Of a stretch of 64,000 nt of DNA, positions 1 to 64,000 are shown piece by piece. Below the pieces are notes generated by a model. The model was not told where the DNA came from and ran no database searches. It saw nothing but the letters and a program-made list of their open reading frames with translations. This DNA is from Magnetococcales bacterium DCbin4 (GTDB lineage: Bacteria; Pseudomonadota; Magnetococcia; Magnetococcales; UBA8363), in the NCBI GenBank assembly GCA_002753735.1, contig PEAN01000014.1:1-64000 (forward strand), written 5' to 3'. Positions within the stretch are counted from its first letter, which is position 1. The number at the start of each line of letters is the position of its first letter. A program made the position numbers and the translations under genes.

Positions 1-36
1 TCCTGGGGGCAATCCCCCAGACCCCTTTTTTCTTTC
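1..36. repeat. Right end of a dispersed palindromic repeat (copy A, cut by window start)
   Basis: The first bases carry CTGGGGGCAATCCCCCAGAC followed by CCCC and a T run. The same end occurs at 11195-11224 and, slightly diverged, at 58907-58938. In those copies it is the right arm of a long inverted repeat, so the left arm here presumably lies before the window. Confidence 0.6.
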
Positions 37-65
37 AATAATTTTTCGAGTGTCAACAATCCCTG

Positions 66-111
66 ATTAATGAATGTGATAAAGTAGAATTAATGAATGT
101 GACAAAGTAGA
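66..111 (+). repeat. Two-copy 23-bp tandem repeat
   Basis: Two consecutive 23-nt units beginning ATTAATGAATGTGA (66-88 and 89-111) differ at one base. They lie upstream of the first gene. Function unknown; a regulator site or replication slippage are both possible. Confidence 0.7.
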
Positions 112-215
112 AATAGAAATTCGTTCATCGTCTAACCTCCTTGTCAAGAGGTCCGTCGTTCTCCCGTATTTTTCGTTTCAATTCGTTATTATTCGCTTCG
201 ATAAGGTTTTCAACC

Positions 216-710
216 GTGATCGATACGATCATCTTTAACCTGCCATTGCTGTTTTTATTGCTGTCCACAACCATGTGTGGGTGGATGATTGTGCGACGGT
301 TGCGCTACCAAACCTGGTTGGGTGCCCTTGTTGGGGGCGTGTTGATCCCCGTAGGTGAAATTTTCTTGCCTGTCATTTGGTTTGGCAGGAGCACGATGAA
401 AGTTGCCGTGTGTCGTCGCCCATCAGGGGAGGTCATCCTGTTGGAGTGGAGTTTTCATACCACCATGAAACGGCGTTTCCAAATCCTGATGTTGAGACCC
501 GCGGAGGGGCGGCTTTATCGGGCTTATTTGTCTTCCCTGGCCCATGCCCTTGATCTTCCCCCCGGAGAAACGGTTTCGCTGGTGTTGTATAATTCCGGCT
601 ATGGTCGTCTGCGCATGCAACTTCACGCCGTCGCCCTGATGGAGCTGGTGGCCATGCTGGACCGTGCCCTGGCCCGATGTGAATCAACGCAATCGGAGGT
701 GGCTCCATGA
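216..710 (+). CDS. Small membrane-anchored protein of unknown function (first of a tandem pair)
   Basis: I do not recognise a family. The protein begins with a hydrophobic stretch (VIDTIIFNLPLLFLLLSTT), has a second hydrophobic segment around GALVGGVLIPVGEIFLPVIW, and then a soluble domain of about 100 residues. The GTG at 216 is preferred over the upstream TTG at 141 because TAAGG lies 8 nt before it. The stop overlaps the ATG of the next gene (ATGA), so the two are translationally coupled. The C-terminal domain resembles that of the next protein (ILLEW versus IVLTE, then ...ILMLRPAE/...WVLLSPSQ..., ending LMELVAMLDRAL/AGELIRLLDQSA), which suggests an old tandem duplication. Both are probably inner-membrane proteins with a cytoplasmic domain. 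Confidence 0.6.
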   Translation: MIDTIIFNLPLLFLLLSTTMCGWMIVRRLRYQTWLGALVGGVLIPVGEIFLPVIWFGRSTMKVAVCRRPSGEVILLEWSFHTTMKRRFQILMLRPAEGRLYRAYLSSLAHALDLPPGETVSLVLYNSGYGRLRMQLHAVALMELVAMLDRALARCESTQSEVAP

Positions 711-1201
711 TCTCCTCGGATCCGCTTCAGTGGGGTATGGTCGCCATGGGGGTCATGGTGGTGATTCCGTTGATACTGATCATGGTTCGCCTATTGCGAT
801 ATGGTTCTTTTACGGGAGTCCTGTTGGGAGGCCGCTTCAAAGAAGCGGGAAAGATCAGGGTCATGGTTTTGGGACGTAACCATCGCACCCTGGGCGTTGG
901 CGTGTTGCGGCGCAGAGGTGCGTCTCCTGTCATCGTTCTCACCGAAGTGGTCCGATGTTTCGGGCTGAAGGTGATGGGTTGGGTCTTGCTTTCGCCATCG
1001 CAACTCCTCCAACAACTTTCCAGCTTGAAGGAACGCATGGATCTCACCACCTCAGTCACGGATCGGGAAGAGCGCTTTCTGGCCTTCACCTTCACGGGTA
1101 TGGAGAACAAAAATCTGATCTGGGTATTTCCCTGCAACCAAGCCGGGGAGCTGATACGATTGCTGGATCAATCTGCCCGGCTTGCCGTTTCCCCACCTTG
1201 A
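707..1201 (+). CDS. Small membrane-anchored protein of unknown function (second of a tandem pair)
   Basis: 164 residues with an N-terminal membrane segment (about residues 8-27, rich in V, I, L, M) followed by a soluble domain. The start is fixed by the ATGA overlap with the preceding gene. It shares the layout and weak similarity of its neighbour: one N-terminal anchor, a VLRRRG turn, a strand IVLTEVV, a helix ending in LSSLKERMDL, and a C-terminal helix ELIRLLDQSARL. No catalytic motif is visible. The two products may form a heteromeric membrane complex, which is inference from coupling only. Confidence 0.6.
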   Translation: MISSDPLQWGMVAMGVMVVIPLILIMVRLLRYGSFTGVLLGGRFKEAGKIRVMVLGRNHRTLGVGVLRRRGASPVIVLTEVVRCFGLKVMGWVLLSPSQLLQQLSSLKERMDLTTSVTDREERFLAFTFTGMENKNLIWVFPCNQAGELIRLLDQSARLAVSPP

Positions 1202-1307
1202 TCAGGCTGTCAGTCAAATATGGAAGAGACCTTTTTGGCGCTGCGGCAACTGCGGCGCGGGGTGAATGAATCGGGGTGTCCGGCGATACGAGCGATTGGT
1301 TTCCAGA

Positions 1308-2060
1308 TCAGGGTTGCTGGCGGTATTTGGCCAGAATGGTTTTGACCCAGGCCTCCTTGGCTTTTTGCATCATGGGGCTGGGATGGGCATACAATCCGGG
1401 ACTTTCAGGGAGTTCAACCCCGATGATCCGCTCCGGGACCAGGGTTGCCAAACATTGTCGGGCCAGGGGGAGGAGACCGGGATTCCGACCCCATCCGACC
1501 AGCAGCGGGAGGTTGGCCCCCTGTCCCATGCGGATCATTCGTTCCCGGCTTCGCACCGGGGAAAATAATGAATGGGCCGATCCTCCGGGCCATGTTTCCA
1601 GTTCCTGATAACGTTGAATGAAGATCGGACTTTTGGTTTCACGCAGATCGGAAAGATTGAGGACCCGCGCATGGTGCCACCCCTGGGCCAGCATGATGCG
1701 CATGATCTGGTATTGAGTGTTGTCGGGCCGGGTCGGGATCCGTTCCCCGAATGGGTCAATCTCCTCCGGTTTGGCCACATCAGCGGGGCGGTATTCCAGA
1801 TCCATGGGGTGGGAAGAGCCGGGATTCATCATGATGACCAACAGATCAGGAATCATTTGTCCGATCTGGTTGGGCCGCTCGGGCAGATGATCTTTGCGGA
1901 TCAGTTCCAGGACCGGGCGCAACGCCAAATTCATCGAACCCAGTGACAGATTGACGAATTGACCAAAGACGGCAATCTCCTTCTTGATGTCCGTCGCCCT
2001 GAGACGATTGACCTCATCCGGGTTCATGGCGGGGCGAACAGGCGCTGAAGGTGGGTTCAT
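1308..2060 (-). CDS. DUF1643-like protein
   Basis: 250 residues. The core has the DUF1643 pattern: a hydrophobic strand ending in MNPGSS (about residues 75-84), then NTQYQIMRIMLAQGWHHARVLNLSDLRETKS, matching the family's 'MNPS...' followed by '...GW....V.NLF..R...'. A C-terminal strand LPLLVGWGRNPGLLPLA also fits. The role of DUF1643 is unknown. The start at 2060 has no strong ribosome site; an internal ATG at 2027 is an alternative. The gene stands alone, convergent with the membrane pair on its left and divergent from the FHA gene on its right. Confidence 0.6.
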   Translation of the reverse strand: MNPPSAPVRPAMNPDEVNRLRATDIKKEIAVFGQFVNLSLGSMNLALRPVLELIRKDHLPERPNQIGQMIPDLLVIMMNPGSSHPMDLEYRPADVAKPEEIDPFGERIPTRPDNTQYQIMRIMLAQGWHHARVLNLSDLRETKSPIFIQRYQELETWPGGSAHSLFSPVRSRERMIRMGQGANLPLLVGWGRNPGLLPLARQCLATLVPERIIGVELPESPGLYAHPSPMMQKAKEAWVKTILAKYRQQP

Positions 2061-2370
2061 GGGTCGTCATTGCGTTACAAAACAGCGTGAATTGTGCTGA
2101 TCAAATAAAATATCCGGCAAACAGTCCACAGTTTGGCACAGCATGATTGATAAATCACGGTTTCAGACGTATCAGGACCGGTATTCCGCACATGACTGGA
2201 GGATTCAACCATCCTCCATTACATTAAATCAGTTCTGCGGTTGCAGTGATCCTACGATGACGCGTTGGCGGGGCTGATGGTTCGTGATACGCTTCATCCA
2301 CTCTGTTATTGATATCATCGGCAGACGGATGGACCTGAATTTCGATCATTCTGCTGAATAAACCCTGTTA
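2061..2370. other. Intergenic region with small hairpin
   Basis: A 310-bp divergent spacer. It contains a perfect 7-bp hairpin, GGAGGAT(2198-2204)/ATCCTCC(2211-2217), with a 6-nt loop and no T run, so it is not a terminator. It should hold promoters for both flanking genes; I could not identify clear -35/-10 boxes. Confidence 0.4.
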
Positions 2371-2382
2371 ATGGAACATTAT

Positions 2383-4020
2383 ATGAGTAAACATGCGGAT
2401 CGTTTCCATGATGAAACAAATATGTCGGGATGGATTTCCTTGGAAAAATTCAAGAAAATCTTTTCTGGTGTTTCAGTCGATGAATTCACCAGGGATATTG
2501 ATCATCCCATTTTATTTGGTGATGGTGTCTCTAATATTGAAACAAGCAATCATAAAGGGGTTGTCTCGTTCAGGATCAATGAAAACAGGTCGTCCAAGGG
2601 GCGTGCTCCTTTGAATTATCTATTTCCTTTTGTTCATAGAGGTAAGGACATTGCTTCCGAGGGTTTTGTGATTGGTTCATCATCAAAATCCAACTTTATC
2701 CTTCCCGATTATACGGTCTCACAAACTCACGCAGTATTTTATAAAAAAGGACGCAGTTATTTTTTGAAAGACCTGGGAAGCGAATTGGGCTCGTTTGTGA
2801 ACAACGCACCTTTCGGGACCAAGGAAGTCCTTTTGAGTGATGGTGACAGCATATCGATCGGAAGGTATCAGTTTTTATTTCTTGAACCGAGAACACTTTA
2901 TGACCATGTCTTCAGATTCCAGGACTCTGAGGCGGAAGAGGAGACGCTCACCGAAGAAATCTCCGAGCGAATTAATACGCGCAATAATACGCTACGCAAG
3001 GATCTGAAGAAAGATCTCGATTCCAGTTTTCATCATGTAAAAGAATGTATTATCAATGGTTTGTTTCCTGGTTTCGATGAACGTCTGCTGACCATTCTAT
3101 CATTTATTCCCTTTTTCCATCCTTTCTCGGTCAACGAAAAAAAACAGATCATCTCCTTTCATAACAAGTTTGTATCGGCCAATCGTGGGGATATGATCAT
3201 CAATGAAAATGAGAACAGCAATGAATTCTATATCATCCTGAAGGGAAGGGTGGAGGTCATCAAGTCTGACAGCTCAATACCATTGAACAGTTTGGGACCC
3301 AGCAGCAGTTTCGGGGAAATTGCCTTTCTGACAGGATCTCCAAGATATGCCAGTGTGGTCGCCAAGGAGGAAACAATTCTATTTCGTATTGATCATGAGT
3401 TTTTTAAAAATATTGGCGTTGAAATCAGGGACAAGCTGAAAGGTCAAATCATCAGGCAGATCTCTGCCATTACGCACAGGCAGAATATCTATTTGCAGGA
3501 ATGTGCAAAAGGGAACGATGACGTAACAAAAGTGTACGGGAAAACAGGGACCGATCCTGTTAAGCTGGGAAGAGACGAAGCGACGCTCCTTATTGCAAGA
3601 TATATGGCCGGAAGCAGCAGGTTTCAGACCTTCACGGAATACGAAAAAAATAGTTTGGTTGTTTCGGTTGATTCCGTCAAGAAATATAATAATGGTGATG
3701 CTGTACTGAAAGAGGGTTTCCTGAACGATGGTGTGTATCACATCCTGGAAGGATCCGTGTATGTCACGGGTGCAGAGAGTGGTATTGTCCTGTCTGAATT
3801 GGATCGAGGACAATTTTTCGGGGAGATGTCTGCCTTCGGGAGAAATTTGGTTGCCGCAAATATCATCTCAAAGGGTAAATCCACCATCATGATGATCTCT
3901 GTGGAGAATTTCCAGTCAATGTCCATCGAGACGAGAGAAAAATTGAAAGATCTGATCTTGAGACAGATTATTGACCGGCAGTCTGAACAGAATCTTCAGC
4001 AGCTTAAATATTCGGTATAG
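2383..4020 (+). CDS. FHA domain protein with two cyclic nucleotide-binding domains
   Basis: A cytoplasmic signalling protein. Residues about 85-175 form a forkhead-associated domain (FVIGSSSKSNFILPDYTVSQTHAVFY, then KDLGSELGSFVNN), a phosphothreonine-binding fold. Residues about 240-370 form a first cNMP domain with a good phosphate-binding cassette (FGEIAFLTGSPRYASVVA, with the conserved Glu and Arg). Residues about 400-540 form a second domain whose cassette (FGEMSAFGRNLVAANIIS) lacks the Arg, so it may not bind cAMP or cGMP. There is no output domain such as HTH, kinase or cyclase. It probably acts as an adaptor joining a phosphorylation signal to a cyclic nucleotide. ATG 2383 (MSKHADR) has GGAA 6 nt upstream; ATG 2371 in the same frame is the alternative. 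Codon use is more AT-rich than that of the neighbours. Confidence 0.85.
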   Translation: MSKHADRFHDETNMSGWISLEKFKKIFSGVSVDEFTRDIDHPILFGDGVSNIETSNHKGVVSFRINENRSSKGRAPLNYLFPFVHRGKDIASEGFVIGSSSKSNFILPDYTVSQTHAVFYKKGRSYFLKDLGSELGSFVNNAPFGTKEVLLSDGDSISIGRYQFLFLEPRTLYDHVFRFQDSEAEEETLTEEISERINTRNNTLRKDLKKDLDSSFHHVKECIINGLFPGFDERLLTILSFIPFFHPFSVNEKKQIISFHNKFVSANRGDMIINENENSNEFYIILKGRVEVIKSDSSIPLNSLGPSSSFGEIAFLTGSPRYASVVAKEETILFRIDHEFFKNIGVEIRDKLKGQIIRQISAITHRQNIYLQECAKGNDDVTKVYGKTGTDPVKLGRDEATLLIARYMAGSSRFQTFTEYEKNSLVVSVDSVKKYNNGDAVLKEGFLNDGVYHILEGSVYVTGAESGIVLSELDRGQFFGEMSAFGRNLVAANIISKGKSTIMMISVENFQSMSIETREKLKDLILRQIIDRQSEQNLQQLKYSV

Positions 4021-4056
4021 TCCCCCTGGTTCAATGTGTCCGGGGCGATATCTTGT

Positions 4057-4398
4057 TCAAGAATGATCGCCAAAACGTTTTTTGAACCATTCACGGGGGG
4101 GCAGATATTTGTCGATTTCCTCATTGGTGAAAGAGATGTGGTAGTGTTCGATATATTGGTTGATGATGTCGCGTGCCTTTAAGATGTGTTGGGTCAATTC
4201 ACCATGGTGGCCCTTCTGCTCCAGGGCATGATCGGGATGCCAGGTCTGCAACAATTCATGGACGCGCTCCTTGAATTCGGCCTGGGTTACCGTGGTTCCC
4301 AGGCCCAGGATACGCCGCGCCCATTCCAGGTGGAGATGAAGACCTGCTTCGTCCCCTGGCGGGTCTGAGGCGTTGGTGAACGGGTGGTCATCGGCCAT
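4057..4398 (-). CDS. J-domain (DnaJ-like) protein
   Basis: 113 residues. The middle carries a J-domain: helix I/II AEFKERVHELLQTWHPDHA with the diagnostic HPD tripeptide, followed by a helix LTQHILKARDIINQYIEHY. J-domains stimulate DnaK ATPase activity. No zinc finger or C-terminal substrate domain is present, so this is a type III (J-only) co-chaperone. The start has GAGG 5 nt upstream. The client is unknown; the neighbours (FHA protein, ArsC-like protein) give no clue. Confidence 0.75.
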   Translation of the reverse strand: MADDHPFTNASDPPGDEAGLHLHLEWARRILGLGTTVTQAEFKERVHELLQTWHPDHALEQKGHHGELTQHILKARDIINQYIEHYHISFTNEEIDKYLPPREWFKKRFGDHS

Positions 4399-4596
4399 GG
4401 CATCCTCGTTACGTTGGGAATCCTGGAGTGATGAACTCCATTTGCTCCATGTGATAAACTAGAATGATTTTCGTAAGGGGGAAAGAGGCAATTTTTCTTC
4501 CTTTTTTCTCGGGAGCTGTTGCACAATTGTTCCGGGGATGTTAGTGGAAAACCTTGACGCGACCTGATTCTGACAACGATACCCTCATGAAAGTCA

Positions 4597-4953
4597 ATGG
4601 ACATGGAAATTACCTATTACCATAATCCCCGATGCAGCAAGTCACGTTCGGGTTTGGATCTGTTGCGCAGGCAAGGAGTGGAACTCAATGTCATTGAATA
4701 CCTCGTTAATCCCCCCAGCAAGCAACAATTATTGGACATCCTGGACAAATTAAGGCTCGAACCCCGACAGTTGATGCGGCAGAAGGAACCAGAATACAAA
4801 GAAAATAACTTGGATGATCCCAATTTGTCGCGCGATGCGTTGGTGGATGCCCTGATCAAATTTCCTGAACTCATGGAACGCCCGGTTGCGGTGACCGCCT
4901 TCAAGGCTGCGATCGGACGGCCACCGGAACATCTGTTGGCTTTATTGGGATGA
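4597..4953 (+). CDS. arsC: Arsenate reductase-like protein (ArsC/YfgD family, glutaredoxin-type)
   Basis: 118 residues, the full family length. The N-terminus has the active-site pattern YYHNPRCSKSRSGL with the catalytic Cys; the C-terminus has ERPVAV...KAAIGRPPEHLLALL, which carries the conserved Arg residues that bind the oxyanion. ArsC enzymes reduce arsenate to arsenite using glutathione/glutaredoxin. The RPPE ending is typical of the YfgD branch, for which arsenate may not be the true substrate. No arsR, arsB or acr3 gene lies nearby, which weakens an arsenic role. The second ATG at 4603 is an equally possible start. Confidence 0.85.
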   Translation: MDMEITYYHNPRCSKSRSGLDLLRRQGVELNVIEYLVNPPSKQQLLDILDKLRLEPRQLMRQKEPEYKENNLDDPNLSRDALVDALIKFPELMERPVAVTAFKAAIGRPPEHLLALLG

Positions 4954-5175
4954 GGCCATTCGGGAAGCACCTGAATGTCGATATGTTGCGCGATCCGCAA
5001 GCCTGTGGCATGATTACCCAATTTGCATTCATGAACATTTAGAAGGTGTTAAAATGCGGAACTTCCGCCTTGCATGGTCGGGAATGGTATGGGTATGCTG
5101 CAAGTTTGCTGAGGATTGTCAGTGTTCGTTTCTCCAATATGCCGTTGCCCGGTTGGCCTTTAAAGTCGGTGTGCC

Positions 5176-6450
5176 ATGAGCGTTTTACCTCGGAACACAA
5201 CTGTAAAAGCAATTCCTCTTCCTCAAAATACATATGACATTCTTGATCGTTATGATGATCATTATGAGTTGTACGAGGCGTACCAGGATCTGCTATTGAT
5301 TCACCTGAAACAATTTTTCAATAATTCTGGATTGCCGGTCAGTTCCATCAACGGCAAACTCATGTCCAGAAACGCCCTGAAAAAAATAGTGGCGGAAGAT
5401 AACCAGAGGTATGCTCATCTCGAAGAAATTGAAAATCTGATTGTCGTGCGTGTCGTCATGTTTTTCAATGATGATATCGATACCGCGATTGATATGTTGC
5501 GAAAAGAATTTAAAATGGATCTTTCCACCATTCATGATGGAGATGATTTGGATCCTTTTGGCATCAACATGCACCGGTTCACCATCACATTGTTGCCGGA
5601 ACTCCATGACCGCCTCGAATATCAAAAGTTTGCATCCATCAAGGTGCAGTTGGAATTGCGCTCCGTGTTGCAACATTCCTGGTCCGAGGTGAAGGAATTC
5701 TTCGATCTGCGTATTCGTGATGTGACCCCCTCCGGGCGCCACGCCAGCAAGTTGGCGCAAATCTCCTATCTTCTGAAAACAGCCGATGATGAGCTGGTTC
5801 GGATCAAAGAGATGATCATGCGTGAAGGGAGTGTCGTTGGCATCGAGTCGGGAAAGCCATCGGAACCCGTTGCGAAAGTTTCTGAACCTGTTGCCAGGGT
5901 ATTGGAACCCGTCGCGAAAGTTTCTGAACCTGTTGCTCGCGCAGTAGTGGTGCCTGATGTGCCGGATCGACCGGGGTTCGCGGTCAGCCTGCCGGTGGAT
6001 GAACAAAAACAGGCGCAGTTCATGAGATCCATCGAACACTTCATTCTGGATGATCAGGCCGTCCGATCGCTGGACCGGGCCATCGCCGATCATTATGAAA
6101 CCAAACTGGTCTTCAAGGACCATTTCGTTGATGCGTTGGCTGGCCTTTTTCTGCGGATTGCCATCGACCATGAAGATCGTATTCGAGAGGAGTTGGTTGC
6201 ACGTAAATCAATCATTCTTTCCATCATGCAGCATGTCTTTAAGGATCCAGCTCAGGAATCAGTAGATTATATTTGCAAAGGATCTGCATTATTAGTGTTA
6301 TATTATGCCTTGCTGGCTGAAACGGGGGACATTGCCATCATCAAAAAGAACCTGAAAGATCAGGCTGCACTCAAGGGAATGACCCCCGAAGCTTTTGCCA
6401 TGGATTTATTGAGTTATTATAAAAAGGCGCTCAAGAAAGATTTTGAATAA
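5176..6450 (+). CDS. Divergent RelA/SpoT-domain protein
   Basis: 424 residues. Residues about 15-220 follow the RelA/SpoT nucleotidyltransferase fold: a lysine-rich SRNALKKI stretch, ENLIVVRVVMFFNDDIDTAIDML, FGINMHRFTI in place of the usual YRSvH region, and VQLELRSVLQHSWSEVKEFF in place of VEIQIRTllqHaWaEi. In that last motif the catalytic Glu position reads Gln and the following Gln reads Glu, and the Asp before 'LIVVR' reads Asn. A linker made of four heptads (EPVAKVS/EPVARVL type) leads to an all-alpha C-terminal domain (about residues 280-424) that I do not recognise. Whether it makes (p)ppGpp-like products is doubtful. It stands alone upstream of a bidirectional terminator. Confidence 0.65.
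   Translation: MSVLPRNTTVKAIPLPQNTYDILDRYDDHYELYEAYQDLLLIHLKQFFNNSGLPVSSINGKLMSRNALKKIVAEDNQRYAHLEEIENLIVVRVVMFFNDDIDTAIDMLRKEFKMDLSTIHDGDDLDPFGINMHRFTITLLPELHDRLEYQKFASIKVQLELRSVLQHSWSEVKEFFDLRIRDVTPSGRHASKLAQISYLLKTADDELVRIKEMIMREGSVVGIESGKPSEPVAKVSEPVARVLEPVAKVSEPVARAVVVPDVPDRPGFAVSLPVDEQKQAQFMRSIEHFILDDQAVRSLDRAIADHYETKLVFKDHFVDALAGLFLRIAIDHEDRIREELVARKSIILSIMQHVFKDPAQESVDYICKGSALLVLYYALLAETGDIAIIKKNLKDQAALKGMTPEAFAMDLLSYYKKALKKDFE
5860..5943 (+). repeat. 42-bp in-frame tandem duplication inside the RelA/SpoT-domain gene
   Basis: Two 42-nt units (5860-5901 and 5902-5943), each encoding two heptads of the form [S/L]EPVA[K/R][V/A]. They form the flexible linker between the two domains. Confidence 0.8.
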
Positions 6451-6514
6451 ATATCTTTAATGATTTTCTTCGTTGTTCTGGAAGCGGCAGCAATAAGAAT
6501 AAAGCATGTGAAAT

Positions 6515-6550
6515 AAAAAGGTCCAGGGCAACCCCCTGGACCTTTTTTTT
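6515..6550. terminator. Bidirectional intrinsic terminator
   Basis: GGTCCAGGG and CCCTGGACC arms around a short CAACC loop, flanked by AAAA on the left and eight T on the right. It lies between the convergent RelA/SpoT-like gene and the glgX-malQ gene and can serve both. Confidence 0.85.
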
Positions 6551-6592
6551 CATGAAAATGACAGGGAAGAGGCTGTACCTCTTCCCTCTGGA

Positions 6593-9500
6593 TCAACTGT
6601 GGGACGACGGATCCACTTTCTTCAAGACAGGCCGTTCGGCACGTAAATTCCTGGTCATGTTGCTCATGGCCTTTTCGTCCAGAATTTTTTCGACATCCAA
6701 TGCCAGCTTGCGTTGCCAGTTGGGATACTCATTGGTCGTTCCCGGCAGATTGACCTGTTCCCTCTGACCGATCACATCTTCCAACTGGACCATTTGGATC
6801 TTGCTGGGTGACATTGACAGGTAACGATTGACGGCCAGGACCAGTTCTTCTTTGCAATACCGGTGTGATGCAGCGGTCCATTCGCTGGGTAGAAGGCCCT
6901 TGTTCTTCAATGCCTGTACGACCTTGTCCCGTTCCTGAGTTCGTTCCGAGACGGTACGTTGCAGCAATTCGTCGGTGGGGAATAGTGAAAGACGCCGTTT
7001 TTCTTCCAGATCGACCCCTTCCCAATACCCGGGGAAGGTAGGCAGATCGTGGGTGGTGACGGCCACCAGGGCAAATGGTGAATAATGTTCCGGCGCTTTG
7101 AATTCGCCCTGGGATCCGCGTTCAAAGTAAAACAATTGGTAGGAAAACACATTGGCCGCAGCCAGTTTTTCCGGCAAACCTTCTGGGACGGTTCCCAACG
7201 CTTCACCCACGACCAGACACCGGTTGCGTTGGCTTTCCAGCTTGACGATCCCCAGAAGATCCTCGAAGGGATAGTTGACATAACCCCCTTTGGTTGCCCG
7301 TTCGCCGACAGGAACCCAGAAGAGCCGGGTCAATCCCATCACATGATCCAGACGAACCGCTCCGGAAATACTCATGGTGGCACGCAGGGTTTCGGCGAAG
7401 ATACGGTATCCTTCTTCCTTGAGGACCCGGGGATGCAGCGGTGGCAGGCCCCAATCCTGTCCCTGCGGATTGAATTGGTCGTAGGGGGCGCCCATGCGTG
7501 CTCCGTCGATGAACAGACGCTGATTGGCCCAATAATCGGCACCGTCCGGATCCACCCCCAGGGCGATATCGTTGTACAATCCCACCAACATGCCCTGTTC
7601 GCGGCAGGTTTCCACCACCCCAGTCAACTGGTTGTGGGCAACCCAATAGATGTATTGGAAAAATTCCACTTCGACCGCATGCTGTTCCGCGAATCGACGT
7701 ACTTCGGGTGACCCGGGGGAACGATAGGGCAGCGGCCAGCCACGCCAGGTGCGTCCCCCGAAGCCGCCGTTGCCAAAATGATCGGCCAGGGCATTGTAGA
7801 GGGCCAGGTGCCAGAGACGTTCGCCGCCATTCTTGACGAAGCGGCGAAACGCCAGGCAACGTTCCGTGGGAACTTCTCCCGACGCACTGGAGAGGTGCCG
7901 TGCTCTGAATGTGCTGAACAACAGGCGCATGATTTCCATTTTCATGTGCCCGATTTCGACGTAGTCCACCATGGGGGTCTGGCGAACCTGATCAAGCAGG
8001 GCCTTGAATTCAGGACTGCGAACCTTTTTACGCGCATCCGGGCAATGTTCGAACTCCGCAACCGCTTCGGGATCGACGTAAAGCGGGTTGAGGAAAAAGC
8101 GACTGTTGGGCGAATATGGGCTGAACCGTCCCGGATGCCTCGGAAACTGAGCATGCAGTGGGTTGAGGCCGATGACCCCCGCCCCTTGGGCGGCCATGCC
8201 GGAAGCGAGCGTTTTCAAGTCGGAAAAATCGCCTATGCCCCAGCTCCGGGGTGATTTCAAGGCGTACAACTGTACCGCCGTACCCCAGATGCGTCCATCA
8301 TCATTGTTCATGGCTTCGGGCATGTAGCATTGTTCAGGAACCCGGATCAGCGCCATGGTTGCCTTATCGCTGCCCGACAGGCCCGTGCCGGTAATTTCAA
8401 AACGGTGGTAACCCAGTGGCACCTTGACCGGAAGGGCGAACAGGCGCCGTTGATATTTGCGGTCCTCCAGTTCGATTTCATCATCGAGGGGGCATTCCTT
8501 CAGGTCGATTCGGCCATGGGAAAGTTTGCCATCCTCTTCGACAAAGGCCCATTCAAATACGTTGTGCAGATATTTGGCTTTGACGACAATGGGGATGTGA
8601 ATCTCACCTTTCAGCCCATGGACCACCAGGGAAGGTTCCAAAGGCCGGCGCCATTGGGCCTCTTCCAATGTGCGCAAGGATGCGGAAACCTGTCCCGGGG
8701 TGCCGCAGGGCAGTCCCATGGCGGTCAGGAAGGAGAGTCGGGTTTCGGGAGGAATGGGTTGCCACTTGCCATAGATATCCCAGTATCCGTCCTGAATACC
8801 TGCCAGACGGGCCAGACGGTCCATTTCCTGGAGTGAGTCGGGGCTGTGTACCGGTTTGGGAATATCTTTCCAGGCGCCATCAATGTTGACAAATTGCAGG
8901 ACCGACAAGGAATGGGGCGCTTGTGGATAGTTCTCCAACTGACAGGTTTCATGCTCTTGCACAAAGGAGGGTTGGCGGCTGGTATCCATGACCAATTGCC
9001 AGCACTTTTTCTTCTTTTGCGCCCCTTGCTGTGGCAGATGGAACGACACGTCGGTCGCTCCGGGGTTGATGATCAATAGAAAAGTGGCGTCTCTGCTGGC
9101 TTCCAACTCAGGGGCATGGTCGCAAGGGATGATTTCATCCGGTTCAAATTCGCCGCTGACGATCACACCCAGAACGTTGCCCGGCAGATGATTCCAATCT
9201 TCACGGGCCATCTCTTGACCATCAGGACGCAGCCAGACGATATCCCGGGGTTTCCCTTCCATTGCCTGACCGGTAAAGAAGCTGTTCTTGCGGAACACGG
9301 GATGAAGGCGGCGGAAGCGGATCAGCTTTTGGACGAAATCAAGCAGGCTTTTGCGCTCTTCACTCCAGTGCGTCCAGTTGAACCAGGTGATTTCGTTGTC
9401 CTGGCAATAGGGGTTGTTGTTCCCTTTCTGGGTGCGACCGAATTCATCGCCGCCGACGATCATCGGAACCCCCTGGGACAACAACAGCGTGGCGAAATAG

Positions 9501-11041
9501 TTGCGCAGTTGCTGGAAGCGGAGTTTGTTGACGTCGAAATCGGCGGTCTCTCCTTCTTCACCACAATTCCAACTGAAATTTTCGTCGCGGCCATCCCGAT
9601 TGTCTTCAAGATTGGCGGAGTTGTATTTACGCGAATAGGCGGTCAGATCGTGCAGGGTGAAGCCGTCATGGGCCGTAATGAAGTTCAGGCTGGTCGAAGG
9701 ACGGCGTCCCTGGTGGTTGAAAACATCGGAGGAACCGGTAAAGCGGGAAGCAAAGTTGCCTCGTTGACCACCGTCGTTGCGCCAGTACCGGCGCACGCCA
9801 TCACGATATTTGTCATTCCATTCGGTCCACCCCGGCGGAAAGCCGCCCACCTGGTAGCCATCCAATCCCAGATCCCAGGCTTCGGCGATGAGTTTGCGTT
9901 GCGCCAGTACCGGATCCTGGGCGACGACATCCAAAAAGCCCGAGTGACGGTTGAACCGTCCATCTGCCTCGCGGGCCAGGGTGGTGGTCAGATCGAAACG
10001 GAATCCGTCGACCCGCATCTCTTCCGACCAGTAACGCAGGGAATCGGTGACCAGTTGCAACACTCGGGAATGACGCAGATTGAACGAGTTGCCGCAGCCG
10101 GTGAAATCCTGGTAATGACGCGGACGCCCGGGGAGGAGGCGGTAATAGACCGCGTTGTCGATGCCCCGGAAACTCAAGGTGGGCCCCATCTGGTTGCCTT
10201 CGGCGGTGTGGTTGTAGACCACATCCAGCAGCACTTCCAGTCCGGCATCGTGGAGGACTTTGACCATGGTTTTGAATTCGGCGATGGTCTCGGGATGACT
10301 GAAATATTTGGCGTGCGGCACAAAAAAGGCAATCGGGTTGTAGCCCCAATAGTTGCACAGGTCGCGCTGGAACAGGTGCCATTCATCGACGAATCCATGG
10401 ACCGGGAGCAGTTCCAACGCCGTCACCCCCAGGTTTTGGAAATAACGGACCATGGAGGGGGAGGCCAGACCCGCAAAGGTGCCACGCAACGGTTCCGGTA
10501 CCTCGGGATGCAGCATGGTGGTGCCACGGACATGGGTTTCGTAGATGATCGTGTTGCGCCATGGGGTGTTGGGATGCCGGTCATCGCCCCAGGTATAGGC
10601 CTGTTCGACGACGCGGCACTTGGGCATGAATGGGGCGCTGTCGCGGGTATCGAACGACAGATCGATGGCCGGATCACCGTAGCGGAAGCCGAACAGGGCT
10701 TCGTTCCAGACCAGACGACCAAACAACGCCTTGGCATAGGGATCCAGAAGGAATTTGTGATGATTGAACCGATGTCCCCGGTTGGGGTCATAGGTTCCGT
10801 AGACCCGATAACCATAGAGTTGTCCTGGCCGAACGTCGGGCAGGTAGGCATGCCAAACCTGGTTGGTGTATTCGGTCAGTTTGATCCGGTCGGTTTCATG
10901 CATGCCGCTGGGATCGAAAAGAACGAGTTCCACCTTTTCGGCATTTTCGGAAAACAGGGCGAAATTGACGCCCCGTCCATCCCAGGTGGCCCCCATGGGC
11001 GAGGGGGAGCCGGGCCATACGCGCAGTTTCGAGGCACTCAC
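6593..11041 (-). CDS. Fused glycogen debranching enzyme (GlgX) and 4-alpha-glucanotransferase (MalQ)
   Basis: 1,482 residues in one uninterrupted frame. Residues 1 to about 720 are a complete GlgX/isoamylase-type GH13 enzyme, which cleaves alpha-1,6 branch points: nucleophile in VDGFRFDLTTTL, acid/base in LIAEAWD, stabiliser in ITAHDGFTLHDL. Residues about 740-1480 are an E. coli-type MalQ (GH77), including its N-terminal subdomain (LAGIQDGYWDIYGKWQ) and catalytic motifs RLDHVMGL, VVGEALGT and THDLP. MalQ disproportionates maltodextrins. Together they would trim and remodel oligosaccharides released from glycogen by GlgP, like the eukaryotic bifunctional debrancher in logic but not in homology. 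The GTG start has AGGAAG 8 nt upstream. It is the last gene of leftward block 1, after glgB1. Confidence 0.92.
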   Translation of the reverse strand: MSASKLRVWPGSPSPMGATWDGRGVNFALFSENAEKVELVLFDPSGMHETDRIKLTEYTNQVWHAYLPDVRPGQLYGYRVYGTYDPNRGHRFNHHKFLLDPYAKALFGRLVWNEALFGFRYGDPAIDLSFDTRDSAPFMPKCRVVEQAYTWGDDRHPNTPWRNTIIYETHVRGTTMLHPEVPEPLRGTFAGLASPSMVRYFQNLGVTALELLPVHGFVDEWHLFQRDLCNYWGYNPIAFFVPHAKYFSHPETIAEFKTMVKVLHDAGLEVLLDVVYNHTAEGNQMGPTLSFRGIDNAVYYRLLPGRPRHYQDFTGCGNSFNLRHSRVLQLVTDSLRYWSEEMRVDGFRFDLTTTLAREADGRFNRHSGFLDVVAQDPVLAQRKLIAEAWDLGLDGYQVGGFPPGWTEWNDKYRDGVRRYWRNDGGQRGNFASRFTGSSDVFNHQGRRPSTSLNFITAHDGFTLHDLTAYSRKYNSANLEDNRDGRDENFSWNCGEEGETADFDVNKLRFQQLRNYFATLLLSQGVPMIVGGDEFGRTQKGNNNPYCQDNEITWFNWTHWSEERKSLLDFVQKLIRFRRLHPVFRKNSFFTGQAMEGKPRDIVWLRPDGQEMAREDWNHLPGNVLGVIVSGEFEPDEIIPCDHAPELEASRDATFLLIINPGATDVSFHLPQQGAQKKKKCWQLVMDTSRQPSFVQEHETCQLENYPQAPHSLSVLQFVNIDGAWKDIPKPVHSPDSLQEMDRLARLAGIQDGYWDIYGKWQPIPPETRLSFLTAMGLPCGTPGQVSASLRTLEEAQWRRPLEPSLVVHGLKGEIHIPIVVKAKYLHNVFEWAFVEEDGKLSHGRIDLKECPLDDEIELEDRKYQRRLFALPVKVPLGYHRFEITGTGLSGSDKATMALIRVPEQCYMPEAMNNDDGRIWGTAVQLYALKSPRSWGIGDFSDLKTLASGMAAQGAGVIGLNPLHAQFPRHPGRFSPYSPNSRFFLNPLYVDPEAVAEFEHCPDARKKVRSPEFKALLDQVRQTPMVDYVEIGHMKMEIMRLLFSTFRARHLSSASGEVPTERCLAFRRFVKNGGERLWHLALYNALADHFGNGGFGGRTWRGWPLPYRSPGSPEVRRFAEQHAVEVEFFQYIYWVAHNQLTGVVETCREQGMLVGLYNDIALGVDPDGADYWANQRLFIDGARMGAPYDQFNPQGQDWGLPPLHPRVLKEEGYRIFAETLRATMSISGAVRLDHVMGLTRLFWVPVGERATKGGYVNYPFEDLLGIVKLESQRNRCLVVGEALGTVPEGLPEKLAAANVFSYQLFYFERGSQGEFKAPEHYSPFALVAVTTHDLPTFPGYWEGVDLEEKRRLSLFPTDELLQRTVSERTQERDKVVQALKNKGLLPSEWTAASHRYCKEELVLAVNRYLSMSPSKIQMVQLEDVIGQREQVNLPGTTNEYPNWQRKLALDVEKILDEKAMSNMTRNLRAERPVLKKVDPSSHS

Positions 11042-11107
11042 GATTTGAACTTCCTCAAAGTTTCGGATTGAACCATGACACGAGGGCGTGTTGACAAAAA
11101 TAATAAT

Positions 11108-11224
11108 AAAAAAAAGGATCCGGGGGATTGTCCCCAGGGTTTTGACTTTGATCTTGAATTTATATCCGGGGATATCAAATCAAGATCAAAACCCTGGGGG
11201 CAATCCCCCAGACCCCTTTTTTTT
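11108..11224. repeat. Long palindromic dispersed repeat (copy B)
   Basis: The left arm (about 11108-11167) and right arm (about 11168-11224) form an imperfect inverted repeat of about 57 bp. Each end carries an A/T run, then GGGGGATTG[T/C]CCCCAGGGTTTTGA, then a purine-rich tract. It sits between glgX-malQ and glgB1. It could fold into a very long hairpin; it codes for nothing visible. The family resembles a MITE or REP-type element. Confidence 0.75.
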
Positions 11225-11271
11225 CTTGATCAATTTGAATGGCACATACCCTTCCGGTCAAGGTTCATTCT

Positions 11272-13491
<2,220 letters not shown>

Positions 13492-13796
13492 TTCTCTCCC
13501 CCCTTGCAAGGAACAGGTCAAGGCGTTGCGCCTTGGATCTCCAGAAGAATGATTATTGACCGGAAACACCCGGAACCGCTACCCCTTTTGGGAGGCTGGA
13601 GCACGGGATTCCTGTCGGGCGGGCGGTCGGAATCAAAACGTTGCCCGGGGTCGATCACCATTTTTATCCGGGACATTTTTTTTTCGCCAACCCTTGCCAA
13701 ACAGGACATGATGCCTTTTCCTGACGCCAAGGATTTGGAGCCCGTGTTCCATTTCGAAACCCATGACTGAACTTGAGTCGGCAAGAGAAGCGATCC
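13492..13796. other. Divergent intergenic region, glgB1/parA
   Basis: 305 bp that should hold back-to-back promoters. I see no gene, no repeat and no convincing operator in it. Confidence 0.4.
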
Positions 13797-14573
13797 ATGA
13801 TCATCGCCATTACCAACCAGAAGGGAGGGGTGGGCAAAACCACCACTGCGGTCAATCTCGCCGCGGCCCTGGCCCAGTCGGGCAGAAGGGTGCTGTTGAT
13901 CGATCTGGATCCACAGGGGAATTCTTCCACCTCCCTGGGCATTGAAAAAAATGGCATCAAACATTCCATTTATGAAGTTCTGTTTGGCCACTCTTCCTTG
14001 AAGAAGGCGATGATCAAGCCGACTTCCGAAGATTTGTGGATCATCCCCGCCACCCCCGACCTCAGCGGTGCCGAAATCGAACTGGCGGGCGAGCCCAATC
14101 GCGAGTATCGGTTGCGTGAACGTCTGGACAGCATGACCCTGGAGATGGATCTCATCCTCATCGATTGTCCCCCATCCCTGGGTTTGCTCACCTTGAATGC
14201 CCTGGTGGCGGCCCATGGGGTGATCATCCCGGTCCAGTGCGAATTTTTGGCGCTTGAAGGGTTGAGTCAGTTGATGCGCATCCTGGAAATCGTGCGCAAA
14301 CGGTTGAACCCGGCATTGGCAATCACGGGCATCCTTCTGACCATGTATGACAAACGCTCAAAATTGATTCGACTTGTTGTCAAGGATGTGGAAAAATATT
14401 TTCCAGATCAAGTTTTCGAGACCAATATTCCAAGAAATATTACTGTCAGTGAATCTCAAAGTCATGGCAAGCCGTTGGTCTGGTTTGATAAAAAATCAAA
14501 GGCTGCCAAGGCGTATCTGAAACTGGCCAAGGAATTCGCAAAAAGGGTTTCATTAAATAAAGCTAAGAATTAG
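13797..14573 (+). CDS. Orphan ParA/Soj-family partition ATPase
   Basis: 258 residues. Deviant Walker A with signature lysine (NQKGGVGKTTTA), Walker A' (LLIDLDPQGNSS), Walker B (LILIDCPPS) and a C-terminal SESQSHGKP in place of the usual SEAPSHGKP. ParA ATPases bind DNA as ATP dimers and position chromosome, plasmid or other large cargo, normally with an adaptor such as ParB. No parB, gidB or replication gene is near; the gene is enclosed by glgB1 and a glgA-like gene. ATG 13797 (MIIAITNQ) is chosen because GAGAAG precedes it; TTG 13773 would add eight residues. Chromosome segregation cannot be excluded, but the setting suggests a cargo other than the origin. Confidence 0.88.
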   Translation: MIIAITNQKGGVGKTTTAVNLAAALAQSGRRVLLIDLDPQGNSSTSLGIEKNGIKHSIYEVLFGHSSLKKAMIKPTSEDLWIIPATPDLSGAEIELAGEPNREYRLRERLDSMTLEMDLILIDCPPSLGLLTLNALVAAHGVIIPVQCEFLALEGLSQLMRILEIVRKRLNPALAITGILLTMYDKRSKLIRLVVKDVEKYFPDQVFETNIPRNITVSESQSHGKPLVWFDKKSKAAKAYLKLAKEFAKRVSLNKAKN

Positions 14574-14761
14574 TTGTATTTTTTCCAGAGTTCCGGCATT
14601 ATTTCCCGGTTCGCCGTGTCGAAAGAATGAAAAATTCTTTTGAAAAAAAAATATATTAATGCTCCAATGAGCCGCTGCGGGCCGTGTCGTCCGATGCACT
14701 CTGGTGCCGTTCCACCTTGGGTGGGGACGGTTCGAACCCATGATGATTACCGGATTAAACC

Positions 14762-16201
14762 ATGAAGGTTCTCTACGTCACTTCAACCTTGCATCCCTTG
14801 ACCCGGACCGGGTGTGTGGACGAGGTGTGTGGCATGATTCCACCCGCCCTGGTGCAACAGGGGGCCGATGTACGAATCCTCCTGCCCGCTTATCCCGAGG
14901 CCCTGAAGGTCGTCCGTCGCAAGGGGAAACCCATCGACCTGGGCAATCCGCTGGGTCTGGGGGTCAGCCGGTTGATTCCCGGTTGGCTGCCCGAAGGGAC
15001 GGTCAAGGTGTGGTTGCTGGAGTGTCCGGCGCAGTACGAACGCGAGGGGGGGCCATTTCTGGATTCCCGTGGCATTCCGTGGCCCGATAATGGCCATCGG
15101 TTCGCCCTGTTGTCCAAGGTGGCGGCATTGTTGGCCGAAGCGGGGGGATTGCTGGGTTGGCAACCCGATATCCTTCATGCCAATGATTGGCCTTGTGGCC
15201 TGGCACCCGCCTACCTCGCTTTGAACGGCAATCGCCAATGTGGCACGGTGTTTACGGTTCGCGATTTGCGGCAGCAGGGCAATTTTGATCGAGAACTCCT
15301 GCATCGCTTCGGTCTGCCCAAAAGTGCCTTCACCATGAACGGGCTTGAATTTTTCGACCAGTTGAGCTTTTTGAAGGCGGGGCTTTATTATGCAAACAAG
15401 ATCATTACCCCCAGCCCCACCTGGTCGCGTGAGATTCAACTCAAGGGGTATGGCGAAGGGATGCACGGCGTTTGTTCCTTGCGTGGCGGAGATCTTTCCG
15501 GAATTCTCAACGGCCTGGACGAGGAGGAATGGAATCCCGCCACCGATCCCTTGATTCCGTTCCATTACGATGCGAATACGTTGGATGACAAGCTGCACAA
15601 CAAGCTGGAAATCCAACGCGCGTTCAACCTTGAACCCAACCCGGACATTCCTCTGATCGGGATGGTTTCCTCCCTGGATCAGGATGAGGGGGGTGATTTA
15701 CTGGTCGCGGCGCTGTCTGGCCTCATCAGTGCCGGGGCGCAGTTGATCGTCGTCGGGCGGGGCGATGAAGATATGGAGCACAGCCTGGTCATGGCCTCCA
15801 CGAGCTATCCGGGGCGGATCGGCGTACGACTCGATTGGGAGCGTGGTTTGCATCATCGAATCCTCGCCGGTGCCGATCTGTTGCTGATTCCGGCCCGTTT
15901 TGATCCCTGCGCCGTCCGGCAATACCAGGCGATGCGCTATGGCGCTTTGCCGGTGGTGCGGAAAACAGGTGGCCTGGCCGATACGGTCATGGATTGTCTG
16001 CATGGCGACAATGGCACGGGATTCGTGTTCAACGAAGCTTCGGGAGGTGAATTGATGCTGGCGATTTCGCGGGGCATCAATCTGTTTCGCAACCGGGTGA
16101 CCTGGCGCAGGCATCAGGTGCAGGCCATGAATCATACCCGGGGATGGCAGGAGTCGGCAAAAAATCATCTCCAGGTCTATCATCGCGCCCGGCCGCTATG
16201 A
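14762..16201 (+). CDS. GlgA-like protein lacking glycogen synthase catalytic residues (GlgA1)
   Basis: 479 residues, full GT5 length and colinear with E. coli GlgA (for example NGLEF-DQLSFLKAGLYYA and RKTGGLADTV). By direct alignment with the E. coli protein as I recall it, every key residue is changed. K15 of KTGGL is R15 (RTGCV). H161 of TVHN is R167 (TVRD). R300 and K305 of VSRLTSQKG are S304 and E309 (VSSLDQDEG). E377 of FEPCGLTQ is D381 (FDPCAVRQ). The fold is preserved, so this is probably a non-catalytic glucan-binding or regulatory paralogue rather than a random pseudogene. The intact synthase is at 37.3-38.8 kb. It lies 188 bp after parA and 66 bp before glgP, likely in one operon. 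Confidence 0.88.
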   Translation: MKVLYVTSTLHPLTRTGCVDEVCGMIPPALVQQGADVRILLPAYPEALKVVRRKGKPIDLGNPLGLGVSRLIPGWLPEGTVKVWLLECPAQYEREGGPFLDSRGIPWPDNGHRFALLSKVAALLAEAGGLLGWQPDILHANDWPCGLAPAYLALNGNRQCGTVFTVRDLRQQGNFDRELLHRFGLPKSAFTMNGLEFFDQLSFLKAGLYYANKIITPSPTWSREIQLKGYGEGMHGVCSLRGGDLSGILNGLDEEEWNPATDPLIPFHYDANTLDDKLHNKLEIQRAFNLEPNPDIPLIGMVSSLDQDEGGDLLVAALSGLISAGAQLIVVGRGDEDMEHSLVMASTSYPGRIGVRLDWERGLHHRILAGADLLLIPARFDPCAVRQYQAMRYGALPVVRKTGGLADTVMDCLHGDNGTGFVFNEASGGELMLAISRGINLFRNRVTWRRHQVQAMNHTRGWQESAKNHLQVYHRARPL

Positions 16202-16267
16202 CCGGCGTATTCATTATCGAATCAATGTTCAACCAGCTTCATTAACGGATGAGGATAAGAGTGCGGC

Positions 16268-18736
16268 ATGTCTAATGATCTGAATATCCAGTTTGAACAC
16301 TATGACAAAAGCACATGGGATGTTGAACACATACGCAAGAACATCCTCTACTGCATGGTTCATCTGGTGGGCAAGGATCCGGAACTGGCATGGGAAAATG
16401 ATTGGTATAAGGCCCTGGTCCTGTTCCTGAAAGGTATTCTGGCGGAACGCCGTGTCGAATTTGAGCGCAAAATTCGGGCGGGGGAGGTCAAGCGGGTCTA
16501 TTATCTCTCCCTGGAATACCTGATCGGACGCAATCTGCATCGCACCCTGGCCGATCTGAACATGACCGAAGCGGCTCGCCAGGCATTGGCCGCCTGTGGC
16601 AAGTCGTTGGAAGAGATCCTTGATTGCGAGGCGGAAGCGGGTCTGGGCAATGGTGGTTTGGGGCGTCTGGCCGCCTGTATCGTCGATTCCATGGCGACCC
16701 AGGGGTATCCCGGGATTGGCTATGGCATCCGTTATCAGTTCGGCATGTTCAAGCAATCCATCGAAAACGGTCTTCAGGTGGAGCGTCCCGAATCATGGCT
16801 GCGTTTTGGCAGCCCCTGGGAGTTGGAACGCCGCAGTCTGGTGTACGAGATCAAGTTCAAAGGGCGTATTTTCCACTATCGCGACAAGGATGGCCGTAAC
16901 CGTTGCCAATGGGTTGAAACCGAGGATTGTGAAGCCCAGGCATTCGATGTGCTGCTGTCGGGTTATCGCACCCAATCCTTGTCTTATCTGCGTCTGTGGA
17001 ATTCACGGGCTTCGCGCGAGTTCGACCTGCACAACTTCAACGCCGGCAACTATATCGACGCCGTCAAATCCAAGATTCATTCGGAAAACCTGTCGAAGGT
17101 TCTCTATCCCGACGATTCCACATCGATGGGGCAGGAACTGCGTTTGATGCAGGAATACTTCTTTGTCAGTGCCTCGTTGCAGGACATTTTCGCGCAACAT
17201 GTCACCTGTCCTGCCGATTTGCAGAAACTGCCCGACAATGTTGCCATCCATCTCAACGATACCCATCCCGCTACGGCGATTCCGGAGATGATGCGTCTGT
17301 TGCTTGATGAGCATGGTTTGGAATATGACAACGCCTGGGACATCACCCGCAGGGTGTTTTCCTATACCAATCATACCCTGTTGCCCGAGGCGCTGGAAAC
17401 CTGGCCGTTGGATGTGTTCGGCAAGATTCTCCCCCGTCACCTGGATATCCTGTATCTCATCAATCACCACCATATGAACGATGTGAAATACAAGTTGCCG
17501 GGCGATACCAGTATCCTGGGCCGGATGTCGTTGTTTGACGACAACAGCAGACGGGTGCGCATGGCCAACCTGTCGATTGTGGGAAGTCATACGGTCAATG
17601 GTGTTGCCGAGTTGCATTCACAGTTGATGCAAAAGGGGATGTTTGCCGATTTCGTCCGTTTGTCTCCGGGCAAGCTCACCAACGTCACCAATGGGATCAC
17701 CCCGATTCGCTGGCTGGTATTGTCCAATCCCGGTTTGGCAAACCTGATCAACGAAACCATCGGTGAGGATTGGGTGCATGATCTGACCAAGTTGAAAAGG
17801 CTGGAGGAACGGGCCGATGATCATGGATTCCAGGACCGTTTCATGGCGGTCAAGAAGGCCAACAAGGTTCGCCTGGCCCAGTTCATGACGGAAAGACACA
17901 ACATCCACTTGAACGTTGACTTCATGTTCGATGTTCAAGTCAAGCGGATGCATGAATACAAGCGGCAATTGCTCAATCTGTTGCATGTCCTGACCCGGTA
18001 TATCTGGATCCGTGACGGCATTAAACCTGATCTCCTGCCCCGGACGGTTCTGTTTGGCGGCAAGGCGGCTCCTGCGTATCACCAGGCCAAACTGATCATC
18101 CGCTTGATCAACGACGTGGCCGACATGGTGCGCAACGATCCGGTGGTGGCCAGCAAGCTGCAACTGGCCTTCATCCCCAATTACAATGTGTCGGCGGCAG
18201 AAATCATCATGCCTGCCTGCGAATTGTCAGAACAGATTTCGACTGCCGGCCTGGAGGCTTCGGGAACGGGCAACATGAAATTTGCCCTCAATGGGGCGTT
18301 GACCATCGGGACCATGGATGGGGCCAACATAGAAATTCGCAAGGAGGTCGGACCCGACAACATTTTCATCTTCGGTCTTGAATCCAATCGGACCGATGAG
18401 TTGTGGAAACACGGGTACAATCCCCATGAAGCCATCGAAAAGAATTCCGATCTCAAACGGATTCTCGGTATGATCCGGGATGGCTACTTCTGTCCCGAGG
18501 AGCCGAAGCGTTATCAACCCATCTACGATGCCTTGACGATGGGAGACCATTATTTGTTGACCGCCGACTATGCCGATTACATCGCATGTCAGGAGCGGGT
18601 TGATCAACTGTATCGCGATCAGCGTGCCTGGACACGTAAATCGATCATCAACGTGGCCAACATGGGATTCTTTTCCATTGATCGCACGGTTCAGACTTAT
18701 GCTGAGCGGGTGTGGAAGATTAAACCGGTGAAATAA
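16268..18736 (+). CDS. glgP: Glycogen phosphorylase
   Basis: 822 residues, the usual length for GT35. It releases glucose-1-phosphate from the non-reducing ends of glycogen. The PLP-lysine motif EASGTGNMKFALNGALTIGTMDGANIEI (about residues 660-688) is canonical, as is the substrate loop HLNDTHPATAIPEMM. The start has an AGGATAAGAG stretch upstream. It follows the GlgA-like gene and ends at a clear terminator. Its limit-dextrin product is the substrate of the GlgX-MalQ fusion on the opposite strand. Confidence 0.96.
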   Translation: MSNDLNIQFEHYDKSTWDVEHIRKNILYCMVHLVGKDPELAWENDWYKALVLFLKGILAERRVEFERKIRAGEVKRVYYLSLEYLIGRNLHRTLADLNMTEAARQALAACGKSLEEILDCEAEAGLGNGGLGRLAACIVDSMATQGYPGIGYGIRYQFGMFKQSIENGLQVERPESWLRFGSPWELERRSLVYEIKFKGRIFHYRDKDGRNRCQWVETEDCEAQAFDVLLSGYRTQSLSYLRLWNSRASREFDLHNFNAGNYIDAVKSKIHSENLSKVLYPDDSTSMGQELRLMQEYFFVSASLQDIFAQHVTCPADLQKLPDNVAIHLNDTHPATAIPEMMRLLLDEHGLEYDNAWDITRRVFSYTNHTLLPEALETWPLDVFGKILPRHLDILYLINHHHMNDVKYKLPGDTSILGRMSLFDDNSRRVRMANLSIVGSHTVNGVAELHSQLMQKGMFADFVRLSPGKLTNVTNGITPIRWLVLSNPGLANLINETIGEDWVHDLTKLKRLEERADDHGFQDRFMAVKKANKVRLAQFMTERHNIHLNVDFMFDVQVKRMHEYKRQLLNLLHVLTRYIWIRDGIKPDLLPRTVLFGGKAAPAYHQAKLIIRLINDVADMVRNDPVVASKLQLAFIPNYNVSAAEIIMPACELSEQISTAGLEASGTGNMKFALNGALTIGTMDGANIEIRKEVGPDNIFIFGLESNRTDELWKHGYNPHEAIEKNSDLKRILGMIRDGYFCPEEPKRYQPIYDALTMGDHYLLTADYADYIACQERVDQLYRDQRAWTRKSIINVANMGFFSIDRTVQTYAERVWKIKPVK

Positions 18737-18755
18737 TCGGTTGGGTGGAATCATC

Positions 18756-18792
18756 GAAAACCGGCTCCGGACGTTTCCGGGCCGGTTTTCTT
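18756..18792 (+). terminator. Intrinsic terminator after glgP
   Basis: GAAAACCGG...CCGGTTTTC hairpin with an inner TCCGGA/TCCGG stem, ending in TTTTC and followed by a further T-rich tract. It begins 20 bp after the glgP stop. Confidence 0.8.
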
Positions 18793-18870
18793 TTGGTTTT
18801 TTCAGATCATTGGTTGATTGATCATTTTGGGCCGTGTCCCCAAGGGCATTTCGTTTGGGCAAATGAACTC

Positions 18871-19254
18871 ATGTCACGAATATTGATCATCGATGACGAT
18901 CCAGCGATCAGGGAGATTTCCAGCCGGATCCTGGGGCGTGCGGGTCATGTTCTGGAGTTGGTCAAATCGGCCGAAGAAGGGCTGGAACGGTGTGCCCAGG
19001 TCCGGTTTGACCTTGTGATCACCGATTTGACCCTGCCTGGAATGAATGGGGTCAAATTCTCAGAACTCTTGCTCCAACAACATCCCCATACACGGATCCT
19101 GATCTTCTCGGGACTCCTGACCGCCCCCGACGCATCCACAACCCAATGGGCATCGGCTTCCCTGGGATTGCGTTTTTTGGCCAAACCATTCCGTCCCAAG
19201 GAATTGTTATCGGCGGTCGAAGCGGTGCTGGTTGAAGACGGAACCTGCCATTGA
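18871..19254 (+). CDS. Single-domain response regulator
   Basis: 127 residues, a receiver domain only. Acidic pocket IIDDDPAIRE, phosphoacceptor in LVITDLTLPGMNG, switch Ser in ILIFSG and conserved Lys in FLAKPF. With no output domain it probably passes phosphate or a signal to a partner protein (CheY-like). No histidine kinase is adjacent. The start is placed at ATG 18871 (MSRILIIDDD); the ribosome site is weak. Confidence 0.88.
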   Translation: MSRILIIDDDPAIREISSRILGRAGHVLELVKSAEEGLERCAQVRFDLVITDLTLPGMNGVKFSELLLQQHPHTRILIFSGLLTAPDASTTQWASASLGLRFLAKPFRPKELLSAVEAVLVEDGTCH

Positions 19255-19284
19255 GGACATTGCCTGACCCTGCTGAATTTCTTT

Positions 19285-19330
19285 ATTCGCGGGAATGACA
19301 CCTTTTCGTGGATCCGTCATTCCCGCGAAT
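19285..19330. repeat. Inverted repeat between convergent genes
   Basis: Perfect 15-bp arms ATTCGCGGGAATGAC (19285-19299) and GTCATTCCCGCGAAT (19316-19330). Related CCCG...CGGGAATGAC pieces appear at about 54016-54040. It may act as a bidirectional transcription stop or mRNA-end stabiliser. Confidence 0.7.
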
Positions 19331-19341
19331 GAGGCAATGGC

Positions 19342-19575
19342 TCAATCGATATTGGCCATGACGCAGCGACGAATGAATCCATAATCGTAGTTTGCCAAGT
19401 CGCAAACCAACTTGAAATTATGGCCGGCATCGCGAAACCAACGGCGCGCATCTTCTTTTTGAATCGGATCCCGGTTGAACAGGGCATCGGAAATCGCTGA
19501 ATCCAGGACCGCAATCCAAAGACGTTGTTCAGGGGTTTTAGGTGGTTCGTTCCACACGCTTTCGAAGGTTTCCAT
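19342..19575 (-). CDS. Small conserved-looking protein of unknown function
   Basis: 77 residues from ATG 19575 (METFESVW), which has AGGAG about 10 nt upstream; the longer frame has no such site. The sequence is RLWIAVLDSAISDALF...ARRWF-RDAGHNFKLVCDLANYDYGFIRRCV. That pattern, a helix, then 'ARRWF', then a VC..A...Y..IRR helix-turn-helix-like end, occurs in short uncharacterised proteins of alphaproteobacteria and their phages as I recall. No function can be given. It is convergent with the response regulator. Confidence 0.55.
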   Translation of the reverse strand: METFESVWNEPPKTPEQRLWIAVLDSAISDALFNRDPIQKEDARRWFRDAGHNFKLVCDLANYDYGFIRRCVMANID

Positions 19576-20082
19576 TTTTCTTGACTCCTGTTTTATGGCA
19601 AAGGGCTGATCACCAGGTTTGTATGCCTGAATGACGATCAAACCGTGTCGGTCCGATGCTTGGCTTCCCCACAAGCCATTCCATCCATCAGACCACGACT
19701 TTCAAAATAAAACTCCCCCAATTCGATCATTCTCCAAATCTTATTTTGCCCATCCCGGGTCTTTTGCCCCTCATGATAGGGAGATTGCACGATTCGGGCC
19801 TGTTTTCTTTCATGTAAAAAAATCGAAAATCATCAATAAGTTAAATGTTTATATGTCTGAAGCTGCAATCTGGTTTCAGGAGGATTGTAAAGTGTTTTTT
19901 ACACCAGCATGTAAAATATATTTTTTTCCTCTCAGGGGCTAACCGTTCTGGAGGAAAAGACTTTCCCTGTTTGCAGTAACAAGTGTTTCTTTTTTACATG
20001 CGGGCATGGTACAAGGAACAAGGAAGATGAAAAATTGATCGTGAGGTGGTAACTGAAACTCCTGCTTGATTGAGGATGAGGT
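19576..20082. other. AT-rich intergenic region
   Basis: 507 bp separating divergent genes. It is richer in A/T than its surroundings and has short related pieces TGTAAAGTG, TTTTTTACAC and TGTAAAATA near 19888-19921, which could be operator half-sites. I see no convincing gene; a 103-codon frame here has no ribosome site and an implausible composition. Confidence 0.4.
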
Positions 20083-20574
20083 ATGATCACAAGTGTGCTT
20101 CTCAAGGAAATGCCTTTCTTTCAATCATTTACCATGGGTGAGATTGACGCGCTCCTGCAAAACCCTGATTTGGTGGAAACTTATTCCCGTGGGGAATACA
20201 TTATTGTTCAGGGCAGTGATCAAACCGAGGATGTGTTCATCCTGGTGCGCGGTGAGGTTGAAATCACCGATGCAGCGCATCAACACATCACCTATCTGGC
20301 GTCCGGGTCGATTTTTGGTGAAATATCCTTTATCACCCACCAGCCAAGAACGACCAATGTCGTCGCCCTGGGGGAGGTCATCGTCGTTCGGATCGACAAA
20401 AAATCGGTGGAAAAAGTGGATCTCAAACTACAACTCAGGATCAAGGATGGTTTGATCGACACGCTGATTTCCCGTTTGGCCGAAATGAACCAAAAATTGG
20501 TGGACAAGGATCGGGCCAACCAGGCATTGGTCAAAGCTTTGCGGGAGCGGGGATGGCTTGAGGAAGCGCCATGA
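20083..20574 (+). CDS. Single cyclic nucleotide-binding domain protein
   Basis: 163 residues. A Crp-type cNMP domain fills residues 1-125 (RGEYIIVQGSDQTEDVFILVRGEVEI; phosphate-binding cassette FGEISFITHQPRTTNVVA with Glu and Arg). It is followed by a helix that may dimerise (LAEMNQKLVDKDRANQALVKAL), but no DNA-binding HTH. It is therefore a stand-alone effector, likely binding cAMP or cGMP and acting on a partner protein. GAGGATGAGGT precedes the ATG. The domain is similar in kind to those of the FHA protein at 2.4 kb. Confidence 0.85.
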   Translation: MITSVLLKEMPFFQSFTMGEIDALLQNPDLVETYSRGEYIIVQGSDQTEDVFILVRGEVEITDAAHQHITYLASGSIFGEISFITHQPRTTNVVALGEVIVVRIDKKSVEKVDLKLQLRIKDGLIDTLISRLAEMNQKLVDKDRANQALVKALRERGWLEEAP

Positions 20575-20705
20575 TTGCAATCGTCAGTTGCACCAGGTCA
20601 GTCAAAGCCGCCCATGACGTTCTGGAAAAAATAGTGTATGAACGTGACAGACATGGTCGTGTCGTGTGGTTATTTTTGTCTCTTTTGTGATCAGGAGGTG
20701 TACCC

Positions 20706-22019
20706 TTGAAGGAACTCCGAATTGGCATGTTGGGTTTGGGTACGGTGGCACGAGGGGTCGCCTCGATGATACGGCGTAATGGCCAGGGGATCGCGCATAG
20801 AACGGGCATCCCCTTGAGGTTGGTCCGGATTGCAACGCGCAATCCGGGAAAGACGTGGGGCTTGAATCTGGAAGGGGTTCGGGTGGATGCTGACGTGGAT
20901 GCATTGACCCGGGCGGACGATGTGGATGTCGTGGTCGAATTGATGGGTGGGTTGGATCCGGCAGAGCGTTTGCTCTTGTCGGCGCTCGATCATGGAAAAC
21001 ATGTGGTGACTGCCAACAAGGCGCTGATTGCCGAACGGGGAATGAACCTGTTTGAAACGGCGCAAAAGAATAACCGCGAGCTCTCCTTCGAGGCAGCCGT
21101 CGCTGGAGCGGTTCCCATCGTCAAGGCCATTCGTGAAAGCCTGGCGGCCAATCACATTGAATCGATCCATGGGATCCTCAACGGAACCTGCAACTATATT
21201 CTGACTGAAATGCGTGAGCGGGGGCTTTCCTTTGACCAGACCCTTGCCGACGCACAAAAGAAAGGCTATGCCGAGGCTGACCCGTCCTTTGACGTGGATG
21301 GCATCGATACGGCGCATAAACTGGCGATTCTGTCGGCCATCGCCTGGGGTACGCCCCCCGATTTTCGTTCAATCCATGTCGAGGGAATTCGGCGGATCAC
21401 CGATAGCGATATTACCTGGGCCGCTGAAATGGGGTATCGGATCAAACTATTGGCCATCGCCAAGCGTCGCGATCATGGTTTGGAACTCAGGGTGCAACCG
21501 ACACTTGTGACGGTGTCCAGCATGGTGTCCCAGGTTGAGGGGGTGTTCAACGCCGTCTTTGTGAAGGGGGATTATGCGGGAACCACCATGTATCATGGTC
21601 GCGGGGCGGGGGAACAACCGACCGCCAGCGCTGTGGTTGCCGACCTGGTGGACTTGGCACGCAACCAGGGTGCGGGTTTGGCTTCGCGGGTGCCGCCCTT
21701 GTCGGTCATGCCGCAGCACCTGTCACCTTTGCCTGTCCATGACATTGCCGATTTGAAGTGTGAATATTATGTGCGGTTGGCGGTCGTTGACCGTCCCGGG
21801 GTATTGGCGGAAATCACTTCCATCCTTGCAAGCCATGGGATTTCCATTGATGCCATCCACCAAAAAGGCCGTGCGGTTTCACAGGAAGCGGTTGCTTTGG
21901 TCATCGTCACGCATGAATGTTTGGAAAAGGAGATGCAGGCAAGTCTGGCAGCCATGGAACGGTTGGAATCCGTTCGGGGGAAACCCATGGTCATCCGGAT
22001 GGAATCGGGTTTGACTTGA
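20706..22019 (+). CDS. hom: Homoserine dehydrogenase
   Basis: 437 residues. The N-terminal NAD(P)-binding domain (IGMLGLGTVARGV), the central catalytic domain with VVTANKALIAERG, the ILNGTCNYILTEM signature and KKGYAEADPSFDVDGIDTAHKLAIL are all canonical. A C-terminal ACT domain (LAVVDRPGVLAEITSILASHGISIDAIHQKG) should give threonine feedback control. It reduces aspartate semialdehyde to homoserine. TTG is the start, with AGGAGGTG just upstream. It heads a run hom - apgM-like - recJ - nudix - hydrolase. Confidence 0.96.
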   Translation: MKELRIGMLGLGTVARGVASMIRRNGQGIAHRTGIPLRLVRIATRNPGKTWGLNLEGVRVDADVDALTRADDVDVVVELMGGLDPAERLLLSALDHGKHVVTANKALIAERGMNLFETAQKNNRELSFEAAVAGAVPIVKAIRESLAANHIESIHGILNGTCNYILTEMRERGLSFDQTLADAQKKGYAEADPSFDVDGIDTAHKLAILSAIAWGTPPDFRSIHVEGIRRITDSDITWAAEMGYRIKLLAIAKRRDHGLELRVQPTLVTVSSMVSQVEGVFNAVFVKGDYAGTTMYHGRGAGEQPTASAVVADLVDLARNQGAGLASRVPPLSVMPQHLSPLPVHDIADLKCEYYVRLAVVDRPGVLAEITSILASHGISIDAIHQKGRAVSQEAVALVIVTHECLEKEMQASLAAMERLESVRGKPMVIRMESGLT

Positions 22020-22107
22020 AGCCAGCGCATCCAACAGAGACGCCATTCTTTGATGACCGTCAAGGTCGCCCGCTGTTCCGGGGAATGGCGGGAACAGGGT
22101 GATCGCC

Positions 22108-23256
22108 ATGGCGGTGCTGGTGGTTTTGCAGAAGGCTTTGATGGAACATGTGGGTGTACGGTTCGGTCAGGAGATGCCGGACGTTCATCGTTTCGCGGCA
22201 AGGACGGGATGCGGGATCACCCTCCCTGATGATGTGCCCGATCTGCATTCGTCCATGTCGGGGTTGCTTGCATCGCTCTTGTTTCCAGGCCACACCTTGC
22301 GTTGGGATCAGGGATGGCCGCGCGGATACCTGGTTGCCCTGGGTGCGGGTTTGAATCCCGATCCTTCCCTGACCTGGGCCTCCTTGGCATTGACCCATTT
22401 GCAGCCGCACAGGGACCAGTTGTTGTTCGTCCATGATCCAGATGTTTCGATTTCAGTACGTCAGATTGAGGAATGGGTTGAGGCGTTACGGATTCCTTAT
22501 GCCGAGCTGGGGTGGCGAATTCATGGTCCCGTCGGCAGGGAGATTGTGTTGTCCACCGCCATGGAGTGTCGGGTGGAGGTTGCCCCCTTTGCCTCTGCCA
22601 TTCATGGTGGTTCACTGCAAAAACTGTTGCCCCGTGGCGCCGGATCGGGTCTGCTTCTGGCGTTATTGACGACGGGGCAATTGGTTTTGGCGCGGGAAGA
22701 GGTCAATCGCCAACGGATGGCGCGGGGGTTGATGTCGATGAATAGCCCTTGGATTCATGGGGTCGGGCGAGGAAGTGATTTTTTTGGTCATGGTCGTTCT
22801 GCGGGGGATCGGGGACGGTTTTGGAGCGATGATCCGGTGACTGCTGGACTGGCCCTTCAGGCGGGTTGGACTCCATTGGAATGGCACGCGACAAAGGACA
22901 ATCAGGTGATGGATGACCGTGAGGATTGGCTTCATTTGACCAGATCCGTTGCACAGGCCGCCCGTATGGGACCGGTATTGGTCTGCTGTTCCAAGGATGC
23001 CACCCCTCATCCTGGTTCATGTGGTCATGTATTCCTGGATCATCTGGTGTTTCAACTTGCCGCTGACGGCCAGGGTCTTTTGGTCCTGGCTGAGGAGGTG
23101 CTGGAGGATCCCGGGACCGGGGGCAGGGAAAAGATATTTTGGGGATTTTCCCGCGGGCGCCAATTGGTGGCCAAACAACGTTTTTGGCGTCGCCGGACCT
23201 GGGGGGTGGGTGAACCGGTTTCCGTGGAGACGGTGCGGGGGCTTTGGCTGTCATGA
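22108..23256 (+). CDS. Degenerate cofactor-independent phosphoglycerate mutase (ApgM)-like protein
   Basis: About 382 residues. The second half aligns in order with the ApgM family: VNRQRMARGLMSMNSPWIHGVGRG matches 'VNrerva.GknpatsiWlwGqGr'. The N-terminal half keeps 'P.dvPdlhSSMSGLLASLLF' where ApgM has its serine-bearing segment, but the metal-binding 'DGM' start, the DNY region and the 'HVEAPDEAGH' metal site are missing. The reaction (3PG/2PG interconversion) is therefore probably lost. ApgM genes commonly sit next to hom in proteobacteria, which supports the origin. Its stop overlaps recJ (ATGA), so it is still translated as part of an operon. ATG 22108 is favoured by AGGG 8 nt upstream; GTG 22099 is possible. 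Confidence 0.6.
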   Translation: MAVLVVLQKALMEHVGVRFGQEMPDVHRFAARTGCGITLPDDVPDLHSSMSGLLASLLFPGHTLRWDQGWPRGYLVALGAGLNPDPSLTWASLALTHLQPHRDQLLFVHDPDVSISVRQIEEWVEALRIPYAELGWRIHGPVGREIVLSTAMECRVEVAPFASAIHGGSLQKLLPRGAGSGLLLALLTTGQLVLAREEVNRQRMARGLMSMNSPWIHGVGRGSDFFGHGRSAGDRGRFWSDDPVTAGLALQAGWTPLEWHATKDNQVMDDREDWLHLTRSVAQAARMGPVLVCCSKDATPHPGSCGHVFLDHLVFQLAADGQGLLVLAEEVLEDPGTGGREKIFWGFSRGRQLVAKQRFWRRRTWGVGEPVSVETVRGLWLS

Positions 23257-25040
23257 TGGCACCGCTGTCTTTTTCCAAAAAAATATGGAAAACCCGGAAG
23301 GAACCCCTCGATTGTCATCGGCAGTTGGCGCGGGAGGCGGGTCTGGAGCCCTTTTACGCGGGTATTTTCGCAGATCGTCACCTGACCGCAGTTGAGGATG
23401 TTCGGCGGTTTTTTGAGCCTAAACTGGGCATGTTGGCCGACCCTCTGGGGTTGCGGGACATGGAACTGGGGGTGGCCCGGATCATCCTTGCCCTGGAGCG
23501 AAAGGAAAAGATGGCGGTGTTTGGGGACTATGATGTCGATGGGGCGACTTCATCGGCGTTGTTGATCCGTTATTTCCGCATCCTTGGGGTGGAGCTTCAT
23601 CTGTACGTTCCTGACCGTTTGACCGAGGGCTACGGCCCCAACGATGCCGCGATGCGTACCCTTGCCGGTGAAGGGGTGACGTTGGTGATCACGGTGGATT
23701 GTGGCATCACGGCGCATGAAGCGGTCGAGACCGCCCGTGGCCTTGGTATGGAGGTCATCATCACCGATCACCACCAACCACGGGACACTTTGCCGTCGGC
23801 GTTGGCGGTGATCAATCCCAACCGGGCGGATGAATCTTTTTCGCACAAGGAACTGGCGGGGGTTGGGGTTGCGTTTTATCTGGTCATGGCGTTGAATCGT
23901 GCGTTGCGTGAGCGGGGTTATTTTACCGGGATTCGGGCCGAACCTGACTTGAAGACATTGTTGGACCTGGTCGCCGTGGGGACGATTGCCGATGTCGCTC
24001 CCTTGATGGGGCTTAACAGAATCATGGTCAAGGTTGGGCTGTTGGCCACGGAACATACCCGACATGTGGGATTGCGCGTCTTGCAGGAAGCGGCCCGGTT
24101 GTCGGGAAGGCTTAGCGCCGGTCAGGTGGGATTTCAGATCGGTCCCCGGATCAACGCCGGTGGACGGTTGAGCCGGGGCCGCCTGGGGGCGGAATTGTTG
24201 GCGACCGACGATCCCGTGCGGGCTGGCGAGATCGCCCAATTTTTGGAACAGGCCAATCGGGAACGCCAGTTGATCGAAGAAAAGATTCAGAAACAGGCGT
24301 TTGCACAGATGATGCAGTTGCCGCCGGAGAAAAAAATTCTGGGACATGTCCTGGCGGATCGAAATTGGCATCCCGGTGTGGTGGGGATTGTGGCTTCCCG
24401 CATCGCTGAGAAGACCCATCGTCCGACCATCGTGATTGCACTGGATGAGCAGGGGATTGGCAAAGGATCAGCGCGTTCCATCCCCGGAGTCAACCTGTTG
24501 CAAGCCATTGATGCCTGTCAATCCCATCTCCTGGCATTCGGTGGGCACCATGCTGCGGCTGGCTTGACCATCGAACAGGGTCAATTACTGCCATTTGCCG
24601 AGGCGTTCAATCGATTCTTGGCGGAAAATACCCCGGAGGAGGTTTTTCAAATGGCCCTTTTGGTGGATGGCCATACGCGCTTGACCGACTTTCCGTTTGA
24701 GACGGTTGCGCAATTGGAACGGTTGCAACCTTTTGGGCGCGGAAATCCGGAACCGGTGTTTGTATTTGAAAATATTCGGGTGACCGGGCAACGTATTCTC
24801 AAGGATCGACATGTGAAATGTCACTTGGCGGATTTGGAGGACAACACCCTTGAGGCCATTGCCTTCAATGTGTTTCCCGGTCCGTTGGGCGAGGGGATCC
24901 TGTCGGGGCGGCAGCGATTGGATGTGGCGGGATCGTTGACCATCAACCGATTCCAGGGGCGTGAGCGGGTCCAACTGATTATTCGTGATGCCCGACTGGC
25001 GCAGCAGGGTTCACAAGGCATTTCCTCCATGGAGCATTGA
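23253..25040 (+). CDS. recJ: Single-stranded-DNA-specific 5'-3' exonuclease RecJ
   Basis: About 595 residues. DHH phosphoesterase motifs are intact: AVFGDYDVDGATSSALL, VITVDCGITA, VIITDHHQP, and the DHHA1 part with GSARSIPGVNLLQAIDAC...FGGHHAAAGLTI. A C-terminal OB-fold follows. RecJ resects DNA 5' ends in recombination and mismatch repair. The start is at ATG 23253, overlapping the preceding stop. Confidence 0.96.
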   Translation: MMAPLSFSKKIWKTRKEPLDCHRQLAREAGLEPFYAGIFADRHLTAVEDVRRFFEPKLGMLADPLGLRDMELGVARIILALERKEKMAVFGDYDVDGATSSALLIRYFRILGVELHLYVPDRLTEGYGPNDAAMRTLAGEGVTLVITVDCGITAHEAVETARGLGMEVIITDHHQPRDTLPSALAVINPNRADESFSHKELAGVGVAFYLVMALNRALRERGYFTGIRAEPDLKTLLDLVAVGTIADVAPLMGLNRIMVKVGLLATEHTRHVGLRVLQEAARLSGRLSAGQVGFQIGPRINAGGRLSRGRLGAELLATDDPVRAGEIAQFLEQANRERQLIEEKIQKQAFAQMMQLPPEKKILGHVLADRNWHPGVVGIVASRIAEKTHRPTIVIALDEQGIGKGSARSIPGVNLLQAIDACQSHLLAFGGHHAAAGLTIEQGQLLPFAEAFNRFLAENTPEEVFQMALLVDGHTRLTDFPFETVAQLERLQPFGRGNPEPVFVFENIRVTGQRILKDRHVKCHLADLEDNTLEAIAFNVFPGPLGEGILSGRQRLDVAGSLTINRFQGRERVQLIIRDARLAQQGSQGISSMEH

Positions 25041-25049
25041 AAGAGAATC

Positions 25050-25478
25050 ATGGCCCGAGACAAACCCGATTATTTCTACAAACAATCCGCAGTGATTCCC
25101 GTGGTGCGCAAGGGGGGTGATCTGGAAGTGTTGTTGATCACCTCGCGCAAGAAGAAACGTTGGATCGTTCCCAAGGGGATCGTTGAAAAAAAATACACCC
25201 CCGCCGATTCCGCTGCCAAGGAGGCATTGGAGGAGGCGGGAATTCTTGGAAAAACCATCTCCCATCCCATCGGTAAATATCGTTATAAAAAGTGGGGGGG
25301 GGTGTGTACCGTGGAAGTGTTTGTCATGTTCGTGGAGCGGGAATTGGATCGATGGCTTGAATCCCAACGGGAACGGCGTTGGTTCGGGTTGGGCCGGGCG
25401 GTGAAACTGGTCGAGGAGTCGGGTTTGAGAAAACTCCTGGAACGTCTCGAAGGTTTTTTGTCAAAGCACCATGTCTGA
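25050..25478 (+). CDS. NUDIX hydrolase
   Basis: 142 residues. The Nudix helix is recognisable (PKGIVEKKYTPADSAAKEALEEAGI), but the first Glu of the classic box is Tyr and the Arg is Lys, while the metal-binding EALEEAG part is kept. The family is close to diadenosine-polyphosphate/diphosphoinositol-type enzymes (RWIVPKG start). The substrate cannot be told. It lies 9 bp after recJ and overlaps the following hydrolase gene by 8 bp, so it belongs to the same operon. Confidence 0.85.
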   Translation: MARDKPDYFYKQSAVIPVVRKGGDLEVLLITSRKKKRWIVPKGIVEKKYTPADSAAKEALEEAGILGKTISHPIGKYRYKKWGGVCTVEVFVMFVERELDRWLESQRERRWFGLGRAVKLVEESGLRKLLERLEGFLSKHHV

Positions 25479-26295
25479 GTGGTTGTTCTGGCTTGCGATT
25501 GGGGTGGGGGTGGGTGCCGTCGTGTATGGGGCGGCGTGCCTGCATCTTTACTTGACCCAGCACCGGAAGGTGTTTTTGGTTCTGCGAAAGGCTGAAGGGA
25601 CGCCACGGGATTGGGGATTGGATTATGAATCCTTGACCATTTCCAATCGCGACCGGACGCTGCATGCTTGGTGGATTCCAGGATCCAAGGATCGACCGGT
25701 GCTCCTGTTTTGTCATGGCAATGGGGTCAGCATGCCCCATCTGGAACAACAGGTCATGTTTCTGCGCCCCTTGGGCATTGGTATTTTTTTGTTTGATTAT
25801 CGGGGATATGGGGAGAGCGAGGGGGATCCCGACGAGGCGGGTTTGTGTGACGATACGGAGGCGGTCTGGCGGTATCTGACCCATCAGCGGGGCCTTAAGG
25901 GGGAAGATGTTTTGATTTATGGGCATTCCCTGGGTGGAGGGGTGGCGACCTGGCTGGCGGCGCGGTATCGGTGCGGCGGCGTGATTCTGGAAGGGACCTT
26001 CACCTCCATCCCCGACCTGGCCGCCGATCATTATCCCTGGCTCCCGGTACGCAAACTGGCGCGGATCGAGTTCAACAATCTTGCCCACATCGATGCCATC
26101 CAGGATCCGCTGCTCATCGTCCACAGCACCGAGGATACACTGATTCCTTATACCCATGCCGAACGGTTGTTCCACCGCGCCGGTTGTCCAAAGCGGTTGC
26201 TGCCCATCCGGGGGAAACACAAGGATGCCTTTGTTCAAACCGGCGCAGACGGTTTGGCCGCGTTGGGTGCATTCTTTCGGATTGCAGGTGCTTGA
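25471..26295 (+). CDS. Membrane-anchored alpha/beta hydrolase (BEM46/ABHD13-like)
   Basis: 274 residues. One N-terminal membrane helix (LFWLAIGVGVGAVVYGAACL), then an alpha/beta hydrolase fold with oxyanion region LLFCHGNG, nucleophile elbow YGHSLGGG, acid in HSTEDTLIP and a C-terminal HKDAF histidine. The FDYRGYGESEGDPDE segment is typical of the BEM46-like group. The substrate is unknown; an ester or thioester is likely. It is the last gene of the hom-recJ run. Confidence 0.85.
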   Translation: MSEWLFWLAIGVGVGAVVYGAACLHLYLTQHRKVFLVLRKAEGTPRDWGLDYESLTISNRDRTLHAWWIPGSKDRPVLLFCHGNGVSMPHLEQQVMFLRPLGIGIFLFDYRGYGESEGDPDEAGLCDDTEAVWRYLTHQRGLKGEDVLIYGHSLGGGVATWLAARYRCGGVILEGTFTSIPDLAADHYPWLPVRKLARIEFNNLAHIDAIQDPLLIVHSTEDTLIPYTHAERLFHRAGCPKRLLPIRGKHKDAFVQTGADGLAALGAFFRIAGA

Positions 26296-26378
26296 AGTAC
26301 CAAAGATTTTTTCGGTTGATGCGGTCTATATGTTGCTTTAGACTGGTCTGAGACTGGAATGGTGAACGAGGGATGAAA

Positions 26379-26633
26379 ATGGACACTGTGGGTGCGTTTG
26401 AGGCGAATACCCATCTGTCGGCGCTTCTGATGAGCGTTGCGCAGGGAGAGAAAATCACCCTCACCAAACATGGAGTACCCGTGGCGGTGATGTGTTCACC
26501 GGGTTTACACCCCAAACGGGATCGATATGAAATGGTTCAGGCACTGAGGGAATTCAGAGCCAATCATCTCCTTGGGAATCGTTCCCTTCGGTTATTGATT
26601 GAGGAAGGCAGGGATGAGGATTGTCTTCTGTAA
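26379..26633 (+). CDS. Phd/YefM-type antitoxin without a toxin partner
   Basis: 84 residues starting MDTVGAFEANTHLSALLMSV, then GEKITLTKHGVPVAVM, the Phd/YefM DNA-binding N-terminal fold. Such proteins bind their own promoter and neutralise a Doc, YoeB or PIN toxin through the C-terminus. Here the next gene is another antitoxin, with no toxin frame between. ATG 26379 is chosen because GAGG lies about 7 nt upstream; ATG 26373 is the alternative. Confidence 0.8.
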   Translation: MDTVGAFEANTHLSALLMSVAQGEKITLTKHGVPVAVMCSPGLHPKRDRYEMVQALREFRANHLLGNRSLRLLIEEGRDEDCLL

Positions 26634-26682
26634 AGGAGGGGGTATACGGAGTCATGAGGAGCAATGTTCAGGAGGAAAAGGG

Positions 26683-26913
26683 ATGACCACAATCGCACTG
26701 CCTGTGGAGTTTGAAGAACCCTTCCAGAACTTGGCCCTGGAAACAGGCCGCTCTCTGGACGATCTGATGCGGGAAGCCATGGCCAATTATCTTGGGGATA
26801 TGGCCGATACGGATGAAGCCAACCGGTGCTACCAGGAGTTCAGGAAATGTGGTGAGCCAGGGATCCCCTGGGAACAGGTCAAAACGGAAATGGATCGGAA
26901 GCATGGCCTATAA
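26683..26913 (+). CDS. RelB-like antitoxin
   Basis: 76 residues, ALPVEFEEPFQNLALETGRSLDDLMREAMANYLGDMADTDEA, a ribbon-helix-helix-like N-terminus and an acidic C-terminus ending in a region that overlaps the toxin gene by 11 nt. AGGAGGAAAAGGG precedes the ATG. It should autoregulate the pair and block the RelE-type toxin. Confidence 0.82.
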   Translation: MTTIALPVEFEEPFQNLALETGRSLDDLMREAMANYLGDMADTDEANRCYQEFRKCGEPGIPWEQVKTEMDRKHGL

Positions 26914-27160
26914 GGTCATCCTCACCGGCAAAGTTCGAAAACAGATCGAGACCTTGTCCCGCTCTGCCTGGGCCCGGGTGCGAATCGCCATTGACGGACT
27001 GGAAACCGATCCCAGACCTCCAGGGGCGGTCAAGATGAAAGGCCCCTTCGACACTTGGCGTATCCGTGTCGGGGTCTACCGGGTTCTCTATGTCATCGAA
27101 GATGAACGTCTTGTGGTGCTGGTTGTAAACGTCGGCCATCGGCGGGAGGTGTACCGATAG
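26903..27160 (+). CDS. RelE/ParE-family toxin
   Basis: 85 residues from ATG 26903 (MAYKVILTGKVRKQIETL). The full RelE pattern is visible: GLETDPRPPGAVKMKG, WRIRVGVYRVLYVIEDERLVVLVVNVGHRREVYR. RelE toxins cut mRNA in the ribosome; ParE types poison gyrase. The C-terminal Arg/Tyr residues (RVGVYRV, HRREVYR) favour a RelE-like ribonuclease. It ends just before the tRNA-Arg remnant. Confidence 0.88.
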   Translation: MAYKVILTGKVRKQIETLSRSAWARVRIAIDGLETDPRPPGAVKMKGPFDTWRIRVGVYRVLYVIEDERLVVLVVNVGHRREVYR

Positions 27161-27166
27161 CCGTTT

Positions 27167-27222
27167 GGGAATCGTGGCGCGTGGTACAGATTTGAACCTG
27201 TGACCTTTGGCTCCGGAGGCCA
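27167..27222. repeat. 3'-end duplicate of tRNA-Arg(CCG), attachment-site-like
   Basis: This stretch matches 28485-28541, that is, the 3' half of the tRNA-Arg gene from the anticodon stem through CCA plus a few flanking bases, with only a few differences. It lacks the 5' half, so it is not a gene. Its orientation and distance from the intact tRNA are those expected of the distal att site of an element inserted at the tRNA 3' end. Confidence 0.75.
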
Positions 27223-27330
27223 ATTGATGATGAGGCGACCATGAAGATGATCAAGCCAGATGGAGTTTGATCATGGCTGCCTGCGTCTGCCAGACTCCAA
27301 CGCTCTGGAGGGGAATCGAGGAGAAGGAAT

Positions 27331-27558
27331 ATGAACTTCCAGGAACGCATCACATTTGATCCCGGAAAGAGAGGGGGGCGGCTCTGTATCCGTGGCATGC
27401 GAATTTCAGTTGATGATGTGTTGGAGATGCTGGCTTCCGGCATGAGCGAAACGGATATCCTGGAAGATTTTCCGGAGCTTGAGACCGAGGATATCCGGTC
27501 CTGCCTGTCCTGTGCCGCCGAGCGGGAACACAAGGGTCTGATTGTGTCGGCGGCATGA
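27331..27558 (+). CDS. DUF433 antitoxin-like protein
   Basis: 75 residues: ITFDPGKRGGRLCIRGMRISVDDVLEMLASGMSETDILEDFPELETEDIRSCLSCAA. This is the DUF433 pattern (G.p.irGtRi.V..il..l..G.s..eil..fP.Lt..di.a.l..A). DUF433 proteins have a winged-helix fold and usually pair with a DUF5615 PIN-like protein as a toxin-antitoxin module. The stop overlaps the next start (ATGA). Confidence 0.85.
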   Translation: MNFQERITFDPGKRGGRLCIRGMRISVDDVLEMLASGMSETDILEDFPELETEDIRSCLSCAAEREHKGLIVSAA

Positions 27559-27889
27559 AGCTGTTTTTGGATCAGAACCTGTCCCGCCGTATGCTCCCCA
27601 TGCTTCAAGAACGGTTTCCCGGAAGCACTCTGGCGGCCCAGTGCAGATGGACCAGGCCTCGGACAGGGATATTTGGAATTATGCCAAAGCGTATGATTTC
27701 ATCATCGTGACCCGGGATGCAGATTTTTTGGCGATGAGCATTCTTTTTGGCGCGCCCCCACCGGTGATTTGCCTTCACCTGCCCAACCCCTCTTGGAAGG
27801 AAGCGGGCCAACGGCTTCTGGGTCTGGGCCGATCCATTCTGGAATCTCTGGAGAAAGGCGAGATTTCCTTTGTCGAAGTATCTCCATGA
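27555..27889 (+). pseudogene. Frameshifted DUF5615 (PIN-like) toxin gene
   Basis: The N-terminus MKLFLDQNLSRRMLPMLQERFPGST is in one frame; the remainder, MDQASDRDIWNYAKAYDFIIVTRDADFL...GAPPPVICLHLPN, is in another. The two halves join into a complete DUF5615 protein if one base is restored near 27640-27650. Conserved acidic residues (D in LFLDQN, DRDIW, TRDADF) are otherwise all present. It is either a recently disabled toxin or a sequencing error. It overlaps its DUF433 partner by 4 nt. Confidence 0.75.
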
Positions 27890-28369
27890 GCCGTTCCTTG
27901 CGGAAAAAGCCCAAGTGTGGCATCACCATGGCCCGGTCTGGGTAAAGAGGACAAGCGCCTGGGCAATCGGAAAATCCACCGGAGCAACCGGGTTCGGGTG
28001 GCCACGGGTGGGGCGCCTGTTCCCGGCAAGGTGCTGACTGATCCCTGGACCATGGACAAGGACGGCAAACAATACTTCCCCATGATCCGGGAAGAGTGCT
28101 GGATGCTTCCGGCTCGATTTGTGCGCAACATCATGGAGTGCCGGGGAACCAAGGTGACCCTGGAGAAGAATGCCGTGGCCAGGGGGGCCCGATCTCTTGC
28201 TCACTGGCTTGTTTACGATGTGATCGGCCTGTGGACCGGGGATGAACGATCGGAAATCATTCGGAAAGCCGAGGGGAGCCACAAGGGGAGGAAACCGCGT
28301 TTTCTGGTGGCGGTCACCGTTCACAAGGGCAAACGCCACCAGGGGGAAAACATCAATCAGATATCCTGA
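27886..28369 (+). pseudogene. Frameshifted gene of unknown function
   Basis: ATG 27886 overlaps the preceding stop and reads MSRSLRKKPKCGITMARSG before a TAA. From about 27940 the frame shifted by one continues KEDKRLGNRKIHRSNRV...DPWTMDKDGKQYF... to 28369. Removing one G from the GGG at 27940-27942 joins the two. I do not recognise the family; the N-terminal 'KKP.cGiT.A.S.KeDKrl.nRk' block resembles short uncharacterised proteins found beside toxin-antitoxin modules. The remainder (MLPARFVRNIMECRG, ARGARSLAHWLVYDVIG) is unknown. Confidence 0.5.
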
Positions 28370-28491
28370 ATAACCAGTTGTGGTTGCGAGACCAGACAAA
28401 CTTGATGGTGTGGGACATGTTTTGACCCGTTGCGGGCGATTGCGATGGCCATGCGAACGAAGGGCGGGAATTGGGAATTGCCTGGGAATTG

Positions 28492-28568
<77 letters not shown>

Positions 28569-28727
28569 CCGGGTCGAACATTCGGTGCAATGGCGACATC
28601 ATAGTGAAGAAGATACGCTCCTGTCAAAGGTAACCAACGGGCTGTCTTGACAATAGGGGACAGGGACGATTACCGTGACACGGATTGGAACTTATTTCAG
28701 TGATCCTTGAAGGAGTCATCAGAAAAA

Positions 28728-29054
28728 ATGAGCGATAAAATCATCCAAACCACCGACAACACGTTTCAACAGGATGTCCTCCAATCGGATCTGCCCGCTT
28801 TGGTGGACTTCTGGGCGGAATGGTGCGGACCCTGCAAACAGATTGGACCCTTTCTCGAAGAGATGGCCGACAAGTTCAAGGGGCGGCTCAAGGTCTGCAA
28901 ATTGAACATCGACCATAATCCCAGTACCCCCGCGCAATATGGCGTGCGTGGCATTCCCACATTGATCATTTTCAAAAAGGGACAGATCGAAGCCACCAAG
29001 ATTGGTGCCATGCCCAAGTCCAAGTTGTTCGAATGGGTTGAAGGGGTGCTCTGA
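28728..29054 (+). CDS. trxA: Thioredoxin
   Basis: 108 residues with WAEWCGPCKQIGPFLEEMA (active-site WCGPC) and the cis-proline region VRGIPTLIIFKKG. It reduces protein disulfides in the cytoplasm. AAGGAG lies about 12 nt before ATG 28728; an in-frame TTG at 28707 is not needed. It is monocistronic, ending at a terminator. Confidence 0.95.
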   Translation: MSDKIIQTTDNTFQQDVLQSDLPALVDFWAEWCGPCKQIGPFLEEMADKFKGRLKVCKLNIDHNPSTPAQYGVRGIPTLIIFKKGQIEATKIGAMPKSKLFEWVEGVL

Positions 29055-29064
29055 GTCAGAAAAA

Positions 29065-29116
29065 CTGGGGGCATATTCGCAGTTGCGAAAACGGTGAATG
29101 GCCCCCCGGTTTTTTT
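29065..29116 (+). terminator. Intrinsic terminator after trxA
   Basis: CTGGGGGC and GCCCCCCGG arms enclose an inner TTCGCagTTGCGAA hairpin and are followed by seven T. Confidence 0.75.
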
Positions 29117-29188
29117 CAGGGTTGATATTTCATTGATTCTTTCAAAGTATGATTCGGGCGTGTTGACATTCAATCATTATTTTGAGTG

Positions 29189-29497
29189 TCAATCCGTTGT
29201 GGAGAGTCCCCACTGGACCAGGAATGCCTGAACGTTTTCCCGGGGGACGTTTTTCAGACAAAGACGTTTGTTACGCGATTTTTCCCCGGAAACAAGTTTG
29301 ACGCGTCCTTTGGCGATCCCCATTTCCCGGGCGATGAAGCGGATGAGTGCCTGATTGGCGGCACCATCGACCGGAGGGGCATTCAGGGCGATGCGGATCT
29401 CAGTTCCACGCACACCGGTCACCCCTTCGCGGGATGAACGGGGTTGTACACATACCTGCAAAAAATAATCATCTCCCTGCCAGCGTCCGGCATCCAT
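29189..29497 (-). CDS. YggU/DUF167 family protein
   Basis: 102 residues: VCVQPRSSREGVTGVRGTEIRIALNAPPVDGAANQALIRFIAREMGIAKGRVKLVSGEKSRNKRL, the full DUF167 signature. Function unknown. It follows yggT after 7 nt and proC further upstream, the common proC-yggT-yggU order. Confidence 0.93.
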   Translation of the reverse strand: MDAGRWQGDDYFLQVCVQPRSSREGVTGVRGTEIRIALNAPPVDGAANQALIRFIAREMGIAKGRVKLVSGEKSRNKRLCLKNVPRENVQAFLVQWGLSTTD

Positions 29498-29504
29498 CGT
29501 ACGA

Positions 29505-30149
29505 TTACATCATCGGTGTGGAATGGGGTAATGGCAATCCGCCGCTGCCGATATTGGCCATTGTCAGCCCCATGACCAGTTGTTGTAACAGGGACAGTGC
29601 CAACAGTACGAACAGGACAGCCACCATCGGGGTGATGTCGAGGCCGGAGACGGTAGGAACCCAGTTTTTCAAAGGTTTGATGGCCGGTTCGGTCACCTGG
29701 AAGACGAATCGGGTCAAGGGATGACGCAGGTTCAATCCCATGGGACGGCGCTTTTTGAAGGTATACCAGGCATGGAAATGAAATCCGGCCCGTACACAAA
29801 GTAGCAACATGTACAGGGTGAGCAGGAGGTGGGTGAATGCCAGGAGTTCACCCAGAAACCCCATCAAGGCCCCACCCCCCATCCCTCCGCGCAGGAGTCC
29901 CACAACCAATCTTTGTACCAGTTGAATGGCCAGCAGGGCAGCGATGGGGGACAGATCCAGACCGGCGATGGGTGGAATCAGACGGCGGAACGGACCCATG
30001 ACGGGTTCGGTTGCCTGTATCAGGAATTGTACGATGGGGTTGTAGGGATCAGGATTGACCCAGGAAAGCAGTACCCGTATCAGAATGAGCCAGGTATAGA
30101 TGCCCAGGATGAAATCAAGCAAAATGGCCAATGAACCGGATAATCCCAT
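29505..30149 (-). CDS. YggT family membrane protein
   Basis: 214 residues with two YGGT repeats, each a pair of membrane helices (LILIRVLLSWVNPDPYNPIVQFLIQATEPVMGPFRRLIPP, then a second copy ending RFVFQVTEPAIKPLKNWVPTVSGLDITPMVAVLFV). Function is not well defined; some YggT proteins affect osmotic resistance or FtsZ/thylakoid organisation. AAGG lies 9 nt before the ATG. Confidence 0.92.
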   Translation of the reverse strand: MGLSGSLAILLDFILGIYTWLILIRVLLSWVNPDPYNPIVQFLIQATEPVMGPFRRLIPPIAGLDLSPIAALLAIQLVQRLVVGLLRGGMGGGALMGFLGELLAFTHLLLTLYMLLLCVRAGFHFHAWYTFKKRRPMGLNLRHPLTRFVFQVTEPAIKPLKNWVPTVSGLDITPMVAVLFVLLALSLLQQLVMGLTMANIGSGGLPLPHSTPMM

Positions 30150-30354
30150 TTGAATGTACCTTTTCTATTGAATGCGTCTTCGTCACGTCACCAAGCCGGG
30201 GTTCGTGATTCCCCGATTCCCCCCATCACGGGAATCCAGAGGGCGTCTCTTAATGTACTACGATCCCCATGCATCTTCGAGCGCAGCGAAAATTTTTCTG
30301 GAACAGGTTGTACCCGAATAAAATGATGACCCCTTTGGTCGCGGCCATGCCGCG

Positions 30355-31182
30355 CTATGATTTCCGGCCCAGTTCCCGGGAACGTTGCCAGGCGGCGGTG
30401 ACGGCGCGCATCAAGGTACCCCGGATTCCCGCCTCTTCCAATACCTGCAATGCGGCAATGGTCGTTCCTCCCGGGGATGTGACCTGATTTTTCAACACAC
30501 CGGGGTGTTGGCCCGTTTCCTGGACCAGTGCTGCCGATCCCTTGACGGTGTTGATGGCGAGCCAGGTGGCGAGATCGCGGGGCAGACCACAGGCGACCCC
30601 GCCATCGGAGAGGGCTTCGAGGATCAGATAAACATAGGCGGGTCCCGAACCCGACAGGGCGGTTACGCCGTCGATCAATGATTCATCCATGACCGTTCGA
30701 ACGTCACCGACCGTTCCCAGGAGGGTCTCCGCCAAATGCAATTGCGGGGCGGTAACATGGGTGCCCGGACATAGAACCGTTACCCCTTCACCGATCAGAG
30801 CAGGGGTATTGGGCATGGAACGGATGACGGGTTGACCGGGTGGCAACCTTTGTTGCAGGTTGTCGAGGGTGATTCCTGCGGCAATGGAGACGACCAGTGC
30901 AGAAGGATGCAGGTGTGGGGTGATTTCGGCCAATACCGAGGGGACGACTCCGGGCTTGACGGCGATGACGACCAACGAGGAGTCTTTGACGGCGTGGAGG
31001 TTGTCGGCGGACAGAATGACTCCGGACGCTGTCAGTGCCTGTGCGCGGACGGGATCGGGTTCGGAAACCCGGATACGGTTGCCCTTGATTCCTGATTGTA
31101 TCAATCCCTGGATGAGCGCAGTGGCCATGTTGCCACCACCGATGAGACACAGATTGGTTTCCAGCAAAGGATTGGCGGTCAT
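30355..31182 (-). CDS. proC: Pyrroline-5-carboxylate reductase
   Basis: 275 residues. Rossmann start LCLIGGGNMATALIQGL, substrate region IRSMPNTPALIGEGVT and the P5CR signature ALSGSGPAYVYLILEALSDGGVACGL..VTSPGGTTIAALQVLEEAG are complete. It is the last step of proline synthesis (P5C to proline with NAD(P)H). It heads a leftward group with yggT and yggU after a 205-bp gap in which no gene is visible. Confidence 0.96.
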   Translation of the reverse strand: MTANPLLETNLCLIGGGNMATALIQGLIQSGIKGNRIRVSEPDPVRAQALTASGVILSADNLHAVKDSSLVVIAVKPGVVPSVLAEITPHLHPSALVVSIAAGITLDNLQQRLPPGQPVIRSMPNTPALIGEGVTVLCPGTHVTAPQLHLAETLLGTVGDVRTVMDESLIDGVTALSGSGPAYVYLILEALSDGGVACGLPRDLATWLAINTVKGSAALVQETGQHPGVLKNQVTSPGGTTIAALQVLEEAGIRGTLMRAVTAAWQRSRELGRKS

Positions 31183-31349
31183 ATTGATCGTCTCTTCTTA
31201 ATAGAAATAAGGGATCCCGCCTTCGCGGGAGGCGCGATAAATGGTCCCCCGGGTTTTGATTTTGTCGTGGTTTTTACATTCCTGGTTCCCTTCGGGGAAA
31301 ATCAGAATCCTGGGGAATGCCCTTAACCGACTTCCTTGTTCTGGTCGAT

Positions 31350-33149
31350 TCAGCGTTTACGTACCGAGCTTGGATTTCTTCCTGGCAGGGCACTGACCTT
31401 TTTCCAGGCGGCGTTGGCCTGAGCTTCGGATTTGAAGGGGCCTACCCAGATCCGAAGATAGGTATGATCCTTGACCATGAAGTCTTGCAGGTACACGGGG
31501 AGGCCGATGCGGCTTAACTCAGCCAATGCCTGATCGGCATGTTCGCTGCTTTCATAGGCGGCCAGTTTGAAGGCATAGGTTCCGGGAATGTGGGGGGAAC
31601 GCTTCGCCTTGGTCGGCTCGGAGGAGGGTGGCATCTCAGGATCATGGGAAGCGGCCTCGGCAACGGGAGGCGCCGTCGGCAGGGAGATCTTGATGGGTTG
31701 GACGGCTGCCAGGGGTGAATGAGTCACCAGGGGTCGGTTGGATCGGATCGGTGCTCCGGAGGTCAGGGGTGAGTCGGGGCGAACGGTGGGCGGTTGGCCC
31801 ATGATGGCAATGTGTTGGGGGTTGGACGACTCCGCCTCTTCCGCCATGGCCATGTCGGCCAGCCGGGTGGCGTTGGGATCGACGATCAAGGGGGATGTGT
31901 CCCGGGGTGATGCGGCGGGTTCATTTTGGGCTACCGGGACTTCCGGTCGCGGTGTGTCGCGGGTTTTCCAGAGGGCGGCGTGGACCCAGGGTGCGCCAGG
32001 TTTCTTTTGTAACAATCTGGAAAACCAGGCATGACCATCCGCAGGCTGTTGCTTCAGCATGGCCAGTTCCCCGATGAGGAACATGGCCATGTTTTCGGTT
32101 TCCTCCGGTAATCCAGGAGTGACCTTGTTGGCCTGTGCCGCTTCCAGTACCGCCTCGGCATGACTGCGGCCCATCATATAGGACACCATGACGCCGGGCC
32201 ATTGCGCATCTTCCTTGAGATCCCGGATTCCAGAAAAGGCTTCTCGTCCTGGTTGGCCCAGACGTTCACGGGTGAGAAACAACCACATGGCATTGACGGT
32301 GTCGGTATCGTTTGCGCGGCGCACATCCTCAAAATCGGTCAACGCTTCGTCATATCGTTCCAACAGATACAGGACGACGCCACGCAGGAAATGAGCTTCA
32401 CTGTTGGGTCCCGGTTTCAACCTCAAGGATTCGTACAAATCGACCAGTGACTGTTGATAGGCACCGCTGGCCAGATAGCTGCGACCACGATGCAGATAGG
32501 CAGGTTCATAATCGCGACGGAAACGGATGAACGCGCTGAAATCATCGATGGCATTTTCGTGACGCCCCTGGACGGAATACAATCGACCCCGATTGTAGAA
32601 GCTCCAGGAATGGCCCGGCTTGAGCTTGATGGCACGATCAAAATCGGCGATGGCCTGTTCGGTTCGTCCCAGGCGCGCAAGTGCCAGTCCGCGGTTTTGC
32701 AGCGTTAGATGATCCTTCGAATCCAATGCCTGGGCAATATTCAAATCTTCCAGGGCGCGCACGGGATCCCCCAGGGTCAGATGGATCGTCCCACGCAAGC
32801 GCCAGGCACGTTGATGATCCGATTTATGATCAATCGCCTGATTGCAATCATCGATGGCCTCCCGGGTCAGGGATGGTTCATTCCCGACCAGGCTTTTCTT
32901 ATAGCGTGCCGCACATCGTCCTTCATAGGCGGCAGCCATTTGTTCGCGATTGTCGCTGCGGGTATCGATGGCCTGGCTGAACTGTTCGATGGCCTGATCC
33001 AGGTTTTCCCGACCCAAAGCCTCGGCCCCGGAAACCAATGATTCATTGATGGTTGGACCAGACCAGCAGGGTGTGGCAACCAGACACGTGATGAGAACCG
33101 GCCAAGTCAACCACAAAGCACTGTTGGAACGTATGTGTTGATTTTTCAT
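31350..33149 (-). CDS. Secreted TPR protein with C-terminal SPOR domain
   Basis: About 599 residues. ATG 33149 begins a clear Sec signal peptide (MKNQHIRSNSALWLTWPVLITCLVATPCWSGP). At least six tetratricopeptide repeats follow (for example AIEQFSQAIDTRSDNREQMAAAYEG, AIADFDRAIKLKPGHSWSFYNRGRLYSVQGR). A Pro/Ser-rich linker leads to a SPOR domain (YAFKLAAYESSEHADQALAELSRIGLPVY...YLRIWVGPFKSEAQANAAWKKV), which binds denuded peptidoglycan. It is probably a periplasmic scaffold, perhaps at the division site. It stands alone, leftward. Confidence 0.85.
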   Translation of the reverse strand: MKNQHIRSNSALWLTWPVLITCLVATPCWSGPTINESLVSGAEALGRENLDQAIEQFSQAIDTRSDNREQMAAAYEGRCAARYKKSLVGNEPSLTREAIDDCNQAIDHKSDHQRAWRLRGTIHLTLGDPVRALEDLNIAQALDSKDHLTLQNRGLALARLGRTEQAIADFDRAIKLKPGHSWSFYNRGRLYSVQGRHENAIDDFSAFIRFRRDYEPAYLHRGRSYLASGAYQQSLVDLYESLRLKPGPNSEAHFLRGVVLYLLERYDEALTDFEDVRRANDTDTVNAMWLFLTRERLGQPGREAFSGIRDLKEDAQWPGVMVSYMMGRSHAEAVLEAAQANKVTPGLPEETENMAMFLIGELAMLKQQPADGHAWFSRLLQKKPGAPWVHAALWKTRDTPRPEVPVAQNEPAASPRDTSPLIVDPNATRLADMAMAEEAESSNPQHIAIMGQPPTVRPDSPLTSGAPIRSNRPLVTHSPLAAVQPIKISLPTAPPVAEAASHDPEMPPSSEPTKAKRSPHIPGTYAFKLAAYESSEHADQALAELSRIGLPVYLQDFMVKDHTYLRIWVGPFKSEAQANAAWKKVSALPGRNPSSVRKR

Positions 33150-33377
33150 AGGTGTCACTTGCATCCACAATGATTTCCGTTCGAGATGACCCTTTATCCC
33201 ATGGTGCGACAATGGGTTGACGAAAGATCTGGAAATGATCATCGAACGATGATTTGAACAGGTTGGATGCAATATTTCTGCCAATTAACAGAAATTAGAA
33301 AGCGTTGGTATTCCACTGCCGTTTTGCATGATGACGATGGGTCCGTCATTTCATGGAAGATTGATAACACATCGAGA

Positions 33378-34295
33378 TCATTTTGTTTTGTCTTTCTGGG
33401 CGACGATTCCCATGCCGGCGGCCTGTCCCAATCCTTTCTGGAGCAGTACCAGAGGGAGAGAAAGCAAGGCCAGAGGGGCATAAAAAGGGGCGCGACCATT
33501 ATGAACCTGGAGACCGATCCGATCCACCAGCAAATTTTGTACTGATAATGCCCAGCCGAAAATATGCAGTGTGGACAAGGTTTGCACTACCTTGAATCCT
33601 TCCCTGGTGAGAAGTCGTGCCAGATTGTCACGAGAGAACAGATAGGTATGGCGAGGGTAGTGATGCCCACCCCAGTAGCGTCCAAACAGTCGCAGGTCCA
33701 CACAAGCAGTATTGGGGGTTTCAACGTACAGTTGACCACCAGGTCGCAGCAGTTCCCGAATTCGCTGCAACACCTCGACCGGGTCGGTCAGGTGCTCGAT
33801 CACATGGCTCAAGATGATGAGGTCCTGGCTTTCCGGAGGCAGGTCGATGGACTGCAGGGTGCCTTCCAGCACTTCACGACCTTTGCTCCGGGCAATTTCC
33901 ACGGCCTTGGGATGGGGTTCGACACCTCGCAGGGTCCAGTTGGGTTCAAAACGGGCCAATTGGCCGATCAAGTGGCCGGTGGAACAGCCCACGTCCAGGA
34001 TTTCTCCCTTTTCTCCCACCATGTTCCGAAAAAAAGAGGCCAGGCGACGGTAGTAAAGTTCTACCAAAATGCGCATCAAGGGGTGTTCCTCATTGCGGAT
34101 GTTGGCATATTCGTCTTGATAAAACGTGGCCAACTCCTCCCGGGATGGCATGGGATCTTGACGGATCAAGTTGCAGTCAAGACAGCAGGTCAGATGGGTT
34201 CCCGGGGCACCCAGGCCGTATTCAAAATCCCGCATGGCGGTAAATCGGGGATCAAATCGTACGGAGCCACAAACAATACAGGGGATCGCATTCAT
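33378..34295 (-). CDS. Class I SAM-dependent methyltransferase with zinc-ribbon-like N-terminus
   Basis: 305 residues from ATG 34295 (MNAIPCIVCGS). An N-terminal CxxC...CxxC pair (CIVCGS, CCLDC) precedes the methyltransferase core: ILDVGCSTGHLI (motif I), LRGVEPHPKAVEIA, IILSHVIEHLTDPVEVLQRIRELLRPGGQLYVETPN. The arrangement is that of methyltransferases acting on sugars or lipids in surface-polymer clusters. It starts 1 bp after the stop of the radical SAM gene, so the two are coupled and probably act on the same substrate. Confidence 0.85.
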   Translation of the reverse strand: MNAIPCIVCGSVRFDPRFTAMRDFEYGLGAPGTHLTCCLDCNLIRQDPMPSREELATFYQDEYANIRNEEHPLMRILVELYYRRLASFFRNMVGEKGEILDVGCSTGHLIGQLARFEPNWTLRGVEPHPKAVEIARSKGREVLEGTLQSIDLPPESQDLIILSHVIEHLTDPVEVLQRIRELLRPGGQLYVETPNTACVDLRLFGRYWGGHHYPRHTYLFSRDNLARLLTREGFKVVQTLSTLHIFGWALSVQNLLVDRIGLQVHNGRAPFYAPLALLSLPLVLLQKGLGQAAGMGIVAQKDKTK

Positions 34296-34296
34296 G

Positions 34297-35361
34297 TCAC
34301 TCGAACAATTCAGGATGATTTTCCGGGTTGATGTTGGGATGCTGCGAAAAGTGCATGGGATACTTGTTGGCGGCGTTGATCGGGGCCAGGTAATGGTTGA
34401 TATAGTGCGGGTTCTCGGCAGTGATGCATCCAGGGAAGTCATTGGAGAATTGGGTGAATTTCTGCATCCGTTGCCATATTTCCTCCAAAGGTTCCTGGCG
34501 GATGGAGCCAAAACTCAATGGATTGTAAGAGCAGCCGAAAATATCACCAAAGCTGGAAATGCCGATCTTTTCCTTCCCCGCCGGGCAACGCTGTTTGAAA
34601 AAATAGGAAAAAACCCAGTCATAAGTGAGACGGGGATATTTTTTCAACAATTCTCGAACATGGCGTTGTTGTTCCGGGGAAAGGATTTCGGAATGTTCTG
34701 CCGCGCCGACCATGGCGATCTGTCCGCCACTGCTGTTGATCCCCCGATCATGGCAGTATTGAATGACCTCAATGGCGTCTTCCATGCGGTCGGGGGTCAT
34801 GACTGCGGAGATCCCCAGCAAGATGCCGGAATCCTTGACCAGATCGATCCCTTGCATGACCTTCTGAAAGACTCCTTTGCCACGAATCCGGTCATTGACC
34901 TGCTCGTTCATGCTCTCCAGGCTCATGAAAATGCAATCCAGTCCGGCAGATTTGAGAGCGACAAGTCGTTCTTGAGTCAGCAACAAACCGTTGGTGACAA
35001 TGGAGGTATAAAAGCCTTCGCGCTTGAAAATGCGAATGAGTTCAGGCAGTTCCTTGTACAATAAAGGTTCGCCGCCCAGCACGGTCATGACGAAGGCCCC
35101 CATTCGGGCCGATTCCTTGGCCAAGGCACGGTATTCGTCCAGGCTTAAGACATTGCCCTGGTCGGGGTCGTATTTGGCGATGGAACACATGTCGCAAGAG
35201 AGTTGACAACGGAACGTGGGAAACAGTTCAACGATGCGCAATGTGTTCTTTTTCAGAACCATGGCGCGGAAGAATCCCCGAAGTACGCGCAGGATCATGC
35301 GAGGGTGTTTGATGACCCAACGATTCGCATAATACTTTTTTACTTCATCAAGAATGCCCAT
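34297..35361 (-). CDS. Radical SAM protein with SPASM-like C-terminus
   Basis: 354 residues. [4Fe-4S]/SAM motif CQLSCDMC (C52, C56, C59), GGEPLLYKELPELI, then a C-terminal cysteine region CPAGKEKIGISSFGDIFGCSYNPLSFGSI as in SPASM/twitch proteins of the MoaA/PqqE type, which bind further Fe-S clusters. No peptide substrate gene is visible. It is coupled to a methyltransferase and lies 211 bp after the GH57 gene of the glycogen block. The substrate is unknown; modification of a sugar, lipid or peptide is possible. Confidence 0.85.
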   Translation of the reverse strand: MGILDEVKKYYANRWVIKHPRMILRVLRGFFRAMVLKKNTLRIVELFPTFRCQLSCDMCSIAKYDPDQGNVLSLDEYRALAKESARMGAFVMTVLGGEPLLYKELPELIRIFKREGFYTSIVTNGLLLTQERLVALKSAGLDCIFMSLESMNEQVNDRIRGKGVFQKVMQGIDLVKDSGILLGISAVMTPDRMEDAIEVIQYCHDRGINSSGGQIAMVGAAEHSEILSPEQQRHVRELLKKYPRLTYDWVFSYFFKQRCPAGKEKIGISSFGDIFGCSYNPLSFGSIRQEPLEEIWQRMQKFTQFSNDFPGCITAENPHYINHYLAPINAANKYPMHFSQHPNINPENHPELFE

Positions 35362-35572
35362 AATTCAGACCTCTGAGGGTGAATCCTGGATTTTCAGACA
35401 TTATGAATCATCATATACTTCTTGAAAATGGGATACAATCAGCTTTTTCATGGCATTGTGATTCGCTGAGTCCCCAATTTTCATGCCGTTCGATGGGGGC
35501 CCATCAGAATTCTGGACGGGGACCCATCCTGCCTGGACTCAAGGACTCGTCGGTCTTCGCCAGGTTTCATGA

Positions 35573-37036
35573 TCAAAAGTCATGTTGCAATATGGCCGTG
35601 GTCCGGCGACACAGTTCGCGGCCAAAATCGGTCCACATTCCTTCACCCCAATAGCGATAACAGCTTGTTTGTGATGACAACAGGTGGAACAGGGCGTTAT
35701 TATAACGGTATTCGTGTGCAACCAATTCGGGTTTTGGTATTTTTTGATGAAACAGGGCACTGGATTCTTCCATGGGTCCCAGGACGTTTTCATAACCTTT
35801 AACCCAGGAAATATGATGGGTCCAGGATCCCCCCTCCATGTGAAAGCGGTGGTCTTCCTGGCGGAGCGAGGTAATCACCTTTGCCAGGGTATCCGGCCCG
35901 TCTCCCGGCTGCATCCGTTCCCAGATTCGTCGCTGGAACAGCGGTTGAACCACCGGCAGGTCGGCTTCCTGGATGCCGGAGGCAAACAGGTGTTCCAAAT
36001 ATTCCGTGGCATTCATGGCGGGGTGCCGGCTTCCGGAACATTCGCGCATGACATCGATGAATTTTGGGGGGAATTCATTCATCATCACCCCACCATTCTC
36101 ACCGTCGGCAATTTGGGTCACCAGAGAGGGGACTCGCCGGCCACCGAGTGTCGATGAATTCAAACTTTTCGCTTCATAATAAGGTTGCATCTGCCCGACC
36201 AGCTTGGTATCGGAACCCTGGGTTTTGATGATGGCGATGATGCTCTCGGTTCTGCCATCGGAATGGGTGCAGATCAGGCGGTGGGGAAGGTGAGGTTGCC
36301 GGGAGGGCGTTCCGGTGTCGGGTTGTTCGACCGTGTGTTCCTGTACCAAAACCCATTGGTAACCATTTTCTTTAAGCGTACGGATGAAATTCCAGGCAAC
36401 ATCGGGATGATTGGGCAGTGCCATCTCCGACGGGGAGAAACCGCGTACCCGATGCAGTGCCTCGACGCCGAAGATGGCGGCGAAATGGTGCCGCCATGCG
36501 GCGACATGCAGGCGATAGTCCTGAACCGGGGTGGAGGGGGCGACCGGGTGTCCCCAGGGGATCCCCAACCATTCCACACACCGTCGATATTCGGGTTGGC
36601 AGGTGATTTCCTTGAGGTCATCCAGGACACCGCCCGCGCCCATCTTGCGCAGACCATGAAACAGGGTGCCGGAATAGTCCAGCATGACCCGGGGTGAACG
36701 ACCCTCATGGACCAACTGTTTGATCATACGCCCCATGCGGCGGTAGCAATCAAGAAAAACGGGGGCGTTATGGTTATCGCCCATGCCGGGGTGGTTCATC
36801 ATGAAGTGCAGGTTGCTGATCACTTCCGCCTCGGTCAACGGTCCTCCTCCTGCGGGCACCAAAGGTTGATGCATATGCAGGGCAATGGCGAAGGCACTTT
36901 GCACGGCTGGAAATTGAATGTCGCTGTTTTCCAGGAAGGCAGGGCGGTCGCCAAGGGAGGCAAGTGATTCGGCCAGCCATCGATCCGAACCGGAAAGATT
37001 GGGCAAATCTTGAATGTTCTCTGGCAGTTCGTTCAT
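35573..37036 (-). CDS. Glycoside hydrolase family 57 protein
   Basis: 487 residues from ATG 37036, which has AGGAG about 7 nt upstream; the longer frame lacks one. GH57 landmarks: ALHMHQPLVP near the N-terminus (conserved H-Q-P), a second block GTLFHGLRKMGAGG, and GFSPSEMALPNHP, where Glu is the likely nucleophile. GH57 enzymes include amylopullulanase, 4-alpha-glucanotransferase and branching enzyme. Its place directly after glgB2 and glgA2 argues for an alpha-glucan substrate. Activity on glycogen as debrancher or transferase is inference. Confidence 0.88.
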   Translation of the reverse strand: MNELPENIQDLPNLSGSDRWLAESLASLGDRPAFLENSDIQFPAVQSAFAIALHMHQPLVPAGGGPLTEAEVISNLHFMMNHPGMGDNHNAPVFLDCYRRMGRMIKQLVHEGRSPRVMLDYSGTLFHGLRKMGAGGVLDDLKEITCQPEYRRCVEWLGIPWGHPVAPSTPVQDYRLHVAAWRHHFAAIFGVEALHRVRGFSPSEMALPNHPDVAWNFIRTLKENGYQWVLVQEHTVEQPDTGTPSRQPHLPHRLICTHSDGRTESIIAIIKTQGSDTKLVGQMQPYYEAKSLNSSTLGGRRVPSLVTQIADGENGGVMMNEFPPKFIDVMRECSGSRHPAMNATEYLEHLFASGIQEADLPVVQPLFQRRIWERMQPGDGPDTLAKVITSLRQEDHRFHMEGGSWTHHISWVKGYENVLGPMEESSALFHQKIPKPELVAHEYRYNNALFHLLSSQTSCYRYWGEGMWTDFGRELCRRTTAILQHDF

Positions 37037-37150
37037 GTCTGGCTCCTGGTTGCCCAATTTGAATACCGCATTCGGTTTTGGATTGGTCGTGTACAAAGGT
37101 CATTCCAAACAAAGATTTGGAATCAATGGCATGGATCGGTGATGTTGCAT

Positions 37151-37182
37151 CCTTCGTTCCAGGCCGTTGCCTGGAATGAAGG
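37151..37182. other. Strong hairpin between glgA2 and the GH57 gene
   Basis: Arms CCTTCGTTCCAGGC (37151-37164) and GCCTGGAATGAAGG (37169-37182) pair with one mismatch around CGTT; outer TGCAT/ATGCA bases extend the stem. There is no T run, so it is more likely an mRNA processing or stabilising element than a terminator. Confidence 0.65.
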
Positions 37183-37285
37183 AAATGATGCATTTGTGCT
37201 GGCGGCGGGATGGTGATGATCGAGAAGGAAATGGAGGCTGTGGGCAATCTTGTGAGCCTTCTTTCTCCTTGACCACTTTATTGAA

Positions 37286-38764
37286 TCATCTGTGCCGGAT
37301 GAACTCATAGATATTGAGGTAATCCCGACCTGGATGGTTCCAGGAATAATCCATGTTCATGCAATTGGTGCGAATTTTCTTCCAATATTCGTCATTGTGG
37401 TACAAACCGAATGCACGAAACATCGCGGATTCAATCCCGGCGTAGTCGGCAGATTCAAAAGAGAATCCATTGCGCATTTCCATGGGCTGCTGGGAGAAAT
37501 CCCAGTCGAAGATGGTATCTGCCAGTCCGCCCACGGCGCGGACGATGGGGACCGTACCATAACGCATCGCGATCATCTGGGTCAGTCCACACGGTTCGAA
37601 CAGGCTGGGAACGATGAACATGTCGGAACCGGCGTAGATCAGACGCGACAATTCTTCATTGAAGCCAATTTCCAGGTGACAATGGGGATTGTCGTTGAGA
37701 ACGTGTTTCAGATGCCAAAAATTATCATTGATCCCGTATTCGGGACTGGTTCCCAGAAGAATGAACTGGGCATGGTTGTGGATGGCGGTGAACAGGGCAT
37801 GGCGAATCAGGTGGACCCCTTTTTGGGTGTCGAGTCGTCCGACATAGGAGACAATGGGCCGGTCACATTGTTCCAACATCAAGCGATGGCGCAAGGCGGT
37901 CTTGTTGTCCCTTTTCCCTGGCAGGTTGTCTGTATCCCGAACTGAATAATGGTGCGGGATATGAGGATCCCATTCCGGATTCCACATGTCGTAATCCAGT
38001 CCGTTCAAGACGCCACCAAATTTCGAACCGTAGCGGTGCAGGGTGTGTCCCATCCCGTATCCTTGATCGGTATACATCGCTTCCCAGGCATGTTTGCGCG
38101 ATACGGTGGTGACGAAGTTGGAATATACGATGGCGGCCTTGGTAAAGTTGATGGCAAAGGGGTTGTGATCATCCCCCATCCGTTCGAGAGAACAATAATG
38201 TTCCGGACGATTGAGACCGGTCGCATACAGGACTTCCACTCCAGCATGCCCCTGATGCTTGAAATTATGAATGGTGTGAATGACCCGTGAGGTATTCATT
38301 CCCAGAGGGGCGTAGATTTCATAAAGGAGGGTGGCGGTCAGACCGGTCTGCCAATCGTGGGAGTGGATGATGTCGGGGCGTTTGCCTGACTTGAACATGA
38401 ATTCGAGGGCGGCACGGGTGAAGAAGGCATAGCGCATCGCCTCATCATAAAATCCATAGAAGGTTCCTCGATCAAAAAAATGATCATTGGAGTGGGGTTC
38501 GATGAAAAAGGCGAGTTGCCCATGGACATGACCCGAATACACCGTACAGTGGATGGCGCCATTCCACCATGGTACCCAAAGGTTGTCATAACATACCGTC
38601 AGGCCCCATACATGGTCATGACGGATGCAGTCATATTTGGGCAGGATCACCTCAACGGCATTACCCCGAATACTCAATTCACGGCTCAACCCGTAGACCA
38701 TGTCGGCAAGTCCGCCGACTTTCGCAACCGGGGCCAATTCAGAAGAGATGGTGATGATATACAT
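37286..38764 (-). CDS. glgA: Glycogen synthase (GlgA2), catalytically intact
   Basis: 492 residues, GT5. It transfers glucose from ADP-glucose to glycogen. The key residues lost in the paralogue at 14.8 kb are all present: K15 in AKVGGLADM, His-Asn in HTIHNFKHQG, Arg and Lys in VGRLDTQKGV and Glu in FEPCGLTQM. The N-terminal start MYIITISSELAPVAKVGG is canonical. It lies between glgB2 and GH57, all leftward. No glgC is in the window, so ADP-glucose synthesis is encoded elsewhere. Confidence 0.95.
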   Translation of the reverse strand: MYIITISSELAPVAKVGGLADMVYGLSRELSIRGNAVEVILPKYDCIRHDHVWGLTVCYDNLWVPWWNGAIHCTVYSGHVHGQLAFFIEPHSNDHFFDRGTFYGFYDEAMRYAFFTRAALEFMFKSGKRPDIIHSHDWQTGLTATLLYEIYAPLGMNTSRVIHTIHNFKHQGHAGVEVLYATGLNRPEHYCSLERMGDDHNPFAINFTKAAIVYSNFVTTVSRKHAWEAMYTDQGYGMGHTLHRYGSKFGGVLNGLDYDMWNPEWDPHIPHHYSVRDTDNLPGKRDNKTALRHRLMLEQCDRPIVSYVGRLDTQKGVHLIRHALFTAIHNHAQFILLGTSPEYGINDNFWHLKHVLNDNPHCHLEIGFNEELSRLIYAGSDMFIVPSLFEPCGLTQMIAMRYGTVPIVRAVGGLADTIFDWDFSQQPMEMRNGFSFESADYAGIESAMFRAFGLYHNDEYWKKIRTNCMNMDYSWNHPGRDYLNIYEFIRHR

Positions 38765-38882
38765 GGACCAAAGCCTCCAAAGGAAAATGGCCGGGCCGTC
38801 TCCTTGGTAACCAGGGAAGGATCAAGATTCCGGCGATATCAAACAACATGTGACGGTTGATGAATACAGCCAAACGAAGAGG

Positions 38883-38906
38883 GAGGTCCCGGAGGTCCGG
38901 GACCTC
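38883..38906. other. Perfect hairpin just after glgB2
   Basis: GAGGTCCCGGA and TCCGGGACCTC arms with a 2-base centre start 6 nt beyond the glgB2 stop. It lacks a T run on either side. It may modulate glgA2 expression relative to glgB2. Confidence 0.65.
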
Positions 38907-38912
38907 ACGATT

Positions 38913-41225
38913 TCAGGATGGGTCCATGGTGGATGAACGTGCCATGTTTTCTGCAATCTGTTGGCCGGAAGCGTCGGCAGTATAATTCAGGGAATCGTCT
39001 CCTGACTGTTGGTGGATCAGGATGAGTCCGGCCAGAGGGGGAAGGGTCAGGGGCAGCGAATGGGGGCGTCCATGGGCCTGGATGGGGACGGTATGGATGA
39101 CACCATTGCCGACATTGGAGCCAGAGTATTTTTCGGCATCACTGTTGAAAATTTCGGTATAGGATCCCGGTTTTCCGACCCCGAGGTGGAAATTTCCCCG
39201 GACAATGGGGGTGAAGTTGCAAACGATGACGATGTCTCCTGACTGGCGGCCACGGCGAATCCAGGCAAGGATGCTTTGGTGGTGATCGTTGCACTCGATC
39301 CATTCAAAGCCTTCAGGCTCATGATCCAGATCATGCAACGACAGCAGACCGCCATAGAGCCGGTTCAGATCCTGCACGGTGCGCCAGATCCCTTGATGAA
39401 AGGGAACCTGTTCCAGAAGATGCCAATCAAGGCTGACCAAGTGGTTCCATTGTTGTCCCTGGGCGAATTCATTTCCCATGAACAACAGTTTCTTGCCCGG
39501 ATAAGTGAACATGAAGGTGTAATAGCAGCGGAGATTGGCAAATTTTTGCCATGTATCGCCCGTCATCTGGTCCAGGAGCGAACCTTTGCCATGGACTACT
39601 TCATCATGGGACAGGGGCAGAATAAAATTTTCATGGAAACAATAGAGCATGCCAAAGGTCAGATGATTGTGATGATGTGAGCGGTGGATGGGATCCTTGT
39701 GCATGTATTCCAGGGTATCGTTCATCCAACCCATGTTCCATTTGAATCCGAATCCCAAGCCGCCTGCGCTGATGGGACGGGACACCTGGGGCCAGGCGGT
39801 CGATTCTTCGGCGATGGTGATGGCGCCTTTGCCTTCTTCGTAGACCTTGGTATTGAGGGTACGGATGAATTCGATGGCCTCCAGATTTTCCTTGCCACCA
39901 TACTGGTTGGGAATCCATTCGCCATTTTGCCGGGCGTAATCGTTGTAGAGCATGGAGGCGACCGCATCGACCCTGAGGGCATCGAGGTGGAACCGTTCGA
40001 TCCAGAACAGGGCGTTGGCGATCAGGAAATTGCTGACCTCCTTGCGACCGAAATTGTAGACCAGGGTATTCCAATCAGGATGGAATCCTCGGCGGGGATC
40101 GGCGTGTTCATACAGGGCGGTACCGTCGAAATTTGCCAAACCATGACCATCGGTGGGAAAATGACCGACGACCCAGTCCATGATGACTCCGATGCCTGCC
40201 TGGTGCAGTCGGTCTACGAGATAACGCAGGTCGTCAGGTTGACCGTAACGGCAGGTGGGGGCGAACAATGCCGTGGGTTGGTAGCCCCAGGACCCCTCGA
40301 AGGGAAATTCGGAGAGGGGGAGGAATTCCACATGGGTAAAGCCCAGATCCTTGATATAGGGGACGAGTTCGTCCGCAATCTCACGGTAGGAAAGGCTACG
40401 GTTTCCCTCTTCGGGTTTGCGCCGCCACGATCCCAGATGAAGTTCATAGATGCTCATGGGTGCGTGGTAGTAATCATGCGATTTGCGCAGTTCCATCCAT
40501 TTATGGTCATTCCATTCGTAGGTGCTCGGTGCTTGCACGATGGAGGCATTGCCAGGTGGGAGTTCCGAGGCGAAGGCGAACGGATCCGCCTTGTTGGGTT
40601 GCAGGTCGCCGAAGGGACCTTTGATTTCAAATTTATAGAGGTCACCGGCGTGAACCTGTGGGATGAACAGTTCCCAGAGGCCACATTCCTGCCGCAGACG
40701 CATGGAATGCCGGCGGCCATCCCATTGGTTGAAATTGCCAACGACGCTCACCCTTTGGGCATTCGGTGCCCAGACGGCGAAAAAGGTGCCATTGATGCCA
40801 TCGATCTGTTTCGGGTGTGCCCCCAGATGATCATGGATGTGCCAGTGCCGCCCTTCCGAGAACAGATAGACATCGAGTTCGCCAAGAATGGGGGAAAAGC
40901 GATAGGGGTCCTCCAGGGGAGTGGGTCCGGTACCGAAATCAACGATGAAACGGTGACGGAAGCGGCCTGAATGATGCCTCAGGTGAGCTGCGTACAATCC
41001 CCAATCATGGATCCGTTCCATGCGGCCCAGGTTGTTGTCGGTATCGCAATCAACCAGTTCGGCATACAGGGCACCGGGAAGGAATGCCCGGACCACCATG
41101 GAGCCATCTTCGAGAAAATGCATTCCCAGGAATGCGAACGGATCCCGGCAATAACCGTTGACAATCTGATCAATGAAATAATGCGGATGAATGACGATAT
41201 CCGGTTCCTGGTTGAGATGTGTCAT
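38913..41225 (-). CDS. glgB: 1,4-alpha-glucan branching enzyme, canonical copy (GlgB2)
   Basis: 770 residues from ATG 41225 (MTHLNQEPD), which has AAAGGGG upstream. The N1 and E-set domains (FFAVWAPNAQRVSVVGNFNQWDGRRH) and GH13 core are canonical: LRVDAVASMLYNDYARQ, TIAEESTAWPQVSRP, LSHDEVVHGKGSLL, FANLRCYYTFMFTYPGKKLLFMGNEFAQ. It makes alpha-1,6 branches. It heads the leftward operon glgB2-glgA2-GH57. Confidence 0.96.
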   Translation of the reverse strand: MTHLNQEPDIVIHPHYFIDQIVNGYCRDPFAFLGMHFLEDGSMVVRAFLPGALYAELVDCDTDNNLGRMERIHDWGLYAAHLRHHSGRFRHRFIVDFGTGPTPLEDPYRFSPILGELDVYLFSEGRHWHIHDHLGAHPKQIDGINGTFFAVWAPNAQRVSVVGNFNQWDGRRHSMRLRQECGLWELFIPQVHAGDLYKFEIKGPFGDLQPNKADPFAFASELPPGNASIVQAPSTYEWNDHKWMELRKSHDYYHAPMSIYELHLGSWRRKPEEGNRSLSYREIADELVPYIKDLGFTHVEFLPLSEFPFEGSWGYQPTALFAPTCRYGQPDDLRYLVDRLHQAGIGVIMDWVVGHFPTDGHGLANFDGTALYEHADPRRGFHPDWNTLVYNFGRKEVSNFLIANALFWIERFHLDALRVDAVASMLYNDYARQNGEWIPNQYGGKENLEAIEFIRTLNTKVYEEGKGAITIAEESTAWPQVSRPISAGGLGFGFKWNMGWMNDTLEYMHKDPIHRSHHHNHLTFGMLYCFHENFILPLSHDEVVHGKGSLLDQMTGDTWQKFANLRCYYTFMFTYPGKKLLFMGNEFAQGQQWNHLVSLDWHLLEQVPFHQGIWRTVQDLNRLYGGLLSLHDLDHEPEGFEWIECNDHHQSILAWIRRGRQSGDIVIVCNFTPIVRGNFHLGVGKPGSYTEIFNSDAEKYSGSNVGNGVIHTVPIQAHGRPHSLPLTLPPLAGLILIHQQSGDDSLNYTADASGQQIAENMARSSTMDPS

Positions 41226-41403
41226 GGTGCCCCTTTCTTGGACCGCGGCCGTTCTTTGAGGTGCGTTTGAGGGTGGTGCCATCCAGCGCAGGCCTTTCCC
41301 TTGATGTTCAGGTCTGACTTGCGTTCTTAAGCATATCGGAAATATACCATTCACCAGTTGGCATTGACCATGTTTTTTTGGTTTTGATGCGTTCAGGTTG
41401 GAT

Positions 41404-42438
41404 TCATGCGATGAAGCCATGCCGCTCCAGGGCGAACCGGAATGCCCGTGCCAATGCCCGCCGACTCAGATTGTGCTTGATCAGAAAATCCTGTGCACCC
41501 TCATGGATTCCCCTGGACTGAAGCGCTTCATTTTCCATATCCGACATCATCAAAACAGGGGTATTGACAGCCTTGCTCTTGACTGTGCGAAAGGTCTCAA
41601 TGCCTTGACTGTCAGGCAATGAAATATCCAACAATATCCAGTCAAAAGATTGTTGCTTTAATATTTCGACGGCCTTCTTCAAACTTTCAACGTGAATGAT
41701 TGTGATTCTGTCGGGCAACAGGGGCGCCAATGGTTCGCCCTCGTACGCTTCAAACCATTCCTTGATCAACAACGCAAAAATGGGATCATCTTCAATGACC
41801 AACAAACGGTATTCACGATCAAAATCAAACTCCATATCATCAACTTCCAGGTAACCGGTAATCATGGCCTTGATCATAGCCGTTGGAGGCTTGCTGACAA
41901 AGGCCATATAGAAGTGAAGAACAAAGAAACAGATCATGGCGTAGGCCATGGAAAGATGAATACCTGCAACAATCGAAAGCAGTTCAGAAGGAATCCCAAT
42001 CTTTGGCCAATCATTATAGTAAACAAACAAAAGACCACTTAACCACAATATGGGCGAAATGATGACACTCAGGACGAGATAAGCAACACGTTGCAGTGGG
42101 TTATGTTTCAGTCTGCGGGTTTTTTTGAAAGGATGGCGCAACAGGGGGTCGAATATCCCGCTGGAGTAGTAGTGAATGACCTCGAACATCTTTTCTGTCG
42201 TCGGAATATACTGACGCCATTCCCCAGTGATCAGATGCCAGAAAATTGTGAATATCCATAGCCAAATCAGGCTGAAAGCAAGGGTTCGATGCCATTGAGC
42301 CGCATGTTCGTATTCCAACCAATCCAATAAACCTGTCACATGGAATCCGGTAACGATCAAAGCAATGATCAAAAATGCCTGAGACCAATGCCAAAACCGT
42401 TCATAGCGGGAAAAGAATCGTTCTCTGTATTGAGACAT
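41404..42438 (-). CDS. Membrane cytochrome b fused to a response-regulator receiver domain
   Basis: 344 residues. Residues 1 to about 200 form a four-helix cytochrome b561-type domain with histidines placed as haem b ligands (H17 in RFWHWSQ, H33, H50, H68, H161, H175), like the membrane quinol-oxidising subunits paired with multihaem cytochromes. Residues about 210-330 form a complete receiver domain: acidic E216-D217-D218, phosphoacceptor D271 in LLDISLPDSQG, S299 and K321. Its start overlaps the octahaem cytochrome stop (TGATG), so both are made together. The receiver may let a kinase tune electron flow, or let haem state signal outward. No histidine kinase lies in the window. Confidence 0.88.
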   Translation of the reverse strand: MSQYRERFFSRYERFWHWSQAFLIIALIVTGFHVTGLLDWLEYEHAAQWHRTLAFSLIWLWIFTIFWHLITGEWRQYIPTTEKMFEVIHYYSSGIFDPLLRHPFKKTRRLKHNPLQRVAYLVLSVIISPILWLSGLLFVYYNDWPKIGIPSELLSIVAGIHLSMAYAMICFFVLHFYMAFVSKPPTAMIKAMITGYLEVDDMEFDFDREYRLLVIEDDPIFALLIKEWFEAYEGEPLAPLLPDRITIIHVESLKKAVEILKQQSFDWILLDISLPDSQGIETFRTVKSKAVNTPVLMMSDMENEALQSRGIHEGAQDFLIKHNLSRRALARAFRFALERHGFIA

Positions 42439-44063
42439 CAGCCCCCTCCCTGCTTCATATTCCTTGATCTCATAAATATACGCATCGAGGCATGGATCAG
42501 GGTGCCCGTCAACGTTAGAATCACAAGCACACTTCCAATGGTATGCAATAACGGATTATTTTTCCTGCCAGGCATATAAATACCTTCAACACCATCCATG
42601 CGCCCGCCATTACGGTGACAATCCTTACACTTCAGTGCCTGCTCTTTAGGGGCAATCATATGTGTCAGAGGGAAACTCATGCTTGCCCTGATGAAGCCGA
42701 CCTCTCCACTGAAAGGCATTCCCGCAGCCTTCATTCCCGCAGCCACGGAACGTCGCCAATCAGAAGATGCCTCGAAGGCCTCGTTGTCATCTGGACTGCT
42801 TCTGATCAGATGATTGACGACCATGGTCTTGTTGATCGGATCGTACGGCATCACCGCAAACATACGTTTGAAAGGCCAAATTCGTGCATCGGGTTCTCTG
42901 GCGTTTCCATGGATGTGGTTGATGTTGGCAATACTGGAATTGTCAAATTTATCTTCTAGGCTGATATATTCAACCTTGCCATTGAACCAATCGTAACGTG
43001 GCGTGATCATTCCGGCCCAAATGGATGTGCCATGGGTGGCGCTATGTTTGAACGTCATTTTTTCAGTAACATGCCCGAGTTCACGAAGAATTTCTGGAAC
43101 CTCGGAATTGCCCGTCGCATTGCCCGCGGTCCGCCAATCCCAATGGACCATGGTCTCGATGCCACCCCGGGCGACGTAGGGGATATGACAGGTTTGGCAG
43201 GCGACCCGGTCGGTATGGTCATCGAGTTTGAAAGCGTTTGGATGGGGTGCGTTTCCATGGCAGGAAGCACATGAGGTATGTGTGGCATCAGATTTTCCAG
43301 GTCGATCAATTCCCAAAGAATCCTGGGCCTTGACTACATAACGCGATCCTGTGATGCGGTGACCATCGGCGTTGTGACAGGTGATGCACCCAAAATCCAG
43401 ACCGCTCGCGTTCATGTGTACGTCAAGGGTGCCGTTGGGATTGATCAGGGATGAATCCAAGTCTCCATGTTTGGCACCATCTCCCGAACCCCCGTGAAAA
43501 TGGCAAGAGCCACAATTGGCTCGACTTGGGCGCGCAACACTCTTTGCCAGAGCGACATAGTTGGGGCGTTTGATGACCTTTTCTCTAAATTTTAATTCCG
43601 ACCATCCATAGTTATATTTTTTATAATTACCCGTTTGTTCATGGCAGATCAAACAGTCCACCATGTCATCTTCAACCCGGGATACTTCTGGATCTTGCCA
43701 GCCGAAACCAATATGGCACGAAGTACATTCACGCATGTTGCTTTTCGTTGAACCACAAAACGTGTTGATCACATGTTTTTTTCCATAGATTTTTCCGGTG
43801 GGGGGATCGGAGAATTCCCAGGTCCAATGAATATTTCTCCGCACCATGGCCGATGCCTCGGTGTGACAGGTCAGGCAGGCCCGCGTGACCTCACGACCCG
43901 ATGCAAAGGGTCCTTCCAGGATTGGGAGTTTGTCATGTCGGGTTGTGGAAATGGGGTTTTCAAATCTTTGCTCTCCGCTGGCCCCGCCTGGAAAGTAAAG
44001 GGTCAAACAAGTCGTTAAGGCGAATATGAAAAAAGTGTCGTGGTAAAACCGTGACCGGACCAT
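42438..44063 (-). CDS. Octahaem tetrathionate reductase-type cytochrome c
   Basis: 541 residues. Sec signal peptide (about 1-30), eight CxxCH sites (CLTCH, CTSCH, CLICH, CGSCH, CITCH, CASCH, CQTCH, CKDCH) and a C-terminal membrane helix (LLHTIGSVLVILTLTGTLIHASM). The spacing and the lysine-rich stretch GKKHVINTFC before haem 2 match the Shewanella OTR family, whose active-site haem has a Lys ligand and which reduces tetrathionate, nitrite and hydroxylamine in vitro. It is a periplasmic enzyme anchored to the membrane, likely fed by the cytochrome b encoded next. The ATG has AGGGA 8 nt upstream. Confidence 0.88.
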   Translation of the reverse strand: MVRSRFYHDTFFIFALTTCLTLYFPGGASGEQRFENPISTTRHDKLPILEGPFASGREVTRACLTCHTEASAMVRRNIHWTWEFSDPPTGKIYGKKHVINTFCGSTKSNMRECTSCHIGFGWQDPEVSRVEDDMVDCLICHEQTGNYKKYNYGWSELKFREKVIKRPNYVALAKSVARPSRANCGSCHFHGGSGDGAKHGDLDSSLINPNGTLDVHMNASGLDFGCITCHNADGHRITGSRYVVKAQDSLGIDRPGKSDATHTSCASCHGNAPHPNAFKLDDHTDRVACQTCHIPYVARGGIETMVHWDWRTAGNATGNSEVPEILRELGHVTEKMTFKHSATHGTSIWAGMITPRYDWFNGKVEYISLEDKFDNSSIANINHIHGNAREPDARIWPFKRMFAVMPYDPINKTMVVNHLIRSSPDDNEAFEASSDWRRSVAAGMKAAGMPFSGEVGFIRASMSFPLTHMIAPKEQALKCKDCHRNGGRMDGVEGIYMPGRKNNPLLHTIGSVLVILTLTGTLIHASMRIFMRSRNMKQGGG

Positions 44064-44322
44064 GACAATGTCCCTTGTGCAAACGCTCGGTTCTCTCCCC
44101 GATCTTTCCTGAAGGGTTGGAACTGTTGTGGGGGGCTGGAAAGGTGTTATTCCCAGCGGAATATGGAGACCTTGTGTCTATAATTTATGTCATCATTTGA
44201 CCCGCTTCACACGGTTCGCAAAGAGGTCAACCGTAATGTCCAGAAAACGGACGATCCACAAAACCGGAAGAGTTGAACCATTCCATCTAGTGAAATGTTG
44301 ATAAAACAGACATCAGTGGAAT

Positions 44323-45528
44323 TCACGGATTCATGGCAGTATCATAATGGGAATGAGTGGTCATACGATAAACGGCATGTTCCAAATCTTGCAATAGTCC
44401 GATGATCACTGATGAAAGAATGTTCAACTGCCTGAGCAAACCCAACCCATCTTCCCGTGATTTGTCACTTCTGATGAGTTCAACCAGTTGATAGCCAATT
44501 TCATGAAACATCTCATGTGGTTGATTGATTGCTTTAAATTCTTGTAGATCTTTATATTCCAATCCATCGCCAAAATACCATCGTCCGAGGTTGCACGTCG
44601 AATGGTCCCTGATATTTCTATGACTAAAGTTACCAAGAGCCATTCCAATAATATCAGGTTCTGTACAATAGTACAATTCAAGCAAGTCTTTGCGCCATTG
44701 CAAATGATCCATCTGGGCCTGGTAAATAAGGCCAATCGGTTTCCCCGGCCATTTTTTGCTTGAATTCACCAAATTGACAAATTCACCTCTTTCCAGAGGT
44801 TTGCTTAAAAAATATCCTTGTCCCTGATCGCAACCGCTGAGAAGAAGACGATTATAGGTTGCACTATCTTCGATCCCTTCGGCAACAACCCTGAGGCCGA
44901 TACGGTGCGCCATACGAATATTGGCTGACGAAATGTTATCCGCTTTATTATCGCGAGTGACAAAATCAACAATCGATTTGTCAAGTTTTATCAATGAAAA
45001 AGGATAAGTCACCAATACCGACAAGGAGGAAAACCCGGTTCCAAAGTCATCCAGCGCCAAGGAAATTCCAGCATTGACAAATTCTTTCATGCGGTTAATC
45101 GATACGGTACTCATCTCAGATAGGACTGTCTCGGTCAACTCAAACTGTAATCTGTGATAATCAATTTTATGCTCCAACTGCGTGCCGAAAAGAAGTAGAT
45201 TCAAGTGGTCAATTTTTAGATCATGGCCAGAAACATTGACCGCAAAATGTAATTGGTTACAAGTTTCACTATCAACAAGCATTTTACGAATATCATCACT
45301 TAATAGATGAATAACCCTCTTTGTTAGAAACGGAGTAAATCCAGTTCGTTCACAATGCGGTATGAATTCTACTGGGGGAACCATTTTGGATCCCCTTTGC
45401 CAGCGAATCAATGCCTCGGCACCAATAATTTTTCCAGTCAAAAGAGAAATCTTGGGTTGATAGTGCAAAACAAATTCATTATTATCCAAACCCTGCATGA
45501 TTTCAAAAAGTGTTGCCTCATCCTTCAT
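44323..45528 (-). CDS. EAL-domain c-di-GMP phosphodiesterase with C-terminal CZB zinc sensor
   Basis: 401 residues. EAL domain (about 5-255) with all catalytic motifs: E38-A-L, N98, ELTE, DDFGTG (160-164), K181, EGIE and Q of GCDQGQGYF. It should hydrolyse c-di-GMP. Residues about 270-350 are a CZB domain with the 3His/1Cys set: H275 in DHLQW, C312 in TCNLGRW, H338, H342. CZB domains bind zinc and sense Zn or hypochlorite in chemoreceptors and in the cyclase DgcZ. There is no membrane segment. It lies between the oxidoreductase operon and the octahaem gene, all leftward. Confidence 0.88.
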   Translation of the reverse strand: MKDEATLFEIMQGLDNNEFVLHYQPKISLLTGKIIGAEALIRWQRGSKMVPPVEFIPHCERTGFTPFLTKRVIHLLSDDIRKMLVDSETCNQLHFAVNVSGHDLKIDHLNLLLFGTQLEHKIDYHRLQFELTETVLSEMSTVSINRMKEFVNAGISLALDDFGTGFSSLSVLVTYPFSLIKLDKSIVDFVTRDNKADNISSANIRMAHRIGLRVVAEGIEDSATYNRLLLSGCDQGQGYFLSKPLERGEFVNLVNSSKKWPGKPIGLIYQAQMDHLQWRKDLLELYYCTEPDIIGMALGNFSHRNIRDHSTCNLGRWYFGDGLEYKDLQEFKAINQPHEMFHEIGYQLVELIRSDKSREDGLGLLRQLNILSSVIIGLLQDLEHAVYRMTTHSHYDTAMNP

Positions 45529-45802
45529 TTGGTCTGCTCCACACTAGGATATCTCAATGAAAAAACACGATATCAGCGTTCACCATTTATTGGTTTCCGC
45601 CGTTGCCGAGGAATCTTTCGCTAAAAGGAGGACCGTGCTTTGTTGCACTATTGAAACCATACGCGATCATAACGATGCCCTACATTCCAATAGCTGTATA
45701 AAAGAGATATAATAAATATTTAAGATCTCATTCGCTCAGTGGTTGAGTGATAATACCTGGATTCGGCGGCAATGAATCAGAGCCTATGCCAATAAAATCA
45801 TC

Positions 45803-46183
45803 CTACCGGATTGAGATTGGATTGCGATGAATGCAATCCAAGAGTGTTTCAATGGTTTCTTCCATATTTTCCAAGCCATAGAACTTTCTGACAGAATCGA
45901 TACGCTCCAATATTTCTTTGCTTATCACAATGCTAACCATACCTTGATCTCGATCGATACTCTGTAGGATTTCCGACTGTTGTTTTAAGGTTATAAATTT
46001 TTCCATCCATAATCGTAAAGATACAATTGCACTATCAGAAGATCGTTCAGGTATGTCATTGAATTGGTCTAAGACCCATTTTTCAACATTGATACGGTAT
46101 TGATCAATCATGAGTTGAATCTGATTGCGGATAACAATAAAATTAGCATCTGTAATTGTTTTATCCAAGGCTTGAAACTCCAA
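45803..46183 (-). CDS. Small protein of unknown function, possible RHH C-terminus
   Basis: 126 residues, not recognised. The first 80 are helical. The C-terminal part, MVSIVISKEILERIDSVRKFYGLENMEETIETLLDCI, has the strand-helix-helix look of a ribbon-helix-helix DNA-binding segment. It is in line with the oxidoreductase operon (107 bp after the previous gene). Could be a small regulator or a maturation factor. Confidence 0.45.
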   Translation of the reverse strand: MEFQALDKTITDANFIVIRNQIQLMIDQYRINVEKWVLDQFNDIPERSSDSAIVSLRLWMEKFITLKQQSEILQSIDRDQGMVSIVISKEILERIDSVRKFYGLENMEETIETLLDCIHRNPISIR

Positions 46184-46290
46184 AAGACTCGATCATCACA
46201 GACAACACTTGCCAAGTTTTATTGGGACCATGTTCACATGTCCTCGTTCATGGAGCCGGAGACGAATCAAACCGGCTCCATGAATGATTG

Positions 46291-46863
46291 TTACTCTGGT
46301 CTGCCAAGTTTCATCAATGGGGAAAACAATTCTCGACGTGATATTTCAGTCTGTGTGGTACATGAACGCCCAGTCTTTTTCATGATACTGTCCCGAGTGG
46401 CGATTACACGCTCATGGGCTGCAAATAGTTCTTCGTTGTTACAATACCCTGACATGTTCATGACCAAAGGTTCCATGAAATGCAAGCCTAGACGCTCATC
46501 GAACTGAATATGAACCTTACGCGGACTTCCCTGTACATTCAACCGAACCAAAAGACCCAGCGCTGAAGCGGAACTGGGATTGGCTTGTTCAAGCCATTGT
46601 GCCATTTCTTCATGATCTGGAGGGGGGATGAGGATACGAACCAGTCTCCAAGGAGTCAGGAGTAAGAACATCTTCCATCCATCAACCTCGCGAAAGGCCC
46701 GTGTACATGTGGAAAGGGAGGGGTTGGCGCCAAACCCCATTCCCTCCAGATCCCGCTCCCATGGTTCAAGACGCAAACCCGAGCCTGTTTCAGAGTAAAA
46801 CTTGGCGAAAGCATTCATGAGAGGTTCAATGCTTGACAATTCAGAACCGTTGATGTGGTCCAT
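46291..46863 (-). CDS. HybE-like accessory protein (tentative)
   Basis: 190 residues. The central segment MFLLLTPWRLVRILIPPP resembles the 'LGVLVTPWFMNLVLLP' core of HybE/HupJ hydrogenase chaperones; the rest is not clearly similar. The C-terminus has SRRELFSPL, like the twin-Arg 'SRR.lf' stretch of Fe-S protein leaders but at the wrong end. The position 11 nt after the TorD gene points to a role in assembling the Mo/Fe-S enzyme. There are no hydrogenase genes nearby. Confidence 0.5.
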   Translation of the reverse strand: MDHINGSELSSIEPLMNAFAKFYSETGSGLRLEPWERDLEGMGFGANPSLSTCTRAFREVDGWKMFLLLTPWRLVRILIPPPDHEEMAQWLEQANPSSASALGLLVRLNVQGSPRKVHIQFDERLGLHFMEPLVMNMSGYCNNEELFAAHERVIATRDSIMKKTGRSCTTQTEISRRELFSPLMKLGRPE

Positions 46864-46874
46864 GGCATCCTCAT

Positions 46875-47393
46875 CTACGCAAGATTTTTTTCCAGACGAA
46901 CTGCCAATGATTTGTAAAGCTTCAGTTCGCTGCCGTCACGAAGTGCCGAAATGAATCGACCAATCCAGGGGAGAAGAAACCGCTCTTTAAAGGCAACGGC
47001 ATCGACATGTTCCACGGTTTTTGGGTTTTCCAAAAGATAAGCCAGGAACTCCAGCATCGTCCCCAGATAGTCTCCTGGCATCCCTTCTACAGGTTCCAAA
47101 CCGGCATCGCGATAAACCTGCTCCAATTGCTTCACCGTATTCCCCCCCATTTGCCCTTCATTCCATACCGACATGAATGGCGGGGCTGGTGTTCGTGGGA
47201 AACCATTGAGGAACAGGTGCGTATGTTCTCCCTGCCATTGTTCCAGGGAGATCTTTTCCAGTTCCGCAACAACTTCCTCAAGCCATGGAAGTTGTCGCAC
47301 CCAATCTTTCAGTTCTGCCAGCGCACCCCCCTGGGGATGCGCCAGCAATCCTGCAAGAACCTTCAACTCGATACTTGTGCTCAAATTTACCAT
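46875..47393 (-). CDS. TorD/DmsD-family molybdoenzyme chaperone
   Basis: 172 residues from ATG 47393, which overlaps the NrfD gene stop. The family pattern is clear: EHTHLFLNGFPRTPAPPFMSVW, then VYRDAGLEPVEGMPGDYLGTMLEFLAYLL. These cytoplasmic proteins hold the Mo-bisPGD catalytic subunit until cofactor insertion and TAT export, here that of the 923-residue subunit at 49.0-51.7 kb. Confidence 0.85.
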   Translation of the reverse strand: MVNLSTSIELKVLAGLLAHPQGGALAELKDWVRQLPWLEEVVAELEKISLEQWQGEHTHLFLNGFPRTPAPPFMSVWNEGQMGGNTVKQLEQVYRDAGLEPVEGMPGDYLGTMLEFLAYLLENPKTVEHVDAVAFKERFLLPWIGRFISALRDGSELKLYKSLAVRLEKNLA

Positions 47394-48343
47394 GGGTAGG
47401 CGTAAATCCCTGCTGCCATGAAAAAGGCCCTCAACTGAAAACCACCATTGAGCACCAGCAACGATGCCGTCACGATGGGTACCTTGCCACTCCACGTCCC
47501 GAAAACGCACTTCAGTTCCATGAGCAGCGGGACAATCAAACCAAACAAGATGAATCCGATCAACCATCCATTATCATTCCATAACATATCAGCCGATCGA
47601 TAACCACTTTCCGATCCGGAAAGGGTGAAGTTGAAGAAAGAGAAGATGATAATCAGCTCTGCGGTGATCAGGCCAAGGTCGATACGTTCGTAAAGCGCGC
47701 GAATGGTATGGTCTACCCGATGGTAGATGAAGATATACATGATGATGAGAAGCCATGCCATGGCAGTGGAAAAAGCAGACACGGTAAACAAAATGGGAAC
47801 CGCCGGGTTGTGCCACAAGGTCACCGCCGGAAAACTTTGCAACAGGAGTCCGGTGTAAACTGCGGTACCGATTCCGGTAATGATCCCGACCCAGCCAAGA
47901 AAACCGTGAATTCTCTTGGCAAAATTTGCGATTTGGATCACAATCGGGAGTTTGAGGATGGGTCCCACGATCGGCCAGTTGAGGAGCCTGGGTTTTTCCA
48001 CCATGTACGGCAAGGCATAGAGTATGGCCGTGATCTGAATCCACACGATGAACTGCGAACCCCATGCGATCCATGAATCCGGCTTATGGAATACACCGTA
48101 TGGAGAGACAATGTAAAAGACTGCCCACGGATTCAGCAGATGCAAAAACAGCATCCCTGATCCAACCACCATCATGATGACACCGGAAATCGCTCCCCAC
48201 ATGACCAACTCTTTTTCCTCACTCAGATACATATGGGTGAGAAAACTCGTCGCAACCACCGCCGCTCCCATCCCCCCGAGGAACAAGTAGACCGCAAACC
48301 ATGTCGTCCAATGTTGTTGGGTTGTATAAGTCAAAATTTCCAT
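47387..48343 (-). CDS. NrfD/PsrC-type membrane subunit
   Basis: 318 residues with about eight or nine membrane helices (WFAVYLFLGGMGAAVVATSFL, the usual NrfD start; ELIIIFSFFNFTL). It exchanges electrons with the quinone pool for the ferredoxin and molybdenum subunits, as in polysulfide, thiosulfate or tetrathionate reductases. It carries no haem. Confidence 0.92.
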   Translation of the reverse strand: MEILTYTTQQHWTTWFAVYLFLGGMGAAVVATSFLTHMYLSEEKELVMWGAISGVIMMVVGSGMLFLHLLNPWAVFYIVSPYGVFHKPDSWIAWGSQFIVWIQITAILYALPYMVEKPRLLNWPIVGPILKLPIVIQIANFAKRIHGFLGWVGIITGIGTAVYTGLLLQSFPAVTLWHNPAVPILFTVSAFSTAMAWLLIIMYIFIYHRVDHTIRALYERIDLGLITAELIIIFSFFNFTLSGSESGYRSADMLWNDNGWLIGFILFGLIVPLLMELKCVFGTWSGKVPIVTASLLVLNGGFQLRAFFMAAGIYAYPW

Positions 48344-48353
48344 GGACCCCTCC

Positions 48354-48953
48354 TCACTTCTCCGGAATGTAATAAACGTTGGGGCGGGTGCCCAGATGTG
48401 CCATCAACGGTCGAGCCTTGCCCGATCGCACCAGTGCCGTGACAGGGGAGTCTGGTTGATCCAAATCCCCGAAAATCCGAGCGTAACCAACACAGGTTTG
48501 GACGCAGGCCGGTTCACCCCCCTTTTGCAGACGATGGTAGCAAAAGGAACACTTGTCCATACTGGGCGAATTCCGGTGCAAGCGTCCGTAGTATTCTTTG
48601 CCCTTTTGGATATCTTTTGCGGTTGCCGGATACCGGGCATCATAGGGGCAGGCCATGGCGCATGCGCCGCACCCCATACACAGAGAGGGTTCAACCAGTA
48701 CGACCCCCTCCGGGGTTTTGTGGGTCGCACCGCTGGGACAAACACTCATACAGGGAGGATTGTCACAGTGGTTGCACAGTCGCGGAATGAAACGCCGTTG
48801 TACACCGGTTGTATCCCCGACTTCGCGATCATGGACGTAGGTTCGCCAATGATCCGCCCAAACGGGAGTCTGATTTTCCAAAGAACATGCGGCCATGCAG
48901 GCATTGCATCCGACACAGGTGGTCAGGTCAATGACCATTGCATAATGAGTCAT
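48354..48953 (-). CDS. Four-cluster [4Fe-4S] electron-transfer subunit (PsrB/PhsB/TtrB-like)
   Basis: 199 residues with four cysteine groups: CVGCNACMAAC, CNHCDNPPCMSVC, CMGCGACAMAC and CSFCYHRLQKGG..CVQTC, i.e. 16 Cys for four clusters. It wires the NrfD subunit to the catalytic subunit. No signal peptide; it is probably exported with the TAT-targeted partner. Confidence 0.94.
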   Translation of the reverse strand: MTHYAMVIDLTTCVGCNACMAACSLENQTPVWADHWRTYVHDREVGDTTGVQRRFIPRLCNHCDNPPCMSVCPSGATHKTPEGVVLVEPSLCMGCGACAMACPYDARYPATAKDIQKGKEYYGRLHRNSPSMDKCSFCYHRLQKGGEPACVQTCVGYARIFGDLDQPDSPVTALVRSGKARPLMAHLGTRPNVYYIPEK

Positions 48954-48976
48954 GAATTTTTCTCCTTGTCGGACAG

Positions 48977-51748
48977 TCAGATTTTATCAATCCTGATGGT
49001 GAATTCCTGGGAACGAAACCCAGCGACCATCGGTTCCACCCAGTTGGGAATGAGCTTGTTGGTTGCAGTACCGATACCACTACTCAACCGCAGTGCCTTG
49101 TTCTCTACCCCAAAAGAGGAGTGCATGAAGAGCGAATCCGGATGCAACTGCGCGGTTACATAAGCCGTTCCATTGGCTTGCTGTCCTGAACGAATGTTGG
49201 TCAGACGTATCAGGTCTCCGGTTTTGATATTTAATACCTTGGCCCGATCCGGATGGATCCAGATTCCGGTATAGATGTCTTTTTTGAAGCGATTGATGGC
49301 CGCAATGACAGGATTGTTGCTGTTGGTGGAACCGTAGGAGACCGTCGGTGTCTTGCCGTAGGTGAAATAGAATTCGTTTTCCTCCAATGCATCGACCATG
49401 CTTTTGAGTTCGCGACATTGCGCGGGAATGGTAGAAGCCAGGACGTTGAAGGAAGGCCCCCGCCCCCCCATGGATTGCAGCCACTGGAAGAGGGTACCAA
49501 AAAACTCCAGACGCCCACTGGTCGTCGGCACTGCCATGTCTCTGGGCATGGAATGGCCGTGCATCAATTCTTCGCGGTGTTCTTCGAAGAAAATTCCCGT
49601 TTCTTTCAATGTACTCATGAGCTTGTCGACGGGAACGTGGATCCGCTCGGCGGTCGATGAAAAAGAGGTATCCCGGCACGCCCTGGAAAAAGGACTGTTG
49701 ACACCCGCACTCTTGTATTTTTCAAACGCTACACGGGTTGCCTCGCCAGGGATCCCACTCAACGCTTCCAACATTTTATGGAAGTTTTCATCGGTACCGC
49801 TGATGATTTGACTCATCTTCAGCAAGATATCCGGGGTTTCCATGGTATCGTACAGCGGATCGATGGCCCTGAACCGGGTCACCAAGGCCAGATCATGGTT
49901 GACACCATTGCCGTACAGGGTTGGTTCATCCCGTTCCAGATAGGTTGGATTGGGCAGGACAACATCGGCATAAGGAACGGTATCGGAAGGCAACACATCC
50001 ACGACCACCACCAGTTCCATGTTTTCATGAGACAGGATGGCCTTCCAGTTGGAATCGGGATAGTAGTGGCGCACCGGGTTGGCCGCATTGATCAAGATCG
50101 CCCTTGCAAGATAAGGTTGACCATTCAGACTGACCTTGCCTTCCACCGCTTCTCTGAAACCGGTATCCGCCAGAGCGGGCACTGCCACCCCTTCACGCCC
50201 GGCAGCACGTTCCTGGGCCGCAAAGACAAAAGACCACGCAGGATGTTTGTGGGGAAAGGTATCGGGATTGGAAAGGGCTTTGATCAACTCGCCAACAAAC
50301 GGAACCCCGGCCATGGTTGTCATCAGCGGACCCGGCATGGCCTTGCCTTCAGCCTTGGCTTTGTGCCAGTTGGCGATCTTGTGCCGATATTCGGCGGCCA
50401 TGATCCATCCACCCTTGGTATCGATACCGCCCACCAGGGTTTGAAGCATCGCTTGGGTCCGGCGCAACATGTTGATGTTGCCATAACGGGCACCATGCCA
50501 GCCCGGATCGATGATCGGGCGACCGGCATGGGAAAATTCTTCCGCAATGCGCCGGATGACCGTCGCCGGAATTCCGGTGACATGGCTGGCGGTTTCCGGG
50601 GTTTTATCTTTGATCTCATCCATTTGTGCCTGAAGCACCGTCAGGACGGGCTTACCGGCGACCTTCAACCCCTCTGGGGCGTTTAACATGGGTTTGATCT
50701 TGCGCCCTTTGGCATCCAGCGAATTTTTGTTGCTGTAACTCGGCAGGGCGACGATCTCGCCAGTCATTTCGTCTACCGCCAATGGGTGTCCTTCTTGATC
50801 CACGGACAATTGCCACTGGCCATCATCTCCACGGTGGGTCAGAAAGGGCAGATTGGTATGGTTTCGCACATAATCAGCATTGTACCAGCCTTTTTCCAAC
50901 ATCACTTGCATCACAGCGATCAGAAAATCCAGATCGGTTCCGGGACGTATACGGATCCATTCGTCTGCTTTGGCAGCCGTTTCGGAAAGCCGTGTATCCA
51001 AGGCGACTACCCGTGCACCACGTTTGCGTCCAGTGGCGAAACGTACCATGCGCGAAGTCGAAACCGCGCCAATCGAAGCATTATTGGCGATGAAGAGAAT
51101 ATAGTTGGCATTGTCAAAATCGGGCAAAACTTCGTCATGAATGTTGAAGTTTCCCGTGACCGAATCGGTCCCGAGGTGCCCGGAAGCGACACAATGCTGC
51201 ATTGGCGAAGCGATAATGTTGGGTACGCCATTGGACAAAGCGAACGGTACCGCCCAGTTCATGTAGAACACACAGGAGGTCCATCCCCCCACCATGGTCC
51301 ATTCCCAAGGCTGAATCTTTGCCGATTTCGATTTTGACTCGATGTAATTCCATGCCTCTTCCCAGGTGGCGACGCGGAATTTTCCTTCCCCCCTTTTGCT
51401 CCCTTCCACCCGAATGAGCGGCGTTTTGATCCGATCCACATCGTAGACCTGACGTACACCCGCCTGACCTCTGGCACACATTTTGCCACGGTTGAGTGTT
51501 GAATTGGGATTGCCATCCAGCTTGGTAATCCTGCGCTCTTTGTCCTTCCCAACAACGGTTGCCTTGATGTTGCAGAGAGAGGAACAGAAATTGCAAATGC
51601 TGTATACCGTTTCTTCCTGTTCCACCTCCTCAACCTTTGCTCGTGCCTCACGCACCAGGCTGAGAGGTTTGAGCAGCCCTAATCCGGCCAGACCGCCGGT
51701 TGCCCACATGAAACCACGTCTCGTCAGTTTTGGATAATGCCATGCCAT
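48977..51748 (-). CDS. Mo-bisPGD oxidoreductase catalytic subunit, sulfur-compound type
   Basis: 923 residues. TAT signal (LTRRGFMWATGG, residues 8-19), N-terminal [4Fe-4S] cluster C52, C55, C59, C91, and a probable molybdenum-ligand Cys186 in SPMQHCVASGHLG. The overall length and the subunit set (ferredoxin, NrfD, TorD) place it with PsrA/PhsA/TtrA/ArrA-like periplasmic reductases. Substrates in this group include polysulfide, thiosulfate, tetrathionate and arsenate, and I cannot choose from sequence alone. The linked octahaem cytochrome makes a sulfur oxyanion most likely. A candidate sigma-54 promoter lies 54-70 bp upstream of the start. Confidence 0.92.
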   Translation of the reverse strand: MAWHYPKLTRRGFMWATGGLAGLGLLKPLSLVREARAKVEEVEQEETVYSICNFCSSLCNIKATVVGKDKERRITKLDGNPNSTLNRGKMCARGQAGVRQVYDVDRIKTPLIRVEGSKRGEGKFRVATWEEAWNYIESKSKSAKIQPWEWTMVGGWTSCVFYMNWAVPFALSNGVPNIIASPMQHCVASGHLGTDSVTGNFNIHDEVLPDFDNANYILFIANNASIGAVSTSRMVRFATGRKRGARVVALDTRLSETAAKADEWIRIRPGTDLDFLIAVMQVMLEKGWYNADYVRNHTNLPFLTHRGDDGQWQLSVDQEGHPLAVDEMTGEIVALPSYSNKNSLDAKGRKIKPMLNAPEGLKVAGKPVLTVLQAQMDEIKDKTPETASHVTGIPATVIRRIAEEFSHAGRPIIDPGWHGARYGNINMLRRTQAMLQTLVGGIDTKGGWIMAAEYRHKIANWHKAKAEGKAMPGPLMTTMAGVPFVGELIKALSNPDTFPHKHPAWSFVFAAQERAAGREGVAVPALADTGFREAVEGKVSLNGQPYLARAILINAANPVRHYYPDSNWKAILSHENMELVVVVDVLPSDTVPYADVVLPNPTYLERDEPTLYGNGVNHDLALVTRFRAIDPLYDTMETPDILLKMSQIISGTDENFHKMLEALSGIPGEATRVAFEKYKSAGVNSPFSRACRDTSFSSTAERIHVPVDKLMSTLKETGIFFEEHREELMHGHSMPRDMAVPTTSGRLEFFGTLFQWLQSMGGRGPSFNVLASTIPAQCRELKSMVDALEENEFYFTYGKTPTVSYGSTNSNNPVIAAINRFKKDIYTGIWIHPDRAKVLNIKTGDLIRLTNIRSGQQANGTAYVTAQLHPDSLFMHSSFGVENKALRLSSGIGTATNKLIPNWVEPMVAGFRSQEFTIRIDKI

Positions 51749-51801
51749 GCCATAATCTCCCCAGATTGTTCATCCAGTGATCAGTTCACGAATCTTGTAT
51801 A

Positions 51802-51818
51802 GACAACCTTTGTGCCAG
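51802..51818 (-). promoter_or_regulatory. Candidate sigma-54 promoter of the oxidoreductase operon
   Basis: The minus strand reads CTGGCACAAAGGTTGTC. This matches the -24/-12 consensus (TGGCAC-N5-TTGC) with one change, GT for GC at -12; spacing is the correct 10 bases between GG and GT. The predicted start is about 40 nt before the ATG at 51748. Confidence 0.6.
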
Positions 51819-51951
51819 ACTGGGACAGGCATCGGCGGGATGAGGTGGATATGCTCCGTTATTCCTTGTTACATAAGCAGAAAAAAAACTATGAAAAGAT
51901 GACTTCCAAACGTTTATCAATCCAAAAACACAATGGAAAACTCCTTCGAAA

Positions 51952-51973
51952 CTGTCTAAAATGGCATAGACAG
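51952..51973. promoter_or_regulatory. Palindrome, candidate enhancer site for the divergent activator
   Basis: Perfect 7-bp inverted repeat CTGTCTA-N8-TAGACAG lying about 135-155 bp upstream of the -24 element and about 42 bp before the activator gene. Its position suits an enhancer for a sigma-54 activator that also autoregulates. A TAGACA half-site recurs at about 51800-51805. Confidence 0.6.
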
Positions 51974-52014
51974 ATTTCTTCGACTGACATTTCTGACAGA
52001 AGGACATCCGATCC

Positions 52015-53346
52015 ATGGAGCCCGGACAGCCTCATGTTCCTTTGACCTCTATTCCGCTCAAAAATTTACTTAACAGTTATTTAGAACCTGCAATCCTCGT
52101 TGACAAAAATTTTTCGATTCAGGGTTATAATGACTCCTATATAAGTCAATACGGGGATGTTGATATTTCAAAGGATAGGAAGTGTTACGAAATATCTCAT
52201 TCGTTCTCCAGGCCTTGCGACCAGGAAGGGGAATCTTGTCCCATGCGGTCATGCATGGAGTCGGGACACGCCAACAAGATGATGCATGTCCATGAGACTT
52301 CCCGGGGCCGGGAATATGTTGAAGTGGAAATGCGTCCCATTTCAGGAGAGGACGGACAACCGGAATATTTCCTTGAAATTTTGAAACCAAGCCACATTGC
52401 CCAGGCGACCGCATCTTTGGTGGGGTTGGTGGGCACGTCCGAACCTTTCAACCATATGGTCGACATGATTCGGCGGGTTGCTCCAAGTCGGATTTCGGTA
52501 TTTTTGTCTGGGGCCTCGGGAACCGGAAAAGAGGTTGTGGCGCGGGCGATCCATGATTCCAGTGATCGTAGCGACAAACCTTTCGTTCCAGTGGAATGTT
52601 CAGGACTGACTGAAACCTTGTTTGAAAGTGAACTGTTCGGTCATGAAAAGGGGGCCTTCACGGGGGCCTACTCCAAAAAGAAGGGGTTGGTCGAGGCGGC
52701 GCATGGGGGTACCTTGTTTTTGGATGAAATAGGCGATGTCCCCTTGCCATTGCAGGTCAAACTCCTCAGGCTCCTTGAGACCAAAACCTACCGTAAAGTG
52801 GGGAGCATCGATACCCTTCACACCGACTTTCGCTTGATCTCTGCGACGAACCAGAATCTGGCTTCCATGGTGGAGTCGGGGGCGTTTCGTCTCGATCTCT
52901 ACTACCGTATTTCCGTATTTCCCATCCATGTCCCATCTTTGAAAGAGCGAAAAAAAGATATCCCCCTGTTGGTGGAGACGTTGATCCAACGAATGGAAGG
53001 ATTTTGCTGCTATGGCATCACCTCCCAGGCGATCAAGGCGCTGGAAAACTACCACTTTCCGGGTAATATTCGGGAACTGCTCAATTTTTTGGAACGGGCC
53101 TCACTCCTTGCCGAAAATGAACCGATCGATGTCAAGCATCTTCCGGAAATTTTCCACGGCGCTTCGACCGACAACGAAATCGATGATCTTCCTGAGGGTA
53201 CCGTCGTTTCCCTCAAAGAGGCGGAACGGCGCTACATCAAACAGGTTCTTGAGAGAAACCATGGAGATCGACGTTGTTTGGCGGATCAGTTGGGCATCAG
53301 CGAACGGACCCTCTATCGCAAGATTGAGGAAATCCTGGGCCAGTGA
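52015..53346 (+). CDS. Sigma-54-dependent activator with cysteine-rich PAS-like sensor
   Basis: 443 residues. The N-terminal sensor (about 15-125) is PAS-like with four cysteines, C57, C68, C75 and C80, in CYEISHSFSRPCDQ-EGESCPMRSC; it lacks a phosphorylatable receiver. The AAA+ domain (about 137-365) has Walker A GASGTGKE (166-173), the sigma-54 contact loop GAFTGA (213-218) and GGTLFLDEIGD. A Fis-type HTH ends the protein (HGDRRCLADQLGISERTLYRKIEEIL). It probably senses redox state or a metal through the cysteines and turns on the divergent oxidoreductase operon. Confidence 0.93.
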   Translation: MEPGQPHVPLTSIPLKNLLNSYLEPAILVDKNFSIQGYNDSYISQYGDVDISKDRKCYEISHSFSRPCDQEGESCPMRSCMESGHANKMMHVHETSRGREYVEVEMRPISGEDGQPEYFLEILKPSHIAQATASLVGLVGTSEPFNHMVDMIRRVAPSRISVFLSGASGTGKEVVARAIHDSSDRSDKPFVPVECSGLTETLFESELFGHEKGAFTGAYSKKKGLVEAAHGGTLFLDEIGDVPLPLQVKLLRLLETKTYRKVGSIDTLHTDFRLISATNQNLASMVESGAFRLDLYYRISVFPIHVPSLKERKKDIPLLVETLIQRMEGFCCYGITSQAIKALENYHFPGNIRELLNFLERASLLAENEPIDVKHLPEIFHGASTDNEIDDLPEGTVVSLKEAERRYIKQVLERNHGDRRCLADQLGISERTLYRKIEEILGQ

Positions 53347-53412
53347 TGTTTTCACTGGGTCAGCAGTACAAAATATAACCCCCATGGAAGGGGCATTGGT
53401 GTCTGGTGAAAA

Positions 53413-53488
53413 TGGCGTCCCCAACGGGAGTCGAACCCGTGTTACCGGCGTGAGAGGCCAGCGTCCTAGGCCACTAGACGATGGGGAC
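53413..53488 (-). tRNA. tRNA-Glu (anticodon CTC)
   Basis: On the minus strand: acceptor GTCCCCA/TGGGGAC, anticodon stem CTGGC/GCCGG around loop CTCTCAC (anticodon CTC), T-arm with GGTTCGACTCC, discriminator G and encoded CCA. Confidence 0.96.
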
Positions 53489-53589
53489 GTTGCACGAAAA
53501 AAAGACATTGTGCCCTGGTTGCATGGGTTTGGGCAAGAGTATTTGTTACCGGGGCAGTCTTTCAGAGTGGCAATATGGCAATGACTGTA

Positions 53590-53982
53590 TCAGACCACCT
53601 TGATGGGAATCGTGGAAGGTTTGCGGCGTTTCCCGGCTTTTTCAAGGGCTTCAAGGTATTCCTGCCATAACACATTTTGCCGGACGCCCAGTTCATACAA
53701 GGTATCCCAGGAATACAGACCGCTGTCGTGGTCATCGCTGAAGGCCAGTTTGACGGCGTAGTGACCCACCGGGGTGATGGATTGGAGGGTTACATCCTGT
53801 TTGCCATCGATCAACTGTGCCTGATCCGGGGTGTGTCCGCTGCATTTGGCACATGGACACATGACCCGCAGGTATTCCATGGGATAGTCGAAGACCTCCC
53901 CATTGGACCAGGTGATCTTGAGCAGACGGTCTTTGGTGATCTGGCGGATTTGGGTCGGTTGGAACTGGCTGCCGAATGACAT
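53590..53982 (-). CDS. DUF971 family protein
   Basis: 130 residues: LLKITWSNGEVFDYPMEYLRVMCPCAKCSGH, then SITPVGHYAVKLAFSDDHDSGLYSWDTLYEL. This is the DUF971 domain, also the N-terminal part of gamma-butyrobetaine hydroxylases; CPCAKC likely binds zinc or an Fe-S cluster. Some members lie near Fe-S scaffold genes. ATG 53982 is chosen because AGGGAAG is 9 nt upstream; ATG 53991 follows that site directly and is unlikely. Confidence 0.88.
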   Translation of the reverse strand: MSFGSQFQPTQIRQITKDRLLKITWSNGEVFDYPMEYLRVMCPCAKCSGHTPDQAQLIDGKQDVTLQSITPVGHYAVKLAFSDDHDSGLYSWDTLYELGVRQNVLWQEYLEALEKAGKRRKPSTIPIKVV

Positions 53983-54362
53983 GGATGGCATCTTCCCTAT
54001 GATCAAGAAAAAGGGGATCCCGTGTTCACGGGAATGACAGAGGACTACTCCAGGGTTTTAGATTTGCTTTAGCCCATGCTTTGGCATTCCTCGCGCAAAG
54101 TTATTGGGACAATATTGCTTTTTCAAGGGTTGCGGAACTTCAAGAAAACCATGAATCCATAACTGAGAACAGAATGGGGTTTGTGGGGGGTGTCCTCAGA
54201 TCGTTGATTCTGATGACGAGGCAACCCTTTACTCGAAGCATGCGTCATCACCTGATCAGCGCCCAACCAACATCCCGGGTGCCATCCCCCTGGCATGATT
54301 TTTCTTGATTGTTTTTCTGGATGTGAAGACAGTCTTGATTTTCTCCGCTTTTATTCATCAGG
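53983..54362. other. Intergenic region
   Basis: About 380 bp without a convincing gene. It holds a short hairpin ATCCCGTG-TT-CACGGGAA at about 54016-54035, which belongs to the same short palindrome type as 19285-19330. Confidence 0.4.
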
Positions 54363-55484
54363 TCAACGGATGGTGCTTGTTCCACTCGTGGGATCTGCCC
54401 CCAGTGGGGCGTTGGAAAGTGCTTCCAATTGTTGACGCTGATATTGATAGTCGGGATCGGACAGCAGTTGCCGCCAATCGCCCGGTGCGATCCGATAAGA
54501 ATCCAGAAGGGATCCGATCTCCTCGGTGTTGTACTTCGGCCCCGGATTCGGCTGGGACAACCTTGTTTCCCAGGCGGCCAAGACGCCCAGGCGGGCCGCT
54601 TCGTTGTCTGCCATCGATCCCGTACAGCACAATACCAGGTCACATCCCGCCTGAATGGCCCGTTGGGTCCGGGTCTGCAAATCACCGTCCAGCGCCGACA
54701 TTTCAATGGCATCGGAGACCAACAATCCCTGATAGCCCCATTGATGGCGTAACAGACGGGTCATGATTTCAGGCGACCAGGTGGCGGGTTGATGGGCATC
54801 AAGGGCCTTGGCGATCAGATGGGCCGTCATCATGGCGGGCAGTTTGGGGGCCAGTTGTCTGAAAGGCAACAGTTCTCTTGATTCCAATTCTTCTCTGTCC
54901 TTTTCGATGACGGGCAAATGCCGGTGGGAATCGACCATGGCTGCGCCATGACCGGGAAAATGTTTTCCCACCGCCATGCACCCGCTCGTGGCCAAACCAT
55001 CAAGCCAGGCGTCGGCCAGTCGGACCACCTGTTCGGGATGTTGACCCCAGGCGCGGTCACCGATGACCGGATGGGCCCCCGCTTCCCTCAAATCCAGGAC
55101 CGGAGCGCAATTGACGCCAAATCCAAGGGCGCTGAGTTCCCGGCCACACAGATGACCCCATTGATGGGCCAGTTGGATTCCCCGGGCGGGATTGCGTTCG
55201 TATGCCCGTCCCAGTGTTTCGGCGGTGGGATACCGGGTCAACGGGGCGCGGAGACGTTGGACACGTCCCCCTTCCTGATCCAGCCACAGGGTCGGTGGCG
55301 GATTGGAGGCGGCACGGATGGCGTGAATGAGCGCGACAACTTCATCCAGCGTTCCCAGGTTGCGTGAAAAAAGAATGACACCAGCCGGCTTATGCTCCAT
55401 AATCCAGTGTTGCTCATTGGATGTTAAGGTGTTTCCGGAGAGTCCAATCACTAAATGCCCAGCGGGATGGAATAGTGTTTTCAT
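54363..55484 (-). CDS. nagZ: Beta-N-acetylglucosaminidase NagZ (GH3)
   Basis: 373 residues from ATG 55484. GH3 motifs: LWLDQEGGRVQRL, GKHFPGHG with the following DSHRHLP His-Asp dyad, and nucleophile Asp in VSDAIEM. NagZ removes GlcNAc from anhydro-muropeptides in cytoplasmic cell-wall recycling. Its start codon lies 8 bp from the divergent vanZ-like start, leaving no separate promoter space. Confidence 0.92.
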   Translation of the reverse strand: MKTLFHPAGHLVIGLSGNTLTSNEQHWIMEHKPAGVILFSRNLGTLDEVVALIHAIRAASNPPPTLWLDQEGGRVQRLRAPLTRYPTAETLGRAYERNPARGIQLAHQWGHLCGRELSALGFGVNCAPVLDLREAGAHPVIGDRAWGQHPEQVVRLADAWLDGLATSGCMAVGKHFPGHGAAMVDSHRHLPVIEKDREELESRELLPFRQLAPKLPAMMTAHLIAKALDAHQPATWSPEIMTRLLRHQWGYQGLLVSDAIEMSALDGDLQTRTQRAIQAGCDLVLCCTGSMADNEAARLGVLAAWETRLSQPNPGPKYNTEEIGSLLDSYRIAPGDWRQLLSDPDYQYQRQQLEALSNAPLGADPTSGTSTIR

Positions 55485-55492
55485 AAACAGCC

Positions 55493-56035
55493 ATGTCTTC
55501 CTATCATCCAAATATCTCCATGCGTATCTTTTGGACCCTGGCTACCTTTTCTTATTCAGCCTGGATCTTTTATTTGTCTTCAGGGGTGGTCGAAGTTCCA
55601 CTGCCCGATTTTCCTTTCCAAGACAAAATGTTGCATATGACCGCCTATGGCATCCTGGCGACTTCGACCTGGTTGATGCTGCGGCAATGGCCTTTTTTTC
55701 AACGTCCATGGATCTGGGCCTGGATCTATGCCTCCACCTACGGGGTCACCGATGAATGGCATCAATACTACGTTCCCGGACGCTATGTCGATGTCTGGGA
55801 TTGTGTTGCCGATGCCGTGGGTGCCGCGTTCTTCCTGGTGATCATTGAGTACATTCGCTATCGCCGTGAAAATGTCAAGGATCCGGAGATTTATTTTCAT
55901 TCTCCCAAGAGTGCCCAACGTTTGGCCCAGAAGTTGGGACAAATGAGGGACCAAGGGCGGTTACCTCCACCCGGTTATCGTGAAAGGCAGCGCCTCCATC
56001 AGGTGCCACCGGAGCGGCAGCCGTCAGAACGTTGA
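55493..56035 (+). CDS. VanZ-like membrane protein
   Basis: 180 residues with about four membrane helices and the VanZ pattern: DKMLHMTAYGILA, then TDEWHQYYVPGRYVDVWDCVADAVGAAFF. Function unknown outside teicoplanin resistance. The C-terminal 45 residues are hydrophilic (RLAQKLGQMRDQGRLPPPGYRERQ) and are encoded antisense to the end of the next gene. ATG 55520 is an alternative start. Confidence 0.85.
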   Translation: MSSYHPNISMRIFWTLATFSYSAWIFYLSSGVVEVPLPDFPFQDKMLHMTAYGILATSTWLMLRQWPFFQRPWIWAWIYASTYGVTDEWHQYYVPGRYVDVWDCVADAVGAAFFLVIIEYIRYRRENVKDPEIYFHSPKSAQRLAQKLGQMRDQGRLPPPGYRERQRLHQVPPERQPSER

Positions 56036-57980
56036 GGGATTTCCCTTCGGCAAACATCATTCCTTGCGGCAATCCATGGCACAGCGTCAATCCGGGGCGT
56101 ACCGCTCCGGTCAGGGTTGCCCGCATCGTCAGACGGCCCGTTGGGCTGGTGACGGCAACCCAATGGCCATCGCTGATGTTGCGAACCCGGGCATCGTCCG
56201 GGTGCATCCACAACCGTGGGGGTTCCCAGGTCCGACGTGCGGTCGGCAGGTGGGAAAATGTGGTGTTGAGGGTTTCCACCGAAGGGGGTGTCATGAAATC
56301 GAGGGGGAATGGGGAATGGGGGGATTGCCGATCACGGGCATTGACTGGCCAGTGATCGGGCATGATCGGCATCCCGGGGTGTGACCAGCGCGGATAAAAA
56401 TGGAACCGGCCATCATCGGTGGGAAATCGAGTTTCAAACTGTCGTTGTTCCCCGGGTGGGCGACAATCCATCCAACCTTGTTCTTCCCAGGTCTCCAGGG
56501 GAGGGTAGTTGGACGCGGCCAAAACCTGGTGTATCCGTTGCAGAGAGGTTCCCTCAAATGCCGGTTCCGTATAGCCCATGGTCCGTGCCAGTGCGTTGAC
56601 CACCTCATGGTTGCAGCGGGCCCCACCGCGTGGCGGGAGACACCCTTTGCCCACCTGCAAGGTATATTGGCCATAGGATTTGAACAGGTCATCCTGCTCC
56701 AAAAACGTTGTAGCGGGCCAGAGAACATCGGCAAAACGGGCGGTGTCGCTCATGACCTGTTCATGGACGACGGTGAACAGATCTTCGCGCATCAATCCTT
56801 GATGGACCTTGTTGAGATCGGGACAGGAGGCGGCAGGGTTGGCGTTGAAGACCAGAAGTGCCTGAATGGGAGGATTGAGGTGGGGGTCGGTCAGCAAGGG
56901 ACCCAGGCGGCTCATGTCGAGGATGCGGGTGGGGGTGGTGAGTAATCGGGTCTGGCGAACGGGTTCATTTTGGATATGAAAGGCATCGCCGGTGGCAAAC
57001 AGGGCGCCGCCCCCTGGATGGCTCCAGGCTCCGGTCATGGCGGCGAGACAGGCGACGGCGTGGACATTGACGGCACCGTTGTTTTGGCGGCTCATCCCCA
57101 GCCCGATGCGGATGAAGGGGGCACGGGCTGAGCCCAGTTGGCGGGCAAAGGTGCGGATGGTCTGGGGATCCAGGCCGGTGATTTCTGCGGCCCATTCGGG
57201 GGTTTTGGCTTCCAGATGCCGGGCCATGGCGGGGTCGAAGTCGGTACGGGTGGACAGATAATCGTGATCGGCCAACCCTTCTCGCAACAGAACGCCCATC
57301 AGGGCGACTGCCAGGGCGCCATCGGTCCCGGGGCGGGGTTGAATGTGGTCATGGGCGAGGCGGGCGGTCCGGTTGAGATAGGGATCCACAACCACCAGAC
57401 GTGCCCCCTTTTTTTTGGCTTTTCTGACATGCCCCATGAGGCTGACATGGGTGACGGCGGCATCCATGCCCCAAAGCATGACCATGTCACTGTCGGCAAT
57501 GTCGGCGGGATCGGGTCCGATGGCCTGTCCCACCCCGGCACGCCAACCGGAAAAACCAATGGGGTAGCAGATGGTTCCCAGCATACGGGAAAATCCGGCC
57601 CGATGGGTCAGCCGTTCCACCGCGCCCCGTTGCACGATCCCCATGGTTCCGCCATAAAAGAAGGGAAACACCGCCTCGGGGGTGAATTGTTCCATGATCG
57701 CCCGCAGCCGGTGCGCCACCAGTTCCAGGCTTTCGTCCCAGCTTGCGGTTCGAAACCGCCCCGATCCCTTGGGACCGGTACGGATCATGGGGGAGAGGAT
57801 GCGTGGACCCTCCTGGAGATCACGATAACGGGCAACTTTGCCGCAGATGATCCCCTGGGTGAAGGGATGGTCACGACGGCCATGGATCGCTTTGATCCGA
57901 TGGTGTTCCACAACCACTTCCAGGGCGCAGGCTCCGGGACAGTCGAGGGGACAGACCAGGTGATGGCGGTGTTCGGACAT
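55875..57980 (-). CDS. Cytoplasmic Mo-bisPGD oxidoreductase (formate dehydrogenase/BisC-like)
   Basis: 701 residues without a TAT signal. N-terminal [4Fe-4S] motif CPLDCPGAC...ICGK, molybdopterin-binding segments (MLWGMDAAVTHVSL, VVVDPYLNRTA, RPGTDGALAVALM) and a C-terminal molydop-binding domain (DARVRNISDGHWVAVTSPTGR). No ferredoxin or membrane subunit is near, so the partner and substrate are unknown. The last residues after VEVTALG extend into the vanZ-like gene on the other strand by 161 bp. AAGG lies 7 nt before the start, and nth is divergent 38 bp away. Confidence 0.9.
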   Translation of the reverse strand: MSEHRHHLVCPLDCPGACALEVVVEHHRIKAIHGRRDHPFTQGIICGKVARYRDLQEGPRILSPMIRTGPKGSGRFRTASWDESLELVAHRLRAIMEQFTPEAVFPFFYGGTMGIVQRGAVERLTHRAGFSRMLGTICYPIGFSGWRAGVGQAIGPDPADIADSDMVMLWGMDAAVTHVSLMGHVRKAKKKGARLVVVDPYLNRTARLAHDHIQPRPGTDGALAVALMGVLLREGLADHDYLSTRTDFDPAMARHLEAKTPEWAAEITGLDPQTIRTFARQLGSARAPFIRIGLGMSRQNNGAVNVHAVACLAAMTGAWSHPGGGALFATGDAFHIQNEPVRQTRLLTTPTRILDMSRLGPLLTDPHLNPPIQALLVFNANPAASCPDLNKVHQGLMREDLFTVVHEQVMSDTARFADVLWPATTFLEQDDLFKSYGQYTLQVGKGCLPPRGGARCNHEVVNALARTMGYTEPAFEGTSLQRIHQVLAASNYPPLETWEEQGWMDCRPPGEQRQFETRFPTDDGRFHFYPRWSHPGMPIMPDHWPVNARDRQSPHSPFPLDFMTPPSVETLNTTFSHLPTARRTWEPPRLWMHPDDARVRNISDGHWVAVTSPTGRLTMRATLTGAVRPGLTLCHGLPQGMMFAEGKSLNVLTAAAPVAPDGGAAFHDNRVEVTALGPSFVPTSGPNVGHSWENENKSPDP

Positions 57981-58018
57981 GGGGCGACCTTGATGGTAGA
58001 GAGGGGAGCGTTCATTTC

Positions 58019-58669
58019 ATGGATCAATCGCATATTGTGGCATTGTTTTCCGCCTTCAGGGAAGCCAATCCGCATCCTCGGGGTGAATTGAACTCCGAAA
58101 CCCCGTTTCAACATTTGGTGGCGGTGGTGTTATCGGCCCAGTCCACCGATGTCGGCGTCAATCGCGTCACTCCGGGATTGTTTCGGACGGCACCGACTCC
58201 CGAGGCGATGGTGGCACTGGGGGAGGAGGGGATCGCCGACCACATCCGTTCACTGGGGCTGTATCATTCCAAGGCACGCTACATCCATGCCCTGAGCCGT
58301 ATTCTTCTGGAACGACACCAGGGGGAGGTTCCTGATGATCGGGCATCGTTGGAATCTCTGCCCGGGGTTGGGCGGAAAACGGCCAATGTGGTTCTGAATG
58401 TGTGTTTCGGCCATCCAACGCTCGCGGTCGATACCCATGTGTTCCGGCTGGCCCGGCGTTTGGGTCTGGCTCGGGGTGAAACACCCGAGGCGGTGGAGCG
58501 CGAACTGGTCGAGATCATCCCCCCCGAATTCATGCGCCATGCCCATCATTGGTTGATCCTGCACGGGCGTTATGTGTGCACCGCCAGAAAACCCAAATGC
58601 CCATCCTGCATGCTGACCCCCTGGTGCCCCAGACTGGGGGTGGAGGGCGAGGGGGTGCATGGGGGATAA
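58019..58669 (+). CDS. nth: Endonuclease III
   Basis: 216 residues. Helix-hairpin-helix LPGVGRKTANVVL with the catalytic Lys, catalytic Asp in VDTHVFR, and C-terminal [4Fe-4S] ligands C-x6-C-x2-C-x5-C (CTARKPKCPSCMLTPWC). It removes oxidised pyrimidines in base excision repair. GGGGAG lies about 10 nt upstream. Confidence 0.96.
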   Translation: MDQSHIVALFSAFREANPHPRGELNSETPFQHLVAVVLSAQSTDVGVNRVTPGLFRTAPTPEAMVALGEEGIADHIRSLGLYHSKARYIHALSRILLERHQGEVPDDRASLESLPGVGRKTANVVLNVCFGHPTLAVDTHVFRLARRLGLARGETPEAVERELVEIIPPEFMRHAHHWLILHGRYVCTARKPKCPSCMLTPWCPRLGVEGEGVHGG

Positions 58670-58750
58670 TGCATCTGTGCGAACGAACCCCCTGTCAGGA
58701 GGGGTTGCGGGATGGTCATGCTCAGCACCCCCATCCTTATTGGAACCATT

Positions 58751-58940
58751 GAAAAAAATAGAGGGCTTGAGGGATTGCCCCCAGGGTTTTGACTCTCAAT
58801 CATAAGCTCCAATTTTTGCTTTCGATTTTGTTTTCGACCATGGAAACCAAGTCAAAAGCATTGCATGGAAACCTTATTGTTTCAATTCAAAAACAAAGTC
58901 AACACCCAGGGGGCAATCCCTCAAGCCCCATTTTTTTCTC
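58751..58940. repeat. Long palindromic dispersed repeat (copy C)
   Basis: Terminal arms GGGCTTGAGGGATTGCCCCC (from about 58763) and its inverted counterpart GGGGGCAATCCCTCAAGCCCC (ending about 58929) frame a 190-bp element with A/T runs outside and AT-rich, non-coding DNA inside. It is the same family as copies at 1 and 11.1 kb, but the centre is longer and unrelated. Confidence 0.75.
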
Positions 58941-59004
58941 AATAATTTCAATGTAAATGGGGTGCTGAATCGTTGCGCGACCATCTTTATGATGGGTGAA
59001 ATGT

Positions 59005-59655
59005 TCAATAAGCGTCGGCTACGGCCTCTTTCACCAAAAGGCTCAACTGTTCAAAGCCAAAGCTGGGCATGGGGCGACCGTTGACGAAAAATTCCGGTGT
59101 GGCCCGGACATTGAGGCGTTGCCCATCCTGGACATCCTGTTGCACAACCTGCACAACTTCAGGATGGTTCATATCCTCCGACAACCGTTTCCGATCCACC
59201 TCCAGGGTTCCCAACAGGGTGTGAGCGCGCATGGGTTGGGACTGGTGTTCGATGACCCAGCGACTTTGGTTGCCGAACAGCAACTCCAGGGATTGCCAAA
59301 ACTTGCCCTGACGATGCGCTGCCTCCAGCATGGCCACCACCTGGTCCGATCCGGGATGAAGCGGGGCATAGCGCATCTCCACCTTCACCTTGCCCGGATA
59401 CTGCTCGATCAACTGCGCGACCAGGGGATGGAATTCCCGGCAGGTTTCGCAGGCGGGATCAAAAAACTCCACAATGGTGACTTTGGCGTCATGGGGACCT
59501 TTGATCGGGGCACCTTCCCGATGCAACGCAGCCATGTTGTCGCGCGTGGCGGCACTCTGTTGACCGGCCTTGTGTTCCTGAAACAACACCATGGCAACGA
59601 AAAAAATCAGCAGCAGCGCACCACCGACGGAAATAAAGAGAATTTTTCGGTTCAT
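59005..59655 (-). CDS. Membrane-anchored DsbA-like thiol oxidoreductase
   Basis: 216 residues. An N-terminal anchor helix (ILFISVGGALLLIFFVAMVLF), then a thioredoxin fold of the BdbD/DsbA-like type with active site CETC in FFDPACETCREFHPLV and the cis-Pro loop RATPEFFVNG. It forms disulfides in exported proteins. ATG 59655 overlaps the dsbB-like stop (ATGA), so the redox pair is coupled. Confidence 0.88.
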   Translation of the reverse strand: MNRKILFISVGGALLLIFFVAMVLFQEHKAGQQSAATRDNMAALHREGAPIKGPHDAKVTIVEFFDPACETCREFHPLVAQLIEQYPGKVKVEMRYAPLHPGSDQVVAMLEAAHRQGKFWQSLELLFGNQSRWVIEHQSQPMRAHTLLGTLEVDRKRLSEDMNHPEVVQVVQQDVQDGQRLNVRATPEFFVNGRPMPSFGFEQLSLLVKEAVADAY

Positions 59656-60110
59656 GATGATTTGAGCCTCCTTACGAAAATCAGCAGCACACCAATCAGC
59701 GTGAATGTCAAAAGGGACATGGTGGGGATGGTCAGAACCCCGAAGAGGGCAAAATATGTTTTTGAACAGGGAATACCCTGCACGCAGGGCTGCATACGTT
59801 CCGGAATGATTCCGGCGACCAGGAGTACCTGGAACAGGGAAATAAGCCAACCCACCCCTGTTAACGCACCGGCATGGCGCACCACGTTCGGGTCATAGGG
59901 GAACAGCCCCAGGGCCAGAATCAACGCCAGGGGGTACATGGCGATGCGTTGATACCAACACAGATTGCAGACCGGAACGCCCATGACTTCGCTGAGGAAG
60001 AGGCTTCCAAGAGTGGCGCAGGCGGCGACGATCCAGGCGACAAAGAGCAGAGTCCATCCAGGCGGTACATTCTTCGAAGACAGGTCGTTTTCCGTACGGT
60101 CACGATGCAA
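59652..60110 (-). CDS. DsbB/BdbC-like disulfide bond formation protein
   Basis: 152 residues with four membrane helices. Cysteine pairs CNLCWYQR and CVQGIPC are the two redox centres that pass electrons from DsbA to quinone. A TTG start follows GGAGG by 5 nt. It is operonic with the DsbA-like gene. Confidence 0.9.
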   Translation of the reverse strand: MHRDRTENDLSSKNVPPGWTLLFVAWIVAACATLGSLFLSEVMGVPVCNLCWYQRIAMYPLALILALGLFPYDPNVVRHAGALTGVGWLISLFQVLLVAGIIPERMQPCVQGIPCSKTYFALFGVLTIPTMSLLTFTLIGVLLIFVRRLKSS

Positions 60111-60192
60111 TGGAACCTCCTTCGGAAGCTGAATCCAGGGAAAAACCGTGCGGTGATGGCTTTCCGTCAGATCATGTCAATGGCAGGTCGTC

Positions 60193-62424
60193 TCATGACG
60201 TTTTGAATTTCAGCAATCGCCGACCATTGAAAATCACCAGCAGGCTGGTGCCCATATCCGCCAGCACTGCCATCCACAGGGTGGCCAGGCCCAGGCCGGC
60301 CAACATGAGGAAGAAGCCCTTGATGCCAATGGCCAGGGCAATGTTTTCCCACAAAATGCGCCGGGTTGCACGTCCGAGGCGTACGAATTCCCCGATCCGG
60401 CGCAGGTCGTCGTTCATGATGGCCACGTCAGCGGTCTCCAGGGCGGTGTCGGTGCCCGTGCTCCCCATGGCGATGCCGATGGAGGCTCGTGCCAGGGCCG
60501 GGGCGTCATTAATGCCGTCGCCTACCATGGCGACCGTCCCGAACCGTTCCATCAGCTCTTCGATGGCGAGCAGTTTTTCTTCCGGCAACAATTCGGCGCG
60601 CACATGATTGATCCCGGCATGTCGGGCGATGGCCTGGGCAGTAGCGGCGTTATCACCGGTCAACATGGTTAAGGCAATTCCCAGATCATGGAGATCCTGA
60701 ATCGCCTCCGGCGTGGTTTCCCGCATGCGATCAGAGACGGCGATGATCGCCAGTGGTTCGCTGGACGAGGCCAATACCACCACCGTCTTTTCGTCCCGTT
60801 CCAGCGGGAGGAGGATGGCTTCAACCTCCGGGCGACAAAGTCCCAGTTCTTCCAACATGCGGTGGTTGCCGATGTAATGCACCGCACCCGAAACCGTACC
60901 GCGTGCGCCGCGTCCGACAATGGCTTCAAACTGCCGAACATGGAGCAGGGGGCGTTCCCTGCCCCAGGCCCTGGTGATGGCGGCGGCCACCGGGTGTTCG
61001 GAGTGGGCCTCCAGGCTGGCCGCCAGACGCAGGATCTGATCCCGGTTCCTCCCGCCCAGGACGACCAGATCCGTCATTTCCAATTGACCATGGGTCAGGG
61101 TGCCGGTCTTATCCAGGGCAATGGCCTTCAGTGCATGGGCCTGTTCCAGGTAGAGGCCGCCCTTGATCAGAATGCCGCGTCGGGTCGCTGCGGCCAAGCC
61201 GCTCACCACCGTTACCGGGGTGGAGATCACCAGGGCGCAGGGGCAGGCGACAACCAGCATCACCAGGGCATTGTAGAACCAGGTGACAAAGGGTTCGTCG
61301 AACACCAGGGGGGGCACGACGGCGATCATCCCCGCGATCCCTACCACGATCGGAGTGTAGTATTTGGCGAACTGGTCTACGAAACGTTGCATCGGTGCCC
61401 GTTTGGCCTGGGCTTCTTGAACGGTGTCAATGATTCGTGCCAGAGTGGAGTGTTTGAAGTCGGCGGTGATACGGTATTCAAGAACCCCCAACCCGTTGAT
61501 CGCACCAGCGAACAAGGGATGACCGACCTCCTTCATGATGGGAGTGCTTTCTCCGGTGATGGGGGCCTGGTTGACATCTGAACTGCCCGACGTCACCACG
61601 CCATCCAGGGCGATGCGCTCACCGGGTTTGACCCTGGCCAGACAACCTGCTGCCACGGTGGCGGCATTCACGGTTTCCCACGCCCCGGCTTCGTTTTGAA
61701 TGGTGACGGTTTCCGGGGCCAGCGACATCAGTTCCCGCACGGCATTGCGTGCCCGGTCCATGGACAGGGCCTCGATGCGCTCGGCCAGGCCGAAGAGAAA
61801 GATCACCATCGCTGCCTCGGGCCATTGGCCGATGACCATGGCTCCCAGCACCGCCAGGCTCATCAAGAAACTGATATTGAGGGAGAGATGACGCAAGGAG
61901 ATCCAGCCTCGTTTCAACGTGCCAACGCCGCCTGTCAGGATCGAAAGCGTGGCCAGACCGGCGATCCAGGGCGACATCTCGTCAACTCCGCTCCAGACCA
62001 GGATTTCCGCGACGCAGGCGATGACTCCGGAGAAGGCGGTCACCCACCACTCCCGACGGGATACGGCGGGCGGAAGCGACAGGGGACGTGTTTGATCCAT
62101 TTCCGACGCCATCGTCCCATCCCCGGGGTCCGGTTCCATGTCGATGGTGCGCAGGGCGGCGATGATCGCCATACGGTCCACGCCACTGTGCATCAGCACC
62201 AATTCCTTGCGGATGAAGTCGAAATCCATGTGCAGGATCTCCTTCATGTCGGCCAGTGCCTTGCGGATCAGGTTCGCCTCGGTGGGGCAACACAGTTTGG
62301 TGATCCGTAATACCATGCGCTTGCCGTCTGGGAGGGGCGGTGGTGGCGTCAAGGGTGGCGCGATCACTTGGGCATTGGTGGCGCAGTGGCTGGAGCAGCA
62401 GGCATGGGAGTCGTGGGAAGGCAT
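60193..62424 (-). CDS. Zn/Cd/Pb-exporting P1B-type ATPase
   Basis: 743 residues. A His/Cys-rich leader (HDSHACCSSHC), a heavy-metal-associated domain with CCPTE in place of the CxxC motif, membrane CPCALVIS, phosphorylation site DKTGTLT, TGDN and GDGINDAPAL. CCxxE and CPC favour Zn2+, Cd2+ or Pb2+ over Cu+. ATG 62424 has GGAG 7 nt upstream and lies after the mapped promoter; starts further upstream would fall inside the operator. Controlled by the divergent MerR protein. Confidence 0.93.
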   Translation of the reverse strand: MPSHDSHACCSSHCATNAQVIAPPLTPPPPLPDGKRMVLRITKLCCPTEANLIRKALADMKEILHMDFDFIRKELVLMHSGVDRMAIIAALRTIDMEPDPGDGTMASEMDQTRPLSLPPAVSRREWWVTAFSGVIACVAEILVWSGVDEMSPWIAGLATLSILTGGVGTLKRGWISLRHLSLNISFLMSLAVLGAMVIGQWPEAAMVIFLFGLAERIEALSMDRARNAVRELMSLAPETVTIQNEAGAWETVNAATVAAGCLARVKPGERIALDGVVTSGSSDVNQAPITGESTPIMKEVGHPLFAGAINGLGVLEYRITADFKHSTLARIIDTVQEAQAKRAPMQRFVDQFAKYYTPIVVGIAGMIAVVPPLVFDEPFVTWFYNALVMLVVACPCALVISTPVTVVSGLAAATRRGILIKGGLYLEQAHALKAIALDKTGTLTHGQLEMTDLVVLGGRNRDQILRLAASLEAHSEHPVAAAITRAWGRERPLLHVRQFEAIVGRGARGTVSGAVHYIGNHRMLEELGLCRPEVEAILLPLERDEKTVVVLASSSEPLAIIAVSDRMRETTPEAIQDLHDLGIALTMLTGDNAATAQAIARHAGINHVRAELLPEEKLLAIEELMERFGTVAMVGDGINDAPALARASIGIAMGSTGTDTALETADVAIMNDDLRRIGEFVRLGRATRRILWENIALAIGIKGFFLMLAGLGLATLWMAVLADMGTSLLVIFNGRRLLKFKTS

Positions 62425-62463
62425 GACAATCTCCGCTGGAACGCTTCTGGAAACCATGAGATG

Positions 62464-62494
62464 ATTGAACACCCTGTAGCAACTACGGGGTCAA
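62464..62494 (-). promoter_or_regulatory. MerR-type promoter and operator of the metal ATPase gene
   Basis: On the minus strand a -35 TTGACC (62489-62494) and -10 TTCAAT (62464-62469) are separated by 19 bp, the long spacer typical of MerR-controlled promoters. Between them lies an imperfect dyad, on the plus strand ACCCTGTAG-N3-CTACGGGGT (62471-62491), as in zntA/cadA/pbrA promoters. Confidence 0.88.
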
Positions 62495-62515
62495 GACTTT
62501 TTTTTGGAGGGTGTC

Positions 62516-62944
62516 ATGCGAATTGGCGAACTGGCCAAACGGGCGGGTTGCGACGTGGAAACCGTGCGTTACTATGAGCGGGAAGGTCTGCTGGCGAAAC
62601 CGGAGCGGGAACCTTCCGGCTACCGCTGTTATGGCGCGCTTCATCAGGAAACCTTGCAGTTCATACGACACGGGCGCTCCCTGGGGATGAAGTTGGCCGA
62701 GATCCGGCTCCTGCTGGATTTCCGTCATCACCCGGAGGAAGATTGTGCAGGGGTTGATGCGCTCCTTGATGTACAGATCGCCCGGGTAGAGGAACAGATC
62801 AGCGCCATGGGTACCCTCAAGGAACAGTTGATTGCCCTGAGGGGGGAGTGCGAACAGCGGCAAACCAATCGAACCTGCGGCATTCTGCGCGCGTTCAATC
62901 AGGCGGCACAGGGGCAGGCATGTCCTTGCCACAGGGAGGGGTAG
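62516..62944 (+). CDS. MerR-family metal regulator (CadR/PbrR/ZntR type)
   Basis: 142 residues from ATG 62516, with GGAGG about 6 nt upstream. N-terminal winged HTH (MRIGELAKRAGCDVETVRYYEREGLL), dimerisation helix, and metal-binding cysteines in EEDCAG, RTCGIL and a C-terminal CPCH. The extra C-terminal Cys/His tail is like those of Cd/Pb sensors. It should activate the divergent ATPase gene by twisting the 19-bp spacer. Confidence 0.93.
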   Translation: MRIGELAKRAGCDVETVRYYEREGLLAKPEREPSGYRCYGALHQETLQFIRHGRSLGMKLAEIRLLLDFRHHPEEDCAGVDALLDVQIARVEEQISAMGTLKEQLIALRGECEQRQTNRTCGILRAFNQAAQGQACPCHREG

Positions 62945-62983
62945 GGCGTTTGATTGGGTGCCGTCAAGGGAGGGATCAACATT

Positions 62984-63003
62984 CCCTCCCTCCCTCCCTC
63001 CCT
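62984..63003. repeat. (CCCT)5 simple repeat
   Basis: Five CCCT units; the minus strand has five consecutive GGG tracts and could form a G-quadruplex. An upstream AGGGAGGG can pair with it instead. It lies just after the merR gene and before the end of the next, convergent gene. Confidence 0.8.
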
Positions 63004-63061
63004 TGCTTTGGCCTCCTGGCTGGTGGGGCGGCGTCATTCTGGTAAAATTCATATCAGATCA

Positions 63062-64000
63062 TCAATAATCAAGGTTGGTGACCGGTTGGATCAATTCGCC
63101 CTTGAGGATCCATTCGAGGGTTTGGGTGATGGTGCCGACGTCGTTGTCAAAGCAACCATGGGTCGCTTTGGTGTTGCGTACGCCGGTGGATATTTCCCGA
63201 TCTTTGACAACAAACAGTTGCCCCTCATGGCCTTTCCAATGATCCTGCCATTGTTTGACATCCTCAATGGCTTTGGGATTCCACAGACTTTTATCAGGTT
63301 TTTTGCAAAAGACATTGTGCAACCCGAGAATTGGTGTCTTTTCCCATTTTTCCAGTGACCGGCTGACCAGATACAAAAGAGACTTGCCGTAGATGGGTTT
63401 TTCCGGAGTGGGGAGTCCGTCCTCTTTTTCCCTTTCGTCCGAAAGCAGATGGATGTGGGTTTTGGCGAGGATCCCGCTGTAATGGGTATTGGCGAATTCG
63501 ACGGTGCAGGCGGGGGCGAAAAGACTGCATGTCGTCACCTCCAATGGGGCGATCCCATCGATCCTGGCTTTGAGCAGGTGTCCCAGAATGATGGAACCAG
63601 CCGAATGGCCGACGATATGGATGTGCAAACGGTCGGCATGGTGCTCTTTCAGCTTATTCAGCGCCTGCAACAGTAAATAGCCGCCATTCTTGTCTTGGAT
63701 ACAGGCTTGGGCATTTTGTTTGATCTCGGTCCAGATGGGCTTGGCAATGGTTTTACCCACACCGACTTCGATCATCCGATCCTTGGCTTCACCAATCTTT
63801 TCGACCAACTCCCTGAAACTCAATTGTTGGCGTCCTTCTTCCGTGATCCGGTTGACGGTATCTTCCAAAATGAATCTTATCGATTCCATCGCCCCGGTGT
63901 TCCAGGTCAGAAACAAGGGATAGACGCCGTTGGCAACGAAACAGGGAGCCAGATGGCGGATGCGTTTGATTGATGTCTTTTCCGAGTTCAATCCCCCGAG
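63062..64000 (-). CDS. Alpha/beta hydrolase-like protein, 5' end beyond the window
   Basis: At least 309 residues, open to the window edge with no stop upstream, so the start is not certain (a TTG at 63991 is available but unsupported). It has a lipase-type elbow HIVGHSAGSIILGHLL and a substrate-side strand YPLFLTWNTGAMES typical of putative serine esterases. The acid/His partners are not clear; HGCFDNDV near the C-terminus may supply them. The family is not identified. Confidence 0.6.
   Translation of the reverse strand, partial: LGGLNSEKTSIKRIRHLAPCFVANGVYPLFLTWNTGAMESIRFILEDTVNRITEEGRQQLSFRELVEKIGEAKDRMIEVGVGKTIAKPIWTEIKQNAQACIQDKNGGYLLLQALNKLKEHHADRLHIHIVGHSAGSIILGHLLKARIDGIAPLEVTTCSLFAPACTVEFANTHYSGILAKTHIHLLSDEREKEDGLPTPEKPIYGKSLLYLVSRSLEKWEKTPILGLHNVFCKKPDKSLWNPKAIEDVKQWQDHWKGHEGQLFVVKDREISTGVRNTKATHGCFDNDVGTITQTLEWILKGELIQPVTNLDY

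Follow-up and report, generated by a model that had tools for sequence, protein, structure and literature searches.

Two-component systems are mostly known to act on DNA, on second-messenger enzymes or on the flagellar motor. Among respiratory enzymes, the octahaem tetrathionate reductase (OTR) of Shewanella has nitrite, hydroxylamine and tetrathionate as substrates and interacts with STC, which is fed by CymA (PMC4484225), and an OTR paired with a cytochrome b was noted earlier in Thermosulfurimonas (PMC4911364). The 64,000-nucleotide stretch of Magnetococcales DNA analysed here (the window) encodes such a pair, with a receiver domain (REC) fused to the cytochrome. Its features, and those of related single open reading frames (ORFs), are as follows.

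41404..42438 (-), cytochrome b-REC fusion gene, 344 aa (ORF, Pfam, AlphaFold2)
41839..42438 (-), cytochrome b domain, residues 1-200, four transmembrane helices, H17/H50/H161/H175 invariant (PF01292, E 1.9e-22)
41800..41853 (-), linker, residues 196-213, from the cytochrome to receiver strand 1
41413..41826 (-), receiver domain, residues 205-342, with E216/D217/D271/S299/K321 (PF00072, E 1.2e-16)
42438..44063 (-), OTR-family octahaem cytochrome c gene (TIGR04315), eight CXXCH, KHGDLDSS, C-terminal membrane helix
L043:1839-4538(-), L045:2985-5837(+) and L046:6673-9108(-), OTR, cytochrome b and REC as single ORFs in three Magnetococcales

The initial annotation had described a four-helix cytochrome b joined to a complete receiver, and both halves were borne out. 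The 344-residue frame contains no internal stop, and Pfam placed PF01292 (Ni_hydr_CYTB) at residues 9-195 (80.3 bits; curated cut-off 30.1) and PF00072 (Response_reg) at residues 213-323 (61.3 bits; curated cut-off 30.2). An AlphaFold2 model built from a 34-row alignment (mean pLDDT 88) shows four transmembrane helices (11-35, 43-71, 114-139 and 151-180) and a complete (beta-alpha)5 receiver at 209-343, which ends with helix 5 and is followed by no further output domain; the best solved matches to the model among those listed by Foldseek were receivers. A chance match to REC was rejected on the E value of 1e-16 and the full receiver fold. The acidic pair E216/D217, the phospho-acceptor D271, S299 and K321 are all present, making the canonical set complete in the window copy. 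The interface between the domains was not readable from the AlphaFold2 output, either for this protein or for an OTR-cytochrome b-REC triple fusion modelled with moderate confidence (pLDDT 75).

Several haem-ligand histidines had been proposed for the cytochrome, and this held for four of them: among 39 aligned OTR-linked cytochromes, fused and un-fused (one row being cut before H175), H17, H50, H161 and H175 are invariant, whereas H68 is not, so that two bis-His haems are likely. The closest named model is that of PhsC and the closest solved relative HyaC (4gd3, E 0.006), and the window protein scored 81 bits against a curated 204 for PhsC (NF011582) and 48 bits against 121.5 for the Ni/Fe-hydrogenase b-type cytochrome (TIGR02125). 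With four helices, both termini lie on one side of the membrane, the same side as the K/R-rich loop between helices at residues 72-113, and the positive-inside rule together with the family topology would thus place REC in the cytoplasm. K83, R109, H112 and R117 are invariant in fused cytochromes and variable in un-fused ones; a REC docking patch at these positions was rejected because the un-fused sisters L049 and L050 already have R109, H112 and R117, with R at 83.

Immediately upstream lies the OTR gene, whose stop overlaps the start of the fusion gene by one base (TGATG at 42438). Its product scored 520 bits with TIGR04315 (curated cut-off 375), matches 1SP3 over 446 residues (E 3.2e-93) and has eight CXXCH motifs, the KHGDLDSS motif and a C-terminal hydrophobic helix. 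Whether the fusion always follows an octahaem gene had been raised at the outset, and this is so in 18 of the 19 fused loci. In the exception, G007, the fused gene (L035, contig C109) adjoins an ankyrin gene and cysS, with no OTR beside it, and a second contig (C156:36950-38314) carries an OTR without a cytochrome b match. Across Magnetococcales, OTRs and OTR-type cytochromes b number 27 each and share the same 20 genomes out of 48, and in three of these bacteria (G022, G020 and G009) OTR, cytochrome b and REC form one ORF. OTR is directly upstream in nearly every locus examined, other phyla included, and there the cytochrome b has no REC: the un-fused form directly follows OTR in Dechloromonas, Thiobacillus, Rhodoplanes, Bacteroidales and other loci, as it does in 12 further loci, and at a thirteenth, L108:2290-4584(-), the two are joined in one ORF without REC. 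The cytochrome b is OTR's membrane partner. Moreover, the haem-ligand histidines and the OTR motifs are retained; the enzyme part has thus been kept, and OTR with its cytochrome b looks like a working enzyme.

The aligned OTRs also share a conserved histidine in the C-terminal membrane helix (H..xR motif, within the last 30 residues of the window OTR, alignment columns 680-710), a possible ligand of a further haem or of a quinone. Other joinings of cytochrome b to multihaem proteins were seen in both orders, with the cytochrome N-terminal to a multihaem region at L101:1840-5013(+) and C-terminal at L103:2142-4397(-) and L102:2-3418(+).

The cytochrome b-REC fusion is real, and comprises 19 genes in 15 genomes of five Magnetococcales families, with no frameshifts. 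A search for the architecture, as the initial annotation had suggested, found it in all eight genomes of the window's genus, with two copies in G000, G001, G005 and G006, and beyond the genus in G026, G011, G022, G030, G020, G009 and G042 from four further families; the G030 copy stops at a contig end inside REC, leaving 18 complete receivers. In a tree of the cytochrome b the fused genes form one clade whose closest relatives are un-fused genes of G029 and G025; L055, a row labelled un-fused inside this clade, comes from a contig that ends before the cytochrome is complete. G018, the sole complete (single-contig) Magnetococcales genome searched, has the un-fused form only. The fusion was not found in a sample of about 350 other Pseudomonadota, in samples of 345 genomes each from the phyla of G399 (the genome of L062) and G401 (L067), in 96 genomes of the family of G405 (L057), in plasmids, or in a scan of named-genome contigs with search patterns that reach close relatives only. 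At thirteen loci where the open frame is long, no C-terminal extension exceeded 40 residues, these frames running upstream, into or overlapping OTR. Since the fused genes form one clade in Magnetococcales and the fusion was not found elsewhere, REC was probably gained once, inside this order. The impression that the layout is not a standard one also stands, as a literature search found no description of a cytochrome b-REC protein or of a receiver on a membrane electron-transfer subunit; the fusion is apparently an undescribed domain architecture of a known respiratory pair.

Purifying selection acts on REC: its dN/dS is 0.03-0.12 in three close pairs and 0.10-0.16 in two pairs that are further apart; for the cytochrome the values are 0.03-0.18. 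The linker is 17 residues long in 17 of the 19 genes; the other two, which are sisters, have 16. The phospho-acceptor D271 is kept in 18 of the 19, and half of the complete copies (9/18), the window copy among them, have the full canonical set. Thr/Ser at position 299 has been lost in 7/18, the replacements being N in G000b, G006b and G007, H in G002, G005b and G001b, and A in G005a; other changes are D271N with D217G in G006a, D217G in G002, K321R in G000b and T216 in G042. Copies that lack Thr/Ser may either work without a Thr switch or be on the way to becoming pseudoreceivers. The closest receivers among those retrieved (36-41% identity) stand at the C-terminus of cNMP-binding proteins and at the N-terminus of a protein of about 290 residues from other Magnetococcales, and these receivers share with the fused REC an extended loop before strand 2. 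Both kinds of protein are found in many Magnetococcales, the former as cNMP-binding proteins with a C-terminal receiver (L023, L027, L030 and L026) and the latter as a REC followed by a C-terminal region of about 150 residues (L024, L025, L028 and L029), which in L024, where it was scanned, has no Pfam match.

In two lineages candidate kinases lie in the operon of the fused gene. In G020, the OTR-cytochrome b-REC ORF overlaps a downstream gene for an SsuA-like periplasmic binding protein, which in turn overlaps one for a PAS-HisKA-HATPase-REC kinase; in G011, OTR and cytochrome b-REC are followed after 15 bases by a DctP + Peripla_BP protein, a kinase with two receivers and an Hpt, and a REC protein that resembles a SpoIIE-type phosphatase in its C-terminal part. 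The un-fused sisters have two-component genes nearby too, G029 with a B12-binding protein, UroD, a kinase, a single REC and a hybrid kinase downstream, and G025 with a hybrid kinase and a REC protein, which reads as REC-HD-GYP, upstream of OTR. A kinase-core search found no kinase adjoining the fused gene in the window's genus, and at un-fused loci of other bacteria it detected no same-strand kinase within 5 kb. Because kinases abound in these genomes (76-102 HATPase_c matches each), the adjacency in two lineages is suggestive only; the probability of its arising by chance, estimated from kinase density over all fused loci with enough flank, is roughly p 0.1, and its use as strong evidence was downgraded.

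Upstream of OTR the neighbourhood varies. Six loci (L031, L032, L033, L040, L041 and L048) have an ankyrin-repeat gene directly upstream, its product signal-peptide-like in those read, and where several fused loci have this gene the window has one for an EAL protein. The latter (44323-45528(-)), 260 bp upstream of OTR on the same strand, encodes EAL and CZB domains without GGDEF and resembles a c-di-GMP phosphodiesterase with a zinc-binding CZB domain. Beyond it, at 46291-51748(-), is a molybdoenzyme operon of the Psr/Phs kind with NrfD, TorD/NarJ-like and HybE-like proteins, whose large subunit is closest to PhsA, below the cut-off; ORFs upstream of OTR in L031 and L032 match this operon in length and order. 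At L039:3805-7445(+), and likewise in L038, an HAO/hydrazine-dehydrogenase-like multihaem protein and a multihaem-cytochrome b protein lie just upstream of OTR-cytochrome b-REC.

That the fusion links a phosphorelay to an electron-transfer subunit, as the initial annotation had it, is the natural reading of the architecture. We judge it a little short of an even chance that the window protein serves an OTR-type respiratory reductase as its membrane subunit on the quinol side and carries a regulatory receiver of its own that controls electron flow. The cytochrome b would accept electrons from a membrane quinol, its putative donor, and pass them across the two b haems to the octahaem cytochrome, which is anchored in the membrane on the periplasmic side, and so to the presumed substrate of OTR. 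D271 of the cytoplasmic receiver would be phosphorylated by a histidine kinase or by a hybrid kinase through its Hpt, and the resulting change, passing through the short, near-constant linker, may turn electron flow up or down, so that respiration would be adjusted post-translationally. Such phosphorelay control of quinol-to-OTR electron flow appears the most economical reading. The conserved fusion in a single clade, the partnership with OTR, purifying selection on REC, the near-constant linker, the D271 kept in 18 of 19 genes and the periplasmic binding protein and hybrid kinase in the same operon in G020 and G011 speak for it; that no kinase adjoins the gene in the window's genus speaks against it. 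The loss of Thr/Ser 299 in some copies complicates a simple phospho-switch and, with D271N in G006a, would be odd for a strictly phospho-dependent one. As to direction, which the initial annotation had left open, the evidence leans towards the receiver controlling the cytochrome, because the cytochrome b, which other phyla have in un-fused form, is OTR's ancestral enzyme partner, REC was added later, and operon kinases occur in two lineages.

Signalling in the opposite sense, with the cytochrome as sensor and REC as output, seems unlikely to us: the redox state of the b haems or quinone occupancy would alter how the receiver gains or loses phosphate or binds a kinase, so that a phosphorelay or a chemotaxis kinase would be informed of flux through OTR, for instance in energy taxis. 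A receiver without an output domain after helix 5 and the operon kinases of G011 and G020 would suit a sensor, and the short linker could couple either way, but the cytochrome and OTR retain their haem-binding motifs and resemble a working enzyme, and the un-fused homologues in other phyla point to an ancestral role that was enzymatic. Slightly less likely again is a REC that serves chiefly for docking or as a pseudoreceiver, siting the OTR complex or binding a partner with no need of phosphorylation. The loss of T/S299, D271N with D217G in G006a and K321R in G000b, in a fold still under purifying selection, would fit such a module; against it stand the canonical set of half the complete copies, the window's included, and the near-universal D271. 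The novelty of the layout, and nothing else, favours an assembly artefact, a frameshift or a chance fusion without function, a highly improbable account that is refuted by the recurrence of the 19 frameshift-free genes across five families of one order in separately deposited metagenome-assembled genomes, by purifying selection and by the single clade.

If receiver control of the cytochrome is true, signals would reach electron flow directly and fast through a receiver built into a membrane subunit of respiration; if the reverse is true, a respiratory enzyme would report its own redox load to a kinase. With this fusion, respiratory electron flow may be controlled or read directly by cell signalling, in a compact system of one or two genes that can be tested with a small phosphodonor and a spectroscopic readout of the haems. 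For OTR enzymes, it underlines the conserved cytochrome b partner and adds a possible regulatory input. In broader terms, we tentatively propose, as something rather possible than probable, a response regulator whose output is a quinol-oxidising respiratory subunit, in which a phosphorelay would gate electron transfer across the membrane directly and with no transcriptional step, and in which some species would have enzyme, conduit and receiver in one polypeptide.

Among described systems, TDIS_1882/TDIS_1883 of Thermosulfurimonas dismutans (PMC4911364) is like the window pair in that an OTR-family octahaem cytochrome adjoins a membrane cytochrome b; the un-fused loci of such pairs that were examined have no receiver, whereas three Magnetococcales have all three parts in one ORF. 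The window OTR resembles the Shewanella oneidensis octahaem tetrathionate reductase (1SP3) in the 446 matched residues, the eight haem motifs and KHGDLDSS, but differs in its C-terminal membrane helix, before which the matched Shewanella chain stops, and in having a cytochrome b as partner. With the PhsC/HyaC/FdnI-type cytochromes b (PF01292) the window domain shares four transmembrane helices and paired His ligands, yet it falls far below all three cut-offs, belongs to its own OTR-linked group and has REC. That REC is, like those of two-component response regulators, a complete receiver with canonical residues, but its companion is a membrane electron-transfer subunit and not a DNA-binding or second-messenger enzyme domain. 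Finally, G011 and G020 have, as TorT/TorS-type systems do, a periplasmic binding protein and a hybrid kinase, here with reductase genes; in TorT/TorS-type systems the response regulator binds DNA, whereas in Magnetococcales the receiver sits on a membrane subunit of the reductase itself, putatively as the functional partner of that kinase.
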